A stretch of 64,000 bases of DNA from Calothrix sp. PCC 7103 (GTDB lineage Bacteria; Cyanobacteriota; Cyanobacteriia; Cyanobacteriales; Nostocaceae): the NCBI RefSeq assembly GCF_000331305.1, contig NZ_KB217478.1:4933595-4997594 (forward strand). Reading direction: 5' to 3'. Both the position numbers and the translations under genes were made by a program. Shown here piece after piece: positions 1 through 64,000 of the stretch. Positions within the stretch are counted from its first letter, which is position 1. Every line of letters begins with the position of its first letter. The notes below the pieces were generated by a model. It ran no database searches. It had not been told where the DNA came from and saw nothing but the letters and a program-made list of their open reading frames with translations.

Positions 1-206
1 ACTCCGTTTACGTGCCTCAGCATGACATAAGTTCAAATATCACTCGCTAACAAAGTAGTACAAAATATTCATAAGTGTAACTAATTGTAACGGCTAGAAA
101 ATTGCTAAAATATTAATGTCAGATTGTGCGGATACAAACTCTGGGTATGGATTAGAGTAAAGTTTGGTAATAACCATTTTATCAATATCCATTACCCTGA
201 AGTATT

Positions 207-818
207 ATGCACCTGAGATTTTCTCAAGATATTAAGTCCTTATTGCAACATTTAGCTGATAAACCTTTGACTCTGGGCGATATTATTGCAGAAACCTCAG
301 AACGGGGTTTTAGCTTGGTAATTGCATTATTGGTACTACCATTTTTGTTGCCTATGCCACCAGGGTTAAGTACTCCTCTCGGTGTTGCTTGCTTGTTGAT
401 GGCTGGACAAATGGCTTTGGGAAGGCGTACACCGTGGCTTCCAAAAAAAATTGCTACTTTTCAATTTCCTAAGCGTTTTGCCCAAGCGCTGCTGCAAAAT
501 TTACAGCGTGTTACCAAAGTTTTAGAAAAAATTTCTCGACCACGTTTTGAGAAAATTGCCGATAATGATTTAACTTGGCGCCTCAATGGCATATGCTTGA
601 CCTGGTTGGCAATATTACTAATGTCACCATATCCTCCTGCCACGAATATGATTCCTGCTGTGGGAATGTTATTGTTGGCGGTTGCGACTATTGAGTCTGA
701 CGGTTTATTAATGTGCTTAGGTTATGTAGCCACCGTTTTGAACACTTTGTTCTTCGGTTTTGCTTTTTACCTTTTGTATGCAGGCGCTACATACTTACTA
801 CCTAATGTTTTTCGGTAA
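207..818 (+). CDS. ExoD-family exopolysaccharide synthesis membrane protein
   Basis: The 203-residue product looks like the ExoD family of small integral membrane proteins, originally linked to exopolysaccharide production. The soluble N-terminus contains the family-type segment around residues 20-35 (GDIIAETSERGFSL), followed by a hydrophobic stretch at 37-70 with the LPFLLPMPPG motif, a basic middle part (72-125), and two or three more hydrophobic segments (128-200). Length is normal for the family. The ATG at 207 is the first in frame. The gene ends one base before the stop of the convergent ABC ATPase gene, so no intergenic terminator exists here. The precise biochemical role of ExoD proteins is not settled; the family call is from pattern recognition. 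Confidence 0.8.
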   Translation: MHLRFSQDIKSLLQHLADKPLTLGDIIAETSERGFSLVIALLVLPFLLPMPPGLSTPLGVACLLMAGQMALGRRTPWLPKKIATFQFPKRFAQALLQNLQRVTKVLEKISRPRFEKIADNDLTWRLNGICLTWLAILLMSPYPPATNMIPAVGMLLLAVATIESDGLLMCLGYVATVLNTLFFGFAFYLLYAGATYLLPNVFR

Positions 819-1481
819 TCAATTTAAAATCAAACCATCCTGAACTCGAATAATTCGTTTGGTTTGAGCAGCTATATCTGGTTCGTGGGTGACAATTACA
901 ATTGTGATACCTTGTTCGTTGAGTTCCGAGAGTAAATTCATTACTTCTTGGGAGGTTTCGGTATCTAATGCTCCTGTAGGTTCATCTGCAAGAACTAATG
1001 CAGGTCGGTTTACTAAAGCGCGCGCGATAGCTACTCGCTGCTGTTGCCCACCTGATAATTGACTGGGACGGTTATTTACACGTTCTGCTAAACCGACTCT
1101 TTGTAATGCTTGTAATGCTCGTTGGCGCCGTTGTGGTTTACGTTCGTTAGCGTAAACCATTGGTAACATTACATTATCAAGAGCAGTAGCGCGCGACAAC
1201 AGGTTAAATTGCTGAAATACAAAACCAATTCTTTGATTACGAATATAAGCTAATTCGTCATCATCAAAAGTTGTCAGGTTTCTGCCCTCTAATATATAGT
1301 GTCCAGATGTCGGACGGTCGAGACACCCAATAATATTCATTAGTGTAGATTTTCCCGAACCAGAGGCGCCCATTATTGCCACATATTCCCCTTCCCCAAT
1401 AAAAAGCTCAATTCCTTTGAGGATAGGAACACTCATTTCTCCCAAACGATAAGTTTTAGTAATCGATTCCATGTAAATCAT
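819..1481 (-). CDS. ABC exporter ATPase subunit (MacB/LolD/DevA-like)
   Basis: A 220-residue nucleotide-binding subunit of the MacB/LolD/DevA class. Walker A is GASGSGKST (about residues 38-46), the signature is [15 protein letters not shown] (about 142-156), and Walker B with the following D-loop is LVLADEPTGALD (about 162-173). It is the last gene of a three-gene minus-strand operon: adaptor (4464-2923), permease (2895-1603), ATPase. The 121-bp gap to the permease contains a CGGATA-type repeat. Together the genes would form a tripartite exporter reaching the outer membrane with a TolC-like channel encoded elsewhere. MacAB, DevBCA and related HgdB-type exporters cannot be separated by sequence alone here; the substrate is unknown. 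Confidence 0.93.
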   Translation of the reverse strand: MIYMESITKTYRLGEMSVPILKGIELFIGEGEYVAIMGASGSGKSTLMNIIGCLDRPTSGHYILEGRNLTTFDDDELAYIRNQRIGFVFQQFNLLSRATALDNVMLPMVYANERKPQRRQRALQALQRVGLAERVNNRPSQLSGGQQQRVAIARALVNRPALVLADEPTGALDTETSQEVMNLLSELNEQGITIVIVTHEPDIAAQTKRIIRVQDGLILN

Positions 1482-1569
1482 AATCTTAAGTTAAAAAGTA
1501 AGTTGGCAACGGATAGACTATGCGTTATGAAGGGTAAATTAGAGAGTGTTAAGAAGAAAAAATTATCCC

Positions 1570-1600
1570 TTTATCCGTTACATCCGTTGTATCCGTTGCA
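1570..1600. repeat. Short tandem ATCCGTT repeats
   Basis: Between the permease and ATPase genes the + strand holds repeated units of the type ATCCGTTRCATCCGTTGT followed by ATCCGTTGC. The same series recurs at 62631-62660, in inverse form at 62581-62610, near 38427-38473, and inside the coding sequence of the giant caspase protein (about 33832-33860). It belongs to the short tandemly repeated repetitive (STRR) class known from heterocystous cyanobacteria. It lies in an operon gap and may form a transcript structure. Confidence 0.7.
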
Positions 1601-1602
1601 AG

Positions 1603-2895
1603 TTAATCGCTTCTAAGAGCGGTAATTGGGTCTAATTTGGCAGCATTACGTGCTGGAATCACTCCAGCAACCAAACCTACAGACAGCGAAAGTGCCAGTC
1701 CAGCAATTACTGATAATACAGAAATAACAAACGGGAACTTAAAAATATTTGCGGCAATAAAGGCAATTAAAATACCACTTCCAATTCCAATACCTCCACC
1801 AAGCGTGGAAATTACAATTGCTTCTGTTAAAAATTGATTGAGAATTGCTGAATTTGTGGCGCCTACTGCTTTACGAATACCTATTTCGCGCGTTCGTTCG
1901 ACGACAGAAACTAGCATAATATTGGCAATTCCAATTCCCCCAACAACTAATGATATTCCAGCAATGGCAACAACCATGACTGTAAACAAACCAACAATAT
2001 TGGTAAAAGTACTAATAATATCGGCTTGGTTGGTAATGCGAAAATCATCTTCTTGAGGTGGATAGATATTGTGACGTAAGCGTAAGAGATTGGTGACTTG
2101 AAATTGCACAGCGTCTAATTGTTCACCCGCTTTAATTAAAATGGCATTTACAGAAACTCCTGATAAAGCGTTATTACCAACTAACCTTGCTGACATAGTA
2201 GTTAAAGGAATAAAAACGACTTCATCTCTGTCCATTCCTCCCTGCGAACCTTTCGACTCTGTTACCCCAATGACTTCGTAAGCTTCACCTCGAATTCTAA
2301 TTCGTTTACCTAATGGGTCACTACGATTAAATAGATTACTCTCAATTGTTGGGCCAATTACAGCAACTAATGATGAAGTATCAAGTTCTTCTTGGTTAAA
2401 ATATCTGCCGTTTTGAATTTGAATATCTCTAACTTGTGGGTAGTTTAAATCTGTGCCGTAAATTGGCGTTGAGTTGTTTTGACCTTCATAAACAACTTGT
2501 GCATTTCTTTGTAGATAAGCAGATACAGCTTGTGCTGACGGCGCCTGTTCAGCAATTGCTTTCGCATCATCCCATGTTAATGTACTACTCGTTCCTGTTC
2601 CTTGGCGAATATTTCCACTTCTTGCAGAACCTGAAAACACCGAAAGAACATCTGGGCCTAGTGCTTGAATTTGTTGTTCTGTTCCTTTTTGTACACCTTG
2701 ACCAACAGAAGTTATGGCAATAACCGAGGCTATCCCAATAATTACACCTAGCATGGTTAATCCAGTGCGTAATTTGTTACTCCATAGCGTTTCAACCGCC
2801 ATTGAGATGATTTCTGTTACTGGAATAGGACGCTTACTTTTTGGTTTGGGATTGTTATATTTAAGTTTGTTGTATTGAAGTAAAGGCTTTGCCAT
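1603..2895 (-). CDS. ABC exporter permease (MacB-type, FtsX domain)
   Basis: The 430-residue protein has the MacB topology without a fused ATPase: a cytoplasmic N-terminus, one membrane segment at about 45-68 (TMLGVIIGIASVIAITSVG), a large periplasmic MacB_PCD domain (about 70-290), then the FtsX domain with three membrane segments (about 300-420), including the family motif VVERTREIGIRKAVGAT. It sits 27 bp downstream of its adaptor gene and upstream of the ATPase gene, so the three are probably co-transcribed. The mechanotransmission mode known for MacB would drive substrate through the adaptor. The substrate cannot be deduced. Confidence 0.92.
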   Translation of the reverse strand: MAKPLLQYNKLKYNNPKPKSKRPIPVTEIISMAVETLWSNKLRTGLTMLGVIIGIASVIAITSVGQGVQKGTEQQIQALGPDVLSVFSGSARSGNIRQGTGTSSTLTWDDAKAIAEQAPSAQAVSAYLQRNAQVVYEGQNNSTPIYGTDLNYPQVRDIQIQNGRYFNQEELDTSSLVAVIGPTIESNLFNRSDPLGKRIRIRGEAYEVIGVTESKGSQGGMDRDEVVFIPLTTMSARLVGNNALSGVSVNAILIKAGEQLDAVQFQVTNLLRLRHNIYPPQEDDFRITNQADIISTFTNIVGLFTVMVVAIAGISLVVGGIGIANIMLVSVVERTREIGIRKAVGATNSAILNQFLTEAIVISTLGGGIGIGSGILIAFIAANIFKFPFVISVLSVIAGLALSLSVGLVAGVIPARNAAKLDPITALRSD

Positions 2896-2922
2896 ATTGC
2901 CATTTTTATGTAAATTACTAAA

Positions 2923-4464
2923 TTAAGGCGCCCCACGTCTTGAACCACCACCAGCACCGGGAAGTACTCCCCCGCGTGGTGTTGACTGAGGTCGTGACCC
3001 TGGTGGAAAGCTAAGTAATACTCTTTCGTTTCCTTTCAATCCTGATTTAACTTCTGTATATCTATTAACTGTTACACCTGTTTCAATAGGAGTAAACACT
3101 GGTTTATTATCTTCTCCTGCTACAAATACACCTGTTCTTCTTTGTTGACGTACAACTGCTGCTGTTGGAACTACGAAGGCATTTTCTAATTGACCGACTT
3201 GGAAATCTGCCGTTACATTCATTCCCGAACGCAGTAGATTTTTGTTATCTGAGACAATTTCTGCTTTGACTTGGAAACTAGTAACGTTTTGCTCTACGGT
3301 AGCTTGAGCGGCAATTTGAGTTACTCGACCTTCAAAAACTACACCTGGATGAGCATCTGCTGTAACTAGTACTTTTTGCCCAAGACTAATTTTACTAATA
3401 TTTACTTCTGCTACATTTGCTACTAACTGATTTGTTGAAGCAAGAGATACAACAGACGAAGAAGTTGCACTAGATACAGCACTACCTGAAGTTGTTGGTG
3501 TTACAAAGGCGCCTGGGTCAGAATATTTTTGCGTTACAACACCATCAAAAGGTGCCCGAAGTATTGTGTCATTAATTTGAGTTTGAACAGTTCGCAACGA
3601 ACCGCGCGCAGATTCTACTTGAGCGCGCGCACCTGAAATATCTTCTTGTCGAGTTCCCGCTTTTAACAATGCTAAAGCTTGCTGCCTCTGTCTAACTTGT
3701 GCGCGCGCGGTCTCTATATCCTCCGGACGTGAACCAGCTTTTTGTAACGCCAACGCTTGTTGTGCTTCTGTAACACTCGCTCGCGCGCTATCTCTATCTG
3801 CACGACTTTGATTTAAAACTTGCAGCGAAATAGCACCCGAAGTGTAAAGCTGCTGATTACGACGTAAATCATCTTCAGCTTTACTTAAACTTGCTGTAGC
3901 CTGTTGTAAACGCGCTTGTGCTTGACCAATATCTTGAGGTCTGTTACCAACTATAGCTTTTTGTAAATTTGCTTCTGCTTCATCCAATACAGCTTGTGCG
4001 GAAGCAATATCTTGAGGACGATTTCCTGCTATTAACTTTTGTAAATTAGATTCTTGCTGTGCTAACTGCCCCCTTGCTTGAGTAAGTTGTCCAAGCAAAT
4101 TGGAATCATCCATATAAGCAATAATCTGTCCCTGTTTAACAGTATCACCTTCTTTTACAAGTAGCGATTTGAGGACACCTGACTGCTTAGGACTAATATT
4201 AATCGACCTTTCTGGCTTAATACTTCCATTTGCCGAAACCTTGATCGGTAAAGTTCTCCTTTCTACAGGTTGCGTTAAAACCTTGCTTTTAGCTTCAATC
4301 GCAGGAATAATTACCACCTGACGATAAACCGCATAGCCAATTCCACCTAAAAGCCCTAAAATTACCACCCAAGGTAGCCAACTAATTTTACGCTTTTTCT
4401 TTTTCTCTGGTATATCTGGTAAAAAACCCGCACTATCTACAGGCTTTGATGTGTCTAATGTCAT
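2923..4464 (-). CDS. Periplasmic adaptor (HlyD/MacA-type membrane fusion protein)
   Basis: The 513-residue protein starts with a short cytoplasmic tail containing a basic cluster (KKKKRK), one membrane anchor at about 30-50, and then the usual adaptor order: lipoyl half-motif, long helical hairpin, second lipoyl half, beta-barrel. The hairpin (about 115-300) carries four copies of a motif of the type AGNRPQDI/AGSRPEDI/AGTRQEDI spaced by about 35-45 residues, giving an unusually long repetitive coiled coil. The C-terminus is Gly/Pro/Arg-rich. It is the first gene of the exporter operon. The long hairpin favours a DevB/HgdB-like adaptor spanning a thick periplasm, but this is inference. Confidence 0.9.
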   Translation of the reverse strand: MTLDTSKPVDSAGFLPDIPEKKKKRKISWLPWVVILGLLGGIGYAVYRQVVIIPAIEAKSKVLTQPVERRTLPIKVSANGSIKPERSINISPKQSGVLKSLLVKEGDTVKQGQIIAYMDDSNLLGQLTQARGQLAQQESNLQKLIAGNRPQDIASAQAVLDEAEANLQKAIVGNRPQDIGQAQARLQQATASLSKAEDDLRRNQQLYTSGAISLQVLNQSRADRDSARASVTEAQQALALQKAGSRPEDIETARAQVRQRQQALALLKAGTRQEDISGARAQVESARGSLRTVQTQINDTILRAPFDGVVTQKYSDPGAFVTPTTSGSAVSSATSSSVVSLASTNQLVANVAEVNISKISLGQKVLVTADAHPGVVFEGRVTQIAAQATVEQNVTSFQVKAEIVSDNKNLLRSGMNVTADFQVGQLENAFVVPTAAVVRQQRRTGVFVAGEDNKPVFTPIETGVTVNRYTEVKSGLKGNERVLLSFPPGSRPQSTPRGGVLPGAGGGSRRGAP

Positions 4465-5038
4465 ATAAAGCTTTTCCGTATAAAAATATCAAAATAAAGC
4501 CAATGCTAGTTTTCCCGTTACGCCAGATTATTCGTTGGCTGCATAGATTCAGGTTAAACGTGCTTATAAGCGTTCGGCGCCTAACTGTTTTTATATATAT
4601 AATATACGGTAAACTTTGGTGGCTGTATGTGTCAAAAGTTTTAAACTGTCCATGACTAAAGTCACGTTTATGTGCTTGTAGAGGCTTTCAGGCTAGCACG
4701 GTTGCTTCTGGTAAAATTATCTAGATGAAAATAGTAATCTAGAATATTTATTACTTGATAATAATTGGTGGCTTGATATAGTATCTACAAAAAGTAATGA
4801 TTTAAATATTAATATTAAATTTGATGAAGTTTGATTGGTGTGAGTATTTTCGTTTAGCACAATAACTAGCTAATGTAAACGCTGCTAGTTCTGATGAATC
4901 AGCAAACCCTAATTATAAACCACAGATATCAGAAGCAAAACTGCGTTCAACATGAGGCTGTAAAAGAACAAAATCCTAGGTATTTCTTACCTAGGATTCA
5001 AAATTGTCAATCCACATCGCATTTTTCGCAGCTAAAAA
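4465..5038. other. 574-bp intergenic region upstream of the exporter operon
   Basis: This gap lies between the start of the exporter operon and the 3' end of pstB. It should hold the promoter of the exporter operon on the minus strand. Apart from the pstB terminator at 4972-4998, I see AT-rich sequence with no convincing ORF or RNA structure. A 69-codon plus-strand frame beginning at 4446 overlaps the adaptor start and has no recognisable protein character. Confidence 0.6.
4968..4998 (-). terminator. Rho-independent terminator after pstB
   Basis: A perfect 10-bp inverted repeat (AATCCTAGGT at 4972-4981, its complement at 4989-4998) with a 7-nt loop is followed on the minus strand by TTTTGTTCTTTT. 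It sits 41 bp beyond the pstB stop codon and would end the pst transcript. Confidence 0.85.
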
Positions 5039-5845
5039 TTAACCGAACTTACCGCTGATGTATTCTTTAGTTGCTTCTTGTTGAGGGTCTTGGAAAATTT
5101 TCTCGGTGCGTTCGTATTCAACTAAATAACCTGTACGACCACCTTTTTCAGATGTTTGAACGTTGAAAAAGGCTGTTTTATCGGCAACGCGCGATGCTTG
5201 TTGCATGTTGTGAGTAACGATTATAATTGTGTATTGCTCTTTCAACTGGTGAATCAATTCTTCAACACGCAAGGTTGATATTGGGTCAAGCGCTGAACAT
5301 GGTTCATCCATGAGGATAACATCAGGTTGAACTGCAATTGCGCGCGCGATACACAGACGCTGTTGCTGTCCACCAGATAATGACAAACCGTTTTGACGTA
5401 GTTTGTCTTTAACTTCATCCCATAACGCAGCTTTTTTAAGGCTACTTTCGACTAGTTGATCCATGTTGCCTTTGAAACCATTAATTTTGGCGCCCCAAGC
5501 AATATTGTCATAAATAGATTTGGGAAATGGGTTTGGACGCTGGAAAACCATTCCAATTCTTCTACGTACTTCTACTGGGTCAACATTAGGGGCATATAAG
5601 TTATGACCTTGGTAAATAACATTACCTTCAGCCCGAAAAGTTTCGATTAAGTCATTAAGACGGTTATAACATCTTAAAATTGTACTTTTACCGCAACCAG
5701 AAGGACCAATAAATGCTACAGCTTGATTTCTAGGGACATCAAGCCAAACATTGCTCACTGCTAAAAAGTTACCGTAGTAAACATTTAACCCTTCAGTTCT
5801 CAGAACTGTGTCTGTATCATTGGCTGTACGAATGTTAGTAGCCAT
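5039..5845 (-). CDS. pstB: Phosphate ABC transporter ATPase PstB
   Basis: The ATP-binding subunit of the high-affinity phosphate importer, 268 residues. Walker A is GPSGCGKST (about 43-51), the ABC signature is [15 protein letters not shown] (about 156-170), and Walker B is [13 protein letters not shown], where the Cys-Ser after DEP is typical of PstB. The C-terminal F-x-x-P-Q-x-x-x-T-x-x-Y-I-S-G-x-F-G ending is also PstB-like. It is the last gene of pstS-pstC-pstA-pstB, 84 bp after pstA, and is followed by a clear terminator. No phoU gene follows. Control is probably from the Pho box upstream of pstS. Confidence 0.97.
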
Positions 5846-5929
5846 AATCTATCTGCTATTGTGCTTTGTAATTTAATGTGTTTGATAAAGCTAAAAAGAA
5901 ATTTTCTTAATATGCTTTTTCAGATTGCT

Positions 5930-6859
5930 TTAGTAAGCTTTGCGTCTGGTTGCAAATCTAGCAATGATGCTGGCTATCAAAACCATTAGCACCAAAACCA
6001 AAGATGCTGCCCAAGCTAGTGACTTCCACTTTTCATAAGGAGAAATCGCGTAGTTATAAACCAAAACAGCTAAAGAAGCTGTAGGTTGAAGTAATCCTTG
6101 AGGTGTTAATGATGGCCAACCTGATGAAAATAAAGCTGTAAACAATAAAGGTGCTGTTTCACCTGCCGCACGTGCCACCGCCAAAGTTGCACCTGTAACA
6201 ATCGCTGGTACTGCTGCTGGCAGAACTACGGAGGCAACTGTTTGGAATTTTGTGGCGCCGACACCGACAGCAGCTTGTCGTAAGTCATTGGATACTAACT
6301 GCAATGATTCATCTGTAGTTCTAACGATAATTGGTAGCATCAAAATTGACAACGCAAATCCACCACCAACTGCGGAGTATGAACCCCATCCCAATCTATT
6401 TAAGGTTAGAACTACGACACCGTAAGCAAATACACCTGCGATGATGGAAGGGACTCCGCTTAAAATGTTGGTAGCAAATCGTATCCACCGAGCTAATTTA
6501 CCAGAACTAAACTCGGTTAAATAAATTGCAGCTAGAACCCCCACTGGGATACTAATGAAAGCACCGATTAATACCATAATGAAAGTGCCAAGAATGGCGT
6601 TACCGAAACCTCCCTGCGATGGTCCAAATGGCAAAGGTGGTAATTCAGTAAATACTCTAGGGCTGATACTACCAAACCCTCGGTACAAAATGTAAGAAAG
6701 TACTACTGTTAAGGTAAAAATCGCAACTGCACCGCAAAAAAATGCGACACCAGTCATTATTGAATTAAACATCGTCCTAGGAGCAGAAGGAGAGCGGACT
6801 AAGCTACCCATTGTGTATCCGCTCGAATTATCTGAACTATCTGACAAATTAGAAGGCAT
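5930..6859 (-). CDS. pstA: Phosphate ABC transporter permease PstA
   Basis: A 309-residue inner-membrane permease with six hydrophobic segments and the binding-protein-dependent permease (BPD) signature in the second half (RQAAVGVGATKFQTVASVVLPAAVPAI, given here only as key region, about residues 193-220). The segment ending SGVPSIIAGVFAYG is typical of PstA. The N-terminal 30 residues are Ser-rich and probably cytoplasmic. It is 25 bp downstream of pstC and works with it as the membrane channel of the phosphate importer. Confidence 0.95.
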   Translation of the reverse strand: MPSNLSDSSDNSSGYTMGSLVRSPSAPRTMFNSIMTGVAFFCGAVAIFTLTVVLSYILYRGFGSISPRVFTELPPLPFGPSQGGFGNAILGTFIMVLIGAFISIPVGVLAAIYLTEFSSGKLARWIRFATNILSGVPSIIAGVFAYGVVVLTLNRLGWGSYSAVGGGFALSILMLPIIVRTTDESLQLVSNDLRQAAVGVGATKFQTVASVVLPAAVPAIVTGATLAVARAAGETAPLLFTALFSSGWPSLTPQGLLQPTASLAVLVYNYAISPYEKWKSLAWAASLVLVLMVLIASIIARFATRRKAY

Positions 6860-6884
6860 ATTTCACTCAACACTATCTAATTAA

Positions 6885-7835
6885 CTATATTCGCTTGACT
6901 CGCATCACAATTATTTCCGCCAAGACGTTAACTATGAACGTTAAGAAAAACAACACCAACGCTGCGTACATCAAAGCACTAACCTGCAAACCGCTAGCTT
7001 CCGCAAATTGGTTCGCAAGTAGAGAAGAAATTGTGTTTGCTGGTGAGAATAACGAGGGGCTGATATTATTCGAGTTACCAATCAACATTGTCACCGCCAT
7101 TGTCTCACCCATAGCTCGACCAAGTGCCAGCATCACCGCACTAACTATTCCGGAAAAAGCAGCAGGCACAAGAACTTGTAATATAGTTTCCCAACGTGTG
7201 GCGCCTAATCCTAAAGACGCTTGCCGCAAGCTAGGAGGAACTGAGTTGAGAGCATCGCGCGAAATTGCTGTAATAATCGGTAGAGTCATGATTGCTAGGA
7301 TAATTCCTGCAACCAACATGTTTGGACCTGTTGGATTAGTGCTAAAGAGTGGTATAAACCCTAGGGAAGCATTCAAACCTTTCCCAATATTTGTTAACAG
7401 AGGAACCAGAACAAAAAGTCCCCAAACTCCGTAAACTACGCTAGGAATTGCCGCTAGCAGTTCTACCATGAACACAAGTACTATTTTAACTTTTCCTGGT
7501 AAGAAGTCTTCGGAGAGAAGAATTGCAGCACCAACACCAATCGGTACAGATATTAACAGTCCAATAAAAGAGCTAACAAGAGTTCCGTATACCTGTGGAA
7601 GTACACCGTACTCATTAACTACTGGGTTCCAGTCGGTTTCAAACAAAAAGCCTGCACCGAACTGTTGAATAGCAGGCATTGCTTGTAGCGCAACCTGAAT
7701 CGATATCCATACTAAAATGACAGCAATTGCAATCGCAAAAAGTCTTGTTATCCAAATAAAACCACGGTCAAGGTTTTTGTCAACCTCTGAGCGCGCTTTT
7801 GCCGAAGCCTGACTACCTTGAGCTAAAATACTCAT
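6885..7835 (-). CDS. pstC: Phosphate ABC transporter permease PstC
   Basis: The 316-residue partner permease of PstA. Six membrane segments are visible. The PstC-type motifs are FLFETDWNPVVNEYGVLP after the first segment, LLAAIPSVVYGVWGLFVL in the middle, and the permease loop LRQASLGLGATRWETI with GRAMGETMAV near the end. It lies 123 bp after pstS and 25 bp before pstA. The gap to pstS contains a GTTAGGA heptamer repeat. Confidence 0.95.
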   Translation of the reverse strand: MSILAQGSQASAKARSEVDKNLDRGFIWITRLFAIAIAVILVWISIQVALQAMPAIQQFGAGFLFETDWNPVVNEYGVLPQVYGTLVSSFIGLLISVPIGVGAAILLSEDFLPGKVKIVLVFMVELLAAIPSVVYGVWGLFVLVPLLTNIGKGLNASLGFIPLFSTNPTGPNMLVAGIILAIMTLPIITAISRDALNSVPPSLRQASLGLGATRWETILQVLVPAAFSGIVSAVMLALGRAMGETMAVTMLIGNSNNISPSLFSPANTISSLLANQFAEASGLQVSALMYAALVLFFLTFIVNVLAEIIVMRVKRI

Positions 7836-7898
7836 GAATCAATTCACCCATCAATACTAAATAAATGTGGGAGCGAACAAAAAGAGGCACGGAGTTAT

Positions 7899-7919
7899 AA
7901 GTTAGGAGTTAGGAGTTAG
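7899..7919. repeat. STRR heptamer repeat (AGTTAGG)
   Basis: Three consecutive copies of AGTTAGG-type heptamers lie between pstS and pstC. The same heptamer in either orientation appears at 14646-14690, 21840-21860 and 60722-60740. This is the STRR class of heterocystous cyanobacteria. Being inside the pst transcript it may be a stalling or processing point separating the highly expressed pstS from the permease genes; that role is inference. Confidence 0.75.
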
Positions 7920-7958
7920 CCAAACTACTAACTATTATTCTTTATCTCCAGCCCGCTA

Positions 7959-9161
7959 CTATGGCTTAGTTGCACTGGCGCCACCAGCACCACCACCGAC
8001 GCTAATCTTGTATTCAGCACTAATTGGGTCTGCTGCGGCTGCTACTTTTTGTACTACATTGGCAGGTAAAGGAATGTAACCTAACTCTGTAGCGGCCTTT
8101 TGACCTTCAGTTAAAGCATACTCAACCATTGCTTCAACTGCTTTAGCTTTAGCTGCATCAGGATATTTCTTGTAAACCAATAACCAGGAGTAGCTAACAA
8201 TTGGATAAGAATCAGCACCTTCTGGGTCGGCAATAAACGCGCGTAAGTTCTCAGGTAATGTTACTGATTCTAAAGTTTTGGCACCTGATTGCTCATCAGG
8301 TTTTATGAATTTTCCACCTTTATTTTCCAAAGCAGCAAACTTAAGGTTGTTTTGCTTGGCATAACCGTATTCAATATAACCAATTGAACCTGCTGTTTGT
8401 CCAATTTGCGCGGTTACACCTTCGTTTCCTTTAGCACCAATACCTACGGGCCATTTTACAGATTTACCCTCGCCTACTTTGGTTTTCCATTCGGGGCTAA
8501 TTGCGTTCATATGCTTTGTAAATACACCTGTAGTACCACTACCATCAGAACGATATACAACTGTTATAGGTGTATTAGGTAGCTTCGCATTTGGGTTAGC
8601 TTTTGCAATTGCAGGGTCATTCCAAGTCTTGATTTTACCTAGCAAAATATCAGCGTAAACAGCTCTAGGTAGCTGGAGTTCGGGAACATCAGCCAGATTG
8701 TAAGCTAGTACAATACTACCAGCAGTTACTGGTAGCAAAAGAACTCCTTTATCAGCAGGTACCTTAGCAATTTCGTCATCTTTCATCGCTACGTCGCTAG
8801 CACCAAAGTCTACAGTACCTTTAGTAAACTGCTCAACACCAGCGCCGCTACCAACTGATTGATAGTTGATTTGCAAATTAGGATATTTTTGATTTAAAGT
8901 TTGGAACCATGTTAGATACAATGGAGCAGGAAATGAGGCGCCAGCACCTGTTAGCTGTACATTACCACCTAGGTCAAGCTTACCAGGGGCTGAAGCAGTT
9001 GCTTCTTTTGCTGCACCAGGTGAAGCTTCAGCACCAGGAGTTGCTGTATTTGTGGCTTGGTCTCCACCACCACCGCAAGCAGCCAAGCTCATTGATAGAG
9101 CTAACGCGGGAATAATACCCATGATGCGTTTGTGATTTTTGACAGGGTTAAAGGAAAGCAT
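7959..9161 (-). CDS. pstS: Phosphate-binding lipoprotein PstS
   Basis: The 400-residue periplasmic phosphate-binding protein. An N-terminal export signal ends in the lipobox LAAC (Cys about residue 29), followed by a Gly/Ala/Thr-rich linker. The mature part begins LTGAGASFPAPLY and includes the phosphate-binding loops VGSGAGVEQF and VYRSDGSGTTGVFTKH, all PstS hallmarks. The start at 9161 is assumed; a second ATG at 9122 would leave a shorter n-region. It is the first gene of pstSCAB. A Pho-box-like direct repeat is found about 50 bp upstream, so phosphate starvation control is likely. Confidence 0.96.
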   Translation of the reverse strand: MLSFNPVKNHKRIMGIIPALALSMSLAACGGGGDQATNTATPGAEASPGAAKEATASAPGKLDLGGNVQLTGAGASFPAPLYLTWFQTLNQKYPNLQINYQSVGSGAGVEQFTKGTVDFGASDVAMKDDEIAKVPADKGVLLLPVTAGSIVLAYNLADVPELQLPRAVYADILLGKIKTWNDPAIAKANPNAKLPNTPITVVYRSDGSGTTGVFTKHMNAISPEWKTKVGEGKSVKWPVGIGAKGNEGVTAQIGQTAGSIGYIEYGYAKQNNLKFAALENKGGKFIKPDEQSGAKTLESVTLPENLRAFIADPEGADSYPIVSYSWLLVYKKYPDAAKAKAVEAMVEYALTEGQKAATELGYIPLPANVVQKVAAAADPISAEYKISVGGGAGGASATKP

Positions 9162-9589
9162 GGAAGGTAAATTATAAAAAGGGGTTACAGTGCTAACAAT
9201 ATCGTGCGTATCTTAAGATAAGGTTAAAAGAGACAAGAACTATTTGAAAATATTATGTTAACTATGGAACAATAAAGCATACTCAGTATCATGATTTAAA
9301 TACACGCCAAACATTAACTATAGACTGGCTTCAGACTCTTTACACCAACACTGTCACCTGACTTGCGGCATGTGACCTACCGTTCAGTATATTTAATTCT
9401 GCAAGTAATAAATATAACATTTAGATATAGTATTTACTCGGTTATAATTCCAATCCTTAGCTATTTAATGGTATCTTGTATAAATTTTTGTATCTATTTG
9501 ATGATAAATTTTGTTAGAACCTAAACATACTTCTTGGTTCAAAGTCAAAATTAAACAATAGTTAAACATTAAAATTTTGCTTATATATA
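9162..9589. other. Divergent intergenic region pstS / bioY
   Basis: 428 bp separate the two divergent genes. The pstS side holds the Pho box at 9210-9228 and a possible -10 (TATTGT on the minus strand, 9196-9201). The bioY side is very AT-rich with no clear -10/-35 pair I would defend. No ORF or RNA structure is seen. Confidence 0.6.
9210..9228 (-). promoter_or_regulatory. Pho box upstream of pstS
   Basis: On the minus strand two 8-bp direct repeats TTTAACCT and CTTAAGAT are separated by 3 bp (TAT). This is the arrangement of the cyanobacterial Pho box (8-bp PyTTAAPyPy-type repeats with 3-bp spacers) bound by the SphR/PhoB response regulator. A TATTGT -10 candidate follows 8 bp downstream, so the box would take the place of a -35 element. 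The second repeat departs from consensus at its end. Confidence 0.7.
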
Positions 9590-10219
9590 TTGATATTCCA
9601 TAGAGTGTCTCGTGAAATTTTCTTAAATAGAATGCTAGCTGCGTCCAATCAATTATTATGGTCAATGATTGGCTTACTGCTGACGATGGGGGGCACCTTC
9701 CTCGAAGCGTATGTCACCACCCTGCCTTGGAGCTGGAATCAGCATGGAATCCAAACTTTTTCTCTAGGAGTTACCTATCAAATTGGTGGAGTACTACTGG
9801 TTGGATGTTTAGGTGGTAAAAATGCTGGCGCCTTAGCACAAATTGCTTACCTAGTGATGGGTTTAACCTTACTGCCAGTATTTTCTGAAGGTGGTGGTAT
9901 TGGTTATATCAAATTATTGCAGTTTGGTTACTTGCTTGGGTTTATACCAGGAGCTTGGATTTGCGGTTTAATAGCATTTAAAGCTAGACCACGACTTGAG
10001 AGTCTTGCGTTTAGCTGTTTATGTGGTTTGTTCACTGTCCACGTTTGCGGCATTATCTATCTTGCGCTTGGTTATATATTCCAATGGAAAGGTACAGAAG
10101 CACAAACATTGATGCAAGCAATCTTAAAATATTCTTGGTACGCGCTACCTGGACAGCTTATTGTAGTTTGTGCTGTCACTGTTATCGCGTTTATATTACG
10201 ACACTTAATGTTTTATTAG
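9590..10219 (+). CDS. bioY: Biotin transporter S component BioY
   Basis: A 209-residue membrane protein of the BioY family, the biotin-binding S component of ECF transporters. Six hydrophobic segments are visible, with the family region GGGIGYIKLLQFGYLLGF at about 102-119 (the substrate-binding loop) and GGVLLVGCLGGKNAGALAQ at about 59-77. The frame opens with TTG at 9590; an in-frame GTG at 9605 or ATG at 9632 are alternatives, and the last (MLAASNQ) gives the most family-like N-terminus. It lies 25 bp upstream of lspA, an arrangement seen in other cyanobacteria. The energising ECF subunits are not in the window. Confidence 0.9.
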   Translation: MIFHRVSREIFLNRMLAASNQLLWSMIGLLLTMGGTFLEAYVTTLPWSWNQHGIQTFSLGVTYQIGGVLLVGCLGGKNAGALAQIAYLVMGLTLLPVFSEGGGIGYIKLLQFGYLLGFIPGAWICGLIAFKARPRLESLAFSCLCGLFTVHVCGIIYLALGYIFQWKGTEAQTLMQAILKYSWYALPGQLIVVCAVTVIAFILRHLMFY

Positions 10220-10244
10220 TCCTCTCCCAAGTCCCTACCAAGTA

Positions 10245-10718
10245 ATGCACCTAAAAAATCGCAATTTCTGGATAGCTGCTCTAACTGCCTTTTTCTTAGA
10301 CCAGTTGACAAAATACTGGATATTACAAAGTTTTCAACTGCGACAAACACAACCTTTAATCGCTGGAGTGTTTCATTTTACCTATGTTCGTAACTACGGC
10401 GCCGCATTTAGCATATTAGATGGGCAAGTAGAATCATTACGGTGGTTATCGTTAATTGTTAGTTTGGCTTTGATGGCTTTGGCGTTGTTGGGACCCGAAT
10501 TAAGTTTTTGGGATAGACTTGGGTATGGATTTATCCTTGGTGGAGCAATGGGTAATGGAATCGACAGGTTTGTACTCGGTTACGTCGTTGATTTTTTAGA
10601 TTTTCGCCTTATTAACTTTCCTGTATTCAATCTTGCTGATGTATTTATCAATGTCGGTATTGCTTGTTTAATTTTGGGTAGTTTCCAAAAAAGTCCTAGT
10701 TCCGACCATCGGCAGTAA
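10245..10718 (+). CDS. lspA: Lipoprotein signal peptidase II
   Basis: LspA, the aspartyl protease of the inner membrane that removes signal peptides from prolipoproteins, 157 residues. Visible motifs are FFLDQLTKYWI near the N-terminus, VRNYGAAFSIL, GAMGNGIDRFVLGYVVDFLDF with the first catalytic Asp, and FPVFNLADVFINVG with the second catalytic Asp. Four membrane segments fit the family. It would process PstS and other lipoproteins encoded here. A terminator follows. Confidence 0.97.
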   Translation: MHLKNRNFWIAALTAFFLDQLTKYWILQSFQLRQTQPLIAGVFHFTYVRNYGAAFSILDGQVESLRWLSLIVSLALMALALLGPELSFWDRLGYGFILGGAMGNGIDRFVLGYVVDFLDFRLINFPVFNLADVFINVGIACLILGSFQKSPSSDHRQ

Positions 10719-10725
10719 AAACAAT

Positions 10726-10760
10726 AATCCCGGTAACTTTTACGAAACCGGGATTTTGCA
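10726..10760. terminator. Bidirectional terminator between lspA and the repeat protein
   Basis: A perfect 9-bp stem (AATCCCGGT at 10726-10734 with ACCGGGATT at 10747-10755) and a 12-nt loop are followed by TTGCAATTTTT on the plus strand and by TTGTTTTTAC on the minus strand. It can serve both convergent transcripts. Confidence 0.8.
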
Positions 10761-10797
10761 ATTTTTGAGTTTGAATCAAAGCTATTGAAAGCAGTTT

Positions 10798-11754
10798 CTA
10801 GTTTTTAAAACCACCGGGTGCTACTTCAGAACCTGAACCAGGATTAACTGCGGGTGGAGTGTTACCAGGTAAAGTCATATTATCTGGAGTTCCAGATGTT
10901 GGCGCCTTTAGTGGCTCACTTGTACTGCTTGGTGTATCAGAAGCAGGAGCTTTTGATGGTTCACTAGAACTACCACTTGGATTAATCTCATTACCTGAAC
11001 TGCCAGGGGCGCCTGGTAATGGAGCTAAAGGTGCAGTTTGTCTATTGCTGCCACCAGAAGAAGGAGTTATACCAGGAGTTTCAGTGCTGCTACCAGGTAC
11101 AGAAGGAGTTGCACCAGGAGTTTCGTTGCTACTACCAGGTAATGGTGTAACTGGAACGGTTAGTTGATTACTGCCACCAGGATTATTAGTACCTGGTTCT
11201 ACGGGGTTAACGGTACCTTCAGGACTTGGGGCGCCTGTTGGGTTGGTATCGCTGGGTGCGCTGCTACCTGTACCAGGTGTAGGTGTGCTATCAGGAGTAT
11301 TAATGCTACCAGGATTATTAGTACCTGGTTCTACGGGGTTAATGGTACCTTCAGGACTTGGGGCACCTGTTGGGTTGGTATCACTAGGTGCGCTGCTACC
11401 TGTACCAGGAGTGGATGAATCTGGAGTTGTTGTAGATGGGTCAACAGGAGTACTTCCTCCTGTTGGACTGCCAGTTACACCAGGAGTGTTTTGTTCTGAT
11501 GAACTACCACTGCCATCTGCTGGATTCGCATTTGCACGGCCTTCACAACGTGAATTTAATGGATAATTTTTACATAAAATTTCCATTACATCAGGAGCTA
11601 GTTCTTTTGGAGGTGCTGCTTGAGCAACCTTGGACTCGTTTTCTCTTTGCGCTTGGATCAACTCTGGAAATTTTGTTGATTGAGCGGCTGCTACGTTGCA
11701 AGATAGCGCCAATCCGAAGGCTGTACCTACTAAGGTCAGGAATTTTTCCTTCAT
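10798..11754 (-). CDS. Secreted Pro/Ser/Thr/Gly-rich repeat protein
   Basis: I choose the start at 11754: it gives MKEKFLTLVGTAFGLALSCNV, a clean signal peptide ending near AAAQS, with GAGG about 9 nt upstream; an earlier frame start at 11805 adds 17 unlikely residues. After a short mature head with the motif ILCKNYPLNSRC (two cysteines, seen in several cyanobacterial secreted proteins), the remaining 230 residues are low complexity (PGTGSSAPSDTNPTGAPSPEG and similar). Two 101-bp segments (11177-11277 and 11309-11409, period 132 bp) are nearly identical. No enzymatic domain is visible. A cell-envelope or extracellular linker role is possible; function unknown. Confidence 0.75.
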   Translation of the reverse strand: MKEKFLTLVGTAFGLALSCNVAAAQSTKFPELIQAQRENESKVAQAAPPKELAPDVMEILCKNYPLNSRCEGRANANPADGSGSSSEQNTPGVTGSPTGGSTPVDPSTTTPDSSTPGTGSSAPSDTNPTGAPSPEGTINPVEPGTNNPGSINTPDSTPTPGTGSSAPSDTNPTGAPSPEGTVNPVEPGTNNPGGSNQLTVPVTPLPGSSNETPGATPSVPGSSTETPGITPSSGGSNRQTAPLAPLPGAPGSSGNEINPSGSSSEPSKAPASDTPSSTSEPLKAPTSGTPDNMTLPGNTPPAVNPGSGSEVAPGGFKN

Positions 11755-12253
11755 ATTACTTAACCTCAACACCTCGACACATACTCCGCCCATTAAATCA
11801 AACAACGGGTTTTAGAAAATCTTCCCTTATAGGGATGTATCTTCAATAAAAATATGTATAACAACTATTTTTTCGGGTGTTGAGGCTGTTATGTTAGGTA
11901 AAATTTATGTCAGCTATATATTCTTTACTAGTTTACACTAACATCAATATATCAGAATATGTGTATTCTCTTTAGAGAGCGTAACTTAGATATAGACAAT
12001 AGTATAGAGTTTCGGACCAAGTCAATCAAAGAGTTAATGAGTGTATATTTAGTTTTAATAAGTATGTAACATTCTTGACAAAGTAATTCTAATTAATAAA
12101 TTTAATTAATGTATATTTATTTAGTATCTATTGAGTTGGAAACAATTCAGTATAACCAGCGTCTTGTTAGGCTTGTGATTACAATGGTGGAATAGCTAGC
12201 ATCGCATGTAAGTAAGTCTAAATTTTAAGTAAAAACCGTGGTGTGAATAGTAG
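11755..12253. other. Divergent AT-rich intergenic region
   Basis: About 500 bp between the secreted repeat protein and the FHA-PBP gene. It must hold both promoters. Very AT-rich; no ORF, no long inverted repeat and no confident promoter pair could be named. Confidence 0.5.
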
Positions 12254-14524
12254 ATGAGTTCCCCCCAACCTCCTCAAAAACCGCAAACTTTGCTTGGTCA
12301 GTTGACGCAAGCAGTGCAGACAATTCAAGCTCGAGTCGATTTTTCCAAATTAGCACTCAAGCCAAATGCCAGAGTTCCGGAACTCTGGGTACAAGATGCG
12401 GGGGCATCTCAAGCAGAAGTATATCCGTTGCTAGGCGACCGATATATGCTTGGTCGTAGTTCTAAATCCTCCGATATTGTTGTCCGCAACCCAGTAGTTA
12501 GTCAAATACATTTGTCCCTGTCGCGCGACTCTAGTCAACGGCGCCCAGTATTTGTAATTAAAGATGAAAATTCGACAAATGGTATTTATCGAGGTAAACG
12601 TCGCGTCAACACCTTAGAGTTACGTCACGGCGATATTTTGACTCTTGGACCACCGGAACTTGCCGCTTCGGTGCGCTTACAATATGTTGACCCACCACCT
12701 TGGTATGTTAAAGCTGCCACGTGGACAGGTTATGGGGTTGGTGCTGTAGCTGGTTTAGTTGCTTTAACTATCGGTGTTGAGTGGTTGAAATTTTCAGTTC
12801 GTCCGCTTCCTGGTGCCACACGTTCACCAATCGTAATTACAGCACGCGACGGTATTACTCCACTGCGCGAAACACGAACTATCGCGCACATCGACCTCAA
12901 ACAGATGGAAGACTTTGGCCCTTACCTAGCTAATGCCGTCGTCGCTTCGGAAGACAGCCGTTACTATTGGCATCCTGGTGTTGACCCATTAGGAGTGTTA
13001 CGGGCGTTAACTATTAATGCTCGTAGTGGCGATGTTCAGCAGGGTGCTTCGACGGTAACACAGCAGGTAGCGCGCAGTTTGTTCCGCGATTATGTTGGAA
13101 CCCAAGATTCACTTGGTCGTAAGTTTCGTGAAGCTGTTGTATCGCTCAAATTAGAGACTTTTTACAGCAAAAACGATATTTTGCTTACTTATCTCAACCG
13201 AGTCTTCTTAGGCGCCAATACTTCTGGTTTTGAGGATGCATCCAGATTTTATTTTGACAAATCGGCAAAAGAACTGACTTTAGCTGAAGCGTCAATGCTA
13301 GTGGCAATTCTACCAGCACCAAATCGATTCGATTACTGCGGCGCCGGAGAGAAAAAATTCCGAACAATCGAATATCGTAACCGTGTCTTGCGGCGTATGC
13401 TCGATATGGGCAAAATTAAGCAAGATGAATATAACCGCGCTCGACGTTCACCTGTAGAAATCAGCCCTAAAGTTTGCGAACAGCAGGCAAAAACTATTGC
13501 CCCTTATTTTTACGACTATGTTTATTCTGAACTTGAAACAATATTGGGGGCAGATTTAGCACGAGAAGGCAACTTTATTGTTGAGACCCAACTCGACCCA
13601 ACAATTCAAACTCAAGCTGAAACAGCGCTACGTAATTCAGTACGTACAGATGGCGCAAATGTTGGTTACTCACAAGGGGCGATTGTAACTATTGATACGA
13701 GTACGGGTGGAATTTTAGCAATGGTAGGTGGTACAGACTACCGTCGCAGTCAATTCAACCGTGCTTTTCAAGCAAAACGCCAACCAGGTTCAACTTTTAA
13801 AATTTTTGCTTACACAGCAGCTATAGAGAAAGGATTTTCGCCGTCCAAATCTTATTCCTGTGATGCTTTACGTTGGCAAGGGTTTTTGTACAAACCTTGT
13901 CGGTCGGGTCCTGGTGGAAGTTTAAGTTTGGCAACGGGACTAGCTTTATCAGAAAACCCAATTGCTTTGAGAGTAGCGCAGGATGTGGGGCTAAACAAAG
14001 TTGTCGAAGAAGCAAAACGTTTGGGAATACGTTCACCACTTGACCCCGTACCTGGTTTAATACTAGGGCAAAGCGTTGTGAATGTATTAGAAATGACTGG
14101 AGCATTCGGCGCCATTGCTAACAACGGTTTATTACATCGTCCCCACGCAATTAGTCGCATTTTAGACAGTAGTGATTGTCCTGACCGTAATGATTTAAAA
14201 ACCTGTCGGGTTATCTACTCCTACGACCAAGACCCAGATGCTAACAAGCGTGTTCTGTCAAAAAACGTAGCTTCTACAATGACGGGGTTACTTAGGGGTG
14301 TAATTACAAACGGTACAGGCAAAGGCGCCGCGATTGGTTTTGGAGAAGCAGGCAAAACTGGCACTACCGATAAAAACGTAGACCTTTGGTTCATTGGTTT
14401 TATTCCCGGTCGGCGCCTTGCCACAGGTATTTGGCTTGGAAACGACGAAATTAAAGCGACATCTGGTAGCAGCGCTCAAGCTGCAAAACTGTGGGGTAAT
14501 TACATGGGACGAATTGTTAAATAA
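12254..14524 (+). CDS. Class A penicillin-binding protein with N-terminal FHA domain
   Basis: A 756-residue bifunctional peptidoglycan synthase. An FHA domain occupies about residues 45-130 (LGRSSKSSDIVV, SQIHLSL, NSTNGIY), so phosphothreonine binding is expected. A membrane segment follows at about 153-176. The glycosyltransferase family 51 domain (about 205-380) has the catalytic Glu in EDSRYYWHPGVD (about 233) and GASTVTQQVARSLF. The transpeptidase domain has STFK with Ser at about 513, SEN about 565, and KTGTT with Lys at about 701. All catalytic motifs are intact. FHA fusion suggests control of wall synthesis by Ser/Thr kinases, which fits filamentous cyanobacteria with many such kinases; the fusion is known in cyanobacteria. 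Confidence 0.95.
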   Translation: MSSPQPPQKPQTLLGQLTQAVQTIQARVDFSKLALKPNARVPELWVQDAGASQAEVYPLLGDRYMLGRSSKSSDIVVRNPVVSQIHLSLSRDSSQRRPVFVIKDENSTNGIYRGKRRVNTLELRHGDILTLGPPELAASVRLQYVDPPPWYVKAATWTGYGVGAVAGLVALTIGVEWLKFSVRPLPGATRSPIVITARDGITPLRETRTIAHIDLKQMEDFGPYLANAVVASEDSRYYWHPGVDPLGVLRALTINARSGDVQQGASTVTQQVARSLFRDYVGTQDSLGRKFREAVVSLKLETFYSKNDILLTYLNRVFLGANTSGFEDASRFYFDKSAKELTLAEASMLVAILPAPNRFDYCGAGEKKFRTIEYRNRVLRRMLDMGKIKQDEYNRARRSPVEISPKVCEQQAKTIAPYFYDYVYSELETILGADLAREGNFIVETQLDPTIQTQAETALRNSVRTDGANVGYSQGAIVTIDTSTGGILAMVGGTDYRRSQFNRAFQAKRQPGSTFKIFAYTAAIEKGFSPSKSYSCDALRWQGFLYKPCRSGPGGSLSLATGLALSENPIALRVAQDVGLNKVVEEAKRLGIRSPLDPVPGLILGQSVVNVLEMTGAFGAIANNGLLHRPHAISRILDSSDCPDRNDLKTCRVIYSYDQDPDANKRVLSKNVASTMTGLLRGVITNGTGKGAAIGFGEAGKTGTTDKNVDLWFIGFIPGRRLATGIWLGNDEIKATSGSSAQAAKLWGNYMGRIVK

Positions 14525-14556
14525 AGTGCTGAGTGCTGAGTGCTGAGTGCTGAGTG
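14525..14556. repeat. STRR: four AGTGCTG heptamers
   Basis: Four perfect tandem copies of AGTGCTG follow the PBP stop codon by one base and run into a fifth partial copy. The same heptamer, in either direction, is found at 21825-21885, 28203-28225 and 28250-28270. It is a typical STRR of heterocystous cyanobacteria. Confidence 0.85.
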
Positions 14557-14629
14557 TCATGCTGAACGTAGTGAAGCATCTCTATAACTTCTTAAAATTT
14601 TAAAGATTCTTCGCTGCGCTCAGAATGAC
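14556..14629. repeat. Imperfect 26-bp inverted repeat element
   Basis: Arms 14556-14581 (GTCATGCTGAACGTAGTGAA...) and 14604-14629 are imperfect reverse complements with a 22-nt loop. The arm 14604-14629 in reverse reads GTCATTCTGAGCGCAGCGAA, a sequence I recognise as a widely dispersed bacterial intergenic repeat. It may act as a terminator for the PBP gene or be a MITE-like relic. Heptamer TAACTCC repeats follow at 14646-14690. Confidence 0.65.
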
Positions 14630-14700
14630 AATTTATGTCTTATCCAACTTCTAACTCCTAACTCCTAACTTCTAACTCCTAACTCAGCACTTTTCACTTT

Positions 14701-16215
14701 TTATTGATATCCTTGCCAAGGTTGAATTTCTAACGTCCCACTAGGTTTAAATATAACTTCATAGTGAGCGAGAGGTTGCTTGGTATCTGGTGGAGCAACG
14801 TTAGAACCGTAGATTTCGTTAAAAATTTTAGGCAGGGGAGTTTCTCGGTAAAAGTCAAAAGCTCCTTTGTTCAGTGGTTCGTAGTCAGCAATTACACCTT
14901 CTTTATTCACTGCTACTCGGTATTTTAAGTCAGTGTTGAAGCTTGGCGTACCACTCCAACTATTACGAAGCGTATCGTATAATTTTGTATTTAATTCTTT
15001 GAGTTGATTTGCATCTTTAATTTTTTCGCCAACTACTTGTGGTGGTTTAGAATAACCCAACCAAGGACTAACTTCTAACACCCCTTGTTTTCTAAATACA
15101 ACTCGGAACTGAGCGATTGGTTCATTTGTTGCTAAACTTCTTGTTGCAGGGTTGTAGAGCAAATTGGGTAAAGGCGTTTGACTTACTGCGTCATTTGAAT
15201 TTTTGTTAACTGGTTTATAGCCAAGAATTGCACCATCAGCTCCTACACCCACACGAAATACTACATCTTCATTCAAGGCGCCGCGTCCTGCCCAAGCTGG
15301 GTTGATTTGGTTGTATAATTGGCGATTTAATGCGCGTAGTTGTGATGGGTCGGTAATTTCTGGAACTGTCTTTAAAAGTGCCTCAATATCTTGAGGGACA
15401 CCTGGAGTCGCTGCAACTGTTGGTGTTGGTGTGAGTGCAGGAGTCGGTGCCGACAATGTGTCTATAGTAGGAGTCGGAGTTGCTGTTATTCCAGGTGTGG
15501 GAACAGTAGCTGCATCGTTTACTACCGGGGTGGGTGAAACTCCAACCGGAGTTGCCACATTTGGCGCCGAATTCGCTGTTAGACTATTTGAGTTTTTTTG
15601 AGCTTCGGGTTGTGGGACCCTTGGTTGAGGTATGGGAATTAAGCTAAATGCAAGCGCTGCTGCTGCTAAACTCGATAACCCTACTGTTGCTGGTACAATC
15701 TGTTTTGTTACAGAGTCGCTGGCTCCACCTGGACGTTGAGATGATTGAAGGGCTAAAGTTAATTCTGGTAGTGTTTGGGTATCCGCAAAAAATTGGTCTA
15801 CCGCTTCAACTAAATCGAACAATTGTACTGTATTAAGTTCGATTTCAACAGGCATTTTGACATCAGAATTAAAAGAGTCAACAGAATGAATAGTTTCTGA
15901 ACTAACAATTAATTTGTGGCGATTGCTATCAATTTTATGCAGTTGCACTATATCAGTATCTTTATTTTGCGAAAGTGGGTTTGGAACATTGCTCAAGAAT
16001 TCTTGTGCGTAACCACTAACTACACGTACTAAGTTTTCAAAAAATTCGCGTCCACCAACCAGAGGTTGCTTTAAACCAGATAAATAGCATTCGACATTAA
16101 CTAATATAGATAGTTCTGGACGCATTTCTTGGAAATGTGTGGCTTTACTGGCGTCGCTTAAACCTTCTAGAAGCAGTGTGCAATTGGGTAAACTATATTT
16201 TCTTTGAATATTCAT
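14701..16215 (-). CDS. DUF4335 family protein with duplicated C-terminal domain
   Basis: A 504-residue cyanobacterial protein. The N-terminal 180 residues (starting with an RKYSLPNCTLLLEGLSD-type segment) match the DUF4335 family. A hydrophobic segment lies at about 180-197, followed by a Pro/Thr/Ala-rich linker (200-275), and then two copies of a roughly 110-residue domain (about 285-395 and 400-504). Each copy runs from QLR/KxLNxxLY through NxDVxFRVxVxxxGxIxxYxPxNK to TPLPxxxxxP and ends xLEVxPWxGY. It starts 4 bp after the DUF3038 gene, so the two are one operon, a conserved cyanobacterial pairing. Function is unknown; the membrane anchor with an outside repeat domain suggests an envelope role. 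Confidence 0.8.
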   Translation of the reverse strand: MNIQRKYSLPNCTLLLEGLSDASKATHFQEMRPELSILVNVECYLSGLKQPLVGGREFFENLVRVVSGYAQEFLSNVPNPLSQNKDTDIVQLHKIDSNRHKLIVSSETIHSVDSFNSDVKMPVEIELNTVQLFDLVEAVDQFFADTQTLPELTLALQSSQRPGGASDSVTKQIVPATVGLSSLAAAALAFSLIPIPQPRVPQPEAQKNSNSLTANSAPNVATPVGVSPTPVVNDAATVPTPGITATPTPTIDTLSAPTPALTPTPTVAATPGVPQDIEALLKTVPEITDPSQLRALNRQLYNQINPAWAGRGALNEDVVFRVGVGADGAILGYKPVNKNSNDAVSQTPLPNLLYNPATRSLATNEPIAQFRVVFRKQGVLEVSPWLGYSKPPQVVGEKIKDANQLKELNTKLYDTLRNSWSGTPSFNTDLKYRVAVNKEGVIADYEPLNKGAFDFYRETPLPKIFNEIYGSNVAPPDTKQPLAHYEVIFKPSGTLEIQPWQGYQ

Positions 16216-16219
16216 AATT

Positions 16220-16861
16220 TTAATTCACTTCACCGTCGAAAAGGCTAATCCAAAACCGTTGCATTCCAGCAGTTCCGGTACAAAATAATAATTTGCCTAG
16301 CAAATCAATTGCTAGCTCATCTAGTTTTTCGTCGCTAGTAATAGATAGTAGACCCGAACGACGTGGATTCATGCGGCTTTTGAAATGCGCGCGGAACCTT
16401 TCCAAGTAGTTCGATAACCGAAGATTTTGTTCTAGTGGTATTTGTTTATCAGTCATTTGCTGGTATATCATCAGCAATTGGCGAATTGTGACTGTTAAGC
16501 GACGTGCAATGTAACAGGCTATTACTACTAGAGCTTTTGCTTCCATAATACTTAAGGGGCGCCGTATATGCGCTCTTCGCATTGGATTACTGCTACGCAT
16601 TCGCCACAGGTTTACTCGGTCTTTAATAATACCTTTAAGGTCTAATTCTTCAGCAAAAGCCAAAATTGCTTCAGAACCTCCTAGCTCTAAAGCTTCAATC
16701 GCAAGTAAAATCAGGTCGATTTGCAACCGAGTTCGACGGGGACAATCTTGTCCCTCAATCGCTGGTTCTGGTAAAGTGTCCAAAATCATCGGAAGCGACG
16801 ACGGCATTGAATTATGGTTATAGGACGTTAAACTAGCTGAGACATTCATTATAAATACCAC
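16220..16861 (-). CDS. DUF3038 family protein
   Basis: A 213-residue, mostly helical protein recognised as the cyanobacterial DUF3038 family by the segment around residues 28-60 (LPEPAIEGQDCPRRTRLQID, then LLAIEALELGGSEA) and by RVNLWRMRSSNPMRR. There is no signal peptide or membrane segment. Frame start 16861 could be shortened to ATG 16849 or to a later Met; the first 15-20 residues vary. It is translationally adjacent to the DUF4335 gene downstream (4-bp gap), and the pair is conserved across cyanobacteria. Function is unknown. Confidence 0.8.
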   Translation of the reverse strand: MVFIMNVSASLTSYNHNSMPSSLPMILDTLPEPAIEGQDCPRRTRLQIDLILLAIEALELGGSEAILAFAEELDLKGIIKDRVNLWRMRSSNPMRRAHIRRPLSIMEAKALVVIACYIARRLTVTIRQLLMIYQQMTDKQIPLEQNLRLSNYLERFRAHFKSRMNPRRSGLLSITSDEKLDELAIDLLGKLLFCTGTAGMQRFWISLFDGEVN

Positions 16862-17301
16862 TACAAGGCTGCATATGACTACATAAAACTACTTTAAAGA
16901 TACCCAAGCGTTAACCTTTACACCCTCCTCTTAGCGACGATAAAGCACTGCATGATATATACATTAGTTACTCATTCGATTGAAAGGTTTCCGTATACTC
17001 AAATCAAATGTTTTTATTACATAGTTTAACCACTAAGTTAATCACATCTGACGTTTCGAGCTACATCTTACCTGCATCATTCATTCTGATTCCTGTTTGA
17101 TTGCTCTTGTGGGGTAGGTTGTTCCATCCCCTAGCTTCGTGTAGATTGGGTTAATCGTCAATGAGTCAACTGTAACGGAGTCCGCAAATCAAACGAATAC
17201 CGTTATAATGTACGATTTGACAGGACAACGCCATCCGTATATTTAACAAGCGGCGCCGACATCAACTGATTTAATTAAATATATTGTATGGATTTGATTG
17301 T
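16862..17301. other. Divergent intergenic region upstream of apt
   Basis: 440 bp between the DUF3038 gene and apt. A consensus -10 TATAAT at 17204-17209 on the plus strand is the best promoter candidate for apt, putting the start of transcription near 17216 and giving an 85-nt leader. No good -35 is seen. The rest has no ORF or clear structure. Confidence 0.5.
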
Positions 17302-17820
17302 ATGGATTTAAAGTCATTAATTCGGGACATCCCAGATTTTCCTAAGCCAGGTATTGTATTTCGCGATATTACAACATTACTGCGTGATGCGAAGGGGTTG
17401 CGATACACCATAGATTTACTGAAACAGAGATGTATTGACGCAAACTTGACGGTCGATTACGTAGTAGGCATGGAATCACGGGGATTCATTTTTGCTACTC
17501 CTTTAGCATACGAATTAGGTGCTGGTTTTATTCCGGTACGTAAACCAGGCAAATTGCCAAGTGCCGTCCATTCAATCGAGTACCAATTAGAATATGGTAC
17601 TGACTGTTTGGAAATCCATCAGGATGCTATTCGACCAGATTGCAAAGTTTTAATCGTAGACGATTTAATTGCAACTGGTGGTACTGCTGCTGCGACCGCT
17701 AAACTGTTACAGTTGTGCGGCTGCAATCTAGTAGGATTTGGTTTTATTATCGAGCTACGGGACTTAAACGGGCGAGCATCTTTACCAAATGTACCGATTA
17801 TCTCGCTCGTTGAGTATTAA
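17302..17820 (+). CDS. apt: Adenine phosphoribosyltransferase
   Basis: Apt salvages adenine to AMP using PRPP. The 172-residue product from ATG 17302 begins [18 protein letters not shown], the canonical Apt start; the frame is open to a TTG at 17284, which I reject. The PRPP-binding motif is [16 protein letters not shown] (about 118-133), and the upstream flexible loop region contains RKPGKLP. Length and motifs are those of the cytoplasmic homodimeric enzyme. Confidence 0.96.
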
Positions 17821-17839
17821 ACCATTGTGACTTGGGATT

Positions 17840-17916
17840 GGTGCGTGACTACTAACTGGTGCGTGACGCTAGGAGTCTTATAACTACGTTAGAATTTTTT
17901 ATTAGCGTCACGCACC
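17840..17916. repeat. 14-bp perfect inverted repeat (GGTGCGTGACGCTA)
   Basis: GGTGCGTGACGCTA at 17858-17871 and its exact complement at 17903-17916 flank a 31-nt loop; a third partial direct copy (GGTGCGTGAC) starts at 17840. It follows apt by about 20-40 bp. No U-tract follows on the plus strand, so it is a repeat or processing hairpin rather than a classic terminator. The TAGCGTCACGCACC form is a repeat I associate with Nostocales intergenic regions. Confidence 0.7.
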
Positions 17917-17942
17917 CTACTATTAACTATTAAATTATCATT

Positions 17943-18989
17943 ATGACAGCAAGCAGGGTTTCTTGGGAATCAGGAAAAGATTCAATAATAAGATTTATAA
18001 CAAGTGATACTTTTGTATATATCGTTAAGCGTGTGACGCAAGCGCTGTTCACTTTATTTTTTGCGTCTGCATTATCTTTTATCATTATTCAATTGGCGCC
18101 TGGTGATTATTTGGATACATTGCGGCAAAATCCGAAAATTTCGCCAGAACGTATTGCAGAGCTAAAACGTCAGTTTGGTTTGGATAAGTCATGGTTTGAG
18201 CAATTTTTTCTATGGTTGGGACGAATTATCACGAGAGGGGACTTTGGACAAAGTTTTGTTTATCAGCGTTCGGTTTCGTCGCTGTTATGGGAACGGGTAC
18301 CAGCAACGCTGTATTTAGCGATTTCCTCGTTAGTCCTAACTTGGGCAATTGCAATTCCTCTGGGTATTTTTGCTGCTGTGAAGCAAAATCGTTCTGCTGA
18401 CAGAATTTTGCAGGTGATTAGTTATGCGGGGCAAGGTTTTCCTAGTTTTGTGACTGCGCTGATACTATTAATATTTGCTCAAATTACTGCTCCCTTGTTT
18501 CCAGTAGGGGGTATGACGAGTATTTACCACGATGAATTAAATATATTTGGTAAATTTATTGATATTATTTGGCATATGTTTTTACCGACTATTGCCTTGA
18601 GTGTTACTAGCTTTGCTGGGTTACAACGCATTACCCGTGGTCAACTACTTGATGTACTACGGCAAGATTATATTCAAACAGCGCGTGCCAAAGGTTTACC
18701 AGAAAACCGTGTTATTTATGTTCATGCGCTTCGTAATGCTATAAACCCGCTAATTACTCTTTTAGGGTTTGAGCTAGCTGGTTTATTGAATGGCGCCTTT
18801 ATTGCAGAATATTTCTTTAACTGGCCCGGTTTGGGTAGGTTAACACTACAAGCGTTACAAGCTCAAGATTTATATTTACTAATGGCAAGCTTGGTTATGG
18901 GTGCCCTTTTGTTAATTATAGGCAACTTAATAGCCGACTTAATGCTCAAAGCCGCAGACCCACGCATCAAACTCGAAGACCTCAATTAG
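17943..18989 (+). CDS. ABC transporter permease, DppB/OppB family
   Basis: A 348-residue permease of the peptide/nickel importer class. After a 28-residue cytoplasmic head there is a first membrane segment (about 33-52) ending in the family motif IIIQLAPGD, a periplasmic loop with the R-x-x-FGLDKxxxxQF segment, five more membrane segments, and the BPD loop RQDYIQTARAKGLPENRVIYVHALRNAINPLI (about 241-272; key residues EAA-like ARAKGL). The C-terminus D-P-R-I is family-typical. No DppC partner, binding protein or ATPase is next to it, so it must pair with subunits encoded elsewhere, which is common in cyanobacteria. The substrate is unknown. Confidence 0.9.
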   Translation: MTASRVSWESGKDSIIRFITSDTFVYIVKRVTQALFTLFFASALSFIIIQLAPGDYLDTLRQNPKISPERIAELKRQFGLDKSWFEQFFLWLGRIITRGDFGQSFVYQRSVSSLLWERVPATLYLAISSLVLTWAIAIPLGIFAAVKQNRSADRILQVISYAGQGFPSFVTALILLIFAQITAPLFPVGGMTSIYHDELNIFGKFIDIIWHMFLPTIALSVTSFAGLQRITRGQLLDVLRQDYIQTARAKGLPENRVIYVHALRNAINPLITLLGFELAGLLNGAFIAEYFFNWPGLGRLTLQALQAQDLYLLMASLVMGALLLIIGNLIADLMLKAADPRIKLEDLN

Positions 18990-19003
18990 TTAGACCATAT
19001 ATT

Positions 19004-19285
19004 ATGTCTCTCGATTTTTACTATATAATGCGTTCTAAAACTGACGGTAAGTACTTAGCAGCGCGTCCTCATGAAAACGAATTAAGTTACTTGCTTTTAT
19101 TTAAAGAGCAATACGACGCTTTGAGCTATCTCAATACCCACGCGGGAGAATATGCAAGTCGTCTGGGAATTGAGATGATTTCCAATAGCCAAGTTCCAGG
19201 TATACTCAAACGTTGGGGTTTTATTGGTGTAGGTGTTGTTTCAGACCCTTTGATACCAAATATTGAGTTTTTGCAGCGAAGCTAG
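19004..19285 (+). CDS. Small conserved hypothetical protein
   Basis: A 93-residue soluble protein starting MSLDFYYIMRSKTDGKYLAA, 14 bp after the permease gene and probably co-transcribed with it. It has mixed alpha/beta character, no signal peptide and no cysteine. The opening resembles short cyanobacterial hypothetical proteins, but I cannot name a family. No function is proposed. Confidence 0.65.
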   Translation: MSLDFYYIMRSKTDGKYLAARPHENELSYLLLFKEQYDALSYLNTHAGEYASRLGIEMISNSQVPGILKRWGFIGVGVVSDPLIPNIEFLQRS

Positions 19286-19370
19286 TCTTCCATGTTAGTA
19301 AATTCAAAGGTATATTTATTTACGATGAAGCCACGGAGTACACATAGAAATAGATTTCACTCTATTCACC

Positions 19371-19397
19371 TTGAGAAGAAGCAAACTGTGCTATAAT
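19371..19397 (+). promoter_or_regulatory. Promoter of the RNA-binding protein gene
   Basis: TTGAGA at 19371-19376 and a perfect TATAAT at 19392-19397, with a short 15-bp spacer, predict a transcript start near 19404 and a roughly 97-nt untranslated leader. Long leaders are known for cyanobacterial rbp genes. Confidence 0.55.
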
Positions 19398-19449
19398 TGC
19401 TGACGAGACTTAATTCGGACGACCACGTTTGTTTTCACTATTCACGGAC

Positions 19450-19496
19450 TTTTCTCCGAAATCGAGATCTCTAAACATGCTTAATTTCGGAGAAAA
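19450..19496 (+). promoter_or_regulatory. Leader hairpin that hides the rbp ribosome binding site
   Basis: TTTTCTCCGAAAT (19450-19462) is the exact reverse complement of ATTTCGGAGAAAA (19484-19496), with a 21-nt loop. The GGAG Shine-Dalgarno (19489-19492) is inside the 3' arm, 8 nt before the ATG at 19501. The structure would block translation when folded and could be opened by a factor or by competition with another RNA. Confidence 0.75.
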
Positions 19497-19500
19497 ATAA

Positions 19501-19812
19501 ATGTCAATTTATGTAGGAAACCTCTCCTATGAGGTTACGGAAGAAAACTTAAATGCTGTATTCCAAGAGTATGGTACTGTAAAGCGGGTTCAACTACCCA
19601 CAGACCGAGAAACCGGTCGTCTTCGTGGCTTTGGTTTCGTTGAGATGAGTACAGAAGCTGAAGAAGCAGCTGCTATTGATGCTCTTGACGGTGCTGAATG
19701 GATGGGACGTGACCTCAAGGTTAATAAAGCTAAACCAAGAGAGAACAACAGAGGTTCATTTGGTGGTGGTGGTGGAGACCGCAGAGGCAACTTCCGTAAT
19801 AACAGATATTAA
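19501..19812 (+). CDS. Cyanobacterial RRM RNA-binding protein (Rbp)
   Basis: A 103-residue protein with one RNA recognition motif (residues 2-78). RNP2 is IYVGNLS at 3-9 and RNP1 is RGFGFVEM at 41-48. The tail (80-103) is Gly/Arg/Asn-rich (RGSFGGGGGDRRGNFRNNRY), the form found in the cold-inducible Rbp proteins of heterocystous cyanobacteria. It binds single-stranded RNA in the cytoplasm. Expression is probably controlled after transcription by the hairpin in its leader. A terminator follows at 19932. Confidence 0.96.
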   Translation: MSIYVGNLSYEVTEENLNAVFQEYGTVKRVQLPTDRETGRLRGFGFVEMSTEAEEAAAIDALDGAEWMGRDLKVNKAKPRENNRGSFGGGGGDRRGNFRNNRY

Positions 19813-19931
19813 AATTCCTGGTTTAAGGTCATTTTAAGTAAATTCATCACAGATAGAAATTTAATTATAATAATGGTTCAGGTCATATAAAATCTTGGCC
19901 CATTTTTGATAATCAAAATTTACTGTCGCTT

Positions 19932-19984
19932 CAAGAGCATTCCAATTCTGCACGAGCATGATTGAGATGCTCTTGTTGTTTTTA
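19932..19984 (+). terminator. Terminator downstream of rbp
   Basis: CAAGAGCAT (19932-19940) pairs with ATGCTCTTG (19967-19975) and is followed by TTGTTTTT. The 26-nt loop includes GAGCATG, which can form an alternative inner pairing. It lies 120 bp after the rbp stop, giving a long 3' untranslated region. Confidence 0.75.
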
Positions 19985-20030
19985 CCGTTTTCAACACTTT
20001 TCTTAATAATATTGAGCTAATTTTTACAAT

Positions 20031-20054
20031 GGAACGGGCAAGGATGCCCATTCC
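20031..20054. repeat. Hairpin repeat GGAACGGGCA...TGCCCATTCC
   Basis: GGAACGGGCA and TGCCCATTCC pair with one mismatch around an AGGA loop. Similar GGGCAAGG hairpins lie at about 36995-37015 and related GGCAGGGTGCC hairpins at 30445-30465 and 27649. This is a dispersed intergenic hairpin family. It sits 63 bp beyond purF but lacks a U-tract. Confidence 0.6.
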
Positions 20055-20116
20055 ACTCTTATAATTTCACTCTTATAATTCAACAAGCTAGTTTCACAGG
20101 ATAAAGTGTTAGATTA

Positions 20117-21613
20117 TCAAACTGTGACTTTTTCTAGGACTAGTTTTGTGCGTTTGACTTGTTCGGGTATAGCTATAGGGTAGTCACCTGTGAAACATGC
20201 TGAACAAAAACTGTTTGTGTCTTCTTGGGTTTCTTCTAGCATTCCTTCCCAGCTGAGGTAAGCAAGACTATCTACTTCTAGTTGTTTGCGAATTTCTTCT
20301 ACAGATAAGCGTGCGGCAATTAGTTGGTCTTGAGTGTCTGTATCTATACCGTAGAAACAAGGGTGAGTGACTGGGGGTGAGGATATTCGCATATGCACTT
20401 CGATGGCGCCTGCGTCACGCAAAGCTTTTACTAGTTTACGGCTAGTTGTACCTCGCACAATCGAGTCATCAATAATTATCACTCTTTTGCCAACCAGAAC
20501 ATCTTTGAGTGGGTTAAGTTTCATTTTAATTCCCGACTCACGCATTGCTTGTGTAGGTTGGATAAATGTACGTCCAACGTAGCGGTTTTTAATTAGTCCT
20601 TCAGCATATTTAACTCCTGACTCTTGGGAGTAACCAATTGCAGCAGGTATTCCTGAGTCTGGTACACCAAATACTATATCCGCTTCTACAGGAGATTCAG
20701 TAGCAAGTCGGCGCCCTAAGCGCATTCGATAGCTATACAATGTTTCGTTGTGCATTAAGCTATCAGGACGTGCAAAGTAAATCATTTCAAACACGCATAG
20801 CTTTCTTTGTGGCTTTTTGGTCCAATGGTATGATGCTAATCCCGCTTCGGTAATCCATACAACCTCACCTGGTTCAACATCACGCAAATAATCGGCACCA
20901 ATTATATCTAAACCACAAGTTTCTGACGATAATACATAGCGAACTGGATTAGAGCCAATTGTACCTATTACAAGTGGACGAATACCATTGGGGTCACGTA
21001 CACCCATTATTCCTACTGGTGTACCCACTACTAAACTAAATGCACCTTCACAACGATGAAATGCTTTGATGGCGCCATCTAACCAGTCTAATCCGGTGCC
21101 TATCTCCTGCGCGATTGCATACGCTATCATTTCGGAGTCAGTTGTTGTCACCAAGTTAATACTGTCTTTTACAAGCTCCTCACGCAATTTTACAGTGTTG
21201 ACTAAATTACCATTATGTGCTAAAGCTAATTTACCTAACCGCGTATCTACAACAGCAGGTTGAGCATTAACTCTACGACTAGAACCTGTAGTGGAATAGC
21301 GCGTGTGACCGACACCAATTGTACCAGGCAGTTCGCTTAAAACTGATTCGTTAAAGACTTGGGATACTAGACCCATGTCTTTGTATAAATGAACTGTGTC
21401 ACCAAGAAACGTAGCAATACCTGCTGATTCTTGACCTCGGTGTTGCAATGCGTACAATCCGAAATAAGTCAGCTTGGCAACATCCTCATCGGGTGCGTAA
21501 ATGCCAAAAACTCCACAAGCTTCTTCTGGCTTGTCGGGTCGTTCATGATAGTTGCTATCCTCTTTGGTAGATTGGAAATCGCAATCCGAAGTGACGGGAT
21601 GATTGGGAACCAT
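20117..21613 (-). CDS. purF: Amidophosphoribosyltransferase (purine step 1)
   Basis: PurF makes phosphoribosylamine from PRPP and glutamine. The 498-residue protein begins with a 32-residue propeptide ending PEEA before the catalytic N-terminal Cys33 (CGVFGIY), as in the plant/Bacillus type that is matured by cleavage. The glutaminase domain shows GHTRYSTTGSS and HNGNLVN. The PRPP motif VIIIDDSIVRGTTS is at about 363-376. C-terminal cysteines (FCSACFTGDYP) match the Fe-S-cluster-containing Bacillus type. It lies downstream of purL on the same strand with a 284-bp gap containing STRR repeats. Confidence 0.97.
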   Translation of the reverse strand: MVPNHPVTSDCDFQSTKEDSNYHERPDKPEEACGVFGIYAPDEDVAKLTYFGLYALQHRGQESAGIATFLGDTVHLYKDMGLVSQVFNESVLSELPGTIGVGHTRYSTTGSSRRVNAQPAVVDTRLGKLALAHNGNLVNTVKLREELVKDSINLVTTTDSEMIAYAIAQEIGTGLDWLDGAIKAFHRCEGAFSLVVGTPVGIMGVRDPNGIRPLVIGTIGSNPVRYVLSSETCGLDIIGADYLRDVEPGEVVWITEAGLASYHWTKKPQRKLCVFEMIYFARPDSLMHNETLYSYRMRLGRRLATESPVEADIVFGVPDSGIPAAIGYSQESGVKYAEGLIKNRYVGRTFIQPTQAMRESGIKMKLNPLKDVLVGKRVIIIDDSIVRGTTSRKLVKALRDAGAIEVHMRISSPPVTHPCFYGIDTDTQDQLIAARLSVEEIRKQLEVDSLAYLSWEGMLEETQEDTNSFCSACFTGDYPIAIPEQVKRTKLVLEKVTV

Positions 21614-21824
21614 GCGCTTATATGCTCCTGATGATAAGATGTCGGTCAGTCACAGGGATGAGTAATTGCCCAGTTCGGGAAAACTGGGAAAACTTAAGAA
21701 ATTTGGAAAAATGCAAAAATATTCCGTTGGGTAGTGGTGGAAGAAGAATTAAATATTTCTTAACCATCCATTAAAACAGTACCGCAAAATCAGTTAAAAG
21801 TGCTGAATTTTTAGTGATAAGGGC

Positions 21825-21897
21825 TGAGTGCTGAGTTGGAACTCTTAACTCCTAACTATTAACTTATAACTATACTCAGCACGAGCGCACTTTCTAT
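21825..21897. repeat. STRR cluster between purL and purF
   Basis: AGTGCTG and TAACTCC heptamers alternate here, and GTGCTGAGT pairs with ACTCAGCAC to form a large imperfect hairpin. The segment GTGCGCTCGTGCTGAG (minus strand, about 21877-21893) recurs on the plus strand at 28212-28227. No U-tract of note. Confidence 0.7.
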
Positions 21898-24243
21898 TCA
21901 GCACTCTATTGAAAGTCTTCGTTCGATAGCGTTAAGAAAGTTGGAGCTGATTTCTTCAATCGTAACTCTGATTAAAGTTTGGTTATCAGATGTTGTTACC
22001 TGCAAAGCAGTGTCGCAATTACCGACCTTGCCAAGTTTTTGCCAATGATTAGCCAAGTTTTTATTTATGTATGATTCCCATTCTCTTTGTAGTTCTGGTG
22101 GTATCGAGACTACTATTCTGGCGCCACTTTCTCCAAACAGCAATTCATCAAGGCGTATATTAGCTATGTCGTTGGATAGTAATTCTATAGTGGCGCCTTT
22201 TTTGGAAGCAATACAACATTCTGCAAGTGCTACAGTTAAACCACCTTCCGCACAGTCATGGGCTGAACGTATCCAGTTTTGATGAATTCCTTGACGGCAA
22301 ACTTTTTGGACTTGACGTTCTAAATCAAAATCGATACGTGGCGGTTTACCAGCAATAGTATTATGAATTGTCGCTAAATATTCTGATGCTCCTAGTTCGG
22401 TTTTAGATTGTACGGTTACACCTAATAAGTAAATTACATCACCTGGTTCTTGCCAAGCTTGACCACAAATATTGTTTAAATTGCTTATTGCACCTACCAT
22501 TCCCACTACAGGTGTTGGATAAATTGCTTGTGGATTTCCCTCTGAGTCAAGTGTCTCATTATATAGAGAAACGTTTCCACCTGTGACGGGAGTTTCTAAT
22601 TCGCGGCAACCTTCTGCTAAACCTCGACAAGCTTCTGATAATTGCCAGTAACCTATAGGTTTTTCTGGACTACCGAAATTTAAGTTATCTGTAACTGCTA
22701 TTGGTTCGGCGCCTACACAGCTAAGATTACGTGCAGCTTCAGCAACAACAGCTTTGGCACCTTCATATGGGTCAAGATAAACGTAACGCGGATTGCAGTC
22801 AACAGTAGCAGCAACACCCGAAGAGAAAGTAGAATTTTGTACTCCTTCCAGGGGACGTAATCTTAATATTGCAGCATCGGCGCCGCCTGGAAGCATAACC
22901 GTATTATTCTGGACTTGATGGTCATATTGACGGTAAACCCAACGTTTCGACGCAATAGTTGGTGTATCGAGCAAAGTTAATAAAACATCGTTCCAAGTTA
23001 GCTTTTTACCTTGCACTTCAATCCCAGATGCTGTACAGCTAGGTAATTTTTCAGGTGTCCATTCCCAAGCTTTTTGAGCATATTCTGGTGGTTCTTTGAG
23101 TAATGCGCGCTCATATAAGGGGGTATTTTCTGCCAATGCGGAAGCAGGAATAAGGGCGGCAATTTCTCCCTTGAATAAAATTCTGACTATGGGTTCTTCA
23201 ATTACGGTACCTGCAACAACTGCATGAAGTCCCCAACGATGGAAAATATCAATTAACTCTTGTTCGCGTCCTTTGTGTGCGACAAACAACATCCGTTCTT
23301 GTGACTCCGAAAGTAGATATTCATATGGCACCATCCCAGTTTCGCGCACTGGTACTTTATCTAAATCAAACTCAATTCCCACTCCACCTTTTGCCGCCAT
23401 TTCGGCAGTAGAACAAGTAATACCTGCTGCTCCCATATCTTGGGCAGCTACTACGGCACCTGTTTTAAAGGCTTCTAAACAAGCTTCAATTAAAGATTTC
23501 TCTAAAAATGGGTCGCCTACCTGTACAGCCGGACGGTCATCCATTGATTCCGCGCTAAGTTCGGCACTCGCAAAACTGGCGCCTCCCATACCATCACGTC
23601 CTGTTGTGGAACCAACATATAATACAGGGTTGCCAAATCCGGAGGCACCAGATTTTACTATTTCTGGTGTTTCCATCAAACCCAGTGCCATCACATTCAC
23701 CAAAGGGTTGCCAGAATAAGCAGGGTCAAAATAAACTTCTCCACCAACAGTGGGCACCCCAACCGCATTGCCGTAATGAGATATACCAGCAACTACACCT
23801 TGAAATAATCTTTGAGTTTTAGAATCCTCTAAGGAACCAAATCGCAGCGAATTTAGTACAGCAATGGGACGCGCACCCATTGTAAAAATATCTCTAAGTA
23901 TACCACCAACACCTGTAGCGGCGCCTTGAAATGGTTCGACGGCAGAAGGGTGATTATGGGATTCGATTTTAAACGCTAGTTGTAAACCATCACCAATGTC
24001 CACAACACCAGCATTTTCACCAGGACCAACGAGAATGCGCTTACCTGTGGTAGGGAACTGCTTTAATAAAGGTCGAGAATTTTTATAGCAGCAGTGTTCT
24101 GACCACATTACACCAAACATTCCCAACTCGGCTTTATTGGGATGGCGCCCTAATCTATTAAATATTTCTTGGTATTCTTCGGGCTTAATGCCTTCTTCGG
24201 CGATTTCTTGAGGAGAAAACGGAGGTTGTGAGGAGACGGTCAT
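21898..24243 (-). CDS. purL: Phosphoribosylformylglycinamidine synthase subunit PurL
   Basis: The 781-residue small-type PurL, the ATP- and FGAR-binding subunit that works with PurS and PurQ. Visible are [21 protein letters not shown] with the catalytic His, the metal/ATP loop [44 protein letters not shown]-type Gly loop ([12 protein letters not shown]) and the second half GGNVSLYNE. The length is right for PurL of the purSQL type. PurF is downstream on the same strand. The gene start at ATG 24243 is well supported by [15 protein letters not shown], typical of cyanobacterial PurL. Confidence 0.97.
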
Positions 24244-24622
24244 ATTGAAGTATGCACCATTAGGAACAGACGAATATTTTACCTATTTCTGTCACCACTG
24301 TGTTAATTACCAAGCGCCAAAACCCGGTTTCTAAGATTTTAGTCATTTTAATTCATTAGCCGTTATTATATAGAGTATTGGCATAACTTATTGACATTGT
24401 AACAGTGCTTACAGTTATAAATGACTTTATATGCATAAATACCAGCAAAATCGGTATCAAGCATAGCGCTAGATTTTTTAAGGTTCAAACTGAATAAGTA
24501 AATTCAGGCGCCCTTGGAGAAGAGGGATGATATAAAACAGCAGGCGCCTGTATTGTGATGAGAATCACATTGATACATGATTAAGATCGTCTTCTTACGG
24601 TTGTGAAACTGGAATAATAAGG
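24244..24622. other. Intergenic region upstream of purL and the sRNA array
   Basis: 379 bp containing the purL promoter (minus strand) and the first CRP-type site at 24554-24569. A short inverted pair of GGCGCC-centred words (AGGCGCCC at 24508, AGGCGCCTG at 24542) lies before the array. No ORF is seen. Confidence 0.5.
24554..24569. promoter_or_regulatory. CRP-type site, array unit 1
   Basis: TGTGATGAGAATCACA is a perfect TGTGA-N6-TCACA palindrome, the consensus of cAMP receptor proteins including the cyanobacterial SYCRP1/AnCrpA type. Its centre is exactly 54 bp before the centre of the -10 candidate AATAAT (24613-24618). Confidence 0.8.
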
Positions 24623-24703
24623 ATACTGAACTCTAGCCGAGTCATTAATAGGGAACACACTAAGCGCCGACAGCCTTTTACAAGACTGTCGGTTTTTTGT
24701 TTT
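24623..24703 (+). ncRNA. Putative small RNA, tandem unit 1
   Basis: The unit runs from a -10-like AATAAT (24613-24618) through the conserved core beginning GAACTCTAGCCGAGTC at 24628 to a rho-independent terminator (CCGACAG 24667-24673, CTGTCGG 24686-24692, then TTTTTTGTTTT). A small 5' hairpin ACTC-TAGCC-GAGT precedes an unpaired stretch containing AGGGAACACAC. The loop of the terminator differs from units 2 and 3 (CCTTTTACAAGA against CCTTTGAACGAGA). The core is nearly identical in three copies at 180-bp spacing. The RNA is predicted only from sequence. Confidence 0.8.
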
Positions 24704-24731
24704 ACACGTAAATCCGTTTAATTGCTTATAG

Positions 24732-24747
24732 TGTGACGCTAATCACA
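24732..24747. promoter_or_regulatory. CRP-type site, array unit 2
   Basis: TGTGACGCTAATCACA is a second perfect TGTGA-N6-TCACA site. Its centre is again 54 bp before that of the -10 candidate CATAAT (24791-24796). The six middle bases differ from unit 1, so the half-sites are conserved while the spacer drifts. Confidence 0.8.
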
Positions 24748-24802
24748 AACTTATATGATGTTGGTCGTATCGCACACAGTACAAGGGGTGCATAATAAAA
24801 AA

Positions 24803-24885
24803 CAACTGAACTCTAGCCGAGTCATTAATAGGGAACACACTAAGCGCCGACAGCCTTTGAACGAGACTGTCGGTTTTTTGTTTTT
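24803..24885 (+). ncRNA. Putative small RNA, tandem unit 2
   Basis: The core starts GAACTC at 24808, has the same internal sequence as unit 1, and ends with a terminator (CCGACAG 24847-24853, CTGTCGG 24867-24873, TTTTTTGTTTTT). The -10 candidate is CATAAT at 24791-24796. A frame on the opposite strand (24751-25134) is an artefact of the repeats. Confidence 0.8.
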
Positions 24886-24911
24886 GTACTCACAGCTTTC
24901 GTTGTTGACAG

Positions 24912-24927
24912 TGTGACGTGTATCACA
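24912..24927. promoter_or_regulatory. CRP-type site, array unit 3
   Basis: TGTGACGTGTATCACA is a third perfect TGTGA-N6-TCACA site with the same 54-bp centre-to-centre distance to the -10 candidate CATAAT (24971-24976). Confidence 0.8.
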
Positions 24928-24982
24928 AGCATTGATGATTAAAATCGTATCGCAAACAGAAAAAATGGCACATAATAAAAGA

Positions 24983-25085
24983 TAACTGAACTCTAGCCGA
25001 GTCATTAATAGGGAACACACTAAGCGCCGACAGCCTTTGAACGAGACTGTCGGTTTTTTGTTTTTATAGTTAGGTACATAAAATT
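24983..25085 (+). ncRNA. Putative small RNA, tandem unit 3
   Basis: The core starts GAACTC at 24988 (180 bp after unit 2) and ends with a terminator (CCGACAG 25027-25033, CTGTCGG 25047-25053, then TTTTTTGTTTTTA). The 5' core and terminator are identical to unit 2. The predicted transcript is about 80 nt, so the real 3' end is probably close to 25066. Downstream DNA up to apcD shows an inverted pair (CCCCACAACTCGTTGG about 25087, CAACAAGCTGTGGGG about 25128) that can serve apcD on the minus strand as a terminator. Confidence 0.75.
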
Positions 25086-25211
25086 TCCCCACAACTCGTT
25101 GGTAGTTCGACACTAATGCCAAGCTTTCCAACAAGCTGTGGGGAGTTACAATCTTAATAGATTATTTATATCGAGGCTTCGAGCTAGTGCGCTACCGAAG
25201 AAAAGGTTTGA

Positions 25212-25697
25212 TTATGACATTCCTTGAATGATGTAATCAAAGTAAGGTGCTGCTTGAGAAGCATCGTCAGCAGTAAGCAAGTCGAGAGACGCAGCTTTAA
25301 GACAGCCTATCGCTTCTACCATTCCGGGTAGGGGTACACCCAAGGAATTATACATTTCGCGGGCGCCGACGATACCAATTTTTTCGATTGGCTCTATGTC
25401 ACCAGCAAGAACACCGTATGTAACGAGACGTAAGTACCAGCCAAAATCGCGGATACATTGAGCGCGCTCACGTTGTCCGTAAGCATTACCTCCAGGAGAG
25501 ATAAAGTCAGGACGCTTACGCCATAATTGTTTAGTTGCTTCTTGAACAATTTTCTTTTCGTTTTCAGAGAGGGTAGAAACAATGCGTACCCGCTGTGTAC
25601 CTGTTGTCAAAAAGTCTTTGATACTTTTGAGTTCGCCACTGCTAGGGTAACGCAGTTCGTCGTCGGCTTTGAGAATAACTTGGCTTACTACAGTCAT
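25212..25697 (-). CDS. apcD: Allophycocyanin-B alpha subunit ApcD
   Basis: A 161-residue phycobiliprotein of the phycobilisome core. The start [23 protein letters not shown] is the ApcD-type opening; the chromophore Cys is in [17 protein letters not shown] at about residue 81; the C-terminus is [11 protein letters not shown]. ApcD is one of the terminal emitters and directs energy to photosystem I. Its sequence is closer to ApcD than to ApcA. It is a single gene between the sRNA array and rlmD (divergent). Confidence 0.93.
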
Positions 25698-25826
25698 GAT
25701 TAATGCAGCATGAAATATTATTAGCTAGTTTAACGAGTCTTGAGTACACAAGTGAAGTCAAAGCAAAAAGTGCTTATTGAAATTATACGTTTAGTGATGG
25801 GTAAAAGTAATACGTAGTAGGTATTT

Positions 25827-27200
25827 ATGACTAATTGGCAGCAGGGTGAATTAATTGAACTCGAAATTACTGACCTTAATGATGATGGAGATGGAGTTGG
25901 ACGGGCATTTAATAGAGCAGTGTTTGTGCCTGACACAGTACCGGGTGATGTTGTAGAAGCGCGTTTGGTTTTCGTTAAACCTAAGTATGGGCACGCAATT
26001 CTAAAGAAAATATTAAAATCCTCAATTCATCGGGTTCGACCGAGTTGTATTGTGGCTGATAAGTGTGGGGGGTGTACTTGGCAGCATATTGATTATCAAT
26101 ATCAACTCGAAGCGAAGCGTAATCAAGTGGTTCAAGCTTTAGAGCGAATTGGGGGTTTTGTGGCGCCACGTGTTGATGAAGTACTGCATTCGGCAGCGCT
26201 TGGGTATCGCAATAAGGCAACTTATCCGGTTGGGATATCCACGACAGGTAACTTTGTGGCTGGTTATTACCAAAAAAATAGTCATCAAATCGTCAATATA
26301 AATCAGTGTCCTGTGCAAGATGAGCGTTTAAACCCGCTATTACATAAAGTCAAGCTAGATATACAGTCTCTAGGTTGGCAAGGTTATAATGAAAAGCTGC
26401 ATACTGGGTTAATTCGCCATATTGGCTTGCGTATTGGGCGCCGGACAGGAGAAATATTATTAACGTTGGTGGTTAATCAATGGAGTATACCAGGTATTGA
26501 GACAGTAGCGCAAGAGTGGTTAGACAGCACACCCCCACTTGTAGGAGTAATGTTAAACCTGAATGGCGAGCGTACTAATGCTATTTTTGGACGAGAAAGT
26601 CGTCTAGTTGCTGGCAGAAATTTCTTGCGAGAAGAATTTACTGAGCTGGAATTTCAGGTACGTCCCGACACATTTTTTCAGGTTTACACAGAAACAGCAG
26701 AAGCGTTGGTGCAGCAAATAAAGATGGAATTGGGACTTAAGGGCAAAGAAACTTTACTTGATGCTTATTGTGGAATTGGGACTTTAACTCTTCCACTTGC
26801 TCCTCACGTTGGTCAAGCAATTGGTATAGAGGTACAACCAGAAGCTATAGAACAAGCACGTGTAAATGCTCAACACAATGGCATTGATAATGTTAAGTTT
26901 TATGCTGGAACTGTTGAAAAATTAATTTTTTCAATCGATGTTAAACCAGATATCGTTGTTCTCGACCCACCCCGCAAAGGTTGTGACAAGAGCGTTATGC
27001 AAGCTTTGCTTGACTTGAAACCAAAACGTATTGTTTACGTTAGCTGTAAAGTTGCCACATTGGCACGTGACTTAAAAATACTCTGTCAAGATGGAGTATA
27101 TACCTTGATGCGCGTTACTCCCGCCGATTTCTTCCCTCAAACAGCACATGTGGAAGCTGCTGCATATCTTGTGTTATCACAGTTAGATATAGGCAGTTAG
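25827..27200 (+). CDS. rlmD: 23S rRNA (uracil-C5)-methyltransferase, RlmD/RumA type
   Basis: A 457-residue SAM-dependent RNA methyltransferase. The N-terminal TRAM domain is at about 5-60 (GELIELEITDLNDDGDGVGRA). Four cysteines for an Fe-S cluster are visible (CIVADKCGGCTWQ and a later Cys in NQCPV). The SAM site is LLDAYCGIGTLTLPLA (about 309-324), followed by VVLDPPRKGCDKSV and the catalytic Cys in YVSCKVATLARDL; the usual SCNP/SCKP reads SCKV here. Start ATG 25827 gives the family-type N-terminus. Which uracil is modified (m5U1939 or m5U747) is not certain. Confidence 0.92.
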   Translation: MTNWQQGELIELEITDLNDDGDGVGRAFNRAVFVPDTVPGDVVEARLVFVKPKYGHAILKKILKSSIHRVRPSCIVADKCGGCTWQHIDYQYQLEAKRNQVVQALERIGGFVAPRVDEVLHSAALGYRNKATYPVGISTTGNFVAGYYQKNSHQIVNINQCPVQDERLNPLLHKVKLDIQSLGWQGYNEKLHTGLIRHIGLRIGRRTGEILLTLVVNQWSIPGIETVAQEWLDSTPPLVGVMLNLNGERTNAIFGRESRLVAGRNFLREEFTELEFQVRPDTFFQVYTETAEALVQQIKMELGLKGKETLLDAYCGIGTLTLPLAPHVGQAIGIEVQPEAIEQARVNAQHNGIDNVKFYAGTVEKLIFSIDVKPDIVVLDPPRKGCDKSVMQALLDLKPKRIVYVSCKVATLARDLKILCQDGVYTLMRVTPADFFPQTAHVEAAAYLVLSQLDIGS

Positions 27201-27710
27201 GGATTAAACAACAATCGCCCGAATTTCAAATTTGTAGTCTAGCGCATAGTAAAAATGCTAAAATTGAATTAAGCTAAAAATATAATTCCTTTTAATTAAA
27301 GAAATTGAAGTGGCATTGTCACTTCTTCGATATGAATGAAGTTCTCAATAACTATAAATCGGTTTTCCAATTGGCGCTTGTGACAGTTGCTTGGTTCAGT
27401 ATTGGTTCCATTCAAATGTACTTTAGCTAATGGTGAACAACAATAAGCATATAAAATTGCTTATACACTAGTTGAATATGAGTATTTAATCGAGCTAAAA
27501 ATTTAGCAATTAAATATGGGTACTCACAGGCGTGATATAGTTAAATGTTGCAACCCATTAATATTAAGGAGAGACTTTGCTCCCTAGCTATTTTCAAAAT
27601 TTAGTTTTAAAGACGCAAGTTTGACAGTGCGACCGTCTCAATAAAATCAGGGTGCCTGTGTAACGCAAACTGATGTCTAAAAGACCGAACGAAAGCTACG
27701 GGGTTTACTT
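27201..27710. other. Intergenic region upstream of the anti-sigma-type gene
   Basis: 510 bp. A short hairpin GAAGTG-N7-CACTTC lies at 27307-27325, and a fragment of the GGGTGCCTGTG hairpin family is at 27649-27660. No ORF above 60 codons or confident promoter is visible. Confidence 0.5.
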
Positions 27711-28199
27711 GTGATTACTATCTCGCTTCGTCCTGTTGGACGCAATTGGGGAACGATTAGTTTCGCCTCCACTCTATATCTCTGTCCTATTTTAGATTTA
27801 CTCCTGGCAGAGATTCCCGCGAAAATGCAAGCCGAATTACGATTAGGGCTTCAAGAAGCTCTAGTTAACGCTGCTAAACATGGTAATAATTTAGACCCTA
27901 GTAAGAAAGTTATAGTTCGTTTTTCGCTTATTGATAATCAATACTGGTGGGTCATATCAGACCAAGGTGGAGGTTTTGACGTTAAGTCAGTTCCTGGTAA
28001 TCTGAACACAGACCCGTTTGAAACATCCTTAAACTGTGATGATGATCCCACAGAATATCTGCCTCCAGACGAAGCAGAAAGTGGTCGGGGTCTATGTATT
28101 CTACATCAAATTTTTGACCAAGTTGAATGGAATCGCAAGGGCACAGAGCTACGGCTTTGTAAACAGGTAGAAACACGACCACGACTATTAAGAAAATAG
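27711..28199 (+). CDS. Anti-sigma-factor-type ATP-binding protein (RsbW/SpoIIAB fold)
   Basis: A 162-residue GHKL ATPase of the HATPase_c_2 class. The N box is LGLQEALVNAAKHGNN (about 46-61), the G1 box is ISDQGGGFDV (about 83-92), and the G2 box is ESGRGLCILHQIFD (about 123-136). The start is GTG at 27711. Proteins of this family are Ser/Thr kinases that hold sigma factors or anti-sigma antagonists in partner-switching systems. No antagonist (STAS) gene is adjacent, but the PP2C phosphatase at 53462 is a family type that can work in such systems. An AGTGCTG repeat follows the stop. Confidence 0.9.
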   Translation: MITISLRPVGRNWGTISFASTLYLCPILDLLLAEIPAKMQAELRLGLQEALVNAAKHGNNLDPSKKVIVRFSLIDNQYWWVISDQGGGFDVKSVPGNLNTDPFETSLNCDDDPTEYLPPDEAESGRGLCILHQIFDQVEWNRKGTELRLCKQVETRPRLLRK

Positions 28200-28202
28200 T
28201 TA

Positions 28203-28270
28203 AAAGTGCTGAGTGCGCTCGTGCTGAGTTACTACTTATTACTCAGAACTCACCACTCATTACTCAGCAC
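28203..28270. repeat. STRR hairpin between convergent genes
   Basis: AAAGTGCTGAGT (28203-28215) pairs with ACTCAGCACTT (28260-28270), enclosing further ACTCA/TGAGT copies. It separates two convergent genes and may terminate both. Confidence 0.65.
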
Positions 28271-28549
28271 TTATTTAGTTCCATGTGTTGGACAAGGAGG
28301 CGCCGAAATTGAACGGTCGAGCCAGCCAACAGCTTGTTGTAGCCTTTGTTGTGCTTCTTCTTTTTCGTCTTTAAGTAAAAATACTAGTGCGGCGGCAACT
28401 TGTTCGCTAGCACGCGCTTTTCGATTAGACTTGAGTCGGTGCCAGTCATTAGGCGAAATACCAAGTCTTTCTAAGAGTGCTTGCGCTAGTTCTAAATCGC
28501 TAAATTCTTGTAGTTGCTTTGTTTTAGGCTGTTGTGTAGATTGAAACAT
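28271..28549 (-). CDS. Small conserved cyanobacterial protein (DUF6439-like)
   Basis: A 92-residue soluble, helical protein. The middle contains LAQALLERLGISPNDWHRLK followed by SNRKARASEQVAAALVFLL, and the end is GWLDRSISAPPCPTHG, a pattern conserved among cyanobacteria; I believe the family is DUF6439 but cannot verify the number. No membrane or signal segment is present. Function unknown. It stands alone between STRR repeats and a divergent gene. Confidence 0.75.
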   Translation of the reverse strand: MFQSTQQPKTKQLQEFSDLELAQALLERLGISPNDWHRLKSNRKARASEQVAAALVFLLKDEKEEAQQRLQQAVGWLDRSISAPPCPTHGTK

Positions 28550-28646
28550 AAGAGTATAAAGTTCTGAGTGCTGGGTGATGGGTGACTAATTAGGGGTTGT
28601 TGGACTATAACCGGATTTATATTTAATTTTAGTTTACAGCCTATCC

Positions 28647-29012
28647 ATGAAGCCGCCGAAAAAACAGAATGAGCCATCGGGTGAAGATTCGTCGCAGTCG
28701 CAAGAATTCCAGCAAGGACTCTCTGATGTTGAGCAAGCGTTAATTGCGCTTAAAGAACGTTACGAGCAGGTTGAGAATGATTATAGCTTACAAAATGAAC
28801 TGAAACGGCGCCACTCAGAACTCCGCAAAAGCAAGTTACCAGAAATGAAAGCGGAGTTAAAGCATATAGAGCAACAGTTAGAAGTATTAGAAATTAACTT
28901 AGAAAGTCGGTTATTGAACTGGCGCTCGTTTAAAGACCCGTTTTGGCAAATTGTCCGCTTCAGTGGATTGGGCGTTATTATAGGCTGGTTATTAAAGTCT
29001 TACACACTGTGA
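28647..29012 (+). CDS. Coiled-coil protein with C-terminal membrane anchor
   Basis: A 121-residue protein: a polar Ser/Gln-rich head (1-25), a long charged coiled coil (about 26-90, rich in Glu, Leu, Lys), and one hydrophobic segment at about 101-116 ([15 protein letters not shown]) as a tail anchor. It lies 7 bp upstream of asnS on the same strand, so it is probably co-transcribed. I do not recognise the family; the arrangement resembles small cyanobacterial tail-anchored hypotheticals. Confidence 0.7.
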
Positions 29013-29019
29013 TAAATAT

Positions 29020-30423
29020 ATGATTATTAGACGGATTGCGGAAATATTACGTAGCGGACAACCAGACGAAACCGTAAAGGTACAAGGTTGGGTACGCACG
29101 AAGCGCGAACTTAAGGGCTTTGCTTTTATCGAAGTAAATGATGGTTCATCAATGGCTTCTTTACAAGTCGTCATTAATGAAACTGTACCTAATTACAGCG
29201 AGATTATAAAAAAAGTAAATACAGGCGCCTCAGTAGAGGTAGATGGTGTAGTAGTAGCATCACAAGGTAAAGGACAACGTATCGAAATTAAAGCCGAGTC
29301 AGTTCAGGTGTACGGTGATGCTGACCCAGAAACATACCCATTACAAAAAAAGCGTCACTCGTTTGAGTTTTTGCGAACGATTGGACATTTACGCGCTCGT
29401 ACCAACTCGTTTGGTGCCATGTTCCGTGTGCGTAACGCTTGTGCAACAGCTATTCACCAATTTTTCCAAGAACGTGGTTTTTTGTGGGTACATACTCCAA
29501 TTATCACAGCTAGTGACTGCGAAGGCGCCGGGGAAATGTTTAGCGTTACGAGTTTTGATTTAAATAAAATACCCCGTAATAAAGAAGGCGCCATAGATTA
29601 CAGTAAAGATTTTTTTGCAAGACCAACGTATTTAACTGTGAGCGGACAATTAGAAGCCGAAGTTATGGCGATGGCATTTAGTAATGTCTATACATTTGGG
29701 CCAACATTCCGCGCGGAAAACTCGAACACATCGCGTCACCTAGCAGAATTTTGGATGGTAGAGCCAGAAATGGCATTTTGTGACCTCTTTGAAGACATGG
29801 ACTTAGCTGAGGCATTTTTGAAACACATCTTTAAATATGTGATGGAAACATGCCCAGAAGACATGCAATTTTTTAACGAGCGTATAGATAATACAGTATT
29901 GGCAACGGCTGACAATATAATTAATAATCAGTTTGAACGAATTACATATACTGAAGCAGTCAAGCTTTTAGAAAAAGCCGTCGAAAAAGCTGATGTTCAA
30001 TTTGAATATCCAGTCAGTTGGGGTACAGACTTACAATCAGAACACGAACGTTACTTGTGCGAACAGCTATTTAAAAAGCCCACAATCATTACTAATTATC
30101 CCGCCCAAATCAAAGCGTTTTATATGCGCTTAGACGAAGATGAAAAAACTGTATCAGCAATGGATATAGTGGCGCCGAAAATAGGTGAAATAATAGGAGG
30201 TTCACAGCGGGAAGAAAGATTAGATGTTCTGCGAAGAAGAATGGCAGCGCAAGGAATGAAAGAAGAAGATTTGTGGTGGTATCTTGATTTACGGAAATTT
30301 GGCACAGTTCCCCATGCTGGTTTTGGCTTAGGGTTTGAAAGAATCGTGCAATTTATGACGGGAATGGCTAATATTCGCGATGTAATACCCTTCCCAAGAA
30401 CACCAGAAAATGCCGAATTTTAA
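29020..30423 (+). CDS. asnS: Asparaginyl-tRNA synthetase
   Basis: A 467-residue class IIb synthetase that charges tRNA-Asn. The OB-fold anticodon domain is at about 15-100 ([21 protein letters not shown]). Motif 2 is [21 protein letters not shown] (about 227-247), and motif 3 is [15 protein letters not shown] (about 431-445). The ending [12 protein letters not shown] is that of AsnRS. The start ATG at 29020 gives [11 protein letters not shown], the normal cyanobacterial beginning. Length is standard. Confidence 0.97.
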
Positions 30424-30444
30424 TACCTACTCTTAATGTGTGTG

Positions 30445-30465
30445 GCACAGGCAGGGTGCCTGTGC
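30445..30465. repeat. Hairpin GCACAGGCA-GGG-TGCCTGTGC
   Basis: A perfect 9-bp stem with a GGG loop lies 22 bp after the asnS stop. It belongs to the dispersed GGGTGCC/GGGCAAGG hairpin group and may help terminate asnS, although only a weak TTAAG follows. Confidence 0.65.
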
Positions 30466-30799
30466 TTAAGATAATCACATATAATCAGAAAATTTTTAAG
30501 TATTTTAAATATACAAATTATTAAACTTTTAATCAATATCTTTACGCAACATTACTTTTTCTAAAGAAAATCCATTTTGCATAATTAAATACCGCCATAC
30601 ACTAGGATGGGGATTGCTATTTGATTTGGGAATAGTCATACAATTAACTATAATATCAAGCTACCGTAAATTTAAACTTGATCTTAAAGACCCTTTTTCA
30701 CGTTAGTAGTAAGTACACTGGTTTATTTATTCATTTGTGCTTGGATATGGCGCCGACTTGAAATATTAGAGCCATAACCACGGCCCCCTGGTTGAGATT

Positions 30800-30840
30800 T
30801 TCCTAGAGGATATGTGTATATCTGATTTATCCTCTAGGAA
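30800..30840. repeat. TTCCTAGAGGATA palindrome, copy 1
   Basis: TTCCTAGAGGATA (30800-30812) and its exact complement (30828-30840) enclose a 15-nt loop. It is part of a 62-63 bp direct repeat that also contains GGCGCCTGGTTGAGATTT (degraded as GGCCCCCTGG in this copy). Confidence 0.9.
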
Positions 30841-30861
30841 TTTTGGCGCCTGGTTGAGATT

Positions 30862-30903
30862 TTCCTAGAGGATATGTGTATATCTGAATTTATCCTCTAG
30901 GAA
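30862..30903. repeat. TTCCTAGAGGATA palindrome, copy 2
   Basis: The same 13-bp stem (30862-30874, 30891-30903) with a 16-nt loop, one base longer than copy 1. The left flank GGCGCCTGGTTGAGATTT repeats that of copy 3's left half at 30908-30927. Confidence 0.9.
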
Positions 30904-30927
30904 TTTTGGCGCCTGGTTGAGATTTTC

Positions 30928-31022
30928 GGCGTTGCTTATTTGCGGGATGAACTAGCTAGCGCCTGGAACCATTAATAATTGGTTAGAAATTGGGCAAAAC
31001 CATCCCATGATTCAGCAACGCC
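30928..31022. mobile_element. 95-bp MITE-like insert
   Basis: The ends GGCGTTGCT (30928-30936) and AGCAACGCC (31014-31022) are perfect 9-bp terminal inverted repeats; further in, GGGATG/CATCCC also pair. The element splits the third palindrome repeat: AGATTTTC lies on its left (30920-30927) and AGATTTCC on its right (31023-31030), an 8-bp target duplication with one difference. It has no coding capacity. GGCGTTGCTGAAT-type ends resemble those of Nostocales IS elements and MITEs; a related end, GGCGTTGCTAAATCC, is at 45021. Confidence 0.75.
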
Positions 31023-31026
31023 AGAT

Positions 31027-31067
31027 TTCCTAGAGGATATGCGTATATCTGATTTATCCTCTAGGAA
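31027..31067. repeat. TTCCTAGAGGATA palindrome, copy 3
   Basis: The same 13-bp stem (31027-31039, 31055-31067) with a 15-nt loop, 151 bp before the start codon of the giant gene. Its left flank was displaced by the MITE-like insert. Confidence 0.9.
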
Positions 31068-31218
31068 TTTGGTGTCAATCTCAAATATTTCTTATTCAAT
31101 TCTCTGTAGTCAATAAAATTATGTCACTGCACAGGCATCTCACCTGTGCGACAATGGCGCCACTTCATCTGGAATTATCAATGTATAAAATGTAGTTATC
31201 CGTTATATCTGTTGCCAA

Positions 31219-34200
31219 ATGTCTCCTATAAGCGTTGGAACTAGTCGCTCGTTGCCTCCTAAGAAGACAGATGCTCCCAAGTTATGGCTGTTGCTAGTGG
31301 GAGTAAAGGAATATATTGATGAGCAATTGACTAGTTTACGTTACTCAGCAGGAGATTGTCAGGGGTTAGCTGAAGCTTTAACTAGTGCAACAGAGCAATT
31401 TACTCAAAGAGAAGTTTATATTTATCACGATTTTGCTTCTAGGCGCCCTACCAAAGAGAATGTCAGTAAAAGCATTCAGGAAATTACTCAAAAAGCCAAA
31501 TCACAAGATACTATTTTATTTTATTTCTCTGGTCACGGAATATTAGAGCCATCAACGCATCAAGCTGTTTTATGTTTGAGGGATACTCAAAAATCTAATT
31601 TGCTAAACACAGGCTTAGTATTACAAGAATTATTACAGTTGTTGGGAAATAGTGCTGCCGAAAATAAGTTAGTTTGGCTCGATGCTTGTCACAGTGGTGG
31701 TATGACCTTAAAAGGGACGCCAACTGAACCACTACTCAACCCAACATCACAGCTAGTAGAGGTACTACAACAACGCGCGGCAAAAAGTAAAGGGTTTTAT
31801 GCGCTGCTTTCTTGTGATATCAACCAATTATCTTGGGAATTTCCTGAATTGGGACATGGAGTATTTACTTATTACTTGATGCGCGGGTTAGAAGGTGAAG
31901 CAGCATCTCATGGTGTGATTTCGGCGGATGGATTATATAGATATATTTATCATCAAACACTGCAATATATAGATAAAACTAACCAGCAGTTACGCTTAAT
32001 TAATCAACAAAAACGCAGTAAAGGAGAAACTCAGCTTTTTGAAGAATACCCCCTACAAACTCCTAAGCGCATTGTTGAAGGTGTAGGTGAAATGATTATT
32101 GGTACTCGACCAGAGAAAGCAGATGTAGCTTTACACAATAGACTTGGGGTCGTAATAGAAGGGTTAACTGGTAGCGCAACGCTGGAAATTAGCAAGTTGT
32201 TTAGTAGTACAGGTGCATTTGAACTAGAGTATTTACAAGCAACTAAAGTATCTTCTGAAGATATTAAGTCTACTTTAGTTCGTTATCTCCAAGCAGAAGC
32301 GGAAACTGTTTTGCTTTATTTGCGGGGATATATTGAGGAAACCGAAGCTTCCGACTGTTTCCTGCTGGGAAACACCCGTATTAAGCGGTCTTGGTTGAAA
32401 CAGCAGTTACGTAACTGTGCTGCAAAGCAAATCATTATTTTAGATTGTCCTGTATCTAAGACACAGCATTCTGCTTATTTACAAGAGTGGATAGAAGATT
32501 TACAGATTGAATTGCATACTGGACAATGTTTAATTGGCTGCACTTCGGCTGTTGAAGAACCTGAACGTTTTATTCAAACCTTGCTTGGAATATTAAAAGC
32601 TAGTTCTTTTCCAGATGGTTTATCAGCAGCAGGCGCCATTTCTAAGCTACAAGTATCTTTAGCTGGTGCTAATATTTCTCTTTCAGTTTGGCTATCGGCA
32701 ACAAGAGGCATTATTGAAATTATACCTGCAAATAATGATAATACTAGGCAAAAGGCAAGTCAGGGACTTGATATTGGCGTATGTCCTTATATGGGACTGA
32801 GTGCGTTTTATGAAGATGACTTTCAGTATTTTTATGGTCGAGAAAGTTTAACCCAACAATTAGTTTACAGCTTAGTTAACTCTTCATTCTTGGCTGTAGT
32901 CGGCGCCTCTGGTAGCGGTAAATCTTCTTTAGTGCAAGCTGGGTTAATTCCGCAGTTACGTCTAGGTAAACAAATACCATCCAGTCAACAATGGTTAATT
33001 AAGACAATGCGTCCCTCGGACAGTCCCATTCAAACCTTAGCGCAAAAATTAGGTGATGATAATCATCTTGTACTTGAAGGCTTACTTCATCAAGGGGTAG
33101 AAGGGTTTGTTTACTGGATACGCAGTTTACCTTATCCGATGACTGTGCTAGTGATAGACCAGTTTGAAGAATTATTTACTTTGGCACCGAGTGTCGATAG
33201 AGAAAAATTTTTAGAATTGCTCCAAGCTACCGAATACGCCAAAGACCGCTTTAAATTAGTTATCACGTTGCGCGCGGATTTTATCGCTACATGTTTGGAA
33301 GTACCATTACTCGCCAAAGTTCTACAAGAATCGAGTATATTAGTACCTCCCAAATTAACTTTAGATGATTATCGGCGCGTTATTAGTAACCCAGCTCAAC
33401 AAGTTGGTTTGAAGTTGGAACCTGAGTTAGTAGAGGTATTATTGCATGAACTCGATAACTCAGTTGGTGACTTGCCAATACTTTCGTTTGTTTTAGAACA
33501 GTTATGGCAACATCGCAGCGATGGACAACTTACTTTACGCGCGTATCAACAGCAACTTGGTGGTATTCAAGGAGCATTGGAACGTTCGTGTCAAGCTGTG
33601 TATGAAAGTTTAGATGCTCAAGCAAAGGAATGTGCTAAATGGATTTTTCTATCTTTAACACAGTTAGGAGAAGGTACAGAAGATACTAGACGGCGCGTAT
33701 TTAAATCTGATTTGTTGGTTAAGAAGTATTCTACTGAGTTAATTGATAGAACGCTTGGAGTATTAACTGGTGCCAAGTTAGTAGTGATTAATTTAGATGA
33801 AGTTGAGGAGTTAGGTGTTGGGAAAGGAGTGGCAACGGATACAACGGATGTAACGGATGTGGGGTTGGCGCCTGTTACAATTGAGGTTGCTCATGAAATA
33901 TTAATTCGTCATTGGTCTACTTTACGGTGGTGGTTGGAAGAGAATAGAGAACGTTTGCGAAAACAACGGCAAATTGAACATGCAGCGCAAATGTGGTTAC
34001 AGGGAAACAAGCAGGATGATTTTTTATTGCATGGAGTGCGTTTAGCTGAAGCGGAAGATATTTATATTAAGTATACGGATGAGCTTTCAAATGAAGTGCA
34101 GCGTTATGTGGAAGCTTGTTTGGTTGAAAGAAAACGGCAAGAGTTTCAACAAAGGAAGAGACTTAGACAAGCGCAGAGAGCAGTTGTTGCATTGAGTGTG

Positions 34201-36312
34201 TTGGGAATAGCAGCGTGTAGTTTTGGTGGGTTAGCGTATTGGCAAGGACGAGAAGCGCAGTTACGAGAAATTAATGCGTTGAATGAGTCATCGAGGGCAA
34301 ATTTATTATCGCATCAGCAACTAGAAGCTGTAATTGCTAGTGTTAAAGCTGGAAAACAGTTAGAAAATACTTTTAATGCACCTCCTGATATCAAATTTAA
34401 AACTATAAATACTCTTGAGAAAGCGTTAAAAAATGCCCAAGAACTTAATCGACTCGAAGGACATGAAGTTGGAGTGTTTGGTGTAAGTGTTAGTCGTGAT
34501 GGTATTATTGCTTCTGCAAGTGGTGATGGGACTGTTAGATTATGGAAGAGTGATGGTAAGCTAATCAAAATTCTCAAAGGACATCAAGCGCTAGTTAAAA
34601 GTGTAAGTTTTAGTCCTGATGGAAAATTTTTAGCATCTGCTAGCTTTGATAAGACAGTGAAACTATGGAGTCGTGAAGGTTCTTTAATTAAAACTCTTAA
34701 CGGTCATACTACCGAGGTTTTAAATGTTACGTGGTCTCACGATAGTCAAATTATCGCGACAGCAGGCGCCGATAAAACAGTTAAAATTTGGAAACTTGAT
34801 GGTACACTAGTACGGACAATCAACGCTCATAGTGATTTTGTCAATAGTCTTAGTTTTCATCCTCAAGGAAATCTCTTAGCTTCAGCAAGTCGAGATAAAA
34901 CGGTTAAAATTTGGAATATCAAAGATGGGACTTTAGTAGCAAATTTTTCAGGTCATCAAGCTGAAATATTCAGTGTTGCATTTAGTCCTGATGGTCAAAA
35001 ATTAGCTTCAGGGGGTGGAGATAGAACCGTTAAACTATGGAATAGTAATGGTAAATTAATAACCACTATTACAGCACATGGCGCCCAAGTTAACAGTGTT
35101 AGCTTTAGTAGTGATGGTAGAACTCTGGCTTCAACAAGCAATGATAGCAGTATTAAACTGTGGAATGTTCAAGATGGTACTTTGATAGAAACTTTATTAG
35201 GACATACTGTTGGAGTATATAGTGCAAGTTTTAGTCCTGATAACCAAACTTTAGTTTCAGCTTCAGTAGATAAAACTGTTAGAGTTTGGCAACGTGATAA
35301 CTCTTTGTACAAAACTCTAGTAGGACATCAAGGAAAAGTCTACAGCGTTAACTTTAGTCCAGATGGAAAAACCTTAGCTTCTGCAAGTGAAGATACAACT
35401 ATCAAATTATGGCGCCTTCCGGGTACTCTCCACCATACCATCCAAGGCTATAGTAAATGGGATTTCGGTCATAGTAGCCCAGTTTACAGTTTAAGTTTTA
35501 GTGCTGATGGTCAGATTCTAGCTTCGGCTAGTGGAGACTATTATATTAAACTTTGGCAAACGCGCGACAATGATTTAATTAAAACGCTTCAGGGGCACGA
35601 TAGCGAAGTGAATCACATCAATTTTAGTCCAGATGGTGAAACTATAGCCTCAGCGAGTGCTGATAAAACCATAAAATTGTGGCGTATAAAACCAGTTCCG
35701 TCTCTTATAAACACCCTGAAAGGACACGATGATGAAATTTTAAGTGTAAGCTTTAGTCCCAACGGTCAACTTCTTGCTTCAACTAGTAGGGATAAAACTA
35801 TTAAAATTTGGGATGTCAAGGACGCTAAGTTATTGAAAACCATTCCTGCCCATACAAACTCGGTCAATAGTGTGAGTTTTAGTCCAGATGGAAAAATGCT
35901 CGCATCAGCCAGTTTAGATAAAACTATCAAGCTTTGGCGAACGCGCGATTACAGTTTAATTAAAACTTTAGAAGGACATAGTGATTCGGTCTTAAGTGTC
36001 ACTTTTAGCCCCGATGGAAATATAATTGCCTCAGCAAGTAGTGACCGCACAGTGAAACTTTGGAACCGCGACGGTATTGATATAAAAACTCTTCGCGGAC
36101 ACAATGATACAGTTATTAATGTCAGTTTTAGTCCTGATGCCGAGTTTCTCGCTTCTGCAAGCTTCGATGGTACTGCAAAAATCTGGCGCCTGGATAGCGA
36201 AAAACTGCAAACTTTAGATTTGAACAATCTATTAGTTCGCAGTTGCGCTTTGTTAAATGACTACCTAAAAACTAATCCTAGTATCCAACAGGAGCAGCAT
36301 TTATGTTCTTGA
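31219..36312 (+). CDS. Caspase-like peptidase / STAND NTPase / WD40 giant protein
   Basis: A 1697-residue protein in one frame. The N-terminal caspase (C14) domain has both catalytic residues: His106 in FYFSGHG and Cys157 in [10 protein letters not shown] second alpha/beta region (about 300-510) of uncertain identity follows. The STAND ATPase (nSTAND1 type) begins near 525 with [13 protein letters not shown]; Walker A is GASGSGKSS with Lys568, Walker B is [11 protein letters not shown] with Asp647. A membrane-like segment is at about 989-1009. Fourteen WD40 repeats, marked by GH or AH starts and SPDGxxLASAS, cover about 1081-1670, enough for two propellers. The architecture is that of bacterial NLR-like sensors whose ligand sensing activates a protease. 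A CGGATGTAA repeat is embedded in frame at about 872-884. Confidence 0.93.
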
Positions 36313-36634
36313 TAGGTGCAATAATATTAACATTAGGGGCGTTAATATTACCTATTTGGCGCAAAAGCAGTTCTCCATCACGTCTGGGTGGTATTGGACC
36401 TCTAGGGGGTCTTGGAGTTGGCGCCACTCCTGGTGCTTCATTGTTTCCACCTGCTCCAATTGCCTGAATTTTATCTACTTCCAAAACAGGAATACCAGTT
36501 TTTGCTCCTGGCTTAACCAAAATTTGAGGTGTTACAGTATTCACTGGAGTCTTAACAACATCAGCCAAGCTAGGTAAAGTTGTAAATAATACTGTTGGCA
36601 CTGCAATCGCTAAACTTAAAATTCCCTTGTTCAT
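36278..36634 (-). CDS. Small secreted Pro/Asn-rich protein
   Basis: I place the start at 36634, which gives a signal peptide ([20 protein letters not shown], cleavage near SLADVV) preceded by GAGGAG about 12 nt upstream; a longer frame from 36679 adds 15 unlikely residues. The mature 90 residues have a [12 protein letters not shown] stretch and an Asn/Ile-rich tail ([19 protein letters not shown]). No enzyme motif. Its last 35 bases overlap the 3' end of the giant caspase gene on the opposite strand, so the two transcripts are convergent and partly complementary. Unknown family. Confidence 0.6.
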
Positions 36635-36818
36635 ACAGATAATTTCTCCTCTATATATACATATAAGCCGCTGCTGCACCCACTGTACTTATATAGCTAC
36701 AAAACAAACGGCGCCATTCCAGATTTTAAGTATCAGTTTTGTCTTGCACTTATATATACGTCTGGCGCCAACTGTTTATGCACAAGTTGAATAAATTTTT
36801 TTAGCTACAAAGACGTAG

Positions 36819-36846
36819 GTTGGGTGTAGCCACAGCACAACCCAAC
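36819..36846. repeat. GTTGGGT/ACCCAAC hairpin
   Basis: A 7-bp perfect stem (36819-36825 with 36840-36846) and a 14-nt loop. GTTGGGT...ACCCAAC hairpins are frequent in cyanobacterial intergenic DNA. No transcript to terminate is obvious. Confidence 0.55.
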
Positions 36847-37095
36847 ATTCTTGGTAAAAAATAATGGTAAGCAAGTTACACAGTACCGCACGGGGAAATT
36901 ACCAGAAGTCTAATATGTAGATTTGCACTCTGTTGCTGGTATTTTAAAACGATTTGCTGATTTAATGCGGCAGTAAGTGTATTTGCAAGGGACGGGCAAG
37001 GACACCCATCACACAAGATTTTGAATTGTATCTTTTTTGACTTAAGTCATTTACGATGCTGTATTTATCTAGAATTTTGATATCGCAGTTAGATT

Positions 37096-37134
37096 TTCCT
37101 AGAGGATATATATATCTAATTTATCCTCTAGGAA
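37096..37134. repeat. TTCCTAGAGGATA palindrome, copy 4
   Basis: The same 13-bp stem (37096-37108, 37122-37134) with a 13-nt loop, preceded by the same AGATTT flank, but about 6 kb from the other three and on the far side of the caspase gene and its convergent neighbour. Confidence 0.9.
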
Positions 37135-37496
37135 TTTGGTGTGGCGATTAATTATTACAAAAAGCTTAAATTTCTGATTTTGGAGAGTTATTAAAGATTT
37201 ATTATCTACAAATGTACTCTAATTTATACATTAAAAAAATCCTTAGTAATTAATAATACAGCAAAGATTACGCCTAATTTCTTGGTTATATGTAATACAT
37301 TTTTTGTTTAGTTTCACGTTTGATTCTTGTTGTTAATAGTTAAAATAGAAAAATAAAGTAATATAAATTACATACATGTAACCGTAATAAAACGAGGATT
37401 TCTATTACTTAATGTTCAATTAAATAATTATTTTGTATATAAATTATATATATGTACTCATATAAAATATGCAAGTGCATTACTAATGAGTACAAA

Positions 37497-38390
37497 ATGA
37501 CTATATTCCCTCACGATGAATTTGCCAAGAATTATCTTGAAGCACTATTAGGAACAGTAGGAGAAGTAAAAACAGATAGAAAAGTACCGTCAGAAATTAG
37601 GGAAATTGACGTTTACTTTGCCCCATTCGCTCAACCATCTGAGAAAACTGTAGAATTAGGACTGTTAGGGCGGTTTGCGGATACAGCAGCATTGTTTGAG
37701 CCATTTAGAAATGCTGTACAGCCTTTAGAAATTTGTAGCTGTATGGGTAAACTGTTTTCCACGTTTGCCGAAGCGCAACGTAAAAGTAGACGTGAGAAGA
37801 CCACCTTATCAATGGATGACTTACCAAAGTTATGGATTATATCTCCAACAGCATCGGAAGATTTTTTGGATGCTGGATTACATGCAACACTTGATGAAGA
37901 AAATTGGGGTACAGGAATATATTTCTTTGGAAACGTGAGCAGAACCGCTATTATCGTCGTTCATCAACTGCCCAGCACCCATGAAACATTATGGTTAAGG
38001 ATTTTAGGTCGAGACGGAACTCAAAAACAGGCTATAAAGGAGTTAGAAGCATTACCGACCAATAACCCGTTACGGGAAAAAGCAGTTGATTTACTATTGA
38101 ACTTAAGAACTACCTTACAACTCAAAGAAGCGCCAGATGAAGAGGAGAACGATTTAATTATGACTTTATCACCTATTTACTTAGAAAAGCTTGAAGAAGT
38201 TAGGCAAGAAGGCAGGCAAGAAACTCGGCGTAATGTTGTCGAAAGCTTGCTGCGAAATCGGTTTGGTTCTATAGATAGACAATTAAATGCTGTTGTTGAA
38301 CCGTTGTCAGTATTGGCACCAGACGAATTTGTATTTTTATTAACACAATTATCGCGCGAAGATTTGATAAATCGATTTACCCAAGCATAA
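37497..38390 (+). CDS. PD-(D/E)XK-transposase/Rpn-like DUF protein
   Basis: The frame opens at 37452, but MTIFPHDEFAKNYLEALLG from 37497 is the natural start of this cyanobacterial family. The 297-residue protein has an N-terminal nuclease-like half with EIDVYFAP (an Asp in the position of PD-(D/E)XK enzymes), a central RDGTQKQAIKELEALP segment, and a C-terminal tail LEKLEEVRQEGRQETRRNVVESLLRNRFG followed by helices ending LSREDLINRF, the DUF4351-like tail of Rpn/transposase-related proteins often misnamed flagellar protein H. It is a single gene in AT-rich DNA, consistent with mobility. The catalytic set is not complete to my eye. Confidence 0.7.
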   Translation: MTIFPHDEFAKNYLEALLGTVGEVKTDRKVPSEIREIDVYFAPFAQPSEKTVELGLLGRFADTAALFEPFRNAVQPLEICSCMGKLFSTFAEAQRKSRREKTTLSMDDLPKLWIISPTASEDFLDAGLHATLDEENWGTGIYFFGNVSRTAIIVVHQLPSTHETLWLRILGRDGTQKQAIKELEALPTNNPLREKAVDLLLNLRTTLQLKEAPDEEENDLIMTLSPIYLEKLEEVRQEGRQETRRNVVESLLRNRFGSIDRQLNAVVEPLSVLAPDEFVFLLTQLSREDLINRFTQA

Positions 38391-38426
38391 ATAGCTTTGC
38401 ATACAGGACAAGCGGTTTGTGTTAGT

Positions 38427-38473
38427 AATGTAGCGGATATAACGGATAAATTTCTGGTTACATCCGCTACATT
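38427..38473. terminator. Inverted repeat terminator AATGTAGCGGAT
   Basis: AATGTAGCGGAT (38427-38438) pairs exactly with ATCCGCTACATT (38462-38473), followed by GTTTATTG on the plus strand. The loop contains the ATAACGGATAA repeat. It follows the DUF gene by 37 bp and faces the minus-strand remnant gene. Confidence 0.65.
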
Positions 38474-38526
38474 GTTTATTGAAAACTATACTATTGTGGA
38501 GCAGGCATTCAAGCAAACTCCTTACC

Positions 38527-38607
38527 TTAGACTCCCGACTTGTTGAAGAAGTCAGGAATCAAAGCTTCTTGTTCTGGAGTTAATTTTGTTATTTTATTTT
38601 GTGACAT
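38527..38607 (-). pseudogene. Truncated 5' remnant of a KLTPEQEALIP-type gene
   Basis: A 26-codon frame reading MSQNKITKLTPEQEALIPDF then a short unrelated end. The segment KLTPEQEALIP is the opening of a family of cyanobacterial proteins (DUF6745-like, usually continuing VYREKWRAIAL); here the continuation is replaced by FFNKSGV and a stop. It lies 16 bp after the zinc-ribbon gene on the same strand. I read it as the stump left by a deletion; a real small peptide is less likely. Confidence 0.45.
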
Positions 38608-38623
38608 ACCTTTATTTCTTAAA

Positions 38624-39373
38624 TTACCATCCTCCACCGTCACCTCCACCTCCACAGTCTCCACCACCGAAACCACTGCTATCTCCCCAACTGCCACCAC
38701 CTGTTCCACCATCACTATATCCATTTGAGCCGTTTGAGCCTATTTTGGGTATTGGTTGAATTTTTGTGTGAGAATAACTACAGCAGTTACACTTTTCTGT
38801 TATTGACTCTTCACCCTTTTTTGCAATAGTGGCAGGCTTTATAGTTTTGTATCTACGCTGCACCGTTAATTCTTGACAGTTAGGACAAGTAAGAAATTTT
38901 CTGCTATTTAGTACATAAGCACGTATATGAATTGCTGTAGCAGGAACTTCCGGGTGACATTGTGGACATCTCCAACCGTCAAAGCTTACACTACCTAGCT
39001 CAGTAGCTACTTGTTCTGGTGGATTTAAATATGAGATTAAAGATTGTGGGTCAAGCTTTTGCATTGACTGACCGCATTCACTGCATGTTGCTGCACCGTC
39101 TATTGTGCCATCAGATTTACGAGATTTGCCTTCAGGCGCCAAAATAAGTGGTCGTAAACCTAATGCAATAATACAAGATACAGCAATTACTAATCCTGCC
39201 AATAATGCAAAAAATATATATTCTGGATGAGGTGTAGCTATACCAGCAATTTTTGGTGTAACGTGAACATAAGTAAAAGTGTTATTTGCTGATAAGGCTT
39301 GAACTAACGCTTGTGTACCTATTAAGGTTCCTTCAGAAAAGTTACTCTGTTTAAATGAAGGAATAATTTTCAA
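38624..39373 (-). CDS. Membrane-anchored zinc-ribbon protein with Gly-rich tail
   Basis: A protein of 250-264 residues. One membrane segment is visible at about 70-92 (EYIFFALLAGLVIAVSCIIALGL). Cys pairs follow: CSECG, CPQCH, CPNCQ, CNCC, suited to zinc ribbons. The last 35 residues are Gly/Ser/Asp (GGTGGGSWGDSSGFGGG...W), as in the tail of TPM-domain proteins. The longest frame opens at 39418, overlapping the upstream gene by 44 bp; a TTG at 39373, just after that gene's stop, is an alternative, which I list. The TPM phosphatase domain itself is absent or degenerate, so this may be a truncated member. Confidence 0.6.
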   Translation of the reverse strand: MKIIPSFKQSNFSEGTLIGTQALVQALSANNTFTYVHVTPKIAGIATPHPEYIFFALLAGLVIAVSCIIALGLRPLILAPEGKSRKSDGTIDGAATCSECGQSMQKLDPQSLISYLNPPEQVATELGSVSFDGWRCPQCHPEVPATAIHIRAYVLNSRKFLTCPNCQELTVQRRYKTIKPATIAKKGEESITEKCNCCSYSHTKIQPIPKIGSNGSNGYSDGGTGGGSWGDSSGFGGGDCGGGGDGGGW

Positions 39374-39374
39374 G

Positions 39375-39827
39375 TTAATAATCTGTTTCGTAAAAAATAC
39401 CTTGTGGTGTAATTTCAATCTCTCGCTTTTTTATTGTGCCGCTTGGGTATTGCGCTCTAACTTTATCAAGTACTACTTCGGAAAACCCATTGTCTGATGA
39501 TAGCTCGTATTCTGTTTCTAACCATTGACCATTAGATGAGTACTCTGCTTCGTATTCTATGCCATTTTCAACGAAAACTGCTTCATAACCATAAGGTTGT
39601 AATTCCCAGTTAGGTGTTTTACCTGGATATTTCTTCGCAAAAGCACTTTGAACTACTTGAGGTACTTCTGAAGAGGAAATTACATTGTCTTGTGAGTCAA
39701 CCGCATTGTCGCAAGATGCTAATAAGGTAGCTGCTAATACACAAGCAATTGTAGCCAAGCAGCGCAAGCTAGATAATGAAGTTAGCTGCGTGAGTAAATG
39801 CTTGCTATCCAAGGTTAAATACTGCAT
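39375..39827 (-). CDS. PepSY-like putative lipoprotein
   Basis: A 150-residue protein with an N-terminal hydrophobic segment ending LLASC (Cys about 39), a lipobox for lipid attachment. The mature part has the pattern VPQVVQSAFAKKYPGKTPNWEL, then YEAVFVENGIEYEAEYSSNGQWLETE, typical of PepSY-like (DUF2874) periplasmic domains. The gene is directly followed by the zinc-ribbon protein gene on the same strand, overlapping or abutting it. It may bind or inhibit a peptidase; function unknown. Confidence 0.75.
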   Translation of the reverse strand: MQYLTLDSKHLLTQLTSLSSLRCLATIACVLAATLLASCDNAVDSQDNVISSSEVPQVVQSAFAKKYPGKTPNWELQPYGYEAVFVENGIEYEAEYSSNGQWLETEYELSSDNGFSEVVLDKVRAQYPSGTIKKREIEITPQGIFYETDY

Positions 39828-40053
39828 TTTTTATACATAGGGTAGAAGTATAAGTTTAACTACAACGTCGAATTAGAGCATTCCATACTCTTTTTATTCT
39901 AAATATATTTTTTATATTAGTGCAACTATAAACGCATTAATATTACGTTACATACTTATAAATATCATATTGAATGGAGCCTTGGCGCCTCCTAAAACAG
40001 ATTTATTTGTATGGCTTTAAAGCTGTAGCGAACAAAATTGTAAAATATATATC

Positions 40054-41532
40054 ATGATTGCAAATACCATTGAGCGAAAAATAACAGTACCTGGCCCGCG
40101 CGTGTCTCCACTGTTTGGACATATTAGTCAGGTTTTAAATTTTGTTGGCGACTCTATTAAGTTGTCAAGTCGGTTGTTTGAAAAGTACGGTTCGGTTGTT
40201 GCTTTGGCAGAAGGTGGTGGTACTAATGTTTACTCGCCATATCCCAATTGTCCTGGTACGGTGTTAGCTAAAGGCGCCGATATTGTTCGTGAAGTGACTA
40301 GCCAGCATGATATCTATCACAAGTGTCCTTTAAGTGGGCATATTTACCGCAAGCGGAATGACTCTACACGTACTCATCCTTTTAGACATTTTCTTGTTGG
40401 GTTATTTGGTGTTAACGGTGCCGAACATCGTCAACACCGACAACTTCTAATGCCTGCTTTTCACAAATCACGTATCGAAGCTTATCGTGACGAGATGGTA
40501 GCTATTACTCAATCTGAGCTTGATAAACTACAGGTGGGTGAGGTTGTAGATATTCTTGAGTTGATGCGACACTTAACGATGCGTATTGCCACTAAAACCT
40601 TATTTGGAATGGATTTTAGTGAAAATGGTGGCAGGTTTGCAACGCTGTTAAAAGAAGTTTTTGGTAAATTTGCAAGTCCAGAAGTTCTTGCTCTTCCGTT
40701 TGATATCCCTGGTTTTCCTTACCATAGACTGCTTAACAGTATGGTTGAACTCGATAGCACTATGCGGGGTATCATTCAGCAAAAGCGTTCTGCTGGTATT
40801 GATAGCGGTGATGTTCTCGATATGCTTATTCAAGTTAGGGATGCAGAAACTGGTGTGACGCTAACTGATGATGAGTTGCTTGGACACCTTGGCGTTATTT
40901 ATGCTGCTGGGCAAGATACAAGTGCAAATGCATTAACTTGGACTTTATTTTTACTTTCACAACATCCCCAAGTTGCCGCTGACTTACTTGATGAACTTGA
41001 TGGTGTGTTGCATGGTGAGGCGCCTAGTATTGAACAATTACAACAGCTACCTTTATTAGAGCGTGTTATTAAAGAAAGTATGCGGGTACTATCTCCTGTT
41101 CCTTGGAATGGTCGTGTGATTTCGCAGGATACTACATTAAGTGGTTATGATTTGCCGAAGGGTACAGAAGTTTTTGTCAGCATTTATCATACCAATCGGG
41201 CGCCTGAAATATATTCCGAACCGGAGCGTTTTATTCCTCAGCGCTGGGAAACAATTCAGCCAAGTATATATGAATATAATCCTTTTAGTGCAGGGTCGCG
41301 CGTTTGTATAGGCGTCGGTTTTGCCATGATGGAAATCAAAATTATTTTGGCAATGTTGTTAATGCGTTACCGTTTAGAGTATTTACCACAAACAATTAAT
41401 GCCAAAGGATTAATTGTGTTGTGTGCTGAAAATGGTTTATCTATGCGAGTATGCGAACAAGACCGCGAATTTAATCGAGGTGTTGGTGGTGTAAGTGGAA
41501 ATGTTTGTGAAATGGTCGATTTAGTAAAATAA
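40054..41532 (+). CDS. Cytochrome P450 (first of tandem pair)
   Basis: A 492-residue P450. The proline-rich start is TVPGPRVSPLFG. The oxygen-binding I-helix motif is AAGQDTSAN (about 287-295), the K-helix ExxR is ESMR (about 346), and the heme loop is PFSAGSRVCIGVGFAMME (Cys about 426). No signal anchor is present, so it is a soluble bacterial type needing external ferredoxin. The N-terminal half contains an unusual ELVREVTSQHDIYHKCPLSG-like region (VREVTSQHDIYHKCP) shared with the next gene. It does not look like the common cyanobacterial CYP110 or CYP120. Substrate unknown. Confidence 0.95.
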   Translation: MIANTIERKITVPGPRVSPLFGHISQVLNFVGDSIKLSSRLFEKYGSVVALAEGGGTNVYSPYPNCPGTVLAKGADIVREVTSQHDIYHKCPLSGHIYRKRNDSTRTHPFRHFLVGLFGVNGAEHRQHRQLLMPAFHKSRIEAYRDEMVAITQSELDKLQVGEVVDILELMRHLTMRIATKTLFGMDFSENGGRFATLLKEVFGKFASPEVLALPFDIPGFPYHRLLNSMVELDSTMRGIIQQKRSAGIDSGDVLDMLIQVRDAETGVTLTDDELLGHLGVIYAAGQDTSANALTWTLFLLSQHPQVAADLLDELDGVLHGEAPSIEQLQQLPLLERVIKESMRVLSPVPWNGRVISQDTTLSGYDLPKGTEVFVSIYHTNRAPEIYSEPERFIPQRWETIQPSIYEYNPFSAGSRVCIGVGFAMMEIKIILAMLLMRYRLEYLPQTINAKGLIVLCAENGLSMRVCEQDREFNRGVGGVSGNVCEMVDLVK

Positions 41533-41541
41533 TTTAAGATA

Positions 41542-43017
41542 ATGATTACAATTACCAAGCCCAAATTAACAGTACCCGGCCCGCGCGTTGCTCCGGTGTT
41601 TGGACGCATTGCCCAAACTCTAAACTTTGTTAGTGACTCTGTTAGTGTATCGAGTCAATTATTTAAAGCTTACGGTTCAGTAGTTTCTTTAGCTCAGGGT
41701 GGAGGTACTAATATTTACTCACCTCACGCGAATTGTCCTGGTACTGTGTTAGCTTATGGACCAGATATTGTCCGTGAAGTTACGAGTCAACATGATATTT
41801 ATCATAAATGCCCTCTTATTTGTAGCTTTTACCGTAGGCGCAATGATTCTGAACGTACAACACCTTTCAGTCATTTTTTGGTTGGTTTATTTGGTATTAA
41901 TAATGACTCACATCGTCAACATCGGCAGCTTTTAATGCCCGCTTTTCATAAATCACGTATTGAATCTTACCGTAATGATATGGTAAAAATCGTCGAATCT
42001 TCGCTTTCACAGTTGAAAGTTGGCGAGGTAGTAAATATAGTTGAAGTGATGCGGCGCCTGACGATGAGTATTGCTACAAAAACCCTTTTTGGTAAAGATG
42101 TTAACGAAGATAGTAGCAACTTAATTAGACTATTACAAGAATTTGGCGCACAACTAACAAACCCTGCATCTGTAATATTACCAATAGATTTTCCTGGTTT
42201 ACCTTACCATAACTTGCTTGACGCATTGATTGCACTCGATGAGGAAATGCGTTCTATTATCCGTAAAAGATATGCAAGTAGTGTTGATGGTGGTGATATT
42301 ATTTCAATGCTCGTTCAAGCTAAAGATGCAGATAGTGGTTTAACTTTAACCGAAGATGAGTTACTTGGACACGTAACTGCTATTTTTGCTGCTGGGCATG
42401 ATAGCAGTACAAATGTTATAGCTTGGATACTATTTCTACTTTCACAACATCCGGATATTACTGCTGACTTAGTTGATGAACTTGATATTGTGTTAAATGG
42501 TGAGGCGCCAACTGTAGAACAATTACAAAAGTTACCTTTATTAGACCGTGTTGTTAAAGAAGGTATGCGGGTACTTACAGCAATACCTTGGAACGGTCGC
42601 GTTACCTCACAACCAACTACTTTGGGTGGTTATGAATTACCTGTAGGGACAGAAGTATTTGTGAGTATTTATCATACACACCACATGCCAGAAATTTATC
42701 CTGAACCAGAACGGTTTAATCCTCAACGTTGGGAAACAATTCAACCAACAATGTATGAGTATAACCCTTTTAGTGCAGGGTCGCGCGTTTGTATCGGCGC
42801 CGGATTTGCAATAATGGAAATCAAAATTGTTTTAGCAATGTTGTTGATGCACTATCGCTTGCAATTAATTACAGAAAAACCAATAAACGGCAAAGGTTTA
42901 ATTGTAATGGCGCCTGAAAATGGAATGTTTATGAAAGTTCATAAACAAGACCATCAATTTAATCAAGGTGTAGGTGGTGTAACCGGAAATATTCGTGAAA
43001 TGGTGAATTTAAAATAA
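41542..43017 (+). CDS. Cytochrome P450 (second of tandem pair)
   Basis: A 491-residue paralogue of the upstream P450, starting 9 bp after its stop, so clearly one operon. I-helix AAGHDSSTN (His in place of Gln, Ser for Thr at the acid-alcohol pair), ExxR as EGMR, heme loop PFSAGSRVCIGAGFAIME. The two proteins align without large gaps, sharing VREVTSQHDIYHKCP, HRQHRQLLMPAFHKSRIE and QRWETIQPxxYEYNPFSAGS. The second lacks the Thr of the oxygen-activation pair (DSS against DTS), which could change its chemistry. A recent tandem duplication with divergence is the simplest view. Confidence 0.95.
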   Translation: MITITKPKLTVPGPRVAPVFGRIAQTLNFVSDSVSVSSQLFKAYGSVVSLAQGGGTNIYSPHANCPGTVLAYGPDIVREVTSQHDIYHKCPLICSFYRRRNDSERTTPFSHFLVGLFGINNDSHRQHRQLLMPAFHKSRIESYRNDMVKIVESSLSQLKVGEVVNIVEVMRRLTMSIATKTLFGKDVNEDSSNLIRLLQEFGAQLTNPASVILPIDFPGLPYHNLLDALIALDEEMRSIIRKRYASSVDGGDIISMLVQAKDADSGLTLTEDELLGHVTAIFAAGHDSSTNVIAWILFLLSQHPDITADLVDELDIVLNGEAPTVEQLQKLPLLDRVVKEGMRVLTAIPWNGRVTSQPTTLGGYELPVGTEVFVSIYHTHHMPEIYPEPERFNPQRWETIQPTMYEYNPFSAGSRVCIGAGFAIMEIKIVLAMLLMHYRLQLITEKPINGKGLIVMAPENGMFMKVHKQDHQFNQGVGGVTGNIREMVNLK

Positions 43018-43684
43018 AGCATCTTGTGGAACGGCTGTCCCCAGGCGTTCTTATAAATCTGTATCAGGAAAGCTTAAAAGTCGTTTATAACTGATAGAAT
43101 TGTCATCTTTAAGAACGACAGCTTACACCATTTCCTCTTCGGTTTCTTTGTCACTCAAACCAATTTACTGCTAGAACGTCAGTCTAGTAATATAAATTTA
43201 CGTAAGCGCAAATTTATGCGTTGGAACAAAACGCTTGTTTTTAGATTAAATTATTTAGCCTTCGCATTAATACCAAGGTGCCTTAATATTCGATTTTAAC
43301 AACACCATCCCGCAAACTTTTATGTCAACTACTTTTACTGGACTGGCGCTGTAGTAGGTTTTGTAAAGTTTTTGTATTATTTATCTAAAATTATTTTTTT
43401 CATATTTTCAAAAACATCAAATCCTTCTAGAGAATACATTTTACAGTTTTGAATACTCTCCCCTATTAATTTTTTTTCTTACTTTCACATTGCTTTAAAA
43501 AACATATGTGCTTTTCATATTGCGTTTCTTCATTATTAACGATTTGGCACAATGGATACAAATCTAATATATTCCCTACATTATTCAACATAACAAGATG
43601 ATTGTGTTCAGGTAGCTGCAATCCCTCTAGCTCAGAGTCTTTTTTTTGCTCGTTTAATTGTATTCAATTATATTTAATTAATAC
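43018..43684. other. Decayed intergenic region downstream of the P450 pair
   Basis: No intact gene. A 60-odd-codon minus-strand frame without a start codon (about 43466-43660) reads like a protein fragment (EHNHLVMLNNVGNILDLYPL) of unknown family. No hairpin with a U-tract directly after the P450 stop is convincing. The region up to 43972 seems to be a graveyard of genes. Confidence 0.5.
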
Positions 43685-43831
43685 TTAGTTATTTAAGTAT
43701 TTTTCAAGCGTACCATAACATATAGTCAAGCTAATAACCACATCACACGTATACAAAATGTGTTTATTTTTATAAACTTTTACCAGTAGGAATAAGTTTT
43801 CTAGTACTATTGCCGTACCATCACTGTAGCA

Positions 43832-43909
43832 TTCTTGTCCTTGTAAAGTTTTCTTGCATGTACAAATTTCTATGTACCACAGTTTGACTGTTTTGTCATG
43901 ACTGCTACA
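43832..43909 (-). pseudogene. WD40-repeat gene relic
   Basis: Within a minus-strand frame (43972-43685) the translated stretch CSSHDKTVKLWYIEICTCKK followed by TLQGQ is a WD40 repeat end (consensus S-x-D-K-T-V-K-L-W-D-I-x-T-G-x-C-x-K-T-L-x-G-H) with several damaged positions (Y for D, C for G, Q for H). Sequence on both sides is not WD40-like. It is a fossil of a former WD40 protein gene, perhaps related to the giant gene at 31219. Confidence 0.7.
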
Positions 43910-44004
43910 TACTTGTACAAGTAATCGATGAAGCTTGTAGCGGAAATTTGCAATGGATAAAAACGGATGCAACGGTTAGAATAATGTAATATTTATTACA
44001 TTAG

Positions 44005-44307
44005 TTAATCATCCTCGTTATTAAAAATATTTCCAAAGTCTCGATACCCGCTTAATACCCTTTCAACTTGGATACCATTTTTATTCGGACGAGAAAAAAT
44101 AACTTGATTATCCACTGGTAAACTACGTAAGTTTGGCGCCAGTTCATCACGACTACGCCCTAATTCTGGAAAATCTGCCAGTAATTTACACTTTTCTTCA
44201 AAAGCATCAAGAAAACGCCTAGCTGCACCCTTACTAAACTGCATCATATAGTTTTTTATATCTTTCAAATCTTGTTTTGCAGCACCACTTAAAATATATT
44301 TGCCCAT
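44005..44307 (-). CDS. ParE/RelE-type toxin
   Basis: A 100-residue toxin of the ParE/RelE superfamily. It begins MGKYILSGAAKQDLKDIKNY, where the A-x-x-D-L-x-x-I pattern is typical, then LADFPELGRSRDELAPNLRSLPVDNQVIFSR and VERVLSGYRDFGNIF, the usual C-terminal catalytic strand region. It follows its antitoxin gene with an 8-bp gap. ParE toxins poison DNA gyrase, RelE toxins cleave mRNA; the R-D-E-L and G-R-S features fit ParE better. Confidence 0.9.
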   Translation of the reverse strand: MGKYILSGAAKQDLKDIKNYMMQFSKGAARRFLDAFEEKCKLLADFPELGRSRDELAPNLRSLPVDNQVIFSRPNKNGIQVERVLSGYRDFGNIFNNEDD

Positions 44308-44315
44308 TATTCACC

Positions 44316-44570
44316 CTACGGAGCCTGCTGAATTTCTGAACGTAGTTCCCTCAATACCTCTTCTCCATCAAATACGTCACCACGATCTGAGTGTTCAATT
44401 CCAATGGCAATTTCCTTTCGGAGTTCCTCTAATCGCTGTAAACGCTCGATTTCGCGTTCTTCTAAAAGCTTTAAAGCAGCACGAACTACATCAGAAGCAG
44501 AAGAGTACCTGCCTTTGTTGAGTGTTGATTGGACAAACTGCTCCTGTTCTGGTGTTAAAGATATATTCAT
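44316..44570 (-). CDS. ParD-type antitoxin
   Basis: An 84-residue antitoxin. The N-terminal ribbon-helix-helix reads MNISLTPEQEQFVQSTLNKG followed by RYSSASDVVRAALKLLEERE, the ParD DNA-binding fold. The acidic C-terminal half (residues 50-84) would wrap the toxin. The gene precedes the toxin gene, and the pair is probably autoregulated. The first ATG is used. Confidence 0.92.
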   Translation of the reverse strand: MNISLTPEQEQFVQSTLNKGRYSSASDVVRAALKLLEEREIERLQRLEELRKEIAIGIEHSDRGDVFDGEEVLRELRSEIQQAP

Positions 44571-45209
44571 AAGATTTCCTGGTATGCGAGAAACTCAGAC
44601 ACGAAGCGTGCTGAGAGGGAAGCGACGCAAGCGATTTTAATCGCATTAAATATTTCCCCTTTCGGGGTGAATAAGTAGAGGAGTAGTACTTATTCGTATC
44701 TCTGTAATGCCGAGAATTGCCTTCCCTACTCGGAGTAATGTTAGCCTCGATAATGTTATTGGTCGGTACTATCCAAACGACACGTTCTTAACTCAATAAA
44801 AATGTTTAATCGTTCGGTTCTTTCTTCACGGGACTGGCTACGTATCCCGGAGTAGGTCTTTAACTCTTGCCAATAACGTAGTATCCGGAGATACTGAATC
44901 TGGTCAACTAAATCTAAAGGCTTAAGCTAGAAGCGAGCGTGTCTTTAGACCTGAGTCGTTGACAGCATGTTATATATATGGAATACAGGCTGCCACCCAT
45001 AGAATTATAGCAAAAATAGTGGCGTTGCTAAATCCAGGTATAAAAATCTCCTTAATCTTAAGCAAGAGTCTCAGTAGAAGGGCATTCACTGAGTGGTGAC
45101 CAAATAAAAGGTTGGATTTAACGCGAATTGAATTAAGGTGTCGGTAGTGTACATGGTAACGTGCGCCAAATGTCAATTTGACAAATTAAGCAATTTCCAA
45201 AAATGTTAA
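44571..45209. other. Structured, apparently non-coding or decayed mobile DNA
   Basis: 639 bp upstream of parD and downstream of the AAA ATPase gene. Between about 44650 and 44980 there are several stems: CCCC-TTT-CGGGG (44656), CCGAG...CTCGG (44710-44732), CGGGAC...TCCCGG (44829-44850), AGTATC...GATACT (44880-44895), and nested GTCAAC/GTTGAC with TCTAAAG/CTTTAGA (44903-44962). At 45021 there is GGCGTTGCTAAATCCAGG, like the end of the MITE at 30928; the minus-strand frame beside it looks like the tail of a lost transposase. I cannot identify a family. Confidence 0.45.
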
Positions 45210-46763
45210 TTAAGCCCTAATAACAACTACAGAACGTCCTTTTTTAGTTGTCACGGTTTTAGTTTGTAAGCGGTCAAGAAAAGCAGGTGCATTTTTGCGT
45301 CTGTCAAAAACGAACAGCCAACCATAATCTGCTTTGATTCTTTCTAAATAAGCTTCTAATTGTTTTAACCCTTGTTCTTCTGGGTCTTTAACTTTATCTC
45401 TCCAAACTTTGATTTCAATTCCCAGTGTTACTTTTTTATATTTTAAGCATAAATCCATGCGACCGGAGCCAATTGCATATTCCCGCTCTAAAGTTCCGCC
45501 ACCATTGACAACACGATGCAAAAATGACATTAATACGATGTGAGGTGCAATTTCATGGTATGATGTAGTGCCAAGTAAAGCCTCTCCATGCTGGCGCCAA
45601 AAGTCAATAAATGCTTCTAATAAAATATCAACATCTAATTCGCCTGACTGAGTTAACCAAGTCGGTGCAATAGTAGGCAAACTTGCCATTGCTGTTCCCG
45701 TTAATTCTCGTGGTAAGACTTCACGATAAATCGGGTTAGCAATTATCAATCCTCCTTGCGGGTTCATTTTACATAAACCTAAATCTATTACAAATTGAAT
45801 ATCGTCACTAGGCACGTTTCCTAATTCTAAACCTGCCAACATTGGTTCAATTATTGCTTTTACTCTTGTTTCTGTAAGTATTTTTGCAAGGGAGTCGAGG
45901 TGAGTATCTCTACGTGAAATTAGTATTTCTTTTGCTTTATGAATATGTTCTACTGTAATTGTTACGGATGTGTCTGTGACTAATTCTTCAACAATTTCTT
46001 TCGCAAGCGCATTGACTAACCAAGGTTGTCCAAAAGTTAAATCATAAGCCATTTGTACGGCTTCAGAGGTAAAAGCTTGTCCCGTATCATCAGTATGCTC
46101 CTGGTATAATTGCGCTACCTCCAAAGCGTTAAAATCCCTCATTGTTAAAGAGCGGTCTTTTATATTAAATGGACTCGCTGTATTTAACCTCTCGCTACCA
46201 CCCGAAGCCACTTTATAATCTCGTACATCTCGTAAACCTATTAACCCAACACTGACAGGAAAATTTGTCGGACGACCGCGATAACCATCTCGCAATTGTC
46301 GGAGAATACTTATTAAAGTGTCGTCTGTTAATGAATCGATTTCGTCAATAAACAATACTAATGGTCGCCTTGATGCTTGTGTCCAAGCCTGTAAAGCTGC
46401 TTGAATTCTTCGTCCTGGCTGTGCAGTACCCCAAGAGGATGGCGGGTGCAAATCTTCGGGTAAATCAAATTTGGCGCTAGCTTGCCATGAGTCAAGAATA
46501 GTTATTTCCGCTGTCGCTGGGTCATGGCTGAAAGGGGCGCCGAGTTCCACAGACACCAGCGCTGCTGTATAACGTCCGCTTTCAGTTAGCTGCTTGGCTA
46601 GCGCCAACATTGCTGTCGTTTTACCCGTTTGACGTGGTGCGTGGATGACGAAATAGCTGCGTTGATTTATTAACCGCTCTAAGTTTGGCAACCGAACAGT
46701 GGGGGGTAACATATAGTGAATGTCTCTTTCACAAGGACCTGAAATGTTGAACCAACGAGCCAT
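45210..46763 (-). CDS. AAA-type ATPase with C-terminal PD-(D/E)XK-like domain
   Basis: A 517-residue protein. The ATPase part has Walker A APRQTGKTT (about 42-50) and Walker B LVLFIDEIDSL (about 134-144). A winged-helix-like region follows (about 230-370). The C-terminal 90 residues have Asp437 in GRMDLCLKY, Glu450 and Lys452 in IEIKVWRD, and a Gln/Tyr pattern in QLEAYLER, which is the PD-(D/E)XK nuclease core. It belongs to the group of AAA-like archaeal/cyanobacterial ATPases with a DUF-type nuclease tail that expand in Nostocales. Target unknown; its place among toxin-antitoxin and transposon relics suggests a conflict or mobile role. Confidence 0.85.
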   Translation of the reverse strand: MARWFNISGPCERDIHYMLPPTVRLPNLERLINQRSYFVIHAPRQTGKTTAMLALAKQLTESGRYTAALVSVELGAPFSHDPATAEITILDSWQASAKFDLPEDLHPPSSWGTAQPGRRIQAALQAWTQASRRPLVLFIDEIDSLTDDTLISILRQLRDGYRGRPTNFPVSVGLIGLRDVRDYKVASGGSERLNTASPFNIKDRSLTMRDFNALEVAQLYQEHTDDTGQAFTSEAVQMAYDLTFGQPWLVNALAKEIVEELVTDTSVTITVEHIHKAKEILISRRDTHLDSLAKILTETRVKAIIEPMLAGLELGNVPSDDIQFVIDLGLCKMNPQGGLIIANPIYREVLPRELTGTAMASLPTIAPTWLTQSGELDVDILLEAFIDFWRQHGEALLGTTSYHEIAPHIVLMSFLHRVVNGGGTLEREYAIGSGRMDLCLKYKKVTLGIEIKVWRDKVKDPEEQGLKQLEAYLERIKADYGWLFVFDRRKNAPAFLDRLQTKTVTTKKGRSVVVIRA

Positions 46764-47115
46764 AAAAACCCAAGCGCCTATTGACTACGATGCTTTTCAG
46801 TGTAGCGCATAATCTATTTTGCTTATCTTTAATACTTTTAGTAAAGCACATCTTGAATAAATTCAGGAAATTGGTATGTTAAATGAGCAACCATTATGTG
46901 AGAATCTAGGGTTTCAGCATATACTGAAATGCTTCAGTGTGGGACTCATGACACGCTCATGACACTTTTCAAACAACCTTTTAAACTCAAAAGTTATTTC
47001 AGTATATTTGCTCGATGTGAATTGTGCGAAGTGGCGCTACAATCACTCTTTTTTTAGATAAGGTATTTATTGAGTGATAATTAAATTAGAGGTTGGGTGT
47101 AGGTATAAGTAATTG
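46764..47115. other. Divergent intergenic region
   Basis: 352 bp between the AAA ATPase and the desaturase genes. A repeated TTTCAGTATA/TTCAGCATATACTGAAA element near 46912-46930 forms a small palindrome (TTTCAGCATATACTGAAA). ACTCATGACACGCTCATGACAC (46945-46967) contains two direct copies of CTCATGACAC. These may be operator sites; no function assigned. Confidence 0.5.
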
Positions 47116-48582
47116 ATGAATATTGTAGTGATAGGCGCCGGCTTTGGTGGAATAGCAACAGCGATACGTTTACAAGCGCATGGGCATCAAGTAACGTTGA
47201 TTGATAAGCGCGATAAGTTGGGGGGACGTGCTTATGTATATGAACAAGACGGATTTAAGTTTGATGCGGGCCCTACTATTATTACGGCGCCGTGGTTAAT
47301 TGAGGAATTGTTTGATGTGTCGGGTAAACCGATGCAAGATTACGTCAAGCTTGTACAACTCAATCCTTTCTACAATATTCGCTTTGAAGATGGTTCTGTT
47401 TTTCACTACAATAATGATTCTGATTATCTAATTGAACAAATCCGCACGTTTAACCCGAATGATGTTGCTGGTTACGAACGTTTTTATCAAGCTAGTCAAG
47501 CTGTTTTTAATAAGGGTTTGCCTTTAATGACTAAGCCATTCAGTAGTATTACTGATATGGTGAAAGTGGCGCCTGATATGGTCGAGTTACAGTCGTTTAA
47601 ATCGGTAGCTGGGTTTGTTAATCAATATATTCAAGATGAGAGACTGCGGCAGGTATTTAGCTTTCATCCGTTGTTAATTGGTGGCAACCCGTTTCAAAGT
47701 ACTTCGATTTATGCGATGATTCATAAGCTGGAGCAGGCTTTTGGTATTTGGTTTGCTATGGGTGGTACAGGCGCCTTGGTTGAGGGTTTAGGACGGTTGT
47801 TTGTTGATATTGGTGGTAAGGTTTTACTGAATACAGAAGTTACAGAAATCGTTATTGATGCTAAAACTAAGCGCGCGACTGGTGTCAATACAAATAATTA
47901 TGGATATATTGGCGCCGAAGCTGTTGTTAGTAATGCTGATGTTGCATTTACATATTTAAATTTGATACCAGCAAAGTACCGTAAAAAATGGAGTGATAAG
48001 AGAATTAAAAGCCTGCGGTACTCAATGTCGTTGTTTGTGCTGTATTTTGGGACTAATCGCCAATATGAACATATGGCGCATCATGAAATTCTGATGGGTA
48101 ACCGCTATCGAGATTGGATTGAAGATATATTTACGCGAAAATACTTACCTGATGATTTTTCACTATACTTGCATCGTCCAACTGCTACTGATGCTTCGCT
48201 GGCGCCATCTGGTTGTGATTGTTTTTATGTGTTGGCACCTGTACCTCATTTGGGTGGTGATGTAGATTGGAAGATAATGGCAAAACCTTTCCGCGATAGG
48301 ATAGTAAAATATCTGGAAGAAAAATATTTACCCGATTTATCGCAGCATATTGTTACGGAACATTACATTGACCCAAAACATTTTCGTGATACCCTCAACA
48401 GCTACTTGGGAAGTGCGTTTTCTATTGAACCTACTTTGTTTCAATCTGCTTATTTTCGTCCCCATAACCAAAGTGAGGATATATCTAATTTGTATTTTGT
48501 TGGCGCCGGTACTCATCCTGGTGCGGGAATACCTGGGGTGTTAAGTTCGAGTAAGATTGTGGCAAATATTTGCAACAAATAA
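47116..48582 (+). CDS. CrtI-type phytoene desaturase / FAD-dependent carotenoid oxidoreductase
   Basis: A 488-residue flavoprotein. The frame opens with TTG at 47113 directly before ATG 47116, which I use. The N-terminal dinucleotide fold is VVIGAGFGGIATAIRLQAHG, followed by RDKLGGRA. FDAGPTIIT is the substrate-side motif. The C-terminal flavin motif is LYFVGAGTHPGAGIPGVLSS (about 463-482), the bacterial phytoene dehydrogenase signature. The protein looks like CrtI/CrtN rather than the cyanobacterial CrtP, CrtQ or CrtH. No phytoene synthase gene is adjacent. Its exact substrate is open. Confidence 0.88.
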   Translation: MNIVVIGAGFGGIATAIRLQAHGHQVTLIDKRDKLGGRAYVYEQDGFKFDAGPTIITAPWLIEELFDVSGKPMQDYVKLVQLNPFYNIRFEDGSVFHYNNDSDYLIEQIRTFNPNDVAGYERFYQASQAVFNKGLPLMTKPFSSITDMVKVAPDMVELQSFKSVAGFVNQYIQDERLRQVFSFHPLLIGGNPFQSTSIYAMIHKLEQAFGIWFAMGGTGALVEGLGRLFVDIGGKVLLNTEVTEIVIDAKTKRATGVNTNNYGYIGAEAVVSNADVAFTYLNLIPAKYRKKWSDKRIKSLRYSMSLFVLYFGTNRQYEHMAHHEILMGNRYRDWIEDIFTRKYLPDDFSLYLHRPTATDASLAPSGCDCFYVLAPVPHLGGDVDWKIMAKPFRDRIVKYLEEKYLPDLSQHIVTEHYIDPKHFRDTLNSYLGSAFSIEPTLFQSAYFRPHNQSEDISNLYFVGAGTHPGAGIPGVLSSSKIVANICNK

Positions 48583-48594
48583 AGAAATCATCCG

Positions 48595-48978
48595 TTAATA
48601 ATCCGTTGCACTAACTATCAACTCACTAAAGCATTTTAATAGGCTTAATACCTGTTGTAGTTCATGTTCTTTTTCTATTGATAAAGCATAAGAACGTGCG
48701 TATTTTGGTTGTTGTTGTTTAATCAATTTTATAAAGACAAATTCTCTACCGTTAAGTAGTAAACCAAAAGTTGGCTTTTCAATATTGGGAGTGTCAAGCA
48801 TGTAAGTTAATGCTTGGGGTAATGCGGTTATTACGTCAAATTTGGTACTTTTTGATTCTATTGCCAAAACCCAGAGACGCTTTTGTATAACTAATACATC
48901 AATATTGCCTTTGACTATAACGCCTTCATCTTCAGCAGATATTTGAGTAGAGGTTTCTGTTTCTATTTCGTAAGGCGC
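48595..48978 (-). pseudogene. Truncated restriction endonuclease subunit R-like protein
   Basis: The open frame from 48978 has no start codon. Its translation begins YEIETETSTQISAEDEGVIV and continues through GNIDVLVIQKRLWVLAIESK, then IPQAL-like ALPQALTYML and FGLLLNGREFVFIKL. This equals the C-terminal half of a roughly 200-residue PD-(D/E)XK family common in cyanobacteria, annotated as restriction endonuclease subunit R; Asp in NIDVLV and Glu-x-Lys in IESK are the nuclease core. The N-terminal half is missing. An ATG at 48867 allows a 90-residue product starting inside the core, unlikely to be functional. Confidence 0.7.
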
Positions 48979-49337
48979 CTATGTTGGGTGAGAATTTTAC
49001 TGTACAGCGCGCTTGATAGGTATTGTCTGCTGAATGACTGAACTTCAGAATTCCCATCGTTGTAATTACCTAAGCGTAATGGTGAAAATAAACTAGTGTT
49101 ACGGTCTATCTGCCAGTATAAGTCGGGTCTATAGCGCCAAGCTGTTATTTGATTTTATGATTCCCAAATAATTCTCAAAATATTCACAAAATCGAGATTC
49201 CCAGATTCCCGATAAATTTTACGAAGTTGGGAATCTAAATAAAGTACTATTTTCAGTAGAATTACCGTAACGGTTTGAAGTCAAATATTGTTATTAATTA
49301 AAATGATTCTGTTGACTTCAAATCAAGATACACAAGG
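48979..49337. other. Intergenic region upstream of the hybrid kinase
   Basis: A minus-strand stretch without start (about 48963-49154) stays open for 64 codons (…WRYRPDLYWQIDRNTSLFSP…) and may be a gene fragment of unknown family. Nearer the kinase, GATTCCCAGATTCCC (49193-49210) and TTGGGAATCT (about 49227-49236) can pair. No clear promoter. Confidence 0.45.
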
Positions 49338-52300
49338 ATGAAAGCACCACTACCTGATGACGAGGCACAGAGAATCGAAGCTCTTAATGAGTATAAAATC
49401 CTTGATACTCCATCTGAAACGGCATTTGATGACATTACTCGTATAGCTGCGTATATTTGTGGAACTCCGATTGCTTTAATCAGTTTAATTGATAGTGATC
49501 GCCAGTGGTTTAAATCCAAAGTCGGTTTGGAAGTCGGAGAAACACACCGCGATGTTGCCTTTTGCGCTCACGCTATTTTACAAACTGACGTTTTTATTGT
49601 CCCTGATGCTACATCTGACGAACGGTTTGCCGCAAATCCATTGGTAACATCTAACCCTAATATCCGATTTTATGCTGGTGTCCCTATAATAAATCCAGAG
49701 GGTCACGCAGTGGGAACACTTTGCACAATCGACTATGTACCACGAGAATTAACTCCTGAACAAATTGAAGCATTGCGAGGATTAGGGCGCCAAGTTATTA
49801 AGCAACTGGAAATACGCCGTAATTTAGCTTCCTTAGAACTGGCAAGTAATAAAGGTAAGCAAGCTTCTAAGGGGAGCAAACGATTTTTTAAAAGGATTGC
49901 TTCTGGGTTTGGGTTAGCGTCGGCAATTTTAGTTTTGATTGGAATGGTTTCGTTCCATAATACCCAGGTTTTGATTAATACTTATAATCAGGTCAGAAAA
50001 AGTCAAGATAAAATCAATTTGTTACAAGAACTTACTCTAGCAATAAATGACGCTGAAACAGGACAACGCGGTTATATTTTAACTGGAGAAAATATTTATT
50101 TAGAACCGTATCGAGCAGCAGAGACAAGAATTAATAAAGAAATCGAAGAACTTAAGAGCTTAGTAATAAATAGTCGCTACCAGAAAAAGCAGATTGAAAC
50201 TTTAGAATCTCGAATTAGTAAAAAACTAGCAGAACTTAAGCAGGCTATCGAATTACGCCAAAACCAAGGATTTGATGCATCGTTGCAAGTGGTTCAAACA
50301 AATCAGGGAAAAAACCTGATGGATGATATTCGTCAGCTACTATTGAAGATGGAGAATGAACAAAGGCAAGAGCTTAATAAAGAGTCTCAAGCTGCACAAG
50401 CGAGCGCGCATAAATCATTTTTGACACTAGCAATCGCTATTATTCTAAGTTTTATTATTACTGCAATTTTTTATTACTTTGTATACCGTGAAATTACTGA
50501 GCGAAAGTTAACAGAAAAATCATTAAATAAGGAACGTAACTTTATTTCAGCAGTTCTGGATACAGCTAGTGCCTTAGTTGTAGTTCTTAATTCTCAAGGG
50601 CAAATTGTCCGTTTCAATCAAGCTTGTGAGCTAACAACGGGTTACTCGTTCGATGAAGTTAGAGGTAGATATTTCTGGAATATTTTCCTCCTTCCTGAAG
50701 AGATAGAACCAGTTAAAGCTGTTTTTACACACATACAAAGTGGACAAGTTGTCAAAGAATCTGAAAACTACTGGGTAACAAAAGATGGTAGTAAACGGCA
50801 GATCGCATGGTCAAATACCATATTGAAAGATTATGAAGGCGCCATAGAATATATTATTAGTACCGGGGTTGACGTTACTGCTCGCAGACGAGATGAAAAG
50901 CATCTAGTAGCACAATATTCGACAGCGCGCGTGTTAGCAGATTCCTCTACCATTGCCGAAGCGACTCCGAAAATTCTACAAGCAATTTGTGAAAGTTTAG
51001 AATGGGATTTGGCGGAAATTTGGATGGTAGACGCAACCGCAAACGTTTTACGTTGCCTTGATATTTGGCATAAAGAAAATATTGACGTGCAAGAATTTAA
51101 AGCTATAACTAAAGAAATGACATTTGCACCCCAGATTGACTTACCTGGTTCTGTTTGGGCTAATAATGAACCTCTATGGTTTACTAATGTCGTTGATAAT
51201 CCAAAGTTTTTAAGAGGAAAAATTGCTGCCGAAGTTGGACTACATGGAGCTTTTGGTTTTCCAGTTCGCAGTGGTAATAATGTTCTAGGTATGATTACCT
51301 GCTTTAATCGTCAAACTCAGCAAGCTGACTCAGATTTGGTAAAGATGCTGATTTCTATAGGTGAACAAATAGGGCAATTTATCGAGCGCAACCAAGCCAA
51401 AGAGGAACTTAAACAATTGCTAAAAGCGGAAAGGGAGCAGCGACAAGAGTTAGAAGTAGCCCGTCGTCAAGCAGAATTAGCTTCTCAAACTAAAAGTGCT
51501 TTTTTAGCCAACATGAGTCATGAAATCCGCACCCCAATGAACGCTGTATTGGGGATGACTGGACTTTTATTAGAAACTAACTTGACATCAGAGCAACGAG
51601 ATTTTGTTGAAACAGTTCGCGTTAGTGGAGACGCGCTGTTAACCCTAATCAATGAGATTTTAGATTTATCTAAACTTGAAGCTGGGGAAATGACTTTAGA
51701 GATTTTAGACTTTAACTTGTCTACCTGTATAGAAGAAGTGTTAGATTTACTGGCGCCTCAAGCTCACAAAAAAGGATTAGAGATTGCTGCTTTAATTTAT
51801 CGTAACGTTCCGATTCATCTTAAAGGGGATGTTAGTCGCTTGCGGCAAATTCTCATGAATCTAATTGGAAACGCAATTAAATTTACTACTAATGGAGAAG
51901 TAGTAGTGCGGGCAGAAGTAAAAGAGCTTTCCTCTACTACAGCTACGATTCATTTTAGCGTTACAGATACTGGTCTTGGTATTACCTCAGAAGACCAAAG
52001 CAAACTGTTTACGCCATTTACCCAAGTAGATGCTTCCACTACCCGTAAGTATGGCGGTACTGGTTTAGGATTAGCAATTTTCAAACAACTCGTTACCTTA
52101 ATGTCGGGAGAAATTGGAGTAGAAAGTCAATTGGGGAAAGGTTCAACGTTTTGGTTTGATGTGAGTTTCGCTTTGGCGCCAGTACCTGTTTCCCCAACAT
52201 GCGCTTCACATCTTCCTGATAATCTACGTTTATTAGTGGTAGATGACAACGCTACAAATCGCAAGATTGTTTACCATCAAGCCACCCGTTGGGGAATGTG

Positions 52301-53429
52301 TGTACATGAAGCCGACAGTGCAGTATCAGCACTCAAAGAAATGTTGGATGCACGCGCGCAAAAGAAACCATATGATATCGCCTTAATTGACATGCAAATG
52401 CCAGAAACAGACGGCATGACTTTGGGAGAACAAATTAAGGCAAATTCTGCTATTGCTGAAATACCCTTGATTATGCTCACCTCTACTTCGCAGCGTAATG
52501 AAGTACAACAAGCGCTCAAAATTGGATTTGCTGCTTATTTAGTTAAACCCATTAAAGCATCTCGCCTACTCGACACGATTATGAATATTTTTGGAACTAA
52601 GTCAGCAGACATAATTCAGGAGATAGGAGATAGAAGACAGCAAACAACTCTCTTGACTCCTAGCCCTTATTCTGATGCCACACCTAAATTAAGAATTCTA
52701 CTCACTGAAGATAATTTAGTTAATCAAAAAGTAGCCCTAAAAATACTTGAAAGCCTTGGATATCAAGCTGATGTTGCTGCTAATGGTCAAGAAGCGTTGG
52801 ATTTATTAGAAAAAATTCCTTACGATTTGATTCTTATGGACTGTCAAATGCCATTTCTGGATGGTTTAGATGCCACAAGAGAAATTCATCGTTGGCAAGA
52901 GAGCAAATTTCTTAACCATCGGCGCCCTATAATAATTGCGATGACTGCTAATGCAATGAAAGAAGACAAGCAAATGTGTCTGGATGCAGGAATGGATGAC
53001 TATTTAAGTAAACCAGTATTAAAAGACAAATTATCAGCGGCACTAAAATATTGGGAGAATTTTATATTCACAAAACAAACAGATACTGTTGCTGCAAAAG
53101 TGGAATTAGCAATTGATTGGGAACACTTACATCAAATTTCAGAAGATAATCCAGAATTTGAATTAGAACTATTGCAAATCTTTGTTGAAGATACTCAATC
53201 TCGTTTAGAAGTGCTGAAACTGGCAATTACTCAAAATGATTTTGAGCAAGTTTCGAGGCTTGCTCATCATCTTAAAGGCGCCAGTGGTAATGTTGGCGCC
53301 ACAGTTATGCAAAAAGCCGCAGAAAAACTAGAACAATTAGCTCAAAAAAGCGAACATCGAGGTACTACTGATTTAATTCTAGATTTAGAGACATTTGTTA
53401 ATCGCATTCAAACGTTTTTAATTCAATAG
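49338..53429 (+). CDS. Hybrid sensor histidine kinase (GAF-CHASE3-PAS-GAF-HK-REC-REC-Hpt)
   Basis: A 1363-residue phosphorelay protein. In order: GAF (about 20-165), membrane segment (193-212), CHASE3 sensor (215-350), membrane segment (356-378), PAS (395-515), second GAF (525-680), coiled coil, HisKA with phospho-acceptor His728 in [10 protein letters not shown], HATPase (about 830-945, GTGLGLAI), receiver 1 with Asp1018 ([11 protein letters not shown]), receiver 2 with Asp1168 ([11 protein letters not shown]), and Hpt with His1310 ([11 protein letters not shown]). All phosphotransfer residues are present, so a full internal relay is possible. The CHASE3 domain would sense outside signals although the first GAF is cytoplasmic. 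The response regulator-phosphatase gene follows and is probably its output. Confidence 0.95.
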
Positions 53430-53461
53430 TATTGAAAACCTATTTATTAAAGCAGGAATTC

Positions 53462-54652
53462 ATGTTTAAAATTCTGATTATTGATGATGATCCAATTGTA
53501 CGCGCGGTGTTAAAAATAACACTTGAAAACCAAGGTTATGATGTTAGTGTTGCTAGTGATGGGGAAGAAGGAATTTTACTAGCGAAGCAGTTACATCCAG
53601 CTTTAATTATCTGCGACTGGATGATGTCAAATTTAGATGGACTAGAAGTCTGTAGTCAAATTAAAACAGATTCAGGCATGACAACTACTTTTTTCATTCT
53701 CCTAACTGTTAAAGGAGCAGCTAAGGGTGAGGAAGAAGATAGAATTCGGGGACTTGACGCTGGTGCAGATGAATTTATCTCTAAACCCATCGAGATGAAC
53801 GAATTAAAAGCACGGGTGCGAGCGGGGTTAAGATTATACCAGCTAAATCAGGATTTACACAACCAAAAACAAGCTTTAGAAGTATTAAATCAAGATTTGC
53901 AAACCCAAAAGCAAATTTTAGAAACAGAATTAGCCGAAGCTGCGGATTATGTGCGGTCGCTTTTACCCTCACCACTTGTTGGAACAGTAACTACAGAAGC
54001 TTTATTTGTTCCCTCAACACAGTTAGGGGGTGATTGTTTCGACTATTACTGGCTCGATGATGAAAATTTGGTTATCTATTTATTAGACGTGTCGGGACAT
54101 GGGGTAGGTTCAGTCTTACTATCTGTATCCGTACTTAACGTCTTGCGTTCGCAGTCTCTCCCCAATACTAACTTTTCTCAACCTAGCGAAGTTTTGAAAG
54201 CACTTAATAATGCTTTTCAGATGAGTAATCACGGTGATAAATACTTCACAATTTGGTATGGAGTTTATAACCGTCGAAAACGTCAACTTACTTATGCTAG
54301 TGCTGGACATCCACAAGCTGTACTTTTATCTTATACATCTACAAATAAAATCCAAGTTCAACAGCTAGGTTCTTTAGATTTGCCTATTGGCTTTGTGCCC
54401 AATATTGAATTTGAGAATGCAACCTTTGATGTTGAAGAGAATAGTACTTTATACATCTTTAGTGATGGCGCCTACGAAATTAACCAGCCAGACGGTACAA
54501 TTTGGGGTATTAACGCTTTTATTGATTATCTCATTAACTACAGCAAGGAAGAAATACGCGATTTAAATAAAATATTAGCGGATATCATGACATTGAATGG
54601 TAAATCTAATTTAGATGATGATTTGTCTTTACTGCAAGCCAAATTTAGCTAA
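53462..54652 (+). CDS. Response regulator with PP2C (SpoIIE/RsbU) phosphatase output
   Basis: The frame opens at TTG 53432, but ATG 53462 with AGCAGGA just upstream starts the receiver domain correctly (MFKILIIDDDPIV). The receiver (1-125) has its phospho-acceptor in LIICDWMMSNLDG. A coiled coil with repeated Q-x-L/K (about 125-160) links to the PP2C_SIG phosphatase (about 175-395) with LGGDCFDYYWLDD, DVSGHGVGSVLLS and FSDGAYE metal-binding motifs. It lies 32 bp after the hybrid kinase. Such proteins dephosphorylate anti-sigma antagonists in partner switching, so stress or sigma control is likely; the target is not adjacent. Confidence 0.95.
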   Translation: MFKILIIDDDPIVRAVLKITLENQGYDVSVASDGEEGILLAKQLHPALIICDWMMSNLDGLEVCSQIKTDSGMTTTFFILLTVKGAAKGEEEDRIRGLDAGADEFISKPIEMNELKARVRAGLRLYQLNQDLHNQKQALEVLNQDLQTQKQILETELAEAADYVRSLLPSPLVGTVTTEALFVPSTQLGGDCFDYYWLDDENLVIYLLDVSGHGVGSVLLSVSVLNVLRSQSLPNTNFSQPSEVLKALNNAFQMSNHGDKYFTIWYGVYNRRKRQLTYASAGHPQAVLLSYTSTNKIQVQQLGSLDLPIGFVPNIEFENATFDVEENSTLYIFSDGAYEINQPDGTIWGINAFIDYLINYSKEEIRDLNKILADIMTLNGKSNLDDDLSLLQAKFS

Positions 54653-54867
54653 AGTAAAGCAAATTATTGTACTGCCAATATTTAACGGCAAAAATCAGCT
54701 TGGTCATCGAAACTTTGAAAAAGTCTATCCATTTTAGTTAATTGAAACAACATGTTTACTTGCTAAGGAGAGTTCATTGCAGTAATAGGAAGAATTAGAG
54801 GTTGTTGATTTGTGAGGCTGTATAGCAAGGATACCGCAAATTCCGTAAGATTATAAGAATTAAAAAA

Positions 54868-56751
54868 TTACTTGTATGATACTATACATGCGTCTCGAAC
54901 ACGAGTTACGGCGCCGTATAATTTCATGTTAGTTTGGTTAAAAATAATTATATGCACTTGACTAGATAGATTTATTTCGGCGTTGATTTGTTCTATTAGT
55001 TCTGCGTCTGGTTGGTAGTTGGCGCCTGTTCCTCGAACAAAATAACGTATAATACCAAGTACGTATAAAGGTTTATCTGGAAAGATTTTTGTTCGCTTTC
55101 TAACTAAATACGCTTTACCCACAGATGAATAATTCGATAACTGTCCCGTAATTTGCTGCACTTCAACTGGTGATAAGTCATGGGCAATGAATTTATCGGT
55201 GTGGTTGACGTGCTGACGTTCGAGTTGGAATAGTTTGAATGATGGTTGATACTGTTGACGAAGTAATAAATATTTGTTCGCTTGTTCAGGTTGTGAACAG
55301 CGCATATAGAAACCGTAAAGTATTTCGCAGCTTGGTATTACTAACTCTGGGTCGAGGTCTATAGCTTTGTTCAGGTAGTCAATACCTTTACCATCACAGT
55401 TTTGCAGTAATATTCTCCCTAACTCGTAATTCGCTTTAGCATGGTTGGGGTCAGATGCTAGCAATGAGGAAAATATTTTTATCGCAGCTTCTTGAGATTG
55501 AAACTTGGACGTTAAAACACCCTGTTTCCAAGCTTGTTCGGGAGTTAAAGTATATCTATATGCTTTTGCTTCTAATGCCGTTAAGTTTTGCCGTTGATAC
55601 AGTAGTCTAACGTGCGTTTTTTGCCAATATGAAGCAATTTCTCGCTTCCACTGCTCGTCTAGATATGCAGCAAAGCTAAATAATGTCTCGTCAAAGAAGT
55701 ATTCTGCTGCTGTTTCTTCAATATATACAGGTAGTTTATTAGTATTATTTGGATTGATGAGATATCCCATTGCTTCAAGACGTTCTGATAAGCAAGGGTG
55801 AGTATCATCGTTATTGGTAATGTCTGAACAAGCTAACCCTAACCATTTAACTGCGTCATGAGTTTTGATATCTGTTCTCAAAGCTTGCAGCAGTTTAGTT
55901 ATTGTACCATTCGGCGCCTCGGAGCTATGAATTGCTTTTTCATAAATATTTTTCCAGAAGACTTCATGTAAAAATGAGTTATGTATATATATATTAATTA
56001 ACTCTTCTGCTGAAGTTTCAATGCCACATATTTCAACCGAACGTCTATCTGCTTCGTACTCTTGTGCGCGTGCGAGTGCGAAAGAATAAGCGTTAAAATA
56101 TGGTTCGTACCATTGGAAAAAATACTTAAATATAAAAAAGTTTCCAGTAGAAGCTAATTGATACCAAGTTCGTCGCACTCGGTAAACCCATCCAGAAAAG
56201 CGACTGTGGTTTTCAGATAAATGTCCTAACTCATGAGCTATTGTCGAACGAAACTGTTCAACACTCAATGATTGTAATAACGGCAACCCTAATAATAAGT
56301 AGTTTTTATGCCAACCCAGAAAACCTAAACGCGGTATTTGTAAAACACCCGCATTATGCTCATAAGTTAGTAATATATGGTGAATTCGAGGCGCCTTTAA
56401 TATTTCTCTAATTTCATCAATAATAGCAAATAGGTCTGGTAGCTGTTGACGGTATAATTCTAAACCCTTTGGACGCTGGAATTTTACCCAAAATAATCGA
56501 ATAATGCCAATGATTAATATAATAATTACATAGTCAATACGTTTAACTAAATAATCTAATTGCGTTGATACAATAAAATTTCTAACAGTCCATATTCCAC
56601 CGCACATTAATAAAAATACAGATGTAATGTAAGCATACCCTAGTATTGCTAGCAAAAAAACGCGCAGCTTATAGTAAGAAGGGTTTTGCCGAGCATATTT
56701 CTCTATTTTTTGAATTATTACGTTAAATTGCTCTCGCTGTTGAATATTCAT
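54868..56751 (-). CDS. M48 metallopeptidase with TPR repeats
   Basis: A 627-residue membrane protease. Two membrane segments lie at about 28-50 and 70-88. The zinc site is HELGH (about 172-176) in TIAHELGHLSENHS; the third ligand Glu is in AQEYEADRRSVEICG (about 237). The second half has TPR-like units (about 415-520, e.g. ANYELGRILLQNCDGKGIDYLNKAIDLDP), and the end is an unassigned domain. HtpX/Oma1-type M48 enzymes degrade damaged membrane proteins. The start ATG overlaps the stop of a tiny upstream ORF (ATGA), implying coupled translation. Confidence 0.92.
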   Translation of the reverse strand: MNIQQREQFNVIIQKIEKYARQNPSYYKLRVFLLAILGYAYITSVFLLMCGGIWTVRNFIVSTQLDYLVKRIDYVIIILIIGIIRLFWVKFQRPKGLELYRQQLPDLFAIIDEIREILKAPRIHHILLTYEHNAGVLQIPRLGFLGWHKNYLLLGLPLLQSLSVEQFRSTIAHELGHLSENHSRFSGWVYRVRRTWYQLASTGNFFIFKYFFQWYEPYFNAYSFALARAQEYEADRRSVEICGIETSAEELINIYIHNSFLHEVFWKNIYEKAIHSSEAPNGTITKLLQALRTDIKTHDAVKWLGLACSDITNNDDTHPCLSERLEAMGYLINPNNTNKLPVYIEETAAEYFFDETLFSFAAYLDEQWKREIASYWQKTHVRLLYQRQNLTALEAKAYRYTLTPEQAWKQGVLTSKFQSQEAAIKIFSSLLASDPNHAKANYELGRILLQNCDGKGIDYLNKAIDLDPELVIPSCEILYGFYMRCSQPEQANKYLLLRQQYQPSFKLFQLERQHVNHTDKFIAHDLSPVEVQQITGQLSNYSSVGKAYLVRKRTKIFPDKPLYVLGIIRYFVRGTGANYQPDAELIEQINAEINLSSQVHIIIFNQTNMKLYGAVTRVRDACIVSYK

Positions 56752-56900
56752 CTATCTTCTTCTTTGTAAGTCATACAGGACTTTTTCTTTGCATACCAAC
56801 GTTCAGGTTTACCAGGATTTTTTCTTTTAGCTAGCGCAATTAATCTTTCTGCTGTATCTTGTGATACCAGTTTTAATAATTTTGCCGTAGTGGCGCACAT
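56748..56900 (-). CDS. Tiny ORF coupled to the M48 peptidase
   Basis: A 50-codon frame from ATG 56900 reads MCATTAKLLKLVSQDTAERL and IALAKRKNPGKPERWYAKKK before its stop, which overlaps the peptidase start as ATGA. Composition is protein-like and basic. Its 5' end overlaps the 3' end of the next small ORF by 28 bp in another frame. Two readings are possible: separate overlapping genes, or one roughly 90-residue small membrane protein split by a one-base frameshift near 56895. I favour the second. Confidence 0.55.
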   Translation of the reverse strand: MCATTAKLLKLVSQDTAERLIALAKRKNPGKPERWYAKKKSCMTYKEEDR

Positions 56901-57007
56901 TCAATATCAATACGTGTTTGTTTATACCAAATCTTAATTTGATGACGATATGTATATATGAACATGAATAAGCCAATAAAGATAATAAACCCAATCGACG
57001 TAAGCAT
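56873..57007 (-). CDS. Small membrane ORF upstream of the M48 peptidase
   Basis: A 44-codon frame from ATG 57007: MLTSIGFIIFIGLFMFIYTY forms one membrane segment, then RHQIKIWYKQTRIDIEC. It ends inside the following tiny ORF. With a single-base shift the two would fuse into a protein with one membrane segment and a basic cytoplasmic tail. No close family is recognised. Confidence 0.5.
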   Translation of the reverse strand: MLTSIGFIIFIGLFMFIYTYRHQIKIWYKQTRIDIECAPLRQNY

Positions 57008-57153
57008 TTCTAGCACCCGATAATATGTTCATAAGATAAAAAGAATATTCATTTGTTGAGCAATTAAATATGCCCGTAAATATAATGATTCACTATTATC
57101 GAATCAAATTTATTAAGTAGATGTATGTAATTGCAGTTTCAATATGAAGAGTA

Positions 57154-57191
57154 TAAAAAGAATCCCGATTTTGTTAAGAAATCAGGATTCT
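57154..57191 (-). terminator. Terminator after the MscS gene
   Basis: AGAATCC-C-GATTT (57159-57171) pairs with AAATC-A-GGATTCT (57179-57191), one mismatch, 7-nt loop, followed on the minus strand by TTTTTATAC. It lies 18 bp beyond the MscS stop. Confidence 0.85.
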
Positions 57192-57208
57192 AATGTAAAT
57201 GATAATAA

Positions 57209-58051
57209 TTATGACGGTATTAATGCGGCGCCGTTAGACCCTTTAGTTAGTCCATTCAGGCTAAACGCTTCAACAGGAACCGGATACTCAGCTTGAGTGA
57301 ATGTTTCGCGAATTGTCTTGTTGGTATCGAAGTACACTTGCCAGTAATGGTCATTATTGCAATAAGGACGTACTACCAAGACTGGGCCAGCTGCCTCAAA
57401 TTTAAGAATTTCGATGTCGGGTGCAGGAGAGCTAAGAACGTTAGGAATAGCGCTGACTCGTTCTCTCAGGCGCTGAATTGCGTCGTTATGGTCTACGCTA
57501 TGGTTTAGTTGAGCTACTAAATCAACACGTCGGTAAGCGTTGGTAGAGAAGTTTTGGATGTTATCGGAGAAAATTTTGTTATTACCGACAATTGTCATCA
57601 CGTTATCAGGGGTATTAATAGAAGTGGCAAACAATCCAATTTCGTGGACAGTACCCGTTATACCACCTGCACAAATAAAATCACCAACTTTGAATGGACG
57701 GAAGATTACCAGGAATGCACCAGCTGCAAAGTTTGCTAGTAGTCCACCCCATGCGGCGCCAATTGCTACACCTGCTGCCGCTAGTAATGCAGCAAATGAT
57801 GTGGTTTCAATTCCGAAGAAACCTAGTAAAGCGACTATTAATATAATCCGTAATGTTACGGAGATTATGTTAGCTAGGTAACTAATGAGTGTCGCATCTA
57901 CATGTTGATTGCGGAATACCCGCCGTAATAGTCTTGTCGCAAAGTCTATAAGCTTTTGACCAACTATCCACAGCGCGATGGCACCTAAAATTTTCAGTCC
58001 AAACGTGGTCAATAGTGAAACAGCCACTGTACCAATTTGATTGATATCCAT
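57209..58051 (-). CDS. Small-conductance mechanosensitive channel (MscS family)
   Basis: The frame opens at 58111, but MDINQIGTVAVSLLTTFGLK from 58051 is the natural start; the extra 20 residues look like leader. The 280-residue protein has three membrane segments. The pore helix TM3 is AALLAAAGVAIGAAWGGLLANFAAG (about 85-109 of the shorter form; Gly/Ala packing typical of MscS). The beta domain follows with FKVGDFICAGGITGTVHEIGLF and the family motif VTIVGNNKIFSDNIQNFS-like (NVMTIVGNNKIF). It protects the cell from osmotic downshift. A terminator follows. Confidence 0.93.
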   Translation of the reverse strand: MDINQIGTVAVSLLTTFGLKILGAIALWIVGQKLIDFATRLLRRVFRNQHVDATLISYLANIISVTLRIILIVALLGFFGIETTSFAALLAAAGVAIGAAWGGLLANFAAGAFLVIFRPFKVGDFICAGGITGTVHEIGLFATSINTPDNVMTIVGNNKIFSDNIQNFSTNAYRRVDLVAQLNHSVDHNDAIQRLRERVSAIPNVLSSPAPDIEILKFEAAGPVLVVRPYCNNDHYWQVYFDTNKTIRETFTQAEYPVPVEAFSLNGLTKGSNGAALIPS

Positions 58052-58303
58052 AAATACAAAAGATACGAATCTCATGATGTCTTTATTAAGACAATACATA
58101 AAATTTGCCACATCATCACAAAATTACTTCTTTTTCTTGTTAAATAAATGTTAAATCAATTTAGATAAATATTAAAAAATTATTAAATTTTGCATGTATA
58201 TTTATTTGTAAAGTTTCTGCACTTTCTACTGAGTTTGTGCAGTCAAGTACTAGTACCTAGATGATAAAGGTGCGATACTTCAAAAAAGTAATTTCAAAGC
58301 ATT

Positions 58304-59557
58304 ATGGAAATCAAACTTTTTGGTCTGCCTGCTGAAAAAGGTAGATGGTTATTTATACCTCTTGGTTTAACGGTACTATTGTGCTTAGGTACAGTGTATT
58401 CGTGGAGTATTTTCAGAAAACCTCTTGAAAACTTACTTAACATTGGCGCCACAGAAAGTTTGTTACCTTTTACTGTGTTATTGGTAGTTTTTGCAATATT
58501 AATGCCAATTACAGGATTTTACATCAATCGCTTTGGCGCCCGTTTAATTACAGCAGTTGGAGGGGTAATAACCGGGTTGGGTTATATTCTCTCCAGTTTT
58601 GAAGGTAATATAAGTACCCTGACTTTTACTTATGGTGTGATTGCTGGTGTAGGAGTTGGAATTGTATATGGTGTCCCGTTAGCGGTTGTAGCTAAATGGT
58701 TTCCTGATAAAAAGGGTTTGGCTGTTGGGTTAACTGTAATTGGGTTTGGTTTGTCTCCGTTAATTACAGCACCTTTAGCGAAATCACTAATTGAATCAAA
58801 TGGTGTTAGACAAACCTTTCTGATTTTAGGTATTGCTTTCACTATAATAATTCTTGCAATTTCAACAGTTTTACAAACACCTCCAACAGGATGGAAACCT
58901 AAAGGTTTTCAAGCAAGTGCTAAAACATCAGTTTCATTTAATCAAAGAATACCAATGTTGCAAACAGGCTCATTTTATGGGTTATGGTTATGCTACACGA
59001 TTGGTTCTTTTGCTGGACTTGCTGCAATTGGTATTTCTAGTCCCCTTGGAGAGGAAATTGTCAAGCTTGATAAGGCAACTACGACTTCTTTAGTATCTTT
59101 GTTTGCTATATTTAACGGCGCCGGTAGACCTTTCTTTGGTTGGTTCACTGACCGCTTTACCCCTAAATATGGAGCGATATTAGCATTTATACTAATTTTA
59201 ATCGCTTCTATTATGATGTTAAATGTTGGTTCTGGTGATGCTTTAACTTATAAAGTCGCGTTTGCACTGTTTTGGTTTTCGTTAGGAGGATGGCTTGCAA
59301 TTGCGCCGACTTCGACGTTAACTATGTTTAATCCTGAGAATTACGCCAAGAATTATGGTATTGTTTTTACCGCGTATGGAGTGGGCGCCTTGGGTGGAAC
59401 TTTACTCGCTGGTAGAATTAGAGATATTTTTGGTAGTTATACTAGTTTCTTTTACCCTACTGCGGGTTTGGCGGTTTTGGGGATTGTGTTGGCTTTGTTT
59501 ACTTTGAAGCGTAGTCCGGTTATTGCAGGAAAAGACGTTGAGCGGATTGGTTCGTAA
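58304..59557 (+). CDS. OFA-family MFS transporter (oxalate/formate antiporter type)
   Basis: A 417-residue transporter with 12 hydrophobic segments. The first has TVYSWSIFRKPLE, the OFA-type start. GVGVGIVYGVPLAVVAKWFPDKKGLAVGLTVIGFG (key region about 107-140) is the OFA signature; the cytoplasmic loop between segments 2 and 3 reads GFYINRFGARL. NGAGRPFFGWFTDRF marks the second half. Members carry oxalate, formate, or other monocarboxylates; the substrate here is unknown. The gene stands alone and its stop is only 40 bp from the 3' end of the first Yfr2-like sRNA on the opposite strand. Confidence 0.9.
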   Translation: MEIKLFGLPAEKGRWLFIPLGLTVLLCLGTVYSWSIFRKPLENLLNIGATESLLPFTVLLVVFAILMPITGFYINRFGARLITAVGGVITGLGYILSSFEGNISTLTFTYGVIAGVGVGIVYGVPLAVVAKWFPDKKGLAVGLTVIGFGLSPLITAPLAKSLIESNGVRQTFLILGIAFTIIILAISTVLQTPPTGWKPKGFQASAKTSVSFNQRIPMLQTGSFYGLWLCYTIGSFAGLAAIGISSPLGEEIVKLDKATTTSLVSLFAIFNGAGRPFFGWFTDRFTPKYGAILAFILILIASIMMLNVGSGDALTYKVAFALFWFSLGGWLAIAPTSTLTMFNPENYAKNYGIVFTAYGVGALGGTLLAGRIRDIFGSYTSFFYPTAGLAVLGIVLALFTLKRSPVIAGKDVERIGS

Positions 59558-59594
59558 AGGGTAAGGACTGAAGTCCTTAATACAATGGGGGGGG

Positions 59595-59672
59595 AAAAGC
59601 AAAAAGCGCTTGGACGTGTGACCGTGTTTCCACTCCAAGCGCTTTCTGTTTTCAACTTACTCCTCACACACC
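59595..59672 (-). ncRNA. Yfr2-family small RNA, copy A
   Basis: On the minus strand: a -10 candidate TATCCT (59678-59683), a 5' end GGGGTGTGTGAGGAGTAAG, a linker, then a hairpin AAGCGCTTGGA / TCCAAGCGCTT whose loop contains TGGAAACACGG, followed by TTTTTGCTTTT as terminator. The loop motif GGAAACA is the hallmark of the Yfr2 (CyR1) family of cyanobacterial sRNAs. The 5' segment contains GTGTGAGGAGT, complementary to the Yfr1 core ACTCCTCACAC. Length is about 75-80 nt. Copies B and C show compensatory changes in the stem. Confidence 0.85.
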
Positions 59673-59772
59673 CCTAAAGGATATCCCTTGTTGTCGAATA
59701 TGGCAAGTGTTTAGGACAACTTTTTGTAAAATCTTTCAAACTACTGTATAATTATGTAACGATAGGCGCCGT

Positions 59773-60006
59773 TTATCGCTTCTGGATAACAATATCAGGA
59801 TAACCTTGGTGTACTACAACAAACTGCTCAATCCCAATATCCAAATTCGCGATGGCATCTGCATCCTTGGAAATAGTCGTCCTCTTGGCTGGAGTCTGAC
59901 AATAAAAATATAAAGTTTTTTGCTTGGGGTCAAATTGTAGCTGACAAATACCCCAAAAAGGAAAGCGATGCGCCCAAAATTGGCAAATTAAATGAATGTA
60001 ACTCAT
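59773..60006 (-). CDS. Small conserved hypothetical protein
   Basis: A 77-residue protein starting MSYIHLICQFWAHRFPFWGI. It has a Cys/Trp-rich first half and the end IANLDIGIEQFVVVHQGYPD before a short basic tail. The composition is coding-like. It has no signal peptide or membrane helix. I have seen similar short cyanobacterial proteins but cannot name a family. Confidence 0.6.
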   Translation of the reverse strand: MSYIHLICQFWAHRFPFWGICQLQFDPKQKTLYFYCQTPAKRTTISKDADAIANLDIGIEQFVVVHQGYPDIVIQKR

Positions 60007-60351
60007 GCCTTACAGCTACTCCAGGAAAGGTGTAGATTTGTGAATCGCAATTAATTAGTAAAAATTTTGTTTGATAGGCGCCATAATAAAGCGCTAGGCT
60101 TTTGATTAAGGCTAACGCTAGAAAGTATGGTGCAAAAGTGATAAAATTCCAAACTCCGAGCCTTTATGTAAAGTGACCCGTTTGAGTGGAGAGTTTTTAA
60201 CTAGCTTTTAGATTCGCATCAAATACGCCTGTCTAATCGAACTTTAAGACTTTTTTCAGAATTGGGAACTTAATGTGGCGATATTACGTCCTCAACCTGC
60301 TGAAAATATTTTATACAAGAAGTTACTGAATATAAGATTTTTATATTTGTA
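60007..60351. other. Intergenic region between small gene and Yfr2 copy B
   Basis: 345 bp with a GGCGCC at 60076 and no ORF, hairpin or promoter I can support. Confidence 0.5.
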
Positions 60352-60430
60352 GAAAGCAAAAAGCACCTGGACGTGTGACCGTGTTTCCACTCCAAGCGCT
60401 TTCTGTTCTCAACTTACTCCTCACACACTC
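60352..60430 (-). ncRNA. Yfr2-family small RNA, copy B
   Basis: -10 candidate TATTAT (60435-60440), 5' end GGAGTGTGTGAGGAGTAAG, stem AAGCGCTTGGA / TCCAGGTGCTT (two G-U pairs replace Watson-Crick pairs of copy A), loop with TGGAAACACGG, then TTTTTGCTTTC. The loop and 5' segments are identical to copy A, while the stem drifts but keeps pairing. Confidence 0.85.
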
Positions 60431-60496
60431 CTATATAATAGAGTGTTTTTAAAATAAAACAAGTAATGCTGGTGACACTTTCCTAACTGCACATTC

Positions 60497-60563
60497 AGAA
60501 ACCGAGTTTCTTATAATAACCTACACCAAAAAACCGAATCTCAAACAGAAACCCGGTTTCTTT
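60497..60563. repeat. GAAACC-type palindromes
   Basis: AGAAACCGAGTTTCT (about 60497-60511) and AGAAACCCGGTTTCT (about 60548-60562) are two near-perfect palindromes about 50 bp apart. A half copy, AACCCGGTTTCTA, is at 24327. This is a dispersed palindrome type in cyanobacterial intergenic DNA. Function unknown. Confidence 0.7.
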
Positions 60564-60575
60564 AGTTTAAATAAA

Positions 60576-60653
60576 ATACAAAAAGCGCCTGGACGTGTGA
60601 CCGTGTTTCCACTCCAGACGCTTTATGTATTTTCAACTTACTCCTCACACACC
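60576..60653 (-). ncRNA. Yfr2-family small RNA, copy C
   Basis: -10 candidate TATTCT (60659-60664), 5' end GGGGTGTGTGAGGAGTAAG, stem AAGCGTCTGGA / TCCAGGCGCTT (one G-U pair and compensated positions relative to copy A), loop with TGGAAACACGG, then TTTTTGTATTTT. It starts about 85 bp beyond the purH stop on the same strand. Confidence 0.85.
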
Positions 60654-60738
60654 CCTATAGAATACTCTGGTTTTTTTCAAACCGCAAGTGCTGTACATGA
60701 CAGTTTTAAAATTGGCTAATGGAGTTAGGTGTTAGGAG

Positions 60739-62277
60739 TTAATGTATAAAATGCCTAATCCCTGTGAACACCATTATCAAACCCAGTTCATTCGCAGCTT
60801 TGATAGAATCTTGATCACGAACACTGCCACCAGGTTGAACAATAGCTTTAATTCCAGCAGAAGCAGCAGTACGCACCGAGTCATCAAACGGAAAGAACGC
60901 ATCACTGGCAAGGAATGCATTTTCGGCGCCACTTCCAGCTTGTTCAAGAGCAATTTTCACAGAACCAACGCGATTCATTTGTCCGGCGCCAATACCAAGG
61001 GTAGTATAGTCGCGTGCGATGACGATGGCGTTTGATTTAACGTGTTTACAAACTTTCCAAGCAAATAATAATTCTTCGAGTTCTTGTTCAGATGGTTTTT
61101 TCTCGGTGACGACATTCCATTTACTTGTGTCCGCAATAATATCATCGGCGCCTTGAACCAGAAAACCACCCGCAACAGCTTTGATAGTTTGCTTCGGTCC
61201 TGTGAGCAAGTCAGGTACAATTAATACCCTCACATTTACCTTTTTTGCCAATATCTCTTGTGCTTCGTTATCACACCCTGGTGCAACTACACATTCTAAG
61301 AATATTTTTGTTAACTCAGTAGCAGTTGCCGCATCAATTGGTTGGTTAAGTGCCACAATTCCACCGAACGCGGATACTGCATCAGCGTTATAAGCTTTTG
61401 TATATGCTTCGTGGATTGTATTCCCAATAGCGGTACCACAAGGATTAGTATGTTTAATGATTGTCGCAGCAGGTTTATCGGTAAATTCAGCGATAATTTG
61501 GCGTGCAGCTTCCAAATCAACCAAATTATTGTAGCTAAGTTCCTTTCCTTGAAGTTTACTCGCTGCTGCCCATCCAGTTGCGGTGCTACCAGTTTGATAC
61601 CATCCTGCTTGTTGATGTGGGTTTTCTCCGTAGCGTAAAGCTTGAATTTGCTTGCCGGAAATACTGTAGTGTTGTGGTACTGTCTCTGTAGAAGTTAGAT
61701 TAGCAAGATATTCTGATATGGCTTGGTCGTAACTCGAAGTATGCAAAAATCCTTTGAGCGCGCACTTTTGACGAAACTCTAACGATGAGGCGCCATTTTG
61801 TCGTAATTCTTGTAGATACTCATTATATTGAGCGGGGTCACATAATACAGTTAAATGAGCAAAGTTTTTGGATGCTGCTCTTAACATTGCAGGGCCACCA
61901 ATATCAATTTGCTCTACAGCATCAGCTAGACTAACACCAGGTTTAGATATAGTCTCTTCAAAAGGATAAAGATTTACTACAACCAAATCAATAGGGCGAA
62001 TTTGATTTTCTTCCAAATCTGTTACATCCTGGGGAATGTCACGACGTGCTAATATGCCACCGTGAATGCGTGGATGTAGTGTTTTAACTCTTCCACCTAA
62101 AATTTCGGGTGAACCAGTATAATCAGCGACTTTAGTTACTGGTAAACCTGCATCCTTTAAAGCTTTAGCGGTTCCTCCACTGCTAACTATATCAAAGCCA
62201 AATTCTTCCACTAAACTTTTTGCTAGGTCGATTAAACCTGTTTTATTCGATACACTCAGCAGTGCTAGAGGCGCCAT
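60739..62277 (-). CDS. purH: AICAR transformylase / IMP cyclohydrolase
   Basis: PurH carries out the last two steps of IMP synthesis. I use ATG 62277 (MAPLALLSVSNKTGLIDLA) with AGGAAG 13 nt upstream; a TTG at 62286 extends the frame by 3 codons. The N-terminal cyclohydrolase has SGGTAKAL, GRVKTLHPRIHGGILARR and NLYPFE. The transformylase part has the catalytic KHTNPCG (Lys-His, about 263-269), SAFGGIVALN, and at the end DAFFPFDDSVRTAASAGIKAIVQPGGS. Length (512) is standard. Purine genes purF and purL are also in the window but not linked. Confidence 0.97.
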   Translation of the reverse strand: MAPLALLSVSNKTGLIDLAKSLVEEFGFDIVSSGGTAKALKDAGLPVTKVADYTGSPEILGGRVKTLHPRIHGGILARRDIPQDVTDLEENQIRPIDLVVVNLYPFEETISKPGVSLADAVEQIDIGGPAMLRAASKNFAHLTVLCDPAQYNEYLQELRQNGASSLEFRQKCALKGFLHTSSYDQAISEYLANLTSTETVPQHYSISGKQIQALRYGENPHQQAGWYQTGSTATGWAAASKLQGKELSYNNLVDLEAARQIIAEFTDKPAATIIKHTNPCGTAIGNTIHEAYTKAYNADAVSAFGGIVALNQPIDAATATELTKIFLECVVAPGCDNEAQEILAKKVNVRVLIVPDLLTGPKQTIKAVAGGFLVQGADDIIADTSKWNVVTEKKPSEQELEELLFAWKVCKHVKSNAIVIARDYTTLGIGAGQMNRVGSVKIALEQAGSGAENAFLASDAFFPFDDSVRTAASAGIKAIVQPGGSVRDQDSIKAANELGLIMVFTGIRHFIH

Positions 62278-62339
62278 AATTCTCAAGCTTCCTTTGTCAA
62301 ATTTAAATTAGGAGCAAAGAATATTTTACAGAAGTTAGG

Positions 62340-62498
62340 TTACTGTGGTTTTTTTTGCTGATTTTTGGCGCCGTTGTTATCATCATTTGTTGCTTTAGCG
62401 TCTTGGCAACAACCACCATCATCCCAATCATCACCATGATTATGATTACGGTTGCAAATCTTAACGTTCCCTTTAGCTGTTTTGTCGATATCAGACAT
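62340..62498 (-). CDS. 52-residue Asp/Asn/His-rich peptide
   Basis: A minus-strand frame from ATG 62498: MSDIDKTAKGNVKICNRNHN, then HGDDWDDGGCCQD and a polar tail rich in Asn, Lys and Gln. Three Cys (one pair adjacent) and three His with many Asp suggest metal binding or a modified peptide; a hydrophobic leader is absent. It lies 62 bp upstream of purH on the same strand and could be in its transcript. No ribosome binding site is strong (TAGGT 12-16 nt upstream). I do not recognise it. Confidence 0.5.
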   Translation of the reverse strand: MSDIDKTAKGNVKICNRNHNHGDDWDDGGCCQDAKATNDDNNGAKNQQKKPQ

Positions 62499-62580
62499 GG
62501 CTAAATATTACCTACTGTTGAGATGCACAATGCCAAGTATAAACGATAAACGGCAATTAGCGGCAATTAACGGCAACCTG

Positions 62581-62660
62581 GCAACGGATGATAAACGGAT
62601 GTAACGGATAAGTTACTCGTGAAATCAACTATCCGTTACATCCGTTGTATCCGTTGCAAG
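62581..62660. repeat. Inverted CGGATGTAACGGATA repeats
   Basis: GCAACGGATGATAAACGGAT plus GTAACGGATA (62581-62610) face TATCCGTTACATCCGTTGTA plus TCCGTTGC (62631-62658), a long imperfect hairpin made of ATCCGTT-type STRRs. Just before it, CGGCAATTA heptamer-like units repeat (62550-62577). It lies between the NACHT gene 3' end and the small peptide gene, both on the minus strand. Confidence 0.75.
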
Positions 62661-62700
62661 ATTTTGACCCCCCGAATTCGCGTTTTTGTAGGGGGGGGAT

Positions 62701-64000
62701 TTATAATTTATTTGCAGGCAATAGCATATTATCGACTATTTGTTCGCGTAATTCTTTAGAAGAATAGTTTTCGCCGGATATACACTCTAATAATAGATCA
62801 TTGGCGTAGATGTAATCATACAAAAGTTTGACATCTTCTGCATCTAGGTCAACTTGATAACCGACATCAAGATACTTTAACATTACTTGTCGTAAATCTT
62901 CTGCCCATTGTTGCCAGTTTGAAGCAGAAGCTGTACTCAATGGACAGCGTTGTTGAAAATTGATTAAAGCTTCAGTCAAAAGATTATTATTTATTTCTTG
63001 TGCTTTTTCGATTGCTTCGCTTAATTTTTCGGCAATGTCAACCTCTACGTCTTCACCAATCTTTAACATTTTACTGGTAAAGTCTTTTTTGTTAAAACTG
63101 GTATATTTTTGACGAGTCACATCATTTGACATATCCTCAGCTAAAGCATGAATTGCTACTAGTCGAGAAATAAGTAAACTTCTTGGTTGTGGAGGAGTTA
63201 ATTGACGACGTTTGATATTAAAGTTTCTGATGTCAGTTGCAAAGTCAGCAAAAATCGCGCGTTCGATTTCGAGATTATTACTAATATATAAATCTACATC
63301 TAAATCAATTGCTAGATAGTAAGCTCTCCAACCACTCGAACTAACACCTGATGCAGTTGTCATTCTATCTAACCAACTTAGCATATTCTGCAAAGCCGGA
63401 CTATCTTTGACTATATTATTAACACATCTAAACATGAGCTTGAGAAATTCGTCAGCACTGCTTAAACGTTCCGTAACCAGAACAAATACTTCTCTCCATT
63501 GCTTTGCTGTGAGATTTTTTTCTACAAAGTTCTTTAGAAACTCTTGCTCACGATTTTCTACTACATATTCCGCAGCAAAATATTCTTGAAATGTCAAGTG
63601 TGAAAACGAATATATATTTTTAGCTTGCTGAATTAATAGTCCATAGTTAGATTCAATCAGTTTTAATATTTGCTGTGAGTCTATTTCAGTGGTAATATTT
63701 TGCATGAAGTCAGAAATTTGCTCTAGCAGTTCCCACTGATGCCATAACACTTTTGAAGGTTTATTATCTAAACCTTGATAAGCGATTTGGCTGAACATAT
63801 TAATTTTTCGTTGCCGAGATATATTAAAGCTGCTTCTACGCTCGATTCGACGACTAGCATCCCATTTTTTTAATAGTGTGTCTACTGCGTCGTTATAAAT
63901 TGCATAACGATTTAATGAAAAGTCATAGGTATTTTCAAAAGTTAAACACAGAATTGTTAACAGTAAGGGATTTGTTGCTAACTCTTTGACTGCTTCGTTG
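62701..64000 (-). CDS. NACHT-domain protein, C-terminal part (continues beyond the window)
   Basis: The frame stays open from the stop at 62701 to the right edge, so at least 433 residues are coded and the N-terminus is missing; a Met at 63798 is internal, not a start. The edge part reads ELATNPLLLTILCLTFENTY and YNDAVDTLLKKWD, the NACHT helical region, and further on YSFSHLTFQEYFAAEYVVEN, the typical end of this region. The following 300 residues are helical and polar and match the C-terminal extension of cyanobacterial NACHT proteins. The NTPase core would lie just outside. NACHT proteins are NLR-like sensors; several act in antiphage defence. Confidence 0.88.
   Translation of the reverse strand, partial: NEAVKELATNPLLLTILCLTFENTYDFSLNRYAIYNDAVDTLLKKWDASRRIERRSSFNISRQRKINMFSQIAYQGLDNKPSKVLWHQWELLEQISDFMQNITTEIDSQQILKLIESNYGLLIQQAKNIYSFSHLTFQEYFAAEYVVENREQEFLKNFVEKNLTAKQWREVFVLVTERLSSADEFLKLMFRCVNNIVKDSPALQNMLSWLDRMTTASGVSSSGWRAYYLAIDLDVDLYISNNLEIERAIFADFATDIRNFNIKRRQLTPPQPRSLLISRLVAIHALAEDMSNDVTRQKYTSFNKKDFTSKMLKIGEDVEVDIAEKLSEAIEKAQEINNNLLTEALINFQQRCPLSTASASNWQQWAEDLRQVMLKYLDVGYQVDLDAEDVKLLYDYIYANDLLLECISGENYSSKELREQIVDNMLLPANKL

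Follow-up and report, generated by a model that had tools for sequence, protein, structure and literature searches.

A candidate CRP-activated small RNA family of cyanobacteria, arranged as a tandem array between purL and apcD in Calothrix sp. PCC 7103

The stretch of DNA analysed here (64,000 nucleotides of Calothrix sp. PCC 7103, contig NZ_KB217478.1, positions 4,933,595 to 4,997,594 of the forward strand; hereafter the window) carries three side-by-side units, repeated about every 180 bp within positions 24554-25059. They are located between two genes that we take, from their translations, to be purL and apcD (allophycocyanin alpha-B), which agrees with the placement proposed in an earlier note on this sequence. 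The features of the locus are the following.

21898-24243, minus strand: purL (ORF list)
24554..24569, plus strand: unit 1 CRP-type operator in the class I position, TGTGATGAGAATCACA (pattern search)
24578..24589, plus strand: unit 1 second, CRP/FNR-like site in the class II position, TGATTAAGATCG (sequence and conservation)
24613..24618, plus strand: unit 1 -10 box, AATAAT (sequence; position conserved)
24625..24698, plus strand: sRNA copy 1 (predicted start 7 nt past the -10 box; end at the terminator T run)
24732..24747, plus strand: unit 2 CRP-type operator, TGTGACGCTAATCACA (pattern search)
24756..24767, plus strand: unit 2 second site, TGATGTTGGTCG, imperfect, with 6/7 consensus positions (sequence against consensus)
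24791..24796, plus strand: unit 2 -10 box, CATAAT (sequence)
24803..24879, plus strand: sRNA copy 2 (start predicted)
24912..24927, plus strand: unit 3 CRP-type operator, TGTGACGTGTATCACA (pattern search)
24936..24947, plus strand: unit 3 second site, TGATTAAAATCG (sequence against consensus)
24971..24976, plus strand: unit 3 -10 box, CATAAT (sequence)
24983..25059, plus strand: sRNA copy 3 (start predicted)
25212..25697, minus strand: apcD, the convergent neighbour (ORF list)

An inverted repeat between the array and apcD (CCCCACAACTCGTTGG ... CCAACAAGCTGTGGGG, 25084-25143) was seen by eye and is perhaps the apcD terminator; the repeat finder did not report it. Elsewhere in the window there is an HEARO RNA (HNH endonuclease-associated RNA; 44735-44963, minus strand, 110.7 bits, above its gathering score), and three Cyano-1 RNAs within about 1.1 kb of the minus strand (59598-60654) make a second sRNA cluster.

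The anatomy of the gene can be read directly from the letters and is the same in each unit: an operator, a second element TGAT-N4-(A/G)TCG, a -10 box, a 54-nt core, and a GC hairpin followed by a T run. The perfect TGTGA-N6-TCACA palindromes previously noticed in three units of about 180 bp are indeed present, at 24554-24569, 24732-24747 and 24912-24927, and there is no further perfect match in the window. When one mismatch is tolerated the window holds four matches against 2.2 expected, a number reached in 15 out of 100 shuffles, and the significance of the operators therefore comes from three perfect, regularly spaced copies and from their conservation, not from the one-mismatch count. In all three units 54 bp separate the centre of the -10 box from that of the operator, exactly as the earlier note had it, and the second element is centred 22 bp downstream of the first operator in each. 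As to the core, its near invariance stands, whilst its length had been underestimated: it was put at about 40 nt, and 54 nt are 100% identical in the three copies. The rho-independent terminator claimed for each unit is likewise there, within a 24-nt block that is 96-100% identical. A protein-coding function is disfavoured, since the 54-nt core contains no ATG, GTG or TTG and a 127-aa ORF on the minus strand is two of the repeats read backwards. The terminators, the lack of start codons in the core and the very strong conservation bear out the reading of the units as sRNA genes.

The three RNAs of the window have similar folds, in which a 5′ hairpin is followed by a largely unpaired middle and the terminator, with z-scores of -2.26, -1.86 and -1.83. 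The 5′ hairpin has two overlapping forms with a common GAGT arm, an inner one (ACTC-N5-GAGT) and an outer one (GACTC-N10-GAGTC). Across 135 distinct segments the inner stem is complete in 118 and the outer stem (at least 4/5 pairs) is found in 46, both being found in 35 and neither in 6; at one distant locus (L353) the outer stem is kept with both of its sides changed. RNAalifold gave no consensus pairs on the 83-sequence MAFFT alignment, in which 96.4% of cells pair when the stated structure is imposed; the 5′ hairpin displays no covariation because its stem barely varies in this alignment. AUYRAYAGGGAACACAC, the open segment, ranks with the best conserved parts of the RNA, at least equal to the stems, and is the likely pairing site. 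An intrinsic terminator and a conserved unpaired segment, both found by sequence and folding, are the marks of a trans-acting sRNA.

The gene is by no means confined to Calothrix. Among 388 genomes of the order, from 149 genera, blastn with one unit as query found it in 97, which belong to 54 genera. A covariance model (R2) applied to 388 sampled genomes of the class, from 160 genera, found the RNA in 187, spread over 86 genera. Model R2 was built from 83 sequences (84 representatives minus L103 and L079, plus the window's third copy) and the two stated stems; an earlier model without base pairs (R1) was not used. Two of the 187 carriers are doubtful, namely G661 (E 0.0096, no promoter by eye) and G256 (E 0.0097, a degenerate copy). 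The RNA occurs also outside the window's family, and the R2 search finds it in genus f58/g176, where genomes measure 2.1-2.8 Mb; the one match in family f34, also of small genomes, is the doubtful G661. A degenerate pattern matches at least 115 stretches from named genomes, and the 80 listed include Nostoc, Calothrix, Fischerella, Tolypothrix, Phormidium, Microseira and Leptolyngbyaceae. Among the 20 non-carriers listed are members of the order's families f2, f8, f10, f13, f14, f18, f20 and f30. In a sample of the phylum the RNA was found in 24 of 146 genomes, and the single match outside the class (G808, E 0.004) is weak and probably due to chance. Viral contigs, plasmids and phages gave no match to the RNA.

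A comparison of array size among relatives, which the earlier note had proposed, places the tandem arrangement in a different light. A single match is found in 155 of the 187 carriers, and the other 32 have more than one, not all in tandem. Regular arrays are nevertheless found in several lineages, with five copies 166-168 bp apart in one genome of family f48 (G456), three copies 163 bp apart in another (G632), and three copies 186 bp apart in a genome of family f1 (G724); the exact pattern occurs five times on one contig in Cyanomargarita and three times each in Pegethrix and Calothrix. As regular arrays recur in different families and most carriers have a single copy, the tandem state reflects amplification and does not define the family. 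Such amplification probably arose several times, as judged without a tree.

The promoter described above is conserved along with the RNA. We searched 110 nt upstream of the RNA in 88 non-redundant upstream regions less than 70% alike. A perfect GTGA-N6-TCAC is found anywhere in the 110 nt in 78 of these and one with at least 7/8 letters in 85, against 0.07% perfect in shuffled sequences; at the expected place, too, 85 of the 88 have at least 7/8, and the three upstreams without a good operator are L075, L148 and L103. Conservation limited to the terminators, which the earlier note had named as evidence against its reading, is thus not what is observed, and the class I CRP-type operator it had postulated is, as far as sequence goes, conserved with the RNA throughout the class. 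The second element is complete in 69 of the 85 and has at least 6/7 positions in 83 (0.16% and 4%, respectively, in shuffled sequences); in these 69 it lies 22 bp (50 cases) or 23 bp (19 cases) from the first site, with the sites measured as full palindromes. In 74 of the 85, a -10 box with at least 5/6 letters is found at a distance of 54-56 bp from the centre of the operator. This distance and that of the second site were measured with a tie-break towards the expected place; a search for the -10 box over the whole stretch with no tie-break gave a unique best match at 54-56 bp in 67 of the 85, tied matches in 16 and a best match elsewhere in 2.

Alignment of 179 distinct units gives the same picture, a largely variable upstream region with marked conservation at GTGA and TCAC, at the second element and at the -10 box, followed by the conserved RNA; the promoter has no conserved -35 box apart from the second site. 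The outermost T of TGTGA is a T in 89 of these units and an A in 76, and since it is replaced by A in many relatives the conserved form of the operator is GTGA-N6-TCAC. The earlier note's statement that the half-sites are kept while the six middle bases drift is true within the array; across the 179 units it is not, as three inner positions are biased towards A (143, 148 and 158 units). A CRP consensus operator stands at the distance from the promoter that is proper to a CRP-activated sRNA. Control by NtcA is disfavoured, for a complete GTA-N8-TAC is missing from all 88 upstreams, 21 of which have a site one letter short of it.

The nature of the second element becomes clearer in the more distant loci. 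We counted 28 of these, leaving out L355 and L356 (neither shows an operator by eye), and GTGA-N6-TCAC with at least 7/8 letters is found in all except L351. Two loci (L353 and L354) have two perfect GTGA-N6-TCAC sites 22 bp apart, and three more (L336, L348 and L349) have two sites 22-23 bp apart, of which one is perfect and the other has no more than one mismatch. Seven loci of family f58 (L337, L339, L341, L342, L344, L345 and L347), on the other hand, have a single site, which falls no more than 2 bp from the second (class II) position, near -41. Dual CRP sites in five distant loci and class II-only sites in seven favour reading the second site as a drifted CRP site. The sequences suggest that CRP sites of both classes, I and II, were most likely present in the ancestral promoter, and that the class II site most likely drifted to ATGAT-N4-ATCGT in Nostoc-like genomes. 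Two loci of family f43 (L343 and L346) display the upstream operator only, with no second GTGA-N6-TCAC. Counting the second site as 16 bp, 21 bp lie between it and the -10 box in the window, which fits the gap of about 22 bp described for CRP-activated promoters of Synechocystis and Nostoc in PMC2633013; the same paper has SyCRP1 and AnCrpA binding TGTGA-N6-TCACA-type sites.

A protein capable of binding such sites is predicted in the Calothrix genome, where a CRP orthologue of 233 aa (G000:C7:8393708-8394406) has CRP-family proteins as its best solved relatives. Its recognition helix ARETVTR resembles the RETVGR of E. coli CRP, and the stretch GEMAALDEVPRST is read, by comparison with the same protein, as the cAMP pocket. 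A CRP match is found in 319 of the 388 class genomes at E<=1e-25 and in 282 at E<=1e-60. At the latter threshold CRP co-occurs with the RNA, being found in 174 of 187 RNA-positive as opposed to 108 of 201 RNA-negative genomes, a contrast inflated by the relatedness of the genomes; the RNA is thus rarely found without CRP, whilst CRP is often found without the RNA. As for the 13 RNA-positive genomes with no strong CRP match, nine are less than 90% complete (G464, G475, G557, G592, G619, G639, G641, G701 and G711) and the tenth is G661, with its doubtful RNA match. In G235, which is 99% complete, only a 95-aa C-terminal fragment of CRP is found (L294; G235:C1:2550404-2550688), with sRNA and operator intact, and G532 and G681 (96% complete) have the RNA and no CRP match.

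The interpretation that we hold with good confidence is that of an sRNA activated by CRP-cAMP and probably acting in trans through its unpaired AAUAGGGAACACAC segment. Each unit would be a complete gene for a non-coding RNA of about 75-80 nt. When cAMP is high, the CRP orthologue would bind the full upstream operator, centred around -63 (class I), as well as the weaker second site, centred around -41 (class II), and would then recruit RNA polymerase, the promoter itself having a good -10 box; we infer, in other words, CRP binding that depends on cAMP and activates rather than represses. The transcript would fold into a short 5′ hairpin (ACTC/GAGT and/or GACTC/GAGTC), the unpaired AUYRAYAGGGAACACAC and the rho-independent terminator, and the unpaired segment would most likely base-pair with mRNAs in trans. 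Tandem copies could raise the dosage of the gene and hence its output.

In principle, one or both sites could instead be bound by another protein of the CRP/FNR family (a DNR/FNR-like protein with helix PETLSR, NtcA or a paralogue), and control would then not be by cAMP. We regard this as unlikely, though as a possibility to be taken seriously, since the Calothrix genome has 15 above-cut-off matches to the Crp-type DNA-binding domain, one with DNR as its best solved relative, and since G235 keeps the operator despite its broken crp. The second site, ATGAT-N4-ATCGT, is also nearer to an FNR-type half-site than to TGTGA. Against such a protein stand the main site, which is a standard CRP site, the lack of a complete NtcA palindrome in the 88 upstreams, and the occurrence of CRP-type sites at the two positions in five of the 28 distant loci.

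The mode of action allows for two other readings. The RNA could titrate a protein via its invariant AGGGAACACA segment, with tandem copies adding binding capacity. Titration would fit the conservation of the open segment, which is no lower than that of the stems, and its multiplication in arrays, yet each RNA has only one motif and the segment has no known protein partner, so that we find this reading rather improbable. More improbable still is an action in cis, or locally, on the convergent apcD rather than on distant mRNAs. Among 220 loci, several of which share a genome and are thus not independent cases, 169 have apcD in view, in every instance downstream of the RNA and convergent with it. 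Of the remainder, two have no RNA match and 49 have the RNA and no apcD in view (some of them ended by the contig or the fetched stretch). These 49 loci speak against a local role, as do the median gap of 238 bp, the termination of every copy in the window before apcD, and a pairing between the RNA and apcD starts that is no better than with shuffled sequences (124 loci, mean z 0.28).

Returning to the preferred trans-acting reading, pairing with other neighbours gave no signal for purF (17 loci), purL (57), a RumA-like gene (60) or an ATPase-like gene (63), and the value for asnS (26 loci; mean z -0.5, 11.5% below -2) is too weak to claim. A search for 20-nt complements in 40 genomes of the family gave 87 matches, a number that includes the RNA genes themselves, while the reversed control gave 58; it pointed to no target. 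Twenty complement places outside the RNA that were inspected include five genome pairs with a match in the same gene region; four of these five regions overlap a coding frame, and the shared matches are no evidence of a target. The fifth (L392 and L393, in two genomes) is a complement to the open segment with three mismatches, 137 nt upstream of a gene which we take to be of the Fur family, and is a weak lead. Counts of an 11-nt pattern are very uneven, with a maximum of 221 per genome as compared with 6 in the control, which simple repeats apparently explain.

Whether the RNA is already known is a separate question. That it is NsiR1 or a near relative, as the earlier note had surmised, is scarcely credible, for although NsiR1 is likewise a short tandem sRNA of filamentous cyanobacteria, the present array lies between purL and apcD rather than upstream of hetF, has relatives beside apcD at 169 of the 220 loci, and differs in copy pattern, in taxonomic range and, as far as its conserved upstream elements (CRP-type sites and a -10 box) show, in promoter. 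The Rfam search which that note had recommended gave (Rfam 15) no family above the gathering threshold in the array, and the eight matches at E<=10 in the region, none of them cyanobacterial, look like chance (GibS has the highest bit score, with 21 bits against the 115 needed). The letters of the core are absent from the PMC texts searched, and no description was found among the papers listed on CRP/cAMP and cyanobacterial sRNAs, or on apcD and sRNAs; the supplementary tables of predicted Nostoc sRNAs (PMC4734099) lie outside these texts and may have an unnamed entry. In a review of cyanobacterial sRNAs (PMC6202907), the main text has no word that starts with CRP or cAMP. A new sRNA family, CRP-activated and probably trans-acting, is thus the likely reading of these sequences. 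The original observation is right and was understated, as the earlier note missed the second, CRP-like class II site, the phylogenetic depth of the family and the fact that the array is an amplification of a mostly single gene.

On a broader scale, the promoter with two sites attached to one sRNA, from Nostoc-like filaments to genomes of Thermosynechococcus size, could be an ancient, class-wide cAMP-CRP riboregulator, serving as a principal output of cAMP signalling and tuned in copy number by repeated independent tandem amplification; we consider the case for this evenly poised. A conserved RNA whose CRP sites were kept through deep divergence would provide a concrete and testable output of cAMP across much of the phylum. 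The known sRNA families of cyanobacteria would gain a well-conserved member, and its tandem arrays in several lineages offer a natural system for sRNA gene dosage.

Several known systems resemble this one in part. Yfr1, Yfr2/Cyano-1 and PsrR1 are likewise widespread cyanobacterial RNAs (PMC4734099 names Yfr1, Yfr2 and ncl0160 as widely conserved); Yfr1 and Yfr2/Cyano-1 differ in that no Rfam family reaches its gathering score in the array, and PsrR1 is set apart, by description only, by its reported control by RpaB. NsiR1 resembles it in arrangement, being a short sRNA whose direct repeats stand in tandem and have a promoter apiece, but PMC9045159 describes it as an RNA of about 60 nt, repeated 12 times in tandem upstream of hetF and dependent on HetR through DIF1 promoters, whereas the present RNA has promoters with CRP-type sites, lies by apcD, is class-wide and is mostly single, the two being compared by description. 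NsiR4 and NsrR1, both controlled by NtcA, share with it a CRP/FNR-family site upstream of a conserved cyanobacterial sRNA; the complete NtcA palindrome, however, is found in 0 of the 88 upstreams here, and NsrR1, which PMC6166021 places between alr1709 and all1710, occurs only in heterocystous strains and in unicellular strains closely related to them. In proposed mode of control, the RNA resembles the sRNA genes under CRP in enterobacteria, a different phylum, where, as the same source has it, CyaR is induced and Spot 42 is repressed by CRP.
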